Below are positions 1-37,899 of a DNA stretch of 37,899 bases, piece after piece. This DNA comes from an uncultured Sphingobacterium sp. Lineage in GTDB: Bacteria; Bacteroidota; Bacteroidia; Sphingobacteriales; Sphingobacteriaceae. Under the pieces are notes generated by a model, which saw only the letters and a list, made by a program, of their open reading frames with translations, was not told where the DNA came from and ran no database searches. Both the position numbers and the translations under genes were made by a program. The stretch covers positions 1 through 37,899 of the forward strand of contig CANRHE010000009.1 in assembly GCA_947630335.1 (NCBI GenBank), written 5' to 3'. Within the stretch, counting starts at the first letter, position 1, and each line of letters starts with the position of its first letter.

Positions 1-39
1 TTTTATAGTTTAAGTATTACCTTTTAAAAATACAATATC

Positions 40-2109
40 TTGAGCAATTTGTCTAAAAAACGTTATACGATTACTTCGGCATTGCCTTATGCAAATGGTC
101 CTTTGCATATAGGTCATTTAGCTGGAGCTTATATTCCAGGTGATATATTTGCGCGTTTTTTGCGTTTAAATAATAAGGATGTAGTTTATGTATGTGGTTC
201 GGATGAGCATGGTGCAGCTATTACTATCCGGGCTAAAAAGGAGGGGATAACACCTCGTGAGATTATAGATAAATATAATAAGCAAATCAAAGAATCTTTT
301 GAAGAATTTGGTGTGTCATTCGATATTTATCATCGTACATCGGAGCCGATACATCATGAGCTATCTCAAGAGTTTTTCTTAAACTTAAATGAAAAGGGTG
401 AATTTGTAGAGAAGTTTTCGGAACAGTATTATGATGAAGATTTTAATCAGTTTTTAGCTGATCGCTATATTACAGGAACTTGTCCTCATTGTTCTTCTGA
501 AGGAGCTTATGGTGACCAATGTGAGAAATGCGGTACATCATTAAGTCCAACAGATTTGATCAATCCAAAATCTACATTAAGTGGTAAAACTCCTATTTTA
601 AAAGAAACAAAACATTGGTATCTTCCGCTAGATAAGTATCAACCATGGTTAGAAAAATGGCTAATTGAAGGCAAAAAAGATGTCTTGAAATCCAATGTGT
701 TTGGTCAATGTTCATCTTGGTTAAAATCTGGCTTACAACCACGTTCAATGACTCGCGACTTAGATTGGGGGGTTGACGTTCCTTTGAAAGAAGCTGAAGG
801 AAAGAAATTATACGTATGGTTGGACGCTCCAATTGGTTATATATCTGCAACTAAGCAATGGGCAATTGATAATAATAAGAATTGGGAAGACTATTGGAAG
901 CAGCAAGCTAATCCAGCAGACAATTCAACATTAATTCATTTTATTGGTAAGGATAATATTGTATTTCACTGTATTACATTTCCTGCGATACTCCATGCTC
1001 ATGGCGAATATATTCTGCCAGAAAATATACCTGCAAATGAATTCTTGAACTTAGAAGGAGATAAGCTTTCTACCTCTCGTAACCATGCTGTGTGGTTACA
1101 TGAATATCTTGAGGAATTTCCTGGTAAGCAAGATGAATTACGTTATGTTCTGACGTCAATTTTGCCTGAGACCTCGGATAGTGAGTTCACATGGAAAGAT
1201 TTTCAAGCTCGAGTAAATAATGAACTTGTTGCTATATTAGGTAATTTTGTGAATCGTGTAATGGTATTATCTCACAAATACTTTGATGGTAAAGTATTGA
1301 TGGGGACTGATCACAATGCAACAGATCTCGCAGCATTGGGAGAACTAGCTAAGTTCCCAGAGCAGATCACGCAATCTATAGGTAATTATCGTTTTAGAGA
1401 GGCTATGAGTCAGTTTATTAATGCCGCTCGTCTAGGTAATAAATACTTGGCTGAAGAGGAACCATGGAAAGTAATTAAGGAAGATCCTGAACGGGTAAAA
1501 ACAGTCTTGAATGTTGCTGCAGAGATTGTCGCTAATTTGGCTATTTTGTCTCAGCCATTCTTACCTAAGACTGCGATGAAGTTATTTGAGATGCTTAATT
1601 TAGCTCCTCAAGCATGGCAAAATGCTGGGAGATCAGATTTATTAAGTGAAGGCCATCAATTGGGTGCAGTTCAACTTTTATTTGATAAGATTACCGACGA
1701 GCAAGTAGAAGCACAATTAAGTAAGTTAGCAGAAGCTAAAGCTAATAATGCCAAAGTTATAACACCAGCGGCACCTGCAAAGGCGAATATTACTTTTGAT
1801 GATTTTGTGAAATTGGATATTCGAGTTGGGACTATTTTGGAAGCAGAGAAAGTAGCAAAAACTAAGAAGTTATTAAAATTAAAAATTGACACCGGTATTG
1901 ATCAACGAATTGTGGTATCTGGAATTGCAGAGTTCTTTAAACCTGAAGATATAGTGGGTAAGCAGGTATCTATTTTGGTGAATTTGGAGCCTCGTGAGAT
2001 TAAAGGTATTCAATCCCAAGGTATGATTCTTATGGCTGAGGATAATGACGGACGTCTTGATTTTGTGAGTCCTCATACTTCTATTGTATCGGGTAGTACC
2101 GTCCGTTAG
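40..2109 (+). CDS. metG: methionyl-tRNA synthetase with C-terminal tRNA-binding domain
   Basis: Full [32 protein letters not shown] (HIGH motif), zinc-knuckle [21 protein letters not shown] (KMSKS-like), C-terminal [14 protein letters not shown] tRNA-binding domain. Starts with TTG. Confidence 0.97.
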
Positions 2110-2125
2110 AAAGTATATTTTAGTT

Positions 2126-2168
2126 AAAAAAACAGGCTTGAATTATTTTAATTCAAGCCTGTTTTTTT
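2126..2168. terminator. bidirectional intrinsic terminator between convergent metG and brnQ
   Basis: AAAAAAACAGGCTTGAATTA-TTT-TAATTCAAGCCTGTTTTTTT: 20-bp perfect arms, 3-nt loop, A/T tracts on both sides. Confidence 0.92.
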
Positions 2169-2173
2169 TTGAC

Positions 2174-3469
2174 TTATGTATTATACTGTTTTTTAGTTTT
2201 ACTAATCAATAAGCCTATGAGGAACCCAATTATAGAAGGAATAACCCAAGCTAGTTCAATTTCATAAAGCGGTAGTGCTTTGAATATATTCGTTTGACTT
2301 TCGGACCAAAGGTTAAGAATTTGTCCTGTGCTCATTATTGCAATAACAGTAGATGCTAATAATGCCCCGATATAAGGTGTTTTATTCTTAACTATACTGC
2401 CGAATAGAATAATGTATAACACTAATGTTATAGCGATAGGATATACAAATGCAAGTGGAGGATAAGCAAATTGAATAATATTATCTACACCAGATATAGC
2501 TAAAACTGCAGATAATAAGGTGCATGCCGTAACTATTATTTTATAACTGACCTTTCCTTTGAATAATTCTGTAAAGAAAGATCCTACGGCTGTCGTCAAT
2601 GCAATAGCAGTAGTTAAGCAAGCTAATGCAATACAAACTCCAATTGCAGTCATACCTAATCCCCCTAATGTACTGTTAGCAATATGTATTAATAAAGCAG
2701 ATCTGTTGATCTCTTTATCTGTAATTCCTGAGGTTGCACCTAGATAGACTAATCCTCCATATATGAAAACTAAACATACTGAAGATATTACTCCCGAAGA
2801 TATTACTACGGAGCTTTTTTGGGACGTACTGGTATAACCTTTTATTTTTGCTGCTGATATTATGATCCCTGCGAATACTAAAGACGCCAGCATATCAACG
2901 GTCTGATATCCTTCAACGAAACCAAGTTTGAAAGACTCTGTGGTAGTCAATTCAGTGTTGGAATAGTCTGATAAAGGATTAATTATTCCTATTGCTATTA
3001 ATATAGTTAACAAAACAAGAAGAATTGGAGTAAGTAAGTTTCCTATTATATCAACAACTTTCGAAGGAGTGATACTCAATAACCAGGTTAAACCAAAAAA
3101 GAGAATTGAAAATATAATAGGATTAAAGTCTTTAAATGTGGGAGCTATAGCGACTTCAAATGTAGTAGCTCCTGTTCTTGGGATTGCAATTAAAGGGCCG
3201 ATACACAACATAATGATGGTACCCAATATTGGAGCCAATAGAGGATGTATCCTATTTCCTAAGTCATAAATGGTATTACCTGATTTCACGATGGATAATA
3301 TACCTAAGAATGGTAAAATTATTCCAGTTAATCCAAATGCAATAATCGTTATTAATGTATGTTCTCCTACCTGTAGTCCCAAATAAGGAGGTAATAGTAG
3401 GTTGCCTGCGCCAAAGAACATGGCAAATAGAGCAAAGCCAATGGTAGCAATGTCTTTATTCTTTTTCAT
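2174..3469 (-). CDS. brnQ: branched-chain amino acid transport system II carrier protein (BrnQ/LIVCS family)
   Basis: MKKNKDIATIGFALFAMFFGAGNLLLPPYLGLQVG is characteristic of BrnQ; multi-TM. Start trimmed from 3550 to the internal Met at 3469, which removes overlap with folP. Confidence 0.93.
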   Translation of the reverse strand: MKKNKDIATIGFALFAMFFGAGNLLLPPYLGLQVGEHTLITIIAFGLTGIILPFLGILSIVKSGNTIYDLGNRIHPLLAPILGTIIMLCIGPLIAIPRTGATTFEVAIAPTFKDFNPIIFSILFFGLTWLLSITPSKVVDIIGNLLTPILLVLLTILIAIGIINPLSDYSNTELTTTESFKLGFVEGYQTVDMLASLVFAGIIISAAKIKGYTSTSQKSSVVISSGVISSVCLVFIYGGLVYLGATSGITDKEINRSALLIHIANSTLGGLGMTAIGVCIALACLTTAIALTTAVGSFFTELFKGKVSYKIIVTACTLLSAVLAISGVDNIIQFAYPPLAFVYPIAITLVLYIILFGSIVKNKTPYIGALLASTVIAIMSTGQILNLWSESQTNIFKALPLYEIELAWVIPSIIGFLIGLLISKTKKQYNT

Positions 3470-3482
3470 ATGTTGATTAAGG

Positions 3483-4322
3483 TTAGTAAAGTAAGTCGAC
3501 GATTCCTTTTGCTTCTTGCACGTCATGTACTCGTATGATTTGAACACCACGTTCTAATAGTAAGGTATTCAAAACAATTGTTGAAGTTAATGATTCTTGG
3601 GGTGTTATTCCCAGTTTTTTATAAATCATTGACTTTCGTGATATTCCTCCTAGCAGGGGTAGACCCAAGTAGTGAAATTCATCTACTCTTTTCAGGAGTT
3701 CATAGTTTTGATCAATAGTTTTAGAAAATCCAAATCCTGGGTCCAAAATTATATCTTTTACCCCAAATTCTCTTAATGTATTAATCTTTTCTCCAAAATA
3801 CGTACATATATCAGTTACAATATCCGTGTATGATACCTGCTCTTGCATTGTTTCGGGTGTACCTCGCATGTGCATTAGGATATAAGGCACTTGTAAATTG
3901 GCTACAGTCTGGAACATTTTATCGTCGAGGCTACCCCCTGATATATCATTGATAATATGCACACCAGCTTTTACTGTTGCTTCTGCTACATCAGCCCTAA
4001 AGGTATCTATCGAAAGCAAAATGTCTGGGTATGTTTTTTTTATAACTTCAATCACAGGAATTGCTCTATCAATTTCTTCTTGAGCAGTAATTAATGGTGC
4101 GCCTGGTCTCGATGAGTATGCTCCAATATCAATAATATCTACACCTTCAGCGATCATTTTTGTTACTCTGTGGAGTGCGCCTTCTATGGAGTTGTGTTGA
4201 CCTCCATCAAAGAAAGAGTCGGGAGTTACATTTAATATACCCATGATCAAAGGTTTTGTAAATGTAATTAGTTGTCCTTTTGCATTAATGGACTGACAAG
4301 AATTTGTTTTGAAGACAATCAT
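3483..4322 (-). CDS. folP: dihydropteroate synthase
   Basis: LIMGILNVTPDSFFDGGQH, GVDIIDIGAYSSRPGA, ILDPGFGFSKTIDQNYELL, LLGGISRKSMI. Start could also be the upstream Met at 4337. Confidence 0.96.
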   Translation of the reverse strand: MIVFKTNSCQSINAKGQLITFTKPLIMGILNVTPDSFFDGGQHNSIEGALHRVTKMIAEGVDIIDIGAYSSRPGAPLITAQEEIDRAIPVIEVIKKTYPDILLSIDTFRADVAEATVKAGVHIINDISGGSLDDKMFQTVANLQVPYILMHMRGTPETMQEQVSYTDIVTDICTYFGEKINTLREFGVKDIILDPGFGFSKTIDQNYELLKRVDEFHYLGLPLLGGISRKSMIYKKLGITPQESLTSTIVLNTLLLERGVQIIRVHDVQEAKGIVDLLY

Positions 4323-4341
4323 GAAGCGAATATACAAATCA

Positions 4342-4349
4342 CAAAATTA
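4342..4349 (-). promoter_or_regulatory. candidate Bacteroidota -7 box (TAATTTTG) upstream of folP
   Basis: Matches TAnnTTTG about 20 bp upstream of the folP start; no clear -33 TTG. Confidence 0.35.
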
Positions 4350-4380
4350 AATTTGTTAAGTATATTGTTTTATATAAAGT

Positions 4381-4414
4381 AAAACAGCTACATAATTCAT
4401 TAAGTAGCTGTTTT
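4381..4414. terminator. hairpin terminator downstream of the DUF4920 gene
   Basis: AAAACAGCTAC ... GTAGCTGTTTT stem with 12-nt loop; T tract on + strand and TTTTACTTT on - strand. Confidence 0.65.
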
Positions 4415-4441
4415 TTTTGATTTATAAAACTGGAGTTATTT

Positions 4442-4921
4442 TTATTTTATAACAAGGACACCATCTGCCACAATACTTATATCTTTTTTGGGCTCTTTTA
4501 TTTTTGCAATCTCTTCTTTGCTTTTTCCTTCGTCTTCAGCATAATGCTTCAACCATTCAACTGAAGTCTCTTTCATTTTAGCTTTTCCTTCTACTACAAT
4601 GGTTTTACCTATGAGATCTTCGGGAACAAAGTATGCGTAGTCTGTAAAACGAACCATTATTGGATCAGTACTTCCTTCACGTTTAAGAGTTAAGAAACAG
4701 CCTTTTTTCTTACATACAGATAGTACTTCTCCTTCTATTTTACCAGTAAAATCTTTGTTTGTTTGTAATTTCGACTCAAGTGCTTTGACACTGACTGCAT
4801 TTTTCTTGTCTATTGCCTTTCCATAGGTTACTCCTGATTTTGCAGGTTTAATATTTTGCTGTGCATATGAAATCGATAGCATTGCTAGCAAACAAAATCC
4901 GACTGTTAGTAATTGTTTCAT
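4442..4921 (-). CDS. DUF4920 domain-containing exported protein
   Basis: Signal peptide MKQLLTVGFCLLAMLSISYAQ; GEVLSVCKKKGCFLTLKREGSTDPIMVRFTDYAYFVPEDLIGKTIVVEGKA. Start trimmed from 4957. Confidence 0.82.
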   Translation of the reverse strand: MKQLLTVGFCLLAMLSISYAQQNIKPAKSGVTYGKAIDKKNAVSVKALESKLQTNKDFTGKIEGEVLSVCKKKGCFLTLKREGSTDPIMVRFTDYAYFVPEDLIGKTIVVEGKAKMKETSVEWLKHYAEDEGKSKEEIAKIKEPKKDISIVADGVLVIK

Positions 4922-4928
4922 CATTATT

Positions 4929-5510
4929 TTATTTACGTAAAAATTCAAATTTCCCACTAGGGTCTAACTTCATAATTAATGAAGGTTTACCTTGTTGATG
5001 ATCGTTCTGTCCATACTCGACGATATAATCGACCCCTTCCTTAATAGTGTCCGTGATATCATCAAATGTCAATGCCGAAGGCTCTCCGCTAATATTAGCG
5101 GAAGTCGATATGATTGGTTTTCTAAAACGCTGAAGAAGTTGTTGACAAAAGGTATGATTTACAACTCGTATCCCAATAGAACCATCCTCTGCTAATGCAT
5201 TTTGTGCAATATTTTTTGCATTGGAATATATTATAGTTAATGGACGATCTGATGCCTCAATTAACTCATAGGCAACTTCTGGAATATCATTTACATAAGC
5301 TGCTAATTGATTATCAGTATGTAAAAGAACAAGCATACTTTTACTTTTATCTCTTCCTTTTAAGGCGTATACTTTTTCAATTGCTTCTGGATTGGTAGCA
5401 TCACATCCTATTCCCCAAATAGTATCTGTAGGGTATAGGATTAAGCCCCCATTTTTCAACGTTTCTAATGCTCGATTAATGTCGTCTTTATTTACAAAAC
5501 TACTTGCCAT
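4929..5510 (-). CDS. tsaC: L-threonylcarbamoyladenylate synthase (Sua5/YciO/YrdC family)
   Basis: GGLILYPTDTIWGIGCDATNPEAIEKVYALKGRDKSKSMLVLL; PIISTSANISGEPS. Start trimmed to 5510, 1 nt after the dapD stop. Confidence 0.92.
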   Translation of the reverse strand: MASSFVNKDDINRALETLKNGGLILYPTDTIWGIGCDATNPEAIEKVYALKGRDKSKSMLVLLHTDNQLAAYVNDIPEVAYELIEASDRPLTIIYSNAKNIAQNALAEDGSIGIRVVNHTFCQQLLQRFRKPIISTSANISGEPSALTFDDITDTIKEGVDYIVEYGQNDHQQGKPSLIMKLDPSGKFEFLRK

Positions 5511-5511
5511 T

Positions 5512-6348
5512 TTATACTGCAATATTGTGCTCACGAAGAGCATCGTTTAATGATGTTTTTTTGTCTGTTGATTCTTTTCGTTGGCCTATAATTAACGCGC
5601 ACGGAACTTGGTATTCTCCTGCAGGAAACACTTTAGTGTAGGAGCCAGGGATCACAACTGATCGTGCAGGAATTCTACCTTTATATTCTTTAGGAGTGGA
5701 TCCAGAGACATCAATAATTTTAGTAGAAGCTGTTAGTACTACGTTGGCGCCCAACACGGCTTCTTTTTCAACATGTACTCCCTCGACTACGATAGCACGA
5801 GATCCTACAAAGACATTATCCTCTATGATTACAGGTGCTGCTTGAATGGGCTCTAGAACACCGCCTATCCCTACGCCTCCTGATAGATGTACATGCTTAC
5901 CTATTTGCGCGCAAGAGCCTACAGTTGCCCAAGTATCAACCATAGTACCTTCATCCACATAAGCTCCTATATTTACATATGACGGCATCATGATTACGCC
6001 TTTTGCTAAATAGGCACCATACCGCGCGGATGCTCCGGGAACAACACGTACTCCTGATTCTTTAAAGTCTGTTTTTAACTTCATTTTATCATGATAAACG
6101 AAAGGTGTATTTTCAATTACCTCCATCTCCCTAGTAGGAAAGTATAAAATAACTGCTTTTTTAACCCATTCGTTTATTTGCCATTGCATACCTAAAGGAT
6201 GTGCAACTCGTAATTCTCCATGATCCAACTTTTCGATAACGGTTTCGATTGCGTTGGTGTAAGTTGTATTGGTCAACAACTTTCTATCTTCCCAAACTTC
6301 TTCTATTAATGATTGTAAGTTTTGAAGCTCCATGTCTTTAAGGCTCAA
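5512..6348 (-). CDS. dapD: 2,3,4,5-tetrahydropyridine-2,6-dicarboxylate N-succinyltransferase
   Basis: Left-handed beta-helix hexapeptides; GVRVVPGASARYGAYLAKGVIMMPSYVNIGAYVDEGTMVDTWATVGSCAQIG is diagnostic of DapD. Confidence 0.96.
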   Translation of the reverse strand: MSLKDMELQNLQSLIEEVWEDRKLLTNTTYTNAIETVIEKLDHGELRVAHPLGMQWQINEWVKKAVILYFPTREMEVIENTPFVYHDKMKLKTDFKESGVRVVPGASARYGAYLAKGVIMMPSYVNIGAYVDEGTMVDTWATVGSCAQIGKHVHLSGGVGIGGVLEPIQAAPVIIEDNVFVGSRAIVVEGVHVEKEAVLGANVVLTASTKIIDVSGSTPKEYKGRIPARSVVIPGSYTKVFPAGEYQVPCALIIGQRKESTDKKTSLNDALREHNIAV

Positions 6349-6425
6349 TTTTTTTGATAATACAAATATGCTGTTTTTTGCTGATATCTATGCTATAGAA
6401 CGTTCCAAATTTCATTCCTATTGAT

Positions 6426-6433
6426 TAGCTTTG
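6426..6433 (+). promoter_or_regulatory. candidate Bacteroidota -7 box (TAGCTTTG) immediately before the S4-domain gene
   Basis: Exact TAnnTTTG ending 5 nt before the ATG at 6439. Confidence 0.5.
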
Positions 6434-6438
6434 TACCT

Positions 6439-6846
6439 ATGGCAAATGAACCCGAGAAACTTCGTATTGATAAATATCTGTGGTCTATTCGTATTTTTAA
6501 AACAAGAAGTTTGGCTACGGAAGCTTGTAAAGCTGGACGTGTAAAATTAAATGGCCAAAATATAAAGCCTTCCTATGTTGTCAAAATAGGGGATACCTAT
6601 GCTATTCAAAAGGGACTTGAACGGAAGGTAGTGTTTGTCACGGGCTTATTAGACAAGAGGGTCGATGCTAAGACAGCTATTATGTTTTATGAAGATCGAA
6701 CTCCAGTAGAAGAAACGTATGGATTTAAATCTGTTTTTCATGCCCCAATATTAAAAAGAGATAGAGGTACTGGTCGTCCTACTAAAAAAGATAGGCGGGA
6801 AATTGATGATCTCAAAAGTAGTGATTGGTGGGAAGAAGAAAATTAA
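6439..6846 (+). CDS. RNA-binding S4 domain protein (Hsp15-like)
   Basis: LRIDKYLWSIRIFKTRSLATEACKAGRVKLNGQNIKPSYVVKIGDTYAI (S4 domain). ATG at 6439 preferred to the TTG at 6421. Confidence 0.9.
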   Translation: MANEPEKLRIDKYLWSIRIFKTRSLATEACKAGRVKLNGQNIKPSYVVKIGDTYAIQKGLERKVVFVTGLLDKRVDAKTAIMFYEDRTPVEETYGFKSVFHAPILKRDRGTGRPTKKDRREIDDLKSSDWWEEEN

Positions 6847-6859
6847 TATTTCTCCTCTA

Positions 6860-7429
6860 TTACTTTAGTACCATTTGAATAATTTTTGTTTTATCACCTA
6901 GGTTATTCAAAATAGAATCCCCTAAATGGCTATCTTTTACGCTTGCTTTGCTTTGTTGAATTAGTTTTACTGCTTTTGTAGTATCATTTAATAAAAAATA
7001 TGTAAATCCAAGATTGTATTGGTGTAAAGATTCATTTTCTTTTGAAGCTAGATTTAGTCTATTCTCTATGCCAGTAATAGCTTGCAGGTAATTCTGTTTC
7101 GCCTCATCGGATCTACCTAAAATATCAAGGAGCATACCCTTCATTTGAAACGCTTCTACATATGAATCTTGAGCTAGGAGTAAATCGATTGTTTCGAGAG
7201 CTTCTTCATATTGCTGTTTCCCAATATGATAATTGGCTTTGTTTTGAATAGCAGGCTGAAATGTACTGTCTGTTTTGATTGCTTTATTGAAATAATATAA
7301 GGCGCTGTCATTATCTTCTAAATAAAACATGGTTCCAATCTTATTCAAATCCATAGCTTTCTTATATGGACCTTGATCGCAAGAAGAATATAATACAATA
7401 ATTGCCGTTGTAATTATAAATTTATACAT
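6860..7429 (-). CDS. tetratricopeptide-repeat lipoprotein
   Basis: N-terminal signal with lipobox-like LYSSC; TPR-type repeats (DSALYYFNKAIKTDSTFQPAIQNKANYH, YVEAFQMKGMLLDILGRSDEAKQNYLQAI). Confidence 0.75.
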   Translation of the reverse strand: MYKFIITTAIIVLYSSCDQGPYKKAMDLNKIGTMFYLEDNDSALYYFNKAIKTDSTFQPAIQNKANYHIGKQQYEEALETIDLLLAQDSYVEAFQMKGMLLDILGRSDEAKQNYLQAITGIENRLNLASKENESLHQYNLGFTYFLLNDTTKAVKLIQQSKASVKDSHLGDSILNNLGDKTKIIQMVLK

Positions 7430-7445
7430 AACTTAAATATAAATA

Positions 7446-7473
7446 AAAAGGCAGAAATTAATTTCTGCCTTTT
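7446..7473. terminator. intrinsic terminator of gltA
   Basis: AAAAGGCAGAAATT|AATTTCTGCCTTTT, a perfect 28-bp palindrome directly after the gltA stop. Confidence 0.85.
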
Positions 7474-7478
7474 CTATT

Positions 7479-8765
7479 TTATCTTTCTTCTAATGGAATA
7501 TATGTACGATCTACTTCTCCAATATAAAGTTGTCTTGGACGACCAATTGGCTCCTTATTATCACGCATTTCTTTCCACTGTGCTATCCATCCTGGTAAAC
7601 GACCTAATGCAAATAATACAGTAAACATATCAGAGTTAAAGCCTAATGCACGGTAAATAATACCAGAATAGAAGTCAACATTTGGATATAATTTGCGGTC
7701 AATGAAATATTGATCACTTAATGCAGCTTTTTCTAAACCTTTGGCAATGTCTAATACAGGGTCATTAATTCCTAATTTCTCTAAAACATCATCCGCTGCT
7801 TTTTTTATAATTTTTGCACGAGGATCAAAGTTTTTGTATACACGATGACCAAAACCCATTAAGCGGAAAGGATCATTCTTATCTTTAGCTTTTGCTAAAT
7901 ATTTTTCAACGTCACCACCGTCATTTTTGATGTCTTCCAACATTTCAATTACGGCTTGATTAGCACCTCCGTGTAGTGGGCCCCAAAGAGCATTGATACC
8001 AGCAGAGATTGAAGCATATAAGTTAGCATTTGAAGATCCTACCATACGTACTGTTGATGTAGAACAATTTTGTTCGTGATCAGCATGAAGAATCAATAAT
8101 ATACGCATTGCATCTAACACTGCGTCATCAAATACTTTATCACAATTAACTTCTCCGAATATCATATTCATGAAGTTATCTATATAACCGAAGTTTCTTT
8201 TCGGATATACTACAGGGTGACCAAGTGATTTCTTTTGAATCCATGAAACAATCGTAGGCATCTTACCTAATAAGTTGATGATTGTTTTATTTTCTTCTTC
8301 CTCTGTTGGGTTAGGATTTAAAGACTCTGGGTAGAACGCAGAAAGCGCACCAACTAAACAAGAAAGCTGCCCCATCGGGTGGGATTTAGAAGGAAATCCA
8401 GCGAAGAAGTTTTTCATGTCTTCGTGAACCATCATTTGCTCCTTAATAGCGGTTCTAAAATCTTCTAATGTTTGTTTAGAAGGTAGATCACCGTAAATTA
8501 ATAAATAAGCAACTTCTAAGAAAGTAGATTTTTCAGCTAAATCTTCAATCTTGTAACCACGGTACTTAAGAATACCTTTTTCTCCGTCCAAAAATGTTAT
8601 TGCACTTTTAGTTGCTCCAGTATTTTTATATCCAGGATCTAATGTAATGTGTCCTGTTTGGTCTCTTAATTTTGAAATATCAATGGCCTTTTCTCCTTCA
8701 GTACCTGTTAGTACAGACAACTCTAAGGTATTACCATTTAAAGTAATAGATGCTTTATCAGACAT
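7479..8765 (-). CDS. gltA: citrate synthase
   Basis: LDPGYKNTGATKSAITFLDGEKGILKYRGYKIEDLAEKSTF, LHADHEQNCSTSTVRMVGSSNANLYASISAGINALWGPLHGGANQAVIEML, FGHRVYKNFDPRAK. Start trimmed from 8855 to MSDKASITLNG. Confidence 0.97.
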   Translation of the reverse strand: MSDKASITLNGNTLELSVLTGTEGEKAIDISKLRDQTGHITLDPGYKNTGATKSAITFLDGEKGILKYRGYKIEDLAEKSTFLEVAYLLIYGDLPSKQTLEDFRTAIKEQMMVHEDMKNFFAGFPSKSHPMGQLSCLVGALSAFYPESLNPNPTEEEENKTIINLLGKMPTIVSWIQKKSLGHPVVYPKRNFGYIDNFMNMIFGEVNCDKVFDDAVLDAMRILLILHADHEQNCSTSTVRMVGSSNANLYASISAGINALWGPLHGGANQAVIEMLEDIKNDGGDVEKYLAKAKDKNDPFRLMGFGHRVYKNFDPRAKIIKKAADDVLEKLGINDPVLDIAKGLEKAALSDQYFIDRKLYPNVDFYSGIIYRALGFNSDMFTVLFALGRLPGWIAQWKEMRDNKEPIGRPRQLYIGEVDRTYIPLEER

Positions 8766-8788
8766 AGTATTTTCTAATGTATATATTA

Positions 8789-8796
8789 CAAATATA
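8789..8796 (-). promoter_or_regulatory. candidate Bacteroidota -7 box (TATATTTG) upstream of gltA
   Basis: Exact TAnnTTTG on the minus strand, about 24 bp upstream of the gltA start. Confidence 0.45.
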
Positions 8797-9148
8797 AAAA
8801 AAATAGGCGAATAAAAGGTGGGTAGATTATGAAATTTGTGACATTTATGCGTCATAATTCAGAAAGACTTATTGTCTGTTTTTTAACCTATTATTTTGAG
8901 CCAATAATTTATTAACATTAGCTTGTTGTAAGGTAATTGAAGTATTGCATATTTTCATTGGGTGTCAAAATGTGAATTATATACATCCAAAAACTGGAAC
9001 ATATTCCAGCATAGCACTTTGTTATTATGGAAATAATCCTAATACTTAAAGTAGTCGCCGAATATATAATGTTACTATATTTTACATTTGATTTAATTAG
9101 TGTATGATTTGGCTATTTCAACACCTAATATGAAATAAAATGTTAAAA

Positions 9149-9156
9149 TACTTTTG
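9149..9156 (+). promoter_or_regulatory. candidate Bacteroidota -7 box (TACTTTTG) for the blaI-M56 operon
   Basis: Exact TAnnTTTG, followed 5 nt later by a TACGA-N5-TCGTA dyad and the ATG at 9207. Confidence 0.5.
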
Positions 9157-9161
9157 CTATC

Positions 9162-9176
9162 TACGAAGTTGTCGTA
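9162..9176. promoter_or_regulatory. candidate BlaI-type operator dyad
   Basis: TACGA-AGTTG-TCGTA perfect 5-bp arms at the expected transcription start of the BlaI-family regulator gene. Confidence 0.45.
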
Positions 9177-9206
9177 ATATTGTGAATATATAGTAATTTG
9201 AAATAT

Positions 9207-9575
9207 ATGAATTTAGAAAAATTAACGATACAAGAAGAGGAGGCCATGTTATCCATTTGGCAATTGAATGGAGGTTTTATCAAGGAAATATTGGATAATC
9301 TGACTGGAGATATGGTTCCTTACACCACCTTAGCTTCTACGGTAAAGAATTTGGAAAAGAAAGGCTATGTGAAAGGTGTTAAATATGCTAATGCGAAGCG
9401 TTATGAACCGATCATTTCGCAGCAAGAATATAAAGCTAGGTTCATGAATTCCTTTGTAGGCGATTACTTTAAAAACTCTTACAAAGAGATGGTTTCTTTT
9501 TTCGTGAAAGAGGATAAGTTATCTTCAGAAGAGTTGAATGAGATATTGGATATGATCAAAAACAATAAATCCTAA
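9207..9575 (+). CDS. BlaI/MecI/CopY family transcriptional regulator
   Basis: LTIQEEEAMLSIWQLNGGFIKEILDNLTGDMVPYTTLASTVKNLEKKGYVKGVKYANAKRYEPIISQQEYKARFM is a BlaI-type winged helix; followed at once by an M56 gene. Confidence 0.92.
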   Translation: MNLEKLTIQEEEAMLSIWQLNGGFIKEILDNLTGDMVPYTTLASTVKNLEKKGYVKGVKYANAKRYEPIISQQEYKARFMNSFVGDYFKNSYKEMVSFFVKEDKLSSEELNEILDMIKNNKS

Positions 9576-9580
9576 TTAAG

Positions 9581-11578
9581 ATGGAAAACCTTCTAAGCTA
9601 TATTATACAAGTCAATTTGTTGTTGACGCTGATTTTTCTAGGATATCATTTACTGTTGAAGGGTTTGACATTTTATGTACTGAATCGAATTTACTTTGTT
9701 GTAGGTGCTCTATATGCATTTATATTTCCTTTGATAGATTTGAAGTCTTTTTTTGTAAAGCAGACTATAGTCTCGATTCCTGTTGTTTGGGATTATGTTC
9801 CTTTAGATAATGTCGAGCACCTATCTAAGACATATTCTTTGTATGATATATTGTTAGTTGGTATTACTATTGGTGGCTTGATTATCATTTGTAAATTAGT
9901 ATTGCAATTGTTCAGTTTGTTACGGATACATTTTTATTCGAAAGAGGCGCAGTGGCAGTCTTATTGGTTTCGTAATGTGGTCTTTCCGATCGTCCCTTTT
10001 TCTTTTTTTAACAAAATATATTTACACCAGATTCAACATCAGGACGTTGAGTTGAATGATATTTTTGAGCATGAAATGGTCCATGTAAAAGGCCGTCATA
10101 CCTGGGATATTCTCTTGTTCGAAATATTATTGATAGGCTGTTGGTATAATCCCTTCGTATGGCTAATGCGTAGGGCTGTGAATCAAAATTTAGAGTTCTT
10201 GACTGATCAACAAGTATTAAATAATGGTGTTGATCGACAAAGCTATCAATATTCGTTGCTAAATGTCACAAAGCATGGGACTGCAGTTGGTATTAGCAAT
10301 CAGTTTAATTTTAAAACCCTAAAAAAACGGATAATGATGATGAACAAAAAACGATCTTCTCGATTAGCGTTAAGCAAATATGTCTTTCTGCTTCCAATAT
10401 TGCTGTTGGCGGGAGCAACGTTTACACTTAGTCAAGCAGAGAGTAGGATTGAACATGTAGTCGAGTTGGTAAAAGAAACACCTACCTTTGTCAAGCCAAT
10501 TAGTATGTTTGATAGTACACAGATTAATTCAAAAGAATATCCATTGTTAGCTCTGGATTTTGACAAGGAAAATGTTGCAAAACTCAATAATTATTATGAA
10601 ATCGATGGTAAGTTAGTTTCGCTGGATGATTTCTTGGCTTTCCCAAGGGCAGAGATTTCAGGTGTAGATATCTATAAAGATAAAGTTGAAATTCAGAGAA
10701 AAATTGGAAAACCTAACGCAGACGCATTATTTGTGATGACTTCAAAGCAACGAGCAGGTTTTTCGGATAAATCAGTAATTAAGACTAATCAGCAAGAAGA
10801 AGATTTTAAACGTCTAAAAAGTAAAAATGAAGTTGATAATAAAAAGACATATTTGTACGATTATGATGGAAATATATTGCCAAAAGCTGATTTTTTTGCT
10901 ATTGCCGACGATAATCTAAAGAATTTAACTTTAATATCTAATAAGTCAATTCTGTCGGGGAAATACGGTAAACATGTAGATGATATAGGTAATTATGATG
11001 GTGTGATTAGAGCATACTCTGTTGAAGGAGAGAGAAAGAATCAAGAGCGAATAATGAATGCATTGTATGTACTAGATGGTGTGGAGAAAGACAAAAGTTT
11101 TGATTTGAACTCACTGAATCCAAATGATATTAAATCTGTAACCGTATTGAAGGATAGTGCTGTGGTTGATAGATATGGTGATAAAGGAAAAAATGGAGTC
11201 ATTATTATCGAAACAAAATCGCATTCTGTATCTAGACTTTCTAAAGAAATGTCAGCCGATCAAGAAATTACAGATGTTGCTTATAAAGGCAGAAGTGAAA
11301 CTGTGGCTATCCTTTCTAAGCCTGATGTTCAAAAGATGGATGGCGTTTTCATTCCAAAACAACGGAAATCGGTTGAAAAAATTGTTTTGAGAGCGAATCC
11401 TAGTAGTGAACCTCCACTTTTTGTTGTTGATGGAATTGAGAAGGATGAAAATTTTAATTTGAAGTCACTCAATCCAAATGATATTGAATCTATAACTGTA
11501 TTGAAGGATAAAGCTTCTGATTCTAAATATGGTGATAAAGGGAAAAATGGTGTTATAATTATTGACTTAAAGAAGTAG
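9581..11578 (+). CDS. BlaR1-like M56 family metallopeptidase with C-terminal TonB-dependent-receptor plug-like modules
   Basis: N-terminal TMs, IFEHEMVHVKGRHTWD (HExxH), YNPFVWLMRRAVNQNLEFLTDQQVL; C-terminal repeats LYVLDGVEKD..LNPNDIKSVTVLKDSAVVDRYGDKGKNGVIIIETK and LFVVDGIEKD..LNPNDIESITVLKDKASDSKYGDKGKNGVIIIDLKK. Confidence 0.92.
   Translation: MENLLSYIIQVNLLLTLIFLGYHLLLKGLTFYVLNRIYFVVGALYAFIFPLIDLKSFFVKQTIVSIPVVWDYVPLDNVEHLSKTYSLYDILLVGITIGGLIIICKLVLQLFSLLRIHFYSKEAQWQSYWFRNVVFPIVPFSFFNKIYLHQIQHQDVELNDIFEHEMVHVKGRHTWDILLFEILLIGCWYNPFVWLMRRAVNQNLEFLTDQQVLNNGVDRQSYQYSLLNVTKHGTAVGISNQFNFKTLKKRIMMMNKKRSSRLALSKYVFLLPILLLAGATFTLSQAESRIEHVVELVKETPTFVKPISMFDSTQINSKEYPLLALDFDKENVAKLNNYYEIDGKLVSLDDFLAFPRAEISGVDIYKDKVEIQRKIGKPNADALFVMTSKQRAGFSDKSVIKTNQQEEDFKRLKSKNEVDNKKTYLYDYDGNILPKADFFAIADDNLKNLTLISNKSILSGKYGKHVDDIGNYDGVIRAYSVEGERKNQERIMNALYVLDGVEKDKSFDLNSLNPNDIKSVTVLKDSAVVDRYGDKGKNGVIIIETKSHSVSRLSKEMSADQEITDVAYKGRSETVAILSKPDVQKMDGVFIPKQRKSVEKIVLRANPSSEPPLFVVDGIEKDENFNLKSLNPNDIESITVLKDKASDSKYGDKGKNGVIIIDLKK
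11063..11575 (+). repeat. in-gene duplication of a plug-like module (11063-11218 and 11417-11575)
   Basis: Clear nucleotide and protein similarity, e.g. tcactgaatccaaatgatattaaatctgtaaccgtattgaaggata versus tcactcaatccaaatgatattgaatctataactgtattgaaggata; offset 354 bp. Confidence 0.9.
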
Positions 11579-11586
11579 TCGTTAAT

Positions 11587-11623
11587 AAATAATCCCTAAG
11601 AAAATTTACCTTAGGGATTATTT
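11587..11623. terminator. bidirectional terminator between convergent M56 and uvrA genes
   Basis: AAATAATCCCTAAG - 9 nt - CTTAGGGATTATTT perfect 14-bp stem. Confidence 0.85.
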
Positions 11624-11629
11624 TAATGC

Positions 11630-14470
11630 TTACATCTCCATTTTCAAGAATCGACCTGTTTCGCTATTCTTCACTTTGATAAGCTCTTCTGGTAAGCCAG
11701 CGAACAAGACTTTTCCGCCACCTTTACCACCCTCAGGCCCCATATCAATAACCCAATCGGCTGTTTTAACTACATCTAGGTTATGTTCAATGATTAATAC
11801 CGTATTTCCTCTATCCACGAGACGATTGATAACACCAAGTAGTACGTTTACATCTTCAAAATGGAGTCCAGTTGTAGGCTCGTCCAAGATGTAGAATGTA
11901 TTCCCAGTATCCTTCTTGGAGAGTTCTGTTGCTAATTTTACACGTTGTGCTTCCCCTCCAGAAAGCGTTGTCGAGGATTGTCCCAGCGTGATATATCCTA
12001 AGCCGACATCACGTAAAGTTTTTATCTTTCGATGAATTGAAGGTATGTGTTCGAAAAAATCAACAGCATCTTCAATACTCATATCCAATACATCAGATAT
12101 CGACTTACCTTTATATCTAACTTCTAAAGTTTCTCTATTGTATCGCTTGCCGTGACATGTCTCACAAGGAACTTGTACATCAGGTAGAAAGTTCATTTCT
12201 ATAATCTTCATTCCGGCTCCTTGGCATGTTTCGCAGCGACCACCTTTCACATTGAAAGAGAATTGTCCCGGCTTGTAACCCCGTATTTTTGATTCAGGTA
12301 ACTGTACGTACAGTGTTCGGATATCAGAGAAAACACCAGTATAGGTCGAAGCATTAGAACGTGGAGTTCGTCCGATAGGACTTTGATCAATTTCAATGAC
12401 TTTATCTATTTTGTTTAGGCCTTCAATGCTTTTATACGGCATAGGGGTAGCTTTGGCCCGAAAGAAATGTTTATTTAAAATAGGATATAATGTTCCGGTA
12501 ATTAAGCTTGATTTTCCAGAGCCTGATACACCCGTTACACATATTAATTTACCCAAAGGAAAATCTACTGAAACATTTTGTAAGTTGTTCCCAGTCGCTC
12601 CTTTTAAACTTAATACATCTCCCGTGCCTTGTCGGCGTTCCGTTGGTATTTCTACCTTTTTACGGCCATTTAAGTATTCTGCTGTAAGGGATTTCGCTTT
12701 TAGAATCTGTTTGGGAGTCCCTTGAGCGACTACTAGTCCACCATTCACACCCGCTGCCGGCCCCATATCAATAACATAGTCTGCTTCTAGAATCATGTCT
12801 TTGTCATGCTCAACCACTAATACAGAATTACCAATATCGCGCAAGTTTTTTAAAGAATTAATTAAGCGCTCATTGTCACGTTGGTGTAAGCCAATGCTGG
12901 GCTCATCTAAGATGTAAAGGACATTTACCAATTGAGAACCTATTTGTGTTGCTAGTCGTATACGCTGTGCCTCGCCTCCTGAAAGGCTTTTGGATGATCT
13001 ATTCAACGTAAGATAGTTTAGTCCAACATCCAGTAAGAAACCTATACGAATACGGATTTCCTTAAGCACCTCCGATGCAATGACTCTTTGTCTATCATCT
13101 AATCGATCCTCTAGATCTAGGAACCATTCCATTAAACTGCCAATATCCATTGTAGCAAGCTCGCTGATATTTTTGCCATCTATTTTGAAGTGTAAGGATT
13201 CTTTGCGAAGTCGAGCTCCTTCACAACTTGGACAACACACCTGTGTGCGGAAGTCATCCAATGCGGGCGCATTATCACTTTGTTTGCCCGTCATTTCTTC
13301 GAGCATTTTGAAAATACCAGAAAAGTTGACACGATATTCACGTGCCCCATATGAACCATACGATACAGTCAATGGAACAGGTTCGTCGTTCCCGAATAAT
13401 ATTAAATCTATTTGCTCTTCGGTTAACTTTTCAAGAGGTGTAGTCAACGAAAACTCAAATTTGTTAGCAACAGCTTTTAGCACAGCAAAGTTCCAACTCT
13501 CTTTTGCAGACCCAAGAGGGACAATACCTCCTTTTTGAATACTTAATTTAGGATCTGGTATAACGATGTTTTTGTCAATTTCAAAAACGTAGCCCAGGCC
13601 ATCGCATTTTGGACATGCACCATACGGCGAGTTGAAAGAGAATGTATTGGGTTGCGGTTCGTCATAGGAGATGCCTGATTCAGCATCCATAAGATATCTA
13701 CTGAAAAATTGTTCTTTGGAGCCGTCTTTATTGATTATTTTGATGACTCCTTTGGCTACTTTCATCGCTTGCAAGACCGAATCGTAGAGGCGTTTTTGGT
13801 CATCTTCTGTAGCCTGTAGTCGATCGACAACGACCTCAATATCATGTATTTTATACCTGTCGACTTGCATTTTGGCTGCCAAATCCAGCACCTCTCCATC
13901 CACTCTTACTTTTGTATAGCCTTGTTTACGGATTTGTTCAAATAATTCTCTATAATGCCCCTTACGACCTTTTACTAAGGGAGCGAGAATATTGATAGCT
14001 TCATTGTTGAAGTCCGTTAATATCCGTGCTACAATTTGTTCTTCGGACATACGTTGCATCTTTTGGCCACTCACAAAAGAGAAAGCTTCAGAAGCTCTAG
14101 CATATAATAAGCGAAGAAAGTCATAAATCTCGGTTATTGTTCCTACAGTAGATCTCGGGTTCTTACTGGTCGTTTTCTGCTCAATAGAAATTACAGGGCT
14201 TAGACCTGATATTTTATCAACTTCTGGACGTTCCATACCCCCTAAGAATTGACGGCTATAAGCGGAGAAAGTATCCATATATCGACGTTGCCCCTCAGCA
14301 TAAATGGTGTCAAATGCCAGCGAAGATTTACCAGAGCCACTTAGTCCAGTAATTACTACGAGTTCATTTCTAGGAAAGGAAATATCAATGTTTTTCAAGT
14401 TATGAACACGAGCACCATAAACCTCAACTTCATTTTGATCTCCTAAATCCACTGCTTTTGATTTCGACAT
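11630..14470 (-). CDS. uvrA: excinuclease ABC subunit UvrA
   Basis: VITGLSGSGKSSLAFDTIYAEGQRRYMDTFSAYSRQFLGGMERP; two ABC cassettes; CPKCDGLGYVF and CETCQGAGMKIIEMNFLPDVQVPCETCHGKRYN zinc fingers. Confidence 0.98.
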   Translation of the reverse strand: MSKSKAVDLGDQNEVEVYGARVHNLKNIDISFPRNELVVITGLSGSGKSSLAFDTIYAEGQRRYMDTFSAYSRQFLGGMERPEVDKISGLSPVISIEQKTTSKNPRSTVGTITEIYDFLRLLYARASEAFSFVSGQKMQRMSEEQIVARILTDFNNEAINILAPLVKGRKGHYRELFEQIRKQGYTKVRVDGEVLDLAAKMQVDRYKIHDIEVVVDRLQATEDDQKRLYDSVLQAMKVAKGVIKIINKDGSKEQFFSRYLMDAESGISYDEPQPNTFSFNSPYGACPKCDGLGYVFEIDKNIVIPDPKLSIQKGGIVPLGSAKESWNFAVLKAVANKFEFSLTTPLEKLTEEQIDLILFGNDEPVPLTVSYGSYGAREYRVNFSGIFKMLEEMTGKQSDNAPALDDFRTQVCCPSCEGARLRKESLHFKIDGKNISELATMDIGSLMEWFLDLEDRLDDRQRVIASEVLKEIRIRIGFLLDVGLNYLTLNRSSKSLSGGEAQRIRLATQIGSQLVNVLYILDEPSIGLHQRDNERLINSLKNLRDIGNSVLVVEHDKDMILEADYVIDMGPAAGVNGGLVVAQGTPKQILKAKSLTAEYLNGRKKVEIPTERRQGTGDVLSLKGATGNNLQNVSVDFPLGKLICVTGVSGSGKSSLITGTLYPILNKHFFRAKATPMPYKSIEGLNKIDKVIEIDQSPIGRTPRSNASTYTGVFSDIRTLYVQLPESKIRGYKPGQFSFNVKGGRCETCQGAGMKIIEMNFLPDVQVPCETCHGKRYNRETLEVRYKGKSISDVLDMSIEDAVDFFEHIPSIHRKIKTLRDVGLGYITLGQSSTTLSGGEAQRVKLATELSKKDTGNTFYILDEPTTGLHFEDVNVLLGVINRLVDRGNTVLIIEHNLDVVKTADWVIDMGPEGGKGGGKVLFAGLPEELIKVKNSETGRFLKMEM

Positions 14471-14487
14471 AGAACCTTGATTTTTTT

Positions 14488-14504
14488 GTAACTTGCAAAG
14501 TTAC
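14488..14504. promoter_or_regulatory. dyad overlapping predicted uvrA -7 box
   Basis: GTAACTT-GCA-AAGTTAC (7-3-7 perfect); minus-strand TAACTTTG (14496-14503) matches TAnnTTTG, about 26 bp upstream of the uvrA start. Confidence 0.45.
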
Positions 14505-14574
14505 TTATTATTCGCCGTACTTAATAACGAGAGTTTTTATGTATTTTAGAATATTAGCTAATATTAACTTTTTA

Positions 14575-15630
14575 ATGTTGATGTCGAAAAATAAAATTGA
14601 TTTAAATAGACAGGAAAAAGAACTCGTGTGTGAAGTGGTATCCCAATGGAAAGAGTTTGGCTTTCTAGATGATGAAAAAGAGAAAGAGTTAATCTCATCC
14701 ATTGATGAGCGTTCTTTTGACTGGAAAATTCTGGCTCGTTATGCTTTTTGGGTAGCCTTGGCATCGCTTGTTTTTGCAGTTTTTTCTTTATTTGCAGATG
14801 ATAATTTGACACAATTAATAATGCAGTTTTACGATGCACCTAATATTGTTTTCTGTTTTGTATTTGCATTTATAGCTTGTGGTTTTTACTTTTTAGGTTT
14901 TCAAAGTAAACAAAAATCACCCAAAAGTACACTGACAAGCGAAACACTTATGCTCGCGGGGGCATTCGCTACTGCTGCGTGTATCGGATTTCTTGGACAA
15001 GTATTAGGAAAAGATACTCATTATTATACTATATTGTTTTTATTATCGATTGTTATTTACGGTGTATTGGCTTTACAGTTGGAATCTAAGCTTCTATGGG
15101 TGTTTACATTAGTAGCTCTGGGTGTGTGGTTTGCAACAGAAACCGCTGTATATAGCGATTGGGGGTGGAGGTTCTGGGGGATGAATTATCCTTTACGCTT
15201 TACCATTTTTGGGATGATATTAACTGCTTTAGCTTATTTTGTACAGCCAAAAATCAAACTATTGAAACCCTTTGAATCTACATCTTTTGTTATAGGTTTA
15301 TTATATACTATGATTGCATTATGGGCTTTGTCAATATTTGGAAATTATAGCAGTATTGATGATTGGACACAAGTTAGGCAGTTTCATATTCTTTATTGGG
15401 GAATAATATCTCTTGTATTGTCATTGCTGCTAGCTATCTATGGATTAAAAGTAAAAGACATAGTCGCAAGAGATATTGGTTTTGTTTTCTTTTTACTTAA
15501 TCTATATACTCGATTCGTTGAATATTTGTGGGATAATATCAATCGATCGATCTTTTTTCTACTGTTAGCAATATCTTTTTGGTTTGTTGGTCGTTGGTCC
15601 GAGAAAATATGGAAAAATAAAAGCGCATAG
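14575..15630 (+). CDS. DUF2157-like polytopic membrane protein
   Basis: Soluble N-terminal helices (EKELVCEVVSQWKEFGFLDDEKEKELI) then many TM segments; layout resembles DUF2157. Start ambiguous among 14539, 14575 and 14581. Confidence 0.6.
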   Translation: MLMSKNKIDLNRQEKELVCEVVSQWKEFGFLDDEKEKELISSIDERSFDWKILARYAFWVALASLVFAVFSLFADDNLTQLIMQFYDAPNIVFCFVFAFIACGFYFLGFQSKQKSPKSTLTSETLMLAGAFATAACIGFLGQVLGKDTHYYTILFLLSIVIYGVLALQLESKLLWVFTLVALGVWFATETAVYSDWGWRFWGMNYPLRFTIFGMILTALAYFVQPKIKLLKPFESTSFVIGLLYTMIALWALSIFGNYSSIDDWTQVRQFHILYWGIISLVLSLLLAIYGLKVKDIVARDIGFVFFLLNLYTRFVEYLWDNINRSIFFLLLAISFWFVGRWSEKIWKNKSA

Positions 15631-15647
15631 TACTCGCGCTTTTATTT
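15615..15647. terminator. bidirectional terminator overlapping the stop codons of both convergent genes
   Basis: AAATAAAAGCGC - 9 nt - GCGCTTTTATTT; the left arm is within the DUF2157 gene 3' end and the right arm reaches the OsmC stop. Confidence 0.8.
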
Positions 15648-16062
15648 AATTAATCTTCAAGCTGTAGGTAATATCTATACCGCCACCTACCAGCATGTCA
15701 TGAACAGAGCAGTATTTTTTGACCGCTAATTCAGTAGCTTTTTGAGCTTTTAACTCATCAATAGTTCCCTTCAGAAAAAAGCTAATATGTATGCTAGTAA
15801 AGATATTCGGGATTTCATCTCTTCTCTTACCTTCTACTTCGACGTGAAAGTCTTGAATATCTTGACGTTGTTTTTGTAGGATCGTTTGTAGATCAAAAGC
15901 GCTACAAGAACCTAGAGCCATTAATACAAGTTCCATGGGTCTTACTCCCTTTCCTTCACCGCCAATGGCTTCCGAGCCATCAATGTTTACTTTGATAGTT
16001 GACAATTCACTTGATGCTTCAAAGTGAACAGCTTGATTTTTACGTTGTAGTGAAACTTTCAT
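15646..16062 (-). CDS. OsmC family protein
   Basis: GVRPMELVLMALGSCSAFDLQTILQKQRQ ... AVKKYCSVHDMLVGGGIDITYSL; both OsmC-type cysteines present. Confidence 0.93.
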   Translation of the reverse strand: MKVSLQRKNQAVHFEASSELSTIKVNIDGSEAIGGEGKGVRPMELVLMALGSCSAFDLQTILQKQRQDIQDFHVEVEGKRRDEIPNIFTSIHISFFLKGTIDELKAQKATELAVKKYCSVHDMLVGGGIDITYSLKIN

Positions 16063-16143
16063 AGTGTATAATTATACTCAAACCTACATAAATTCATTTT
16101 TAAACGCAAAACATGCACTTATGTTTTGTTTTCAAACGCTTGC

Positions 16144-16203
16144 ATTTTCTAAAAAAGATAGCGTCAGTCTCTTAAGAGACTGACGCTATCTTTTTTAGAA
16201 AAT
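16144..16203. terminator. 60-bp perfect palindrome, probable terminator of the SGNH-hydrolase gene
   Basis: ATTTTCTAAAAAAGATAGCGTCAGTCTCTT|AAGAGACTGACGCTATCTTTTTTAGAAAAT, 30+30 nt, no mismatch and no spacer. Confidence 0.85.
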
Positions 16204-16213
16204 AGTTTATTAC

Positions 16214-17539
16214 CTATGGTAATAATACTCCATGATAAAGAGTTGCATCCACTTTTTCTAAATTTGTACCATATTTACTATTGATACCATCAATGAAAAT
16301 ATTAGCCATAATAGCATATCCCATGGGTGTCAAGTGAACACCATCTAAAGAAAAAGCATTTCCAGTAATGAATTTATTGCTAATAGCTATGCCATTATAA
16401 TTATATCCTGTTTTTACTTTGTTAAAGAAACTATATACATCAGCTACAGCTAGATTTTTGCTTGCTGCTATTGTTATAATTACTTTATTTAAAGCGATTA
16501 CTCTGTTTTGGACTTCAATGACTTCATTAGCATCTAATACAAATTTATCCTCCACTGGGTTTCTTGGGTCTAATCCATAAGGGTAACCTAATGCATTAGG
16601 TTTGCCCAGTAATCCTGAAGATGAGAATGGTAATACAAATAAATCTTTATCCGTAGCTGGACGAGTCCCTGATTTTGTCTCAATAAATATTGCAGATATT
16701 GGCATACCTGCTGCCGCAGTTGCTGCTGCCAAAAGAGCTTGATTTGTAACAGTCGTTAAATATGGGATTGCTGTAACATCAGGTATTGTAGAGACTACAC
16801 CTTTTTGTTGATTTGCAGTTAAGGCATTTATAAAGTTAGTATACTTTTCCGTAAAGGTAGCCTCAGAGATTAATGCCTTTGTTGGATCAAGAGTAGGGGC
16901 TGCACCATTCAGAGCATAACCTAATACGTCATTGTTACCCAAGCCAAAACTAAAGAATGTATGATTCTGATTGCTAGCATAGGATTGGTATGTTGTCAGG
17001 GGACTAGCATTGTCTGGAAGAAGCCTTTCAAAGTAGGGATTTCCTGCTACGGTTCCTAGGCCAGGCATCTCTGACATGTCTAGACGCATACCAGGTACAC
17101 CCAAGTTGTTGATTGCTGTGCCAGTAAATTTGGTGTATAAAGGCTTTTCTGGGTTATTGTTATAAAATCCACGTATGGCTAACGCTGTAGTTACCGGTTC
17201 TAAAACCGGTTGACCATTAACTAAAGCTGTTAAGCGAAGATAACCAGAACCATTATGTTGGCTTTCTGAGAAATAAGGGGTAATAAACTCGCCACCTCCA
17301 AATCGTTTCATTTTATCAGCAATCATATTCGGGAAGGAGTTTACCTGTCCTTCTAAATATAAACCGCCATCTGCATAACCTGCAGTAAGTGAATTTCCAA
17401 CAGCGATGTATTTTGAAAAATCTACTTGTTGTGTTGTAACTTTAGGCTCATCAATTTCTATCGAAGGCTTACAAGCAGCTACAAGACTAATTGCAGCAAC
17501 TGCCGCATATACTTTTATATTATTATTGAATAGTTTCAT
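16214..17539 (-). CDS. SGNH/GDSL-family hydrolase lipoprotein
   Basis: Lipobox SLVAAC; block I VGNSLTAGYADGGLY; block III FGLGNNDVLGYAL; block V DGVHLTPMGYAIMANIF. Start trimmed from 17551. Confidence 0.88.
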   Translation of the reverse strand: MKLFNNNIKVYAAVAAISLVAACKPSIEIDEPKVTTQQVDFSKYIAVGNSLTAGYADGGLYLEGQVNSFPNMIADKMKRFGGGEFITPYFSESQHNGSGYLRLTALVNGQPVLEPVTTALAIRGFYNNNPEKPLYTKFTGTAINNLGVPGMRLDMSEMPGLGTVAGNPYFERLLPDNASPLTTYQSYASNQNHTFFSFGLGNNDVLGYALNGAAPTLDPTKALISEATFTEKYTNFINALTANQQKGVVSTIPDVTAIPYLTTVTNQALLAAATAAAGMPISAIFIETKSGTRPATDKDLFVLPFSSSGLLGKPNALGYPYGLDPRNPVEDKFVLDANEVIEVQNRVIALNKVIITIAASKNLAVADVYSFFNKVKTGYNYNGIAISNKFITGNAFSLDGVHLTPMGYAIMANIFIDGINSKYGTNLEKVDATLYHGVLLP

Positions 17540-17544
17540 AGTAA

Positions 17545-18783
17545 TTACCACTTATAGGTTAACGAAATACCGGGCGCATGTATGTTAGTTTTGAATGTAC
17601 CATTCAATCCTGTTACCGTATTAGTTACCGTTCGTTGAAGTATTCTTTGGAACGTATAAGCTCCATTTAAGTCAAGTTTACTAGATAACGCATAGGTAAA
17701 ACCCAAAGAGGCCATTACACGATTGTTGTCAGGTGTCTCCGCATAAACGTATTCTGCTCTAACAGGAGTAACTACATAGCCTGCACCTGCACGTAACTGT
17801 AAGGTTGTAGAAGGTTTGTAATTTACGCCTACTTTTCCCGAAAAAGCATTCAGGTATTTTTTATCTTGATAGGTGTCTTCTAGTGGGTCATCTCCTATGA
17901 TATCATCCGTATTATGCTTGTAGTTGAATGTAAGAGATTTATAGATGTCGTAATTGATGAAAGTACCGTCAACAGCTAAATCCACTTGAGAAGATAGTGG
18001 TATTGCAACTCCAACATTGAAAGAGCTTGGTAAAGGTAATTCAGCACTAAAGTTAGTTTTAGGGAATGAAGCCGCTAATGCTGAGGGTACTGTAAACTCT
18101 GCATCACCATCGGTTACCTTTGTATTTACTTTTGAACGATAACTCAATGAAATGGCTATAGCATCTTCTAAGTGATAATATATACCTACGTTATATCCTG
18201 TACCTGTTCCTACGCCAGTTAACTTGGCCGCTCCTGCTTGTCCATTACTGTCGAATACTGGAATAGAACGCCCTAAATCTACAGAGCCTACATTATATAC
18301 AAATCCCCCACCGAAACTAAAATTGTCTGTTAACTTGAAGCTCAATGATGGTTGGATATAAATGGCACGCATCGAAAGGTGGTTGAGCTCGTATTTTCCA
18401 GGCCACTCTGTTCCCCAATCAACACTGCCTCCATAAGGAGTGTAAATACCGATACCTGCTTTCCACCAAGTATCTTTAGGTCCAAATGTCGCAAATACAG
18501 AAAAAGGCGGTGATATTTTGAATTTGGTATTATATTGTTCGAATGATCCTTGCTCTCGGAATGCCGATCTATACATGACAGCAGTAGCGCCTGCTGAAAT
18601 AGCATTTCCTTTCATATTAACAAAGACTCCTGGATTATAAAATATACTTGTTTCATCAACAAATAATGCAGATCCTGCACCCGCCATACCCAAGGCTTTT
18701 ATACCTTGTGTATTTACTTGCGACCCTTGTGCAAATAGAAGGGTAGGGCTCGCCAGTAAGATAGTTAAAAGTAGTTTTTTCAT
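17545..18783 (-). CDS. OmpP1/FadL/TodX family outer membrane transport protein
   Basis: Signal peptide; QVNTQGIKALGMAGAGSALFVDETSIFYNPGVFVNMKGNAISAG FadL N-terminus; GTFKTNIHAPGISLTYKW C-terminal strand. Confidence 0.92.
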   Translation of the reverse strand: MKKLLLTILLASPTLLFAQGSQVNTQGIKALGMAGAGSALFVDETSIFYNPGVFVNMKGNAISAGATAVMYRSAFREQGSFEQYNTKFKISPPFSVFATFGPKDTWWKAGIGIYTPYGGSVDWGTEWPGKYELNHLSMRAIYIQPSLSFKLTDNFSFGGGFVYNVGSVDLGRSIPVFDSNGQAGAAKLTGVGTGTGYNVGIYYHLEDAIAISLSYRSKVNTKVTDGDAEFTVPSALAASFPKTNFSAELPLPSSFNVGVAIPLSSQVDLAVDGTFINYDIYKSLTFNYKHNTDDIIGDDPLEDTYQDKKYLNAFSGKVGVNYKPSTTLQLRAGAGYVVTPVRAEYVYAETPDNNRVMASLGFTYALSSKLDLNGAYTFQRILQRTVTNTVTGLNGTFKTNIHAPGISLTYKW

Positions 18784-18928
18784 ATACTTTTTTGGTTACG
18801 TATAATTACAATAATACAATGCTAACATAGTATTTTTCACGAATATAAATATTTTTTGGCGGGATATGATATTTTAAACAGCATATATTATGTATATTGG
18901 GGTGCATTAATTAATAGAAAATATAGTT

Positions 18929-19426
18929 ATGAGTCAAGTAACATTTAAAGGAACGGCTGTTCAAACAAAAGGAGAATTACCAGCAGTAGGAACTAAAGCA
19001 CCTGAATTTGCACTAACAGCAGCAGATTTGTCAACAAAAAAATTAAGTGACTTCTTGGGGAAACGAGTGATATTAAATATTTTCCCGAGTATTGATACAG
19101 GTACTTGTGCAAATTCAGTACGTACTTTTAATAAAGAGGCAGCTTCTTTAGACAATACCGTTGTGCTTTGTATTTCAAAAGATCTACCCTTCGCTCAAGG
19201 ACGCTTTTGCGGTGCAGAAGGTATTGAGAATGTAGTCACTTTGTCAGAGTTTAAAGATACTTCCTTTGCGGATTCTTACGGACTTACATTTGTGGGTGGA
19301 CCATTAGAGGGGTTGTTAAGCAGAGCTGTAGTTGTTGTCAATGAAGAAGGAGAAGTAATCTATACCGAACAAGTAGCTGAGGTAACTGAAGAACCAAACT
19401 ATAAAGCGGCATTAGCAGCATTATAA
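18929..19426 (+). CDS. tpx: thiol peroxidase (atypical 2-Cys peroxiredoxin)
   Basis: VTFKGTAVQTKGELPAVGTKAPEF; IFPSIDTGTCANSVRTFNKEAA; DLPFAQGRFCGAEGIENVVTLSEF. Confidence 0.96.
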   Translation: MSQVTFKGTAVQTKGELPAVGTKAPEFALTAADLSTKKLSDFLGKRVILNIFPSIDTGTCANSVRTFNKEAASLDNTVVLCISKDLPFAQGRFCGAEGIENVVTLSEFKDTSFADSYGLTFVGGPLEGLLSRAVVVVNEEGEVIYTEQVAEVTEEPNYKAALAAL

Positions 19427-19438
19427 GTTACAGTAAAG

Positions 19439-19480
19439 AGAACAAAATGAAGTTTTTCATGAAGAATTTCATTTTGTTCT
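19439..19480 (+). terminator. hairpin downstream of tpx
   Basis: AGAACAAAATGAA ... TTCATTTTGTTCT 13-bp stem shortly after the stop; weak T tract. Confidence 0.55.
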
Positions 19481-19524
19481 TCATTCCTAGTTAATATTAT
19501 TGTTTTTTTGAATATTATTGTGTT

Positions 19525-20679
19525 ATGAAGGATTTAAATGATAAAAAAGTAGCCTTGATAACAGGTATTACCGGTCAAGATGGTGCCTATTTGGCGGAAT
19601 TTCTTTTGAAAAAAGGGTATATTGTTCATGGCCTTAAAAGACGTAGCTCCTTATTTAATACTGACCGTATCGATCATTTGTATCAAGATCCTCATTTAGA
19701 TAACAGAAACTTCGTGCTTCATTACGGAGACTTAACAGATTCGACTAATATTATTCGTATTGTTCAAGAAGTTCAACCCGATGAAATTTATAATCTTGCT
19801 GCTCAATCGCACGTGAAGGTAAGTTTTGATATGCCAGAATATACAGCTAATGCTGATGGAGTAGGTACATTACGTATTTTGGATGCTGTTAGGCTGTTAG
19901 GGTTAATTAATAAAACTAGAGTTTATCAAGCTTCTACATCGGAATTGTATGGTTTGGTTCAAGCTGTCCCGCAGTCAGAGACTACACCATTTTATCCTAG
20001 AAGCCCATATGCTGTCGCTAAGATGTATGCATATTGGATTACTGTGAATTATCGAGAAGCCTATGATATGTTTGCCTGCAACGGAATCTTATTTAATCAC
20101 GAGAGTCCATTAAGAGGTGAAACTTTCGTGACTAGAAAGATTACACGTGCCGTGTCCAAGATTGCTCTAGGCTTACAGAATAAACTTTATTTAGGTAACT
20201 TGTCTGCCCAACGCGATTGGGGACATGCTAAAGATTATGTGGAAGCCATGTGGTTGATTCTGCAACAGGATAAACCAGAAGATTTTGTTATAGCTACTGG
20301 GGTTACTACATCGGTACGAGACTTCGTTAAAATGAGTTTTGCAGAGTTGGGTATTGAAGTTGAGTTTAGTGGTAAGGAAGAGTCCGAAAAAGGTGTTATT
20401 ATTGATCGCGATGAAGTAAGAATGAGAGCCTTAGGATTAGATCCTGACTTAATTAAAATAGGAGAGACTGTTGTTAAGGTTGATCCACGTTATTATAGAC
20501 CTACAGAGGTAGATTTGTTGATCGGTGATCCAAAGAAAGCACAAACGCAGTTAAATTGGAAACCAAAATATGATTTACCTATGCTAGTTTCTGAAATGAT
20601 CCTAAGTGACTTAGAGCTCATGCGAAAAGAACAGTATCTCAAAGAGGGTGGCTTTGAAACATTAAATTATTTCGAATAA
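19525..20679 (+). CDS. gmd: GDP-mannose 4,6-dehydratase
   Basis: [102 protein letters not shown]. Confidence 0.97.
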
Positions 20680-20753
20680 TGTTTTGGAATAATTTTTGTT
20701 TTCTTTCCCTTTATATTAAACTAAATTGAAATTGTTAAAGGGGAGTGAGTAGA

Positions 20754-21683
20754 ATGTCAGTTAGAAGTACAAGCCCATACGAAGTGGATGAAAGTAAAAA
20801 TAAAGATAAAACAAAACTTTACTTTTTTATAATAGCGGTTGTAGCACTTTTGTTTACAAACGTTTATTTTTATGTAAAGTTCAAATCTTCAGGAGAAAAG
20901 CTTTATACAATTGCTTTACAGAAAGAAGAATTGCAACGTGAAATTGATAGAGTCGAAGCTGAATTGGATAATATTACGACTCTGAGTAATGAAAACTTAC
21001 CGGTGGAGTTGATTAATGATGAACAATCAATAAGAAGTAGTATTACCGATTTAAGATTACAACTTGATGATATTAATATTAGTGACAGACAGATAGATCA
21101 AGTCAAAGATATGATTCAGCGACTCAAAAATCGTGTTACTATTATAAAAATTGAGTCAGATGAGCTTCGCATTCAGAATGAGGTTTTAAAAAGAGAAAAT
21201 GAAGCTCTTTCTAACCAAGTTGAAAGAAAGAAAAGTGAAGTAGAAACCTTAAAAGAAGATAATAATGATCTTAAGTACAAGGTAACTACAGCTTCATCCA
21301 TAAAAGTATCTAATATTTCTGTGAATGGCGTCGAAGAAAGGCGTTCTGGAGATTTTGAAGTAGAGTCAAGAGCAAAGCGAGTAGATAAGCTGCAAATCAA
21401 GTTTTCTATCGCAGATAATGTTTTAGCTAAAGAAGGAAAGAGAGATATTTTTGTACGAGTTGTAGACCCTCAAGGTAACCTCATTGCAGATAGTTCTAAT
21501 TTATTCTATATTCAAGGAGGAAGTAAATTACAGTATACCTTTAAAGAAACCATTATGTTTACCAATAAAGGTGAAGAATATGAATTTCTTTGGAGTGATG
21601 GTAAATTTAAAAAGGGAGCATATACCGTATTGCTTTATGCAGATGAAGCAATTATGGGAAGATCAAGTATTGTGCTGAAATAG
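20754..21683 (+). CDS. single-pass membrane coiled-coil protein with C-terminal beta domain (conserved hypothetical)
   Basis: TM LYFFIIAVVALLFTNVYFYV, long E/K/L-rich coiled coil, C-terminal KLQIKFSIADNVLAKEGKRDIFVRVVDPQGNLIADSSN..GAYTVLLYAD. ATG 20754 preferred to GTG 20745. Confidence 0.75.
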   Translation: MSVRSTSPYEVDESKNKDKTKLYFFIIAVVALLFTNVYFYVKFKSSGEKLYTIALQKEELQREIDRVEAELDNITTLSNENLPVELINDEQSIRSSITDLRLQLDDINISDRQIDQVKDMIQRLKNRVTIIKIESDELRIQNEVLKRENEALSNQVERKKSEVETLKEDNNDLKYKVTTASSIKVSNISVNGVEERRSGDFEVESRAKRVDKLQIKFSIADNVLAKEGKRDIFVRVVDPQGNLIADSSNLFYIQGGSKLQYTFKETIMFTNKGEEYEFLWSDGKFKKGAYTVLLYADEAIMGRSSIVLK

Positions 21684-21693
21684 AATATATCTA

Positions 21694-21744
21694 TTCTAAT
21701 CAAAAAGGTCTCGAATAAATTATTCGAGACCTTTTTGATTAGAA
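21694..21744. terminator. bidirectional terminator, 25-1-25 perfect inverted repeat
   Basis: TTCTAATCAAAAAGGTCTCGAATAA-A-TTATTCGAGACCTTTTTGATTAGAA between convergent genes. Confidence 0.92.
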
Positions 21745-21747
21745 ACT

Positions 21748-22800
21748 TTATTTGCTGTAATCAGGCTTCTTAGGAAAGATTAAAGAAGCGATTATACTCA
21801 GGGCTAATATTGATACGATGATTATTAAAGAGTGCGAAGTGGTGAACCCCCAAGCTTTTAACCAGTCGTGTAATAACATTTTTGCTCCGATAAATACTAA
21901 TAAAAATGCTAATCCTACTTTCAAATAATGAAACTTGTGAATAATGTTTACGAGTAGGAAGAACATAGAACGTAAGCCTAATACCGCAAAAATATTTGAA
22001 AAGAAGACGATATAAGGATCTTTTGTTACCGAAAATATAGCAGGGATTGAGTCAACAGCAAAAATTAAATCCGTAAACTCGATTACTAACAATACTAAGA
22101 ATAGGGGGGTCATATAACGTACACCATTCTCAATATGAAAAAACTTTCCGCCGTCTAATTTTGGAGTTACCTTAAAGTATTTTGATGCAAATTTAACGAT
22201 AGGATGGTTTTCTGGGTCTACCTCATCTTCTTGATTACGATTGATGTACATCATTATACCTGTGTATACTAAGAAAGCTCCAAATAGGTAAAGAATCCAT
22301 CCAAACTTAGCGATTAGAGCGGCACCTATAAAGATGAAGATACAGCGAAGTAATATCGCTCCGATGATACCCCACACTAATACTTTGTGATAATACTTTT
22401 CAGGAATGCCGAATGACGAAAACAATAAGACCATTACAAAAATATTATCAACAGATAATGCGTACTCAACGACATATCCTGTAAGATATTCTAACGTAAG
22501 ATTTTTATTATAGGTTGACAAACTAGCCGCAAGATCTCCTTCATTAATTGTTATATTATGAAAGTGTAATGCAATCACCTCTTTCAATCGTGGTATATCA
22601 TGAACATTGTGAAGTTCATTACCCCATATATATAAAACCACTCCAAACCCTAGGGCAAATAGAACCCATATGGCTGACATTATTGCTGCAGTTTTTAGTG
22701 TGATTGGCTTGTCATTTTTGCTGAATAAACCTAAGTCTATTGCGAGCATGAGGATTATGAATATAATAAACCCTCCAATAAACATCATTTCGTGACTCAT
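21748..22800 (-). CDS. TerC/Alx family integral membrane protein
   Basis: LAIDLGLFSKNDKPITLKTAAIMSAIWVLFALGFGVVLYIWG; EYALSVDNIFVMVLLFSSFGIPEKYYHKVLVWGIIGAILLRCIFIFIG; FTDLIFAVDSIPAIFSVTKDPYIVFFSNIFAVLGLRSMFFLL. Confidence 0.94.
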   Translation of the reverse strand: MSHEMMFIGGFIIFIILMLAIDLGLFSKNDKPITLKTAAIMSAIWVLFALGFGVVLYIWGNELHNVHDIPRLKEVIALHFHNITINEGDLAASLSTYNKNLTLEYLTGYVVEYALSVDNIFVMVLLFSSFGIPEKYYHKVLVWGIIGAILLRCIFIFIGAALIAKFGWILYLFGAFLVYTGIMMYINRNQEDEVDPENHPIVKFASKYFKVTPKLDGGKFFHIENGVRYMTPLFLVLLVIEFTDLIFAVDSIPAIFSVTKDPYIVFFSNIFAVLGLRSMFFLLVNIIHKFHYLKVGLAFLLVFIGAKMLLHDWLKAWGFTTSHSLIIIVSILALSIIASLIFPKKPDYSK

Positions 22801-22801
22801 C

Positions 22802-23773
22802 TTACTTGTTTCTTTCTGTTGTGAATTTTACTAATTGTTTTAGTCCTTCTTTATATTGATTATCTGGGAATTCTTCCAAAATGTGAAATGCTTCTTGTTG
22901 ATAATGTAGCATTTTTTCGGTGGCATAATTTAACCCTCCACTAGCTCGGACAAAATTAATTACTTCAGCTACCTTTTTATTATCTTCATTGTGATTTTTG
23001 ACAAGGTTGATGATATACCTCTTTTTGGCTGTCGTGGTATGGTTTAGTGCATGAATTAAAGGCAGAGTCATTTTCTTTTCTTTAATATCATTACCAACAG
23101 GTTTACCGACATCATCTAACCCAAAATCAAATAAGTCATCTTTTATTTGAAAAGCAATTCCTACTTTTTCGCCAAAGAGTTTCATCTTTTTTATGGTCTC
23201 CTCATCTGCCTTTGCAGAGCAAGCTCCAGCAGCGCAGCATGAAGCAATTAAAGACGCTGTTTTTTTACGAATAATCTCGTAATATATATCTTCTTTGATA
23301 TCCAGTTTTCTAGCTTTTTCTATTTGTAAAAGCTCGCCCTCACTCATTTCTTCTACTGCTTCAGAAACAATCTTGAGTAAGTCATGTTCATTGTTATTAA
23401 CAGATAATAAGAGTCCTTTAGAAAGTAGAAAATCACCCACCAAAACAGCTACTTTGTTTTTCCAAAGCGCATTGATCGAAAAGAAACCTCTTCTTTCATT
23501 GGCATCATCAACGACATCATCATGTACTAATGATGCGGTGTGTAGGAGCTCTACTAATGAAGCACCTCTGTAGGTTGATTCGTTGATATTGCCGCAAAGA
23601 CCTGCTGCAAAAAAGACAAACATAGGGCGCATCTGCTTACCCTTTTGTTTGTATAAATACTGAGTTATTATATCTAATAGCGGAACAGAACTCTGCATAG
23701 ACTGCTTGAATTTAGTCTCAAATGCAGCTAGCTCTTCCGCTATGGGCTGTTGTATTTTTTTTAAACTTAGCAT
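22802..23773 (-). CDS. polyprenyl synthetase family protein (trans-isoprenyl diphosphate synthase)
   Basis: LLHTASLVHDDVVDDANERRG (first Asp-rich motif, DDVVDD), KGKQMRPMFVFFAAGL, GIAFQIKDDLFDFGLDDVGKPVGNDIKEKKMTLPLI (second Asp-rich motif). Confidence 0.95.
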   Translation of the reverse strand: MLSLKKIQQPIAEELAAFETKFKQSMQSSVPLLDIITQYLYKQKGKQMRPMFVFFAAGLCGNINESTYRGASLVELLHTASLVHDDVVDDANERRGFFSINALWKNKVAVLVGDFLLSKGLLLSVNNNEHDLLKIVSEAVEEMSEGELLQIEKARKLDIKEDIYYEIIRKKTASLIASCCAAGACSAKADEETIKKMKLFGEKVGIAFQIKDDLFDFGLDDVGKPVGNDIKEKKMTLPLIHALNHTTTAKKRYIINLVKNHNEDNKKVAEVINFVRASGGLNYATEKMLHYQQEAFHILEEFPDNQYKEGLKQLVKFTTERNK

Positions 23774-23830
23774 AATATGGTAAAGACCAATAAGGAGCTG
23801 ATTATATGGAATAAATATAGGAAAAATACC

Positions 23831-24394
23831 TTAGATAGACTCTACTGCTTTCTCTAATTCTGTGTACCAGTCTTCACCATATTCGCGGATTAAAGGGTCT
23901 TTTAAAAACTTATATACAGGCACTTGTAAATCCTTTCCGAAAGAACAAGCGTCCTTGCAAATATGCCAACGATCATAATGTAAGACATCAAATTCGGGGT
24001 AATTTGTCGTACGTATAGGGTAAAGGTGACACGAAATAGGTTTTTTCCACTGTACTTCACCAGCTTCATAAGCTTTTTCAATAGCACACTTAGTGATGCC
24101 ATTTTCCCAAGTTACATATGCACATTCTTTATTACCATCTACACAAGGGGTAGTCAGATCTCCATCTACATCAATTACATACTTTCCCTGCTCTTCGATA
24201 GCTTGTATACCACGTTCTGTCATATATGGTTTTATGTGCGGATATATTTCGTCTAAGATTGCTTTTTCAGATTCTTTTAGTGGTGCACCAGCATCACCCT
24301 CTATGCAGCATACACCTTTGCACTTTGAAATATTACAAACGAAATCATTATTTATTAAATCCTCATGAACCAATACATTACCTACCTCAATCAT
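23831..24394 (-). CDS. DUF3109 family cysteine-rich protein
   Basis: VCNISKCKGVCCIEGDAGAPL ... CVDGNKECAYVTW..KCAIEKA..KKPISCHLYPIR..YDRWHICKDACSFG; ten Cys. Confidence 0.85.
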   Translation of the reverse strand: MIEVGNVLVHEDLINNDFVCNISKCKGVCCIEGDAGAPLKESEKAILDEIYPHIKPYMTERGIQAIEEQGKYVIDVDGDLTTPCVDGNKECAYVTWENGITKCAIEKAYEAGEVQWKKPISCHLYPIRTTNYPEFDVLHYDRWHICKDACSFGKDLQVPVYKFLKDPLIREYGEDWYTELEKAVESI

Positions 24395-24403
24395 ATTCTC
24401 TTT

Positions 24404-25195
24404 TTATTTTGAATAGCTTACTTTTTTACCAAGCTCATATTTTAAACCCTCAGCTTTTGTGAGCTCCATCGTAACCGAGCCAATTAGGATATCCACTTTA
24501 GCTTTTACCGGAATCCGATTTCCATCATTAGTGACCCAAAGATAAAGTTTACTATCCTTTTTAAAAATTCTTCCTGGCTTTATTTCGGGATTAAACTTAA
24601 TACAATCTATAGTTCCCAACGCCGTTTTAATCTTTTCTGTACCAGCATAAGTTACTTTGAACTCCGCAATCTCGTCGTTAAGGAAATAGGGCAATTTGAA
24701 AGAATCACCAATTTTTAGGGTTGAAAGGTCTAGATTTCTAGAGAAATAATAGGCCGATACAAGGTCGAATATCTGTGAATATGGACTTTTGAATGTTCCT
24801 TTAGCTCCCTTTACCGTCTTTGTTTTGTGATCAAATGTAGCATACTCTTGACGTCTATAGTTATTTTCCTTTATATCTTCAATATATAAATAGGGCAAAT
24901 AAGTATTCTTATCTATATAGGAATCATAATTGTTTCTGACATTATAAAAAATCGAAAAACCGCTGGCCGTTTGTCCAAATGCATTCAAGTGAAATATATT
25001 TTTTGTACTTAATTCTAAGTTAGAAGTATTGACAGACAGCACCCCACTTGCTGCTGTAACAAACCCGTACTTTAGTTTATAATATAATTTTTCACCCTCT
25101 TTGAATGTAGGCTCTTTTAAATAGGGAAGAGACTGTGCTTGGAGTAGGGTCAGGTTGGCTATACAGAGCAATAAGAATAGATAGAGTCTTCTCAT
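24404..25195 (-). CDS. DUF3108 domain-containing exported protein
   Basis: Signal peptide; FKEGEKLYYKLKYGFVTAASGVLSVNTSNLE ... GTIDCIKFNPEIKPGRIFKKDSKLYLWVTNDGNRIPVKAKVDILIGSVTMEL. Confidence 0.87.
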   Translation of the reverse strand: MRRLYLFLLLCIANLTLLQAQSLPYLKEPTFKEGEKLYYKLKYGFVTAASGVLSVNTSNLELSTKNIFHLNAFGQTASGFSIFYNVRNNYDSYIDKNTYLPYLYIEDIKENNYRRQEYATFDHKTKTVKGAKGTFKSPYSQIFDLVSAYYFSRNLDLSTLKIGDSFKLPYFLNDEIAEFKVTYAGTEKIKTALGTIDCIKFNPEIKPGRIFKKDSKLYLWVTNDGNRIPVKAKVDILIGSVTMELTKAEGLKYELGKKVSYSK

Positions 25196-25224
25196 AGATT
25201 CAGGAGTTTTAATATAGATTGGTT

Positions 25225-25737
25225 TTAGCTTTTGCGTTTATATACTGGTACAGTAGAACAAGGTTCTCCATACATAATACTTTTAGCCACACGAGTTAAT
25301 TGGTTTGTAAAATGGACAAAAGCATTTTCAGGAATTAAAATATCACCGCACCCTTTTACTACGACGCGCTGATCTTGAAATACGGCATAGTCGATATTTT
25401 TAATATTATCGATGAATAAGTCTTTATAGATATCTTCTTTTGTACCGAAATGTACTGATCTTGCATAAGGACTCATTTTATTTGCTAAAATCATATAAGC
25501 CCATGTTGGAACTATAGCATCTGTAGAACACGTAATTGCGATATTCTTATCTTGATATTGCTCCCAATTATGAGTTTTAACAAACTCCCTGAAGTCTTTT
25601 TCTTTTAAAATTAAACCGTGGAATAGGTTGTCCTTGATATCATATTCAATGATGTCAGCAGGGGAATAGTTTGCTAAGTCAACAGTTATTAAACCACTTT
25701 GAGCTACTTTATTGACAATGTTTTCTTGAATTTCCAT
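25225..25737 (-). CDS. DUF2480 family protein
   Basis: MEIQENIVNKVAQSGLITVDLANYSPADIIEYDIKDNLFHGLILKEKDFREFVKTHNW. Start trimmed from 25770 because the longer ORF runs into the upstream terminator. Confidence 0.82.
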   Translation of the reverse strand: MEIQENIVNKVAQSGLITVDLANYSPADIIEYDIKDNLFHGLILKEKDFREFVKTHNWEQYQDKNIAITCSTDAIVPTWAYMILANKMSPYARSVHFGTKEDIYKDLFIDNIKNIDYAVFQDQRVVVKGCGDILIPENAFVHFTNQLTRVAKSIMYGEPCSTVPVYKRKS

Positions 25738-25755
25738 ATCTATATAAATAAAAAA

Positions 25756-25778
25756 AGCCGGATATAACATATCCGGCT
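25756..25778 (-). terminator. intrinsic terminator downstream of the PpiD-like gene
   Basis: AGCCGGATAT-AAC-ATATCCGGCT, followed on the minus strand by TTTTTTATTTATATA. Confidence 0.9.
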
Positions 25779-25798
25779 ATAAAAATACTTATAAAATC

Positions 25799-27913
25799 TT
25801 AATAAAATCTAATTCGATTGTCATCTATGTCTGAGCTGTTTTGCAACGCTTGGAATACTGATCCCCAAGCTCTTTGCTGTTTAGCTTGTAGCATTTGTTT
25901 TTGTTGAGCCGTACGTTCAGTTTCTACTAACTCTTTAGGATTCACAAAACTATTCACTTGAACCACATAAACTCCTTGGCTACCATCAATCGCTTTAGAA
26001 GGTTTGTTTGGTTGTAGACCGAATACAGTACCAATCACAGTACTTTCTAATGCAACACCTGGTATAACTGGATTAGCTAATACAATGTTCTCCACTGCAA
26101 TTGCATTTTTACCAATTTTTTGAGCCACTTGACTGATAGAAGTTGAGCCGTTTAAAGCATTGTTCATTTTTTCTTTTAGCATTCTTGATTTTACAAGACG
26201 CATTACGCCTGTCGTAATTTCACTTTTTACATCCTCTAAGGGTTGAATACCTTTTGGATGGATTGCAGTTACTTTAGCGATGATAAAGTTATCCTCTGTT
26301 TCGAAAATTTTATCTGTTACTTCATTATCTTTTGCCTCAAAAATCCAACGTACTAATTCTCTTGGTACCTCTGTTCCATTTATAGAAATATCCATTGGCA
26401 TTACGTTATTAGCACTTTGTAAATTAAGATTTTGCTTTTTTGCTATCTCCGTAAAGTTATTAGCGTTTACATCAGCAAAGAATGTATTTGCTTTAGCATA
26501 AGCCGCGTCAGTAGTTTCTTTACCGGCATTGATTACTTTATCAACGATTGCTGCTTTAACGATTTTAGAATTACCAACTTGTTTGCCAATTTTTAGAATA
26601 TGAACGCCTAGTTGAGATTCTTTAACTATGATATCTCCAGTTTTAGCATTGAAAATAGCATCTTCAAAACTTTCACCTAGTTGGCTTAATTGACCTCTTG
26701 TGAAAGTTCCCATCTCACCGCCATTAGTTTTGCTATTTGGATCTTGACTGAACTCTACAGCTAGTGCTGCAAAGTTACCTCCATTTTGAAGTAAGTTCTT
26801 AATAGAATCTGCTTTCGCCTTTGTTTGAGTAACTCCTCCGTCGGTCGCAGGATTTAATACAATGTGGTTAACTGTTACTGAATCAGGACTATATTTTACA
26901 TTGATAACTTTAGCAATTTCAAAAACATTGTTAGACTCAAATGGACCTACAATCGCACCAGCTGATGCATTGAATAAAGCCGAGTCTAAAGCATCACTTA
27001 ATTGACCTTTTTTGTAGTAAGTAACTGGGTATTTATTGTCTGAGTGTGATACTGCAAAAAGTGAATCGTTTGTTGAAGCAGTAAGCTCTTCTTTTAAGGA
27101 TTGAATGTTCGCCAATGTAGCACTTTTATCTTTTGCAGTTGGGGTAGCATCGATCAATACATATTCTATACCACGAGTTTCTTCACGATTCTTGAAAGAA
27201 TTCTTATGTTTTTCGTAATATTCTTTGTAGTCTGCATCCGTTAATTTGACATCAGCATCATTGATAGAAGAATAATCTAATAAAGTATATTCAAAATTAG
27301 CTAATTTGTTCTTAGCTGTATACTCATCTTGTGCTTCTAGTGCTGTAACATAAATAGATGAGCTCAATAGGTTTGCATACTTTTCCGCTAGACGTTGTTC
27401 TTTTACACTTTCTAATAAAGCTTCCCATTGACCTTGTAGTTCAACGTTACCATTATTAGACTCCTCGATTACTTGATACAAGTAAGCGCGATCAAATTGT
27501 CCTGTTTGCGGATTAACGAAGGTTTGCATAATTTGAGGAGCAGGGTTTGGACCTGTTACTAAATCATTCAACTCTTGTTTACCTACAGTGAAACCAATTT
27601 TTTCTATCTCAGAGTTAAGTAACTCCTTCGATATGAATTGATTCCATACCTGTTGAACAGCATACATTTTCATTTGCGGAGTTTCTACTCCACCCATTTG
27701 TTGCTGAAATTGATAAGCCGTTTGCTCTACTTGTGCATTGAATTGTTGATAGTCAATAGCACTGCCATTAACACTACCTACCTCATTCTGTTTTTGCATC
27801 CATAAAGGTGAACCAGATCTTACGACATCCCCTAATAAGAATGCAACAATTGCTAAACCGATGACAAAGATTACTAATCCTGCACGGTTACGCAAATTCC
27901 CCATTATTCCCAT
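25799..27913 (-). CDS. SurA N-terminal domain peptidylprolyl isomerase (PpiD-like periplasmic foldase)
   Basis: N-terminal MGIMGNLRNRAGLVIFVIGLAIVAFLLGDVV anchor; parvulin core NLLQNGGNFAALAVEFSQDPNSKTNGGEMGTFTRGQLSQLGESFEDAIFNAKTGDI. Confidence 0.92.
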   Translation of the reverse strand: MGIMGNLRNRAGLVIFVIGLAIVAFLLGDVVRSGSPLWMQKQNEVGSVNGSAIDYQQFNAQVEQTAYQFQQQMGGVETPQMKMYAVQQVWNQFISKELLNSEIEKIGFTVGKQELNDLVTGPNPAPQIMQTFVNPQTGQFDRAYLYQVIEESNNGNVELQGQWEALLESVKEQRLAEKYANLLSSSIYVTALEAQDEYTAKNKLANFEYTLLDYSSINDADVKLTDADYKEYYEKHKNSFKNREETRGIEYVLIDATPTAKDKSATLANIQSLKEELTASTNDSLFAVSHSDNKYPVTYYKKGQLSDALDSALFNASAGAIVGPFESNNVFEIAKVINVKYSPDSVTVNHIVLNPATDGGVTQTKAKADSIKNLLQNGGNFAALAVEFSQDPNSKTNGGEMGTFTRGQLSQLGESFEDAIFNAKTGDIIVKESQLGVHILKIGKQVGNSKIVKAAIVDKVINAGKETTDAAYAKANTFFADVNANNFTEIAKKQNLNLQSANNVMPMDISINGTEVPRELVRWIFEAKDNEVTDKIFETEDNFIIAKVTAIHPKGIQPLEDVKSEITTGVMRLVKSRMLKEKMNNALNGSTSISQVAQKIGKNAIAVENIVLANPVIPGVALESTVIGTVFGLQPNKPSKAIDGSQGVYVVQVNSFVNPKELVETERTAQQKQMLQAKQQRAWGSVFQALQNSSDIDDNRIRFY

Positions 27914-28050
27914 ATTTCGTCTTGTATTTAATTGTACTTTAGTTCTTTAATTGAGTATTGTTTCAAAATAAGGCGCAAGATACAATTTTTATGAAAAAAA
28001 GAGTAAATTTCGTCCCTTAATTCTGTTTTTTTTTGTGTTCTTTAATTTCG

Positions 28051-28665
28051 TTATCGTCCAAATGAAGGAAATGCACTTTGGTTAGAGGGGATATAATACC
28101 CCGACATGTTTTCGGCTCTGATGTTATTAAAGTTTTCGTCAGAAGTGAATGATGTCCCTTGAAAATTACCACGTCCATCTTTCATTTCAAAAGTAATAGG
28201 TACTTTGTTGTAGTATTTTTTATTGGCTTGGTCATATATAAATTCCTCTGTACGAATAATGGAGCCATTAGCCATAGTGATAACTACATTTTTTTTAAAC
28301 TCTATTACTTCCTCTTTAGCTCGCTGTATACCATAGTCGGATTTTATACGTTGACTCTCTACCCCTTGATCATCATAAAATATAATCTGTAGACCTTTTT
28401 GAAACTCGTAATTACTATTTCTATTCCCTGATGTATCATGATATATACGCATCTCGGGGCCTGTAAGCTGTGCTTTTACACGAGCAGAATCGCTATAAAT
28501 GATTTTGACATCTTTTGAGATATCAACCGCTTCTTCAGCCTCTATATGTTCTATTTTGTTTACTTCATTGAGGTCGTTCTCACAGCTTACAAATAGCAAT
28601 ATCCCTATTAGTGCTATACAAAATAGGGATATTTGTTTTATTATATTATAAGCCATACAGCACAT
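28051..28665 (-). CDS. lptC: LPS export ABC transporter periplasmic protein LptC (lipoprotein form)
   Basis: Lipobox LLFVSC; SARVKAQLTGPEMRIY, QKGLQIIFYDDQGVESQRIKSDYGIQRAKEEVIEFKKNVVITMANGSIIRTEEFIYDQANKKYYNKVPITFE. Start at 28665 or 28656. Confidence 0.85.
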   Translation of the reverse strand: MCCMAYNIIKQISLFCIALIGILLFVSCENDLNEVNKIEHIEAEEAVDISKDVKIIYSDSARVKAQLTGPEMRIYHDTSGNRNSNYEFQKGLQIIFYDDQGVESQRIKSDYGIQRAKEEVIEFKKNVVITMANGSIIRTEEFIYDQANKKYYNKVPITFEMKDGRGNFQGTSFTSDENFNNIRAENMSGYYIPSNQSAFPSFGR

Positions 28666-29993
28666 TAATCTAAACTTCTACGTAAGAACCAAGCATCATT
28701 AATGGTAAATCCAAGATTGATGTTGATATATCGCTCTCTAATCAAGTTGTTTTTTAAAGATCCCTGTTGACCAATCTCCGCCGATATATTTATTTTGGAG
28801 AATGTTCGTCCAAAATTAGTCTCCGGAAGTGGAAAACCAAAACCTGCTGTAATTGCCATATCATTAATTCTGTCATTGTTGTAGCTGATATGGGATTTGT
28901 TGTAGCGAAATCCTAGTCTGTAATCAACAATATTCCAATAATTTACAGAAGTTGGGTCAGGTTTAAACTGGCCTCCAACTGCAAAACCTAAGTTCTTGCC
29001 CAGTTTTGGTTCGCCCACACGCGTTTGAAAATTTGTCCAATCTGCATATTTGAAGTCAGCACCAATCATCCAATTGTATCCCTTTGATAAGGTAAAGCCA
29101 ACATTATGTTTTAATGGAAGATTAATCTTTCTTGGATCACGTTGTAGAAAAGCTACTGTATCCAAAGGAACAGTGGGAGCATCAGGGTCTAAAGAAGGTT
29201 GAGACCGCGTAATAATCTCCGTAGTAGTACTCTTAATTTTATTGTTCAATGAGCCTGAATAACCCAATGTTAGATTCATTGTGTTATTCGCTAATGCTTT
29301 GGAATATTGAGCCCCATAATCAAGCGAAACACCTCTAATTAATCTTTTTTCATCTGCATTGCTATTTAGTATAGTGTAGTCATTAGGGAAGGAGATCGCA
29401 GTTATATCTTTCAATTCTCCAAAAATAAAGCCCACATTAGCTCCTATACTAAATCCTTTGAAAGGAGTTACTCCGTATCCCAGAAAAGCTTTATTGGTAC
29501 CTCCTTGGCCACTTAATGTTTTCACAGATAGCAAAGATCCAACTTGTGAAGACTGTGTATCGTTATATCCAAGATCAGAGTAAGGCATAAGTCCAAAAGC
29601 CATACCTCCAGCTTTTGCCAGTGGTATACCTATTGCAAAGTGCGAGAAAGCAAAGTCGGCAGTTTGACTAGTAGCATTACCTTTAGCTAGCTGCGTCATA
29701 TTACCATATAATCCAGCTTCTAGTATTGTTCTATTGAATGCAGAATAACTAGCTGGATTGGCAATATTCAAAATGGGCAATCCTGATTGATAACGTACTG
29801 CGGTAGATATACCGCCCATTGCTCTAGTCTGTGGCAACAAGTCTTCACGTATTTGTCCCAGCCCAAATTGAGAGTAGGGAGAGTGAGATGTTGTTGTTTG
29901 TGCACTAACTTGTATGGATGACAACACAAGCCCAGTACCTAAGATTAATTTTAAAGTTCTTTTAGCACTTAAAAAATTTGATTTTTCTCGCAT
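28665..29993 (-). CDS. putative outer membrane beta-barrel protein
   Basis: Signal peptide then HSPYSQFGLGQIREDLLPQTRAMGGISTAVRYQSGLPILNIANPASYSA; alternating beta-strand pattern to the C-terminus. Confidence 0.78.
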   Translation of the reverse strand: MREKSNFLSAKRTLKLILGTGLVLSSIQVSAQTTTSHSPYSQFGLGQIREDLLPQTRAMGGISTAVRYQSGLPILNIANPASYSAFNRTILEAGLYGNMTQLAKGNATSQTADFAFSHFAIGIPLAKAGGMAFGLMPYSDLGYNDTQSSQVGSLLSVKTLSGQGGTNKAFLGYGVTPFKGFSIGANVGFIFGELKDITAISFPNDYTILNSNADEKRLIRGVSLDYGAQYSKALANNTMNLTLGYSGSLNNKIKSTTTEIITRSQPSLDPDAPTVPLDTVAFLQRDPRKINLPLKHNVGFTLSKGYNWMIGADFKYADWTNFQTRVGEPKLGKNLGFAVGGQFKPDPTSVNYWNIVDYRLGFRYNKSHISYNNDRINDMAITAGFGFPLPETNFGRTFSKINISAEIGQQGSLKNNLIRERYININLGFTINDAWFLRRSLD

Positions 29994-30142
29994 ATTATCT
30001 GGTAATCCGAAACGGATTGATTTTAGTTCTTTGATTAGGTCAATGCTTAATTGACTTTACTTTTACTACAAAACTATTTATTTTTTAATGAATCCTTTAG
30101 TTGATTTTGTTAAAAAAGGTTAACCTATTATTACATAGCTTT

Positions 30143-31129
30143 TTAAACAAGTTGAAGGTAAAGGATAGATGCAATAATTATAACAAATAAACTTTCGTAT
30201 AGCCATTTAACCTTTGCGTAAGTAAAATAGTAAGCAAGATATATTGCTAACGCTGGAACACAAAGGAGAAAGTGGGTAATACCTATAGAGTTGCTAAAGT
30301 AAAAGGAAGCAATTACTAATAGGATCATGTAAAATAATAATTGAAAAGATTTACGAATGTGAACTACACTTCTAAAGTAATGATCTTTTAATACAGATAA
30401 AAACAGCAACAATCCTAGACCTATAGGAGCCAAAACTATATAATCTTGATAATCTGTACCTATAGGTGAGGTAAGCTTATTATTCATGAAAGGTGATAAT
30501 ATAGCTTCAAATTCATCAAATCTGTCCAGCCAATAATAAATCACACCAATGAGGAAATAGATATTAGCAAATCCTAACAAAGGTGTAATCCACTCTCGCC
30601 AAATGAAAGGCCTAAATAATACTAGGGCAATCCATAATAATAACAGCATGATGATGAATGGGAAATAGATTAGACTTCCAATCGCCACAATAATTCCCAA
30701 GTCAAACATTAAACCCTTTACATCATTTTGTTTATAAATACTAAATAACTTACTCAACATCCATATCGCTATGAAATTGCATATCAATGTAGGCGATAGA
30801 ATAAGGAACGGAAGGAATACACTCACTAATGTGATATACATTAGTGCTGTAAGAAAATTTGGCTTGTTGAAGAAATTAAAGTGGTTTATTACCTTATTTA
30901 AAAAAAAGGCTTGCAGCAATGTCAGTATTAATGCTGTCAGTACATTGGAATAGGGATCGAGACCCATACCAATATCAATGTCCAACAAGTTGTTTAAAGC
31001 AGGCTCTAATAAAACAGGAGGAATCTCACTTGGTAAATGAATGAATATTCCTAAACACAGCAACCCACCGACCAAACAAACGAATAGAATGTTTGCAGGG
31101 GAGAATTTTCTGTGCTGATTAATTATCAT
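30143..31129 (-). CDS. DUF6427 family polytopic membrane protein
   Basis: About eight hydrophobic segments; LFRPFIWREWITPLLGFANIYFLIGVIYYW. Confidence 0.75.
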   Translation of the reverse strand: MIINQHRKFSPANILFVCLVGGLLCLGIFIHLPSEIPPVLLEPALNNLLDIDIGMGLDPYSNVLTALILTLLQAFFLNKVINHFNFFNKPNFLTALMYITLVSVFLPFLILSPTLICNFIAIWMLSKLFSIYKQNDVKGLMFDLGIIVAIGSLIYFPFIIMLLLLWIALVLFRPFIWREWITPLLGFANIYFLIGVIYYWLDRFDEFEAILSPFMNNKLTSPIGTDYQDYIVLAPIGLGLLLFLSVLKDHYFRSVVHIRKSFQLLFYMILLVIASFYFSNSIGITHFLLCVPALAIYLAYYFTYAKVKWLYESLFVIIIASILYLQLV

Positions 31130-31153
31130 TTATACCTACGTAGTTACTTGTTG

Positions 31154-31393
31154 TTATTTATTCTTTTCTAATTTTTTCACTCTTCTATCGATATTAAATA
31201 AGAAGAGATAGATACCAATTACTAGGGTAAGTATCACAGACACTACGACCCATATTTTTCCAGAACTACGTAGTCCAGTGGCCATTTCTACTTGATAAAC
31301 TTGCGTAGTGACTTTGGCAACGCTGTCACTTTGAGCAAAAGCACTCAAACTACCAATAAGTGTTAATAACAATGATAAGTTTATTTTTTTCAT
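31154..31393 (-). CDS. CcmD family protein
   Basis: Short signal + single TM protein (GKIWVVVSVILTLVIGIYLFLFNIDRRVKKLEK) next to ccsA. Confidence 0.75.
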   Translation of the reverse strand: MKKINLSLLLTLIGSLSAFAQSDSVAKVTTQVYQVEMATGLRSSGKIWVVVSVILTLVIGIYLFLFNIDRRVKKLEKNK

Positions 31394-31400
31394 GTCTAAA

Positions 31401-32066
31401 TTAATCTATTTGATTGGCTTTATTTTCTAGTAATCTTAATCTATAGCGGAGGGTGCATATCCATACACCTGTCAGAATCCAACCGATCACAGCTGTATAA
31501 AAAACAGGACGCATATAATTGTCCATATCTATATCACTAAAAGTGGAATTACCTCCACTACCTGGATGTAGAGAGTCCGTTAACTTAGGTAAAATGTATA
31601 ATAGGACGATCATGATCGGGAATGCAAAAATATTATAGACAGCAGAGATACGTGCTCTTTTTTGCTCTTCTTCTAAGGCATTTCTTAAGACCAAATATGC
31701 CAAATACATTAGCGTTGCTATAGCCGAACCATTTAACTTCGGGTCATTCGGCCAAGGTTCACCCCAAGTGATATTAGCCCATTGCATACCTGTGAGCAGA
31801 CCTAGAAAGCAAAATAAAATACCTGTATTCACGGCTTCAACAGCCATAGTGTCATATTGCATCTTTCCTGTACTCAAATATTTGATACTGTAAATTACAG
31901 AAATCAAATATAAGGTTATCATTGAAAACCACATAGGTACATGGAAGTATACATTTCTAATGGTCTCATTTAGTATTGGAAGTACAGGTACAGGCCCCAT
32001 TAAACCAGCAACAACTGAGCTTGATACAAATACAGCTGCTAGAATTTTCCACCAGTTTTTTCTCAT
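31401..32066 (-). CDS. ccsA: cytochrome c biogenesis protein CcsA/CcmC
   Basis: IRNVYFHVPMWFSMITLYLISVIYSIKYL ... GLLTGMQWANITWGEPWPNDPKLNGSAIATLMYLAYLVLR (tryptophan-rich haem-handling motif). Confidence 0.93.
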   Translation of the reverse strand: MRKNWWKILAAVFVSSSVVAGLMGPVPVLPILNETIRNVYFHVPMWFSMITLYLISVIYSIKYLSTGKMQYDTMAVEAVNTGILFCFLGLLTGMQWANITWGEPWPNDPKLNGSAIATLMYLAYLVLRNALEEEQKRARISAVYNIFAFPIMIVLLYILPKLTDSLHPGSGGNSTFSDIDMDNYMRPVFYTAVIGWILTGVWICTLRYRLRLLENKANQID

Positions 32067-32080
32067 TCTTGACTATCTTT

Positions 32081-32740
32081 TTAATCTCGCCAAAGGTACG
32101 GAAATAACAATAAAGAAACAGTAACGGTAATGACATTAATTGCTAATAGTGTCACTATTTCTTTGTCTGAGGATGCACGATCCAATCCTTTTAAGGCATT
32201 TGCTGAAAGTTTTAACAATAAGATTAAGAGCGGTATGATTACTGGAAATGCTAATATCGCCATAATGGTGCTGTTATTTCCAGTTTTGGAACTAATCCCA
32301 GATACCATAGTAAAGACGGTGGCAAAACTAATACTGCCCAAGAGTACCGCTAAAAAATATAAATAAGGGTCTCCAACAGGATTCTTAAATATGATCGAAT
32401 AGATAATATAGGTGACTATCGAAAGGAAAGTCATTAATATTATATTGTAAATAATTTTGGAAAGGATGATTGCCTTTGGACTAGTGATGGAGTAATAATA
32501 AAGTTGTCTGTATTGGCTTTCTTGTGTGAAAGAGCGACTAATAGCATTAATGGATGCAAAGAGTAGAATGATCCAAAATAATGCATTCCAAACAAGCATA
32601 TCTACAGTCTCAAATGCTTGATAGCATACGAAAACTGTAGATACGACATATAAAACTATGCTGTTAATTGCTTGTTTTGATCGCCATTCTAACGCTAGAT
32701 CTTTAGCGACTAAAATTTGTACTTCTTTTAATAGACTCAT
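32081..32740 (-). CDS. ccmB: heme exporter protein CcmB
   Basis: MSLLKEVQILVAKDLALEWRSKQAINSIVLYVVSTVFVCYQAF ... RQLYYYSITSPKAIILSKIIYNIILM. Start trimmed from 32758. Confidence 0.9.
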   Translation of the reverse strand: MSLLKEVQILVAKDLALEWRSKQAINSIVLYVVSTVFVCYQAFETVDMLVWNALFWIILLFASINAISRSFTQESQYRQLYYYSITSPKAIILSKIIYNIILMTFLSIVTYIIYSIIFKNPVGDPYLYFLAVLLGSISFATVFTMVSGISSKTGNNSTIMAILAFPVIIPLLILLLKLSANALKGLDRASSDKEIVTLLAINVITVTVSLLLFPYLWRD

Positions 32741-32794
32741 CTCTATGCAAAGATACATATTTGATGATCTAAACTTGCATCAGAAGTAGGAGCT

Positions 32795-33103
32795 TTAGAT
32801 TTTTTCAACCTTTTTAGCGAGGTCTGCTGTAGCATCAGCAGCTTTATCTAAAACCTGTCTACCAACTTCTTTTGTTTTTTTGTTGAAACTTTCAATGTCA
32901 CTTTGAGCAGATTTAACCATTTTTTCAGCTTTTTTCTTCTGGCTCTTTGTGAGGCTTTCAATTGTTTTTGTAAGCTCTTTAATTTGGCAGTTTGTTCGTT
33001 TTAATTTTTTACGTCCTTGATCTGTTCCTAATAAATAATACGTCACTGCACCTGCTGCTAATCCTACTAAGGCAAATGCTATTAATCCATTTTTGTTTTC
33101 CAT
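32795..33103 (-). CDS. YtxH domain-containing protein
   Basis: LIAFALVGLAAGAVTYYLLGTDQGRKKLKRT followed by a K/E-rich amphipathic helix. Confidence 0.82.
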   Translation of the reverse strand: MENKNGLIAFALVGLAAGAVTYYLLGTDQGRKKLKRTNCQIKELTKTIESLTKSQKKKAEKMVKSAQSDIESFNKKTKEVGRQVLDKAADATADLAKKVEKI

Positions 33104-33203
33104 AATATTGAATGTTATAATGTTTAGCTACTTAATTCTAAGTAAGCAGTACTAAATATAACATCCTAATTTGTAAAAAGTTTGAATGGATTGAAATTGC
33201 TTT

Positions 33204-35042
33204 TTATACTTGTTGTGTTTTTTGTGCAGATTGTAAACTGTAGAGATGGTGGTAGAGACCTGTTCCTTTTGAAAAGAGCTCAGTGTGATTGCCGAAATCG
33301 GCGACTTTACCATTTTCAATAACTAATATATTGTCTGCATTTTTTACAGTTGATAATCTATGCGCGATAATAATGGAGGTTCTGTTTTTCATTAACTCTT
33401 CTAAGGCTTCTTGAACCAGGCGCTCTGACTCCGAGTCCAATGCTGAGGTCGCTTCATCTAGAATAAGTATGGCTGGATCTTTGAGTAGCGCACGAGCAAT
33501 AGCAATACGTTGACGTTGTCCTCCCGATAATTTAACGCCACGTTCGCCCACTACTGTATCATATCCGTCAGGGAAGCTCATAATAAAATCATGCGCATTC
33601 GCCCTTTTGGCTGCCTCAATTACGCTATCCGCATTAGCATCCAAATGACCATAGTTTATGTTTTCGCGTATTGTACCTCCAAATAAAAGCACATCCTGTG
33701 GGACAATAGCAACTTGGTTACGAATGTCAGTTAGGGATATCCCATCGGCCGGAATATCATCGTAGTATATTTCACCAGCTTTGGGCGTGTAGAATTGCAA
33801 TACTAAAGAGGCAATAGTTGATTTTCCTGCACCACTAGGGCCTACTACAGCAATTTTTTGTCCTGCTTCTACAGTAAAGGATAAATTCTTTAAGATTTCA
33901 ATGTCAGGTCGAGTAGGGTATGAAAACTGAATGTTTTGAAAACTAAGCTTACCCATTAATGACTGTTTGATGGTTTTATTCTCAGCACTTACTGTAATAC
34001 TCTCTGATTTTTCATTGAGTATTTCAATAACACGCTCGGACGCCCCAAGTGCACGTTGTATACCTGCATACAATTCAGGAAAACTCCCCATTGAACCAGC
34101 TACAAACATGGAGTATAATATATAAGTCGTCAAATCACCTACTGTTATTTCTCCCGTAGACACTAAAGATGCTCCATACCAAATGACAGTGATGACTGCA
34201 CCGAAAATGCAAAAGATAATAAATGAAGCGAACAAACCTCTAAATGTTGCTCCTTTAATCGCTAAGCTAACAACATTATCTAGTTTCTTACTGTAACGTT
34301 GAGATTCGTAATACTCATTGACAAAAGCTTTAACGTTACTAATTCCTAATAGTGTTTCTTGAACAATGCTATTTGAATCAGCAAGTTGATCTTGCGTTTG
34401 TTTTGATAGCTTACGAATAAATTTTCCAAAGAAAATGGCTGCTACCACCAATATAGGCAGGATGCATAAATTAAGCAATGCCAACTTTGGTGATACCCAT
34501 ACGAGCAAAAGTACACCCAAGATTAGACTGATCGACTGTCTAATGACCTCAGCCAAAGTGGTTGTCATGGTATCTTGGATTTGTGATAAATCCGAAGATA
34601 GTCTACTATTCAATTCGCCCACCCGTCTATTGGCAAAAAAGTCAATAGGTAGAGTGATTAACTTCACATAAGAATCACGGCGGATATTAGCCAGTGATTT
34701 TTCTGCAATTTCGACAAATATGCGTATGCGAAAAAAAGACATAATGGATTGAAAAAGAAGGATCGATATCGATAGTGTGCCGATATACATCAGTTCAGGT
34801 TTTAACCATGGATATGTTTGCTTTCCTTGGGCCGCATCAATCATTGCTCCCAATAATGCAGGAAAGGATAACATAGTGATGCTCGATAAGATTAAGAAAA
34901 CCATACCGACTATGAATTTTCCTTTATAAGGCTTTAAGTAAGCGAAAATATGAAATGCTTTCTTAATTAATTCTTTGTTCAGTTTTGGTTTTGGTAAATC
35001 TTCAGCGTGAGAATCTCCACTATTCAATCTCGGTCTAGCCAT
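33204..35042 (-). CDS. ABC transporter, fused permease/ATPase (MsbA-like exporter)
   Basis: TM domain then VVGPSGAGKSTIASLVLQFY (Walker A), VKLSGGQRQRIAIARALLKDPAILILDEATSALDSESERLVQEAL. Start trimmed to MARPRLNSG. Confidence 0.95.
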   Translation of the reverse strand: MARPRLNSGDSHAEDLPKPKLNKELIKKAFHIFAYLKPYKGKFIVGMVFLILSSITMLSFPALLGAMIDAAQGKQTYPWLKPELMYIGTLSISILLFQSIMSFFRIRIFVEIAEKSLANIRRDSYVKLITLPIDFFANRRVGELNSRLSSDLSQIQDTMTTTLAEVIRQSISLILGVLLLVWVSPKLALLNLCILPILVVAAIFFGKFIRKLSKQTQDQLADSNSIVQETLLGISNVKAFVNEYYESQRYSKKLDNVVSLAIKGATFRGLFASFIIFCIFGAVITVIWYGASLVSTGEITVGDLTTYILYSMFVAGSMGSFPELYAGIQRALGASERVIEILNEKSESITVSAENKTIKQSLMGKLSFQNIQFSYPTRPDIEILKNLSFTVEAGQKIAVVGPSGAGKSTIASLVLQFYTPKAGEIYYDDIPADGISLTDIRNQVAIVPQDVLLFGGTIRENINYGHLDANADSVIEAAKRANAHDFIMSFPDGYDTVVGERGVKLSGGQRQRIAIARALLKDPAILILDEATSALDSESERLVQEALEELMKNRTSIIIAHRLSTVKNADNILVIENGKVADFGNHTELFSKGTGLYHHLYSLQSAQKTQQV

Positions 35043-35081
35043 TATATTGTGTAATCTAAATTGCTTGTTTAGTCTAACGAG

Positions 35082-35089
35082 CAAAGTTA
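35082..35089 (-). promoter_or_regulatory. candidate Bacteroidota -7 box (TAACTTTG) upstream of the ABC exporter
   Basis: Exact TAnnTTTG on the minus strand, about 40 bp upstream of the start. Confidence 0.45.
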
Positions 35090-35117
35090 GTAATATTGAA
35101 TGGCTAGGTTATCAGAC

Positions 35118-35651
35118 TTAAGTCAATTTTTTTGATTTTATGTACGTATACTGCTTATAAACGATGAATAATAACGCCATAAGAGACAAGGAAAGAGCAA
35201 AGATTATGATGTTGTCACTTCTATCTTCATTTTTTAAATCGTCGTGATGACTTCTTAATTTCTCATTTTCTGCTTGCAACTTGGATATCGTCTTCATATA
35301 TGCCGTCACCTGATCATCATATTGATTGGCTAACTGTTGGTATTTGACTGCATGAGCATCTTTTATTGTCAATAACTTACGTGTCTCTATGAATATTTTG
35401 TTGTCATGTTTTATGATCTCTTTAAGAATATCCATAGACTTCTGCATGTCTGCATTAGTTTTGAACAATCCGAAGATGCCTGTTTTTTTGGATAAGGAAG
35501 TGTCGAATGCGCCAAATTTTTGGGTTCGCTCGTTGAGTAAAGCATTCACTTTTGCTCTTTGGACTTCGAAAGAGCTGGTGTCAATTTCAATCGCCCGAGA
35601 TGATTTAACGCTGATTAGTAATACAAATAGTATATAAAAAATATTTTTCAT
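35118..35651 (-). CDS. hypothetical protein: signal peptide, coiled coil, C-terminal TM
   Basis: MKNIFYILFVLLISVKSSRA signal; heptad-like KYQQLANQYDDQVTAYMKTISKLQAENEKLRSHHDDL; TM NIIIFALSLSLMALLFIVYKQY. Confidence 0.7.
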   Translation of the reverse strand: MKNIFYILFVLLISVKSSRAIEIDTSSFEVQRAKVNALLNERTQKFGAFDTSLSKKTGIFGLFKTNADMQKSMDILKEIIKHDNKIFIETRKLLTIKDAHAVKYQQLANQYDDQVTAYMKTISKLQAENEKLRSHHDDLKNEDRSDNIIIFALSLSLMALLFIVYKQYTYIKSKKLT

Positions 35652-35736
35652 GTAATCGATTTTAATCTACTCGAGTCCTTGGACTTGTTGTAAATCATTT
35701 TGTTTAATCGATTCGATAAGATTTTATTTTCTATCC

Positions 35737-36519
35737 TTAAGATTTAAATTCAATCATGATCATTTCGTCTTGATAGAGACCAAGAAGTTGACTAGCATTT
35801 CCTTTGTTGATAGCAATCTCGAGGTAGTTGCTAATTCCGAACAAACATAACTTTTCGCCCTCAGCTACTTCATTGTAATGCCAGCTCATTCTATCAATAG
35901 TTTCGTTGCGCTTGAATTGTAGTACAAAATTTCTGCCTTTTTGTACTTCATTGAATAGTTCTTTACTAATATTACTAATGACATTTCCGAAAGAGTCAAT
36001 ATAGGCCACATGTCCTTTTATAGAATTGGATTCTACGATAGGTGATAACGTTACCTTTTGAAGAGATGATTCAATGGAGGATCCGAGCTCTGTGATAGGT
36101 AAGTCGTTCGCAATATGACAGGCAGCTTTAACGAGAATGTCAGCAAGAGGGAAATGCAAAAAACGAAGGTCTTGCATGATTTCAATCTCTACCAATTGAT
36201 CAGGTTTGTTTTCGCCCAATATTATACTGAAAATGCCGTTGTCTGCACCTACAAAATAATGTCCATTGTACTGCATAGCAATATATCTACACCCTTCCTG
36301 AAAAACAGTGTCTATACCGATAAGGTGAACGGTGTTTTTGGGGAAGTAATGGTATGCATTCTGAATAATGAAAGCGGCGTGTTGGATATTGAAAGAAGGT
36401 ATTTCGTGGGATATGTCTATGAGACGAACTTCGGGAAGCAAAGTCAATATGCTTCCTTTTAATGCAGCCTGGTAGAAGTCGCGGTGTCCTAAATCAGTTG
36501 TTAATGTTATTATCCCCAT
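35737..36519 (-). CDS. SAM hydroxide adenosyltransferase family protein (formerly DUF62)
   Basis: IITLTTDLGHRDFYQAALKGSILTLLPEVRLIDISHEIPSFNIQHAAFII; VHLIGIDTVFQEGCRYIAMQYNGHYFVGADNGIFSIIL; GHVAYIDSFGNVISNIS. Confidence 0.93.
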   Translation of the reverse strand: MGIITLTTDLGHRDFYQAALKGSILTLLPEVRLIDISHEIPSFNIQHAAFIIQNAYHYFPKNTVHLIGIDTVFQEGCRYIAMQYNGHYFVGADNGIFSIILGENKPDQLVEIEIMQDLRFLHFPLADILVKAACHIANDLPITELGSSIESSLQKVTLSPIVESNSIKGHVAYIDSFGNVISNISKELFNEVQKGRNFVLQFKRNETIDRMSWHYNEVAEGEKLCLFGISNYLEIAINKGNASQLLGLYQDEMIMIEFKS

Positions 36520-36859
36520 ACTTTCAACTCATTATGTACAATGAGCTTTTAATGTTATTAAAAATAATTTTTTTTAAAAGACTACAAAGTTAGTAAAACT
36601 GTTAGTTTTAATCTTTCTTTACCGTCAAAATAGTAAATATTTTTTAGAATTAATATTCCGTCTGTCGGAGGACGAAGGAATCCACTTAAATTATCTCGTT
36701 TTATTCCACTAAATCTTACTATAACCTCGCTTTATTTATCAAATAAATATATAGGATGGACTATGCCTATCCATTTGATTGCTAAATTAGTTTCATAAAG
36801 AGATGTTCGTTCCTTATAAGTATTAAGTGCTACTTAAAGGAGGGTTTAATAAGGGGTTG

Positions 36860-36954
36860 ATTCGGACTTCATACGGGTTTAACTCGGATTCATCCGAATG
36901 AAGTCCGAATGAAGTCCGTATGAAGTCCGAATGAAGTCCGAGCGATGTCCGTAC
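36860..36954. repeat. 11-bp tandem repeat array (AATGAAGTCCG units) with inverted half, potential hairpin
   Basis: 36897-36951: aatgaagtccg|aatgaagtccg|tatgaagtccg|aatgaagtccg|agcgatgtccg; left half cggacttcata|cgggtttaact|cggattcat in reverse orientation; 17-bp perfect stem 36860-36876 / 36916-36932. Confidence 0.92.
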
Positions 36955-37225
36955 AAAATGTGAGTTATTGTAGAGGATGTAGGAAGCATTTGGTAATGAA
37001 TTCACGATACACGAAAGCTAATGAGGGAGAAAGGTTGTTTATTTTACTTATTAATAGATAATCATTTCTATAGAAATTAGTTGATAATAGATTTTGTAGC
37101 TTTTAAAGTGCTTTATCTAAAGTGTAGCACAAAATAAATGCATTTTTTGTTTAGTGGTTACAGAAATTTTTCAAAAAATCTTCCTTATATTTATTGTGAT
37201 AATTTTACCATTAAGACTAAGAATA

Positions 37226-37899
37226 TTGAGTGAGTTAGTAATTAACCTAGATGGAGTCAACCTAGTGACACTATGGGGGGCTGGCAATGAGAATTTTGAA
37301 TTTGTAAAAGAACAATACCCTAAACTACGTCTCGTTGCTCGAGGTAATGAGTTAAAGGTTTTGGGTGAGGAGTCAGAGCAGAGTGCATTTGAGCGTGTTT
37401 TCGCAACTGTCATAGATCATGTAAATAGGTATAACAAGCTGGAAGCTTTAGAGTTGGAGGAGTTGTTTGGAGCAACTTCATCGGTGGCTACTGTATCGGA
37501 TGATAAAGAGAATATAAAGCCCATTATGAAGGGTGAACCTATTGTGTATGGTCCAAATGGATTGGTAGTGCGTGCGCGTACGCCTAATCAGCTCAAGATG
37601 GTGAATAGTATTCTAAAGAATGATATTTTGTTTGCGATTGGACCAGCTGGTACGGGTAAAACGTATACTGCAGTGGCCTTAGCCGTTCGTGCATTGCGTA
37701 ATAAAGAAATTAAGAGAATTATTTTGACTAGGCCCGCTGTTGAAGCAGGCGAGAATTTAGGTTTTCTACCTGGTGATTTGAAAGAAAAGGTAGATCCTTA
37801 TTTGCGTCCGCTGTATGACGCTTTGGATGATATGATTCCAGCCGAAAAGCTCAAAGGGTATTTGGAGAATAGAACTATTGAAGTAGCTCCTTTGGCATT
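37226..37899 (+). CDS. PhoH family protein (N-terminal part, truncated by window end)
   Basis: Open frame to the window end: LSELVINLDGVNLVTLWGAGNENFEFVKEQYPKLRLVARGNELKVLGEESEQ...QLKMVNSILKNDILFAIGPAGTGKTYTAVALAVRALRNKEIKRIILTRPAVEAGENLGFLPGDLKEKVDPYLRPLYDALDDMIP. Probable TTG start. Absent from the ORF track. Confidence 0.93.
   Translation, partial: MSELVINLDGVNLVTLWGAGNENFEFVKEQYPKLRLVARGNELKVLGEESEQSAFERVFATVIDHVNRYNKLEALELEELFGATSSVATVSDDKENIKPIMKGEPIVYGPNGLVVRARTPNQLKMVNSILKNDILFAIGPAGTGKTYTAVALAVRALRNKEIKRIILTRPAVEAGENLGFLPGDLKEKVDPYLRPLYDALDDMIPAEKLKGYLENRTIEVAPLA

Follow-up and report, generated by a model that had tools for sequence, protein, structure and literature searches.

Dyad-symmetric 11-bp arrays of Sphingobacterium as candidate chromosome-spaced nucleoprotein sites

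The repeat array upstream of phoH in the window (the whole stretch analysed, 37,899 nucleotides of contig CANRHE010000009.1 from an uncultured Sphingobacterium sp.) is a member of a family which is restricted to the genus Sphingobacterium. The family element is dyad-symmetric, is built of 11-bp units with the skeleton CCSWAYNARNY and measures in total ~130-170 bp; a chromosome carries some 20 to 36 of them. Its members are held apart along the chromosome and occupy positions common to different species. From these sequence features we suggest, giving the reading an even chance of being right, that the array belongs to a set of chromosome-spaced nucleoprotein sites with putative binding of a candidate factor. 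Literature searches did not find a description of the family, which is apparently previously undescribed.

Results

Units with an 11-nt period run along the + strand of the window at 36894-36959 and recur in reverse complement at 36844-36887. Such an arrangement had been reported in the preliminary description, and the 17-bp perfect stem named there is present as an exact pair. The features are the following.

36811..36970, no strand: full element, approximate, ~7 unit steps per side of the dyad, with limits inferred from family conservation and weakly visible in the window copy itself
36844..36887, - strand: left half, four 11-bp units in opposite orientation, with CGG at 36885, 36874 and 36863 and the outermost unit degenerate
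36860..36876, + strand: left arm of the 17-bp perfect inverted pair
36888..36893, no strand: 6-bp spacer ATTCAT between facing CGG and CCG, with the dyad at 36890.5 (assigned from unit symmetry)
36894..36959, + strand: right half, six 11-bp units CCGAATGAAGT, CCGAATGAAGT, CCGTATGAAGT, CCGAATGAAGT, CCGAGCGATGT and CCGTACAAAAT (unit inspection and pattern match)
36916..36932, + strand: right arm of the 17-bp perfect inverted pair
35737..36519, - strand: left neighbour, SAM hydroxide adenosyltransferase (SAM_HAT) gene, for context
37154..37897, + strand: right neighbour, PhoH family ATPase ORF, which runs off the window, for context

The array is placed, as first described, in the intergenic gap upstream of phoH, between two diverging genes, with SAM_HAT ending at 36519 (-) and the phoH ORF starting at 37154 (+). 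Some details of that description had to be revised: the array has a single dyad, degenerate units reach past the reported ends (36860 and 36954), and the first bases of the units are A, A, T, A instead of a strict alternation of aat and tat. A two-unit pattern gave four matches at <=3 mismatches in the window against 0.00 in dinucleotide shuffles, and the match of profile R1 covers 36857-36945. Elsewhere in the window (9198-11578) a small regulator-like ORF is followed by a larger membrane ORF, by eye a BlaI/BlaR1-type pair.

The dispersed repeat family that had been suggested was found genus-wide. Instead of a single genome-wide copy, ~21 arrays, each on its own contig, are present in the MAG that contains the window (2.63 Mb, 227 contigs, 80.9% complete). 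About nine of these 21 lie within ~420 bp of a contig end (C30, C44, C63, C75, C96, C123, C152, C201 and C209), which would follow from breaks of the assembly at repeats. Long arrays number 10-36 per genome. Profile R1 matched in 40 of 61 Sphingobacterium genomes and a generic three-unit pattern in 45 of the 61, with some counts of the latter near the reversed-pattern control. An exact pattern searched over GTDB returned 18 stretches, all of them from Sphingobacterium, and in a class-wide sample outside the genus six of 292 genomes had a match, one each, which is about the control level. In approximately a quarter of the genus sample, several complete genomes included, the profile and generic pattern searches did not detect an array, indicating that the function is not universal within the genus.

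Every copy follows a common plan, in which outward-facing units surround a central spacer of 6-8 bp. The unit consensus is symmetric across ~6-7 units on either side, and conservation peaks centrally and declines over ~5-7 units per side of the dyad. Copies vary by whole units, as seen in an 11-nt gap in A2 and in orthologues that differ in unit number. In several groups the C at unit position 1 and the A at position 7 belong to the most constant bases, and position 6 belongs to the least constant ones; C1 and A7 hold while positions 3 and 6 vary. Two sequence types can be distinguished, CCGAATGAAGT-like (type 1) and CCCTATTAACC-like (type 2), with the skeleton and the dyad phase common to both and the type-2 consensus CCCTATTAACC at the same dyad offset as type 1. 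Five groups agree in how far the units are offset from the dyad; this agreement is due in part to the way in which dyads were assigned, by facing G/C blocks, and common descent may also lie behind it. Because skeleton and dyad phase are shared and the types avoid each other on the chromosome (see below), the two look functionally equivalent. The 11-bp repeats of one site, L201 (G067, near 3199410), appear to represent a third type (ACGGATATTGGACG...). In the relatives, arrays have an outer motif, AAGTTGA / TACCAGTTAA, which is conserved at a distance of ~six units to either side of the dyad.

In genome G061 the 36 sites are separated by gaps of 41-499 kb, while random placement gives nine gaps below 40 kb. 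Pooling of seven complete genomes, four of them with rounded lengths and three (G066, G071 and G081) with partial site sets, type-1 sites not having been compiled there, yielded three gaps <40 kb against 27.0 +/- 4.2 simulated (0 of 20,000 simulations). G016 and G026 have many sites in common and are not independent; without G016 and G071 there is one such gap against 21.5 expected. Avoidance extends across the types, only one of 30 type-2 sites lying <40 kb from a type-1 site, compared with 6.8 at random (P = 0.003). Profile R2, built from G061 only, returned the same 36 G061 sites with no further strong site and re-found the window copy (E = 1.7e-7). Profile R3, for which four type-2 sites of G067 were used, revealed type-2 sites in six more complete genomes, several of which fall inside large gaps between type-1 sites. 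One gap of 14.5 kb occurs in G016, and site-free stretches persist, up to 2.3 Mb in G071. Since such long empty stretches remain, the spacing is best called repulsion, not full regularity. The two types have too little common sequence for homologous recombination, and their avoidance would thus argue against recombination-driven loss as the cause of the spacing. The G061 sites are distributed over both arms, with dnaA at position 412. A Ter-restricted or origin-gradient distribution was rejected as inconsistent between G061 and G067, and replichore orientation showed no pattern by eye.

Array positions are common to different species, and the core aligns better there than the adjoining intergenic DNA. 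In 36 pairs of shared loci, which are not independent, core identity is 0.82 with 2.6% gaps, compared with 0.70 and 16% gaps in the right flank and 0.76 and 7% gaps in the left flank. A stricter local-identity filter leaves core and flank identity similar (0.836 vs 0.864), the difference being mostly gaps and poorly alignable flank. Selection on the GC/AT pattern alone was considered and rejected, GC-/AT-preserving substitutions amounting to 28% in the core and 23% in the flanks (P = 0.07). Between the MAG and G061 five pairs have a common neighbourhood; in the phoH case the element lies beyond the opposite side of the SAM_HAT gene, and precise positional conservation between these two genomes is therefore not claimed there. 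Some MAG copies have 170-390 bp in common (200 bp at 84% in L016/L018, 390 bp at 89% in L016/L028), which implies that a copying mechanism exists.

The gaps that harbour arrays are divergent, co-directional and convergent in 23, 23 and 10 cases, respectively, for the sites of the MAG and its relatives, and in 9, 20 and 5 cases for G061. A consistent orientation of the arrays to genes was absent in both the MAG and G061. No shared function was seen among the flanking genes, which are unrelated housekeeping genes by the names that we read from their sequences. Short tandem microsatellites, AGACATAAGACATAAG and GATATGAGATATGAG among them, directly adjoin many G061 arrays (L147, L149, L152, L155, L158, L159, L162, L168, L175 and L178), and beside L148, L154, L160, L169, L174, L177 and L180 of the same genome stands a further dispersed motif, TGGTTGGTGGGGACACCAACCA, in full, in part or as a variant. 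A block similar to CTTATCCTGAATTATCCTTACAGCATTCGGATAGTTAAACGG recurs in G067 in the flanks of many arrays (L184, L193, L200, L204, L205, L206 and L207).

Discussion

Repeats scattered over bacterial genomes are commonly interpreted as mobile or neutral. In the present family, mutual spacing on the 40-kb scale across two types would be a purely genomic signature of selection on site position. The helical phasing, the dyad, the base-specific skeleton, the spacing and the interchangeable types fit a cooperative protein assembly serving a chromosomal neighbourhood, and a multi-site protein-binding array is the best supported of the readings offered in the preliminary description. We propose that the 11-bp units would all lie on one face of the helix, where a DNA-binding protein may assemble cooperatively on them, the two oppositely oriented stretches meeting at the dyad; alternatively, the DNA may wrap around the protein in 11-bp register. 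Right-handed wrapping would favour a sequence period of ~11 bp. Positive wrapping provides a comparison for such a period (PMC12393610).

In the proposed cooperative assembly each site would serve ~50-200 kb, and a nearby second site, redundant or harmful, would not be kept, giving rise to the spacing. The output would most likely be nucleoid or topological organisation (domain, loop, segregation, supercoil management), and not control of the neighbouring genes. The factor that we favour would be a lineage-specific oligomerising DNA-binding (nucleoid) protein reading the skeleton. More tentatively, the arrays might represent a new chromosome-organising system of Sphingobacterium, in which a dedicated protein acts on mirror-symmetric 11-bp arrays 40-200 kb apart and the spacing is kept while the site sequence drifts between interchangeable types; we regard this fuller version as possible, if somewhat doubtful. 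The question of chromosome domains in Bacteroidota can now be put to the test in S. multivorum and other culturable species; such work could turn up a new nucleoid protein or gyrase stations fixed along the whole chromosome.

The main alternative factor, and the best named candidate, is DNA gyrase, as its motif is ~130 bp, symmetric and 10.75-bp periodic. The arrays would be strong gyrase sites, with predicted binding and cleavage and ~65 bp per side wrapped on the GyrA C-terminal domains, and would act as fixed supercoiling stations, a possibility that we consider unlikely. The E. coli motif covers 130 bp, with the cleavage site as its centre of symmetry and a 10.75-bp GC periodicity in each of its two arms (PMC6379681), and other gyrases show a 10-11 bp GC periodicity too (PMC12324340). 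The present elements are alike in length, dyad and period, and their two types fill one spaced set. In addition, replication of Mu drops steeply with an increase in prophage length from 37 to 59 kb (PMC10052514), suggesting that a strong gyrase site may act over tens of kb. Against gyrase, the GC phase of the arrays is off that of the strong gyrase site of phage Mu (Mu SGS) by ~3 bp (4.7-5.2 vs 7.9 at period 10.75), the Mu SGS being the single reference site, as the pBR322 site gave no usable amplitude. The 10.75-bp GC periodicity is significant in all copies of the own, rel and type-2 groups, but few single type-1 copies show it in G061 (18%) and G067 (11%). Moreover, C1 and A7 are conserved beyond the needs of indirect readout, convergent gaps are not enriched for arrays, and gyrase is universal whereas the arrays are not even genus-wide.

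We consider it improbable that the arrays are non-autonomous MITE-like elements, spaced by the long-range target immunity of the transposase that mobilises them, as in Tn7-like systems. The copies are dispersed and intergenic, some with longer common stretches (L016/L018 and L016/L028), target immunity could in principle space them, and the tandem-repeat MITE BrickBuilt of P. gingivalis has a similar copy number (PMC4596501). However, orthologous positions persist across species despite diverging flanks, with the core aligning better, and conservation peaks in the centre of the element instead of at its ends. Neither a transposase gene nor a target-site duplication was noticed, filled and empty sites not having been compared directly, and avoidance between two differing types would require one transposase for both.

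A structured RNA or hairpin acting in transcripts of the flanking genes, which had also been suggested, is very improbable, and we reject it. Folding of the window array reaches z = -6.2 relative to shuffles, paired cells make up 76.5% vs 74.4 +/- 0.5 in column shuffles, and covariation is 0.134 vs 0.106, with slid controls at most 0.061. That covariation is small, however, and the - strand folds equally well (z = -6.5), as any DNA palindrome would. On the + strand G-U pairs are not in excess over A-C relative to shuffles, Rfam covariance models gave no match to the window, the orientation to genes is inconsistent, and the 40-kb-scale spacing would be unexplained. Finally, neutral local slippage from a chance inverted repeat fits the whole-unit differences, and unit number may still change in this way, as had been suggested, but as the origin of the whole family it is refuted by the genus-wide dispersal, the fixed dyad, the base-specific constraint and the chromosome-scale repulsion, and we give it practically no weight.

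Among known systems, matS/MatP and ParB-type sites are dispersed short chromosome-organising sites, the 13-bp matS occurring in the Ter region only. The arrays, in contrast, are spread round the whole chromosome, the G061 sites being found on both arms. In parC of plasmid R1, the ParR centromere, clusters of 11-bp repeats are bound in helical register; parC is one plasmid locus by its par operon, whereas the arrays form tens of chromosomal sites, each with a single dyad. REPs are single hairpins present in hundreds of copies and often clustered. Like the arrays, REP / BIME-2 elements are intergenic palindromic repeats, and gyrase binds a subset of them (PMC6379681). The arrays differ in being long, helically phased and mutually spaced, with 10-36 repelling copies per genome instead of short, clustered, high-copy hairpins. 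The BrickBuilt MITE of Porphyromonas gingivalis, also of the Bacteroidota, has tandem units in ~19 intergenic copies, as here, but its units are of 23 nt, all point the same way and come with a leader, a tail and IS5-like TIRs (PMC4596501). The arrays have 11-nt units inverted about a central dyad, and neither leader nor tail was recognised in them. With the Mu SGS and with the gyrase motif of E. coli, whose arms have a 10.75-bp periodicity (PMC6379681), the arrays, at ~6-7 units per side, share a symmetric pattern of ~130 bp. The arrays differ from them in their base-specific repeated units, centre-peaked conservation, GC phase offset of ~3 bp from the Mu SGS, chromosome-scale repulsion and restriction to one genus.
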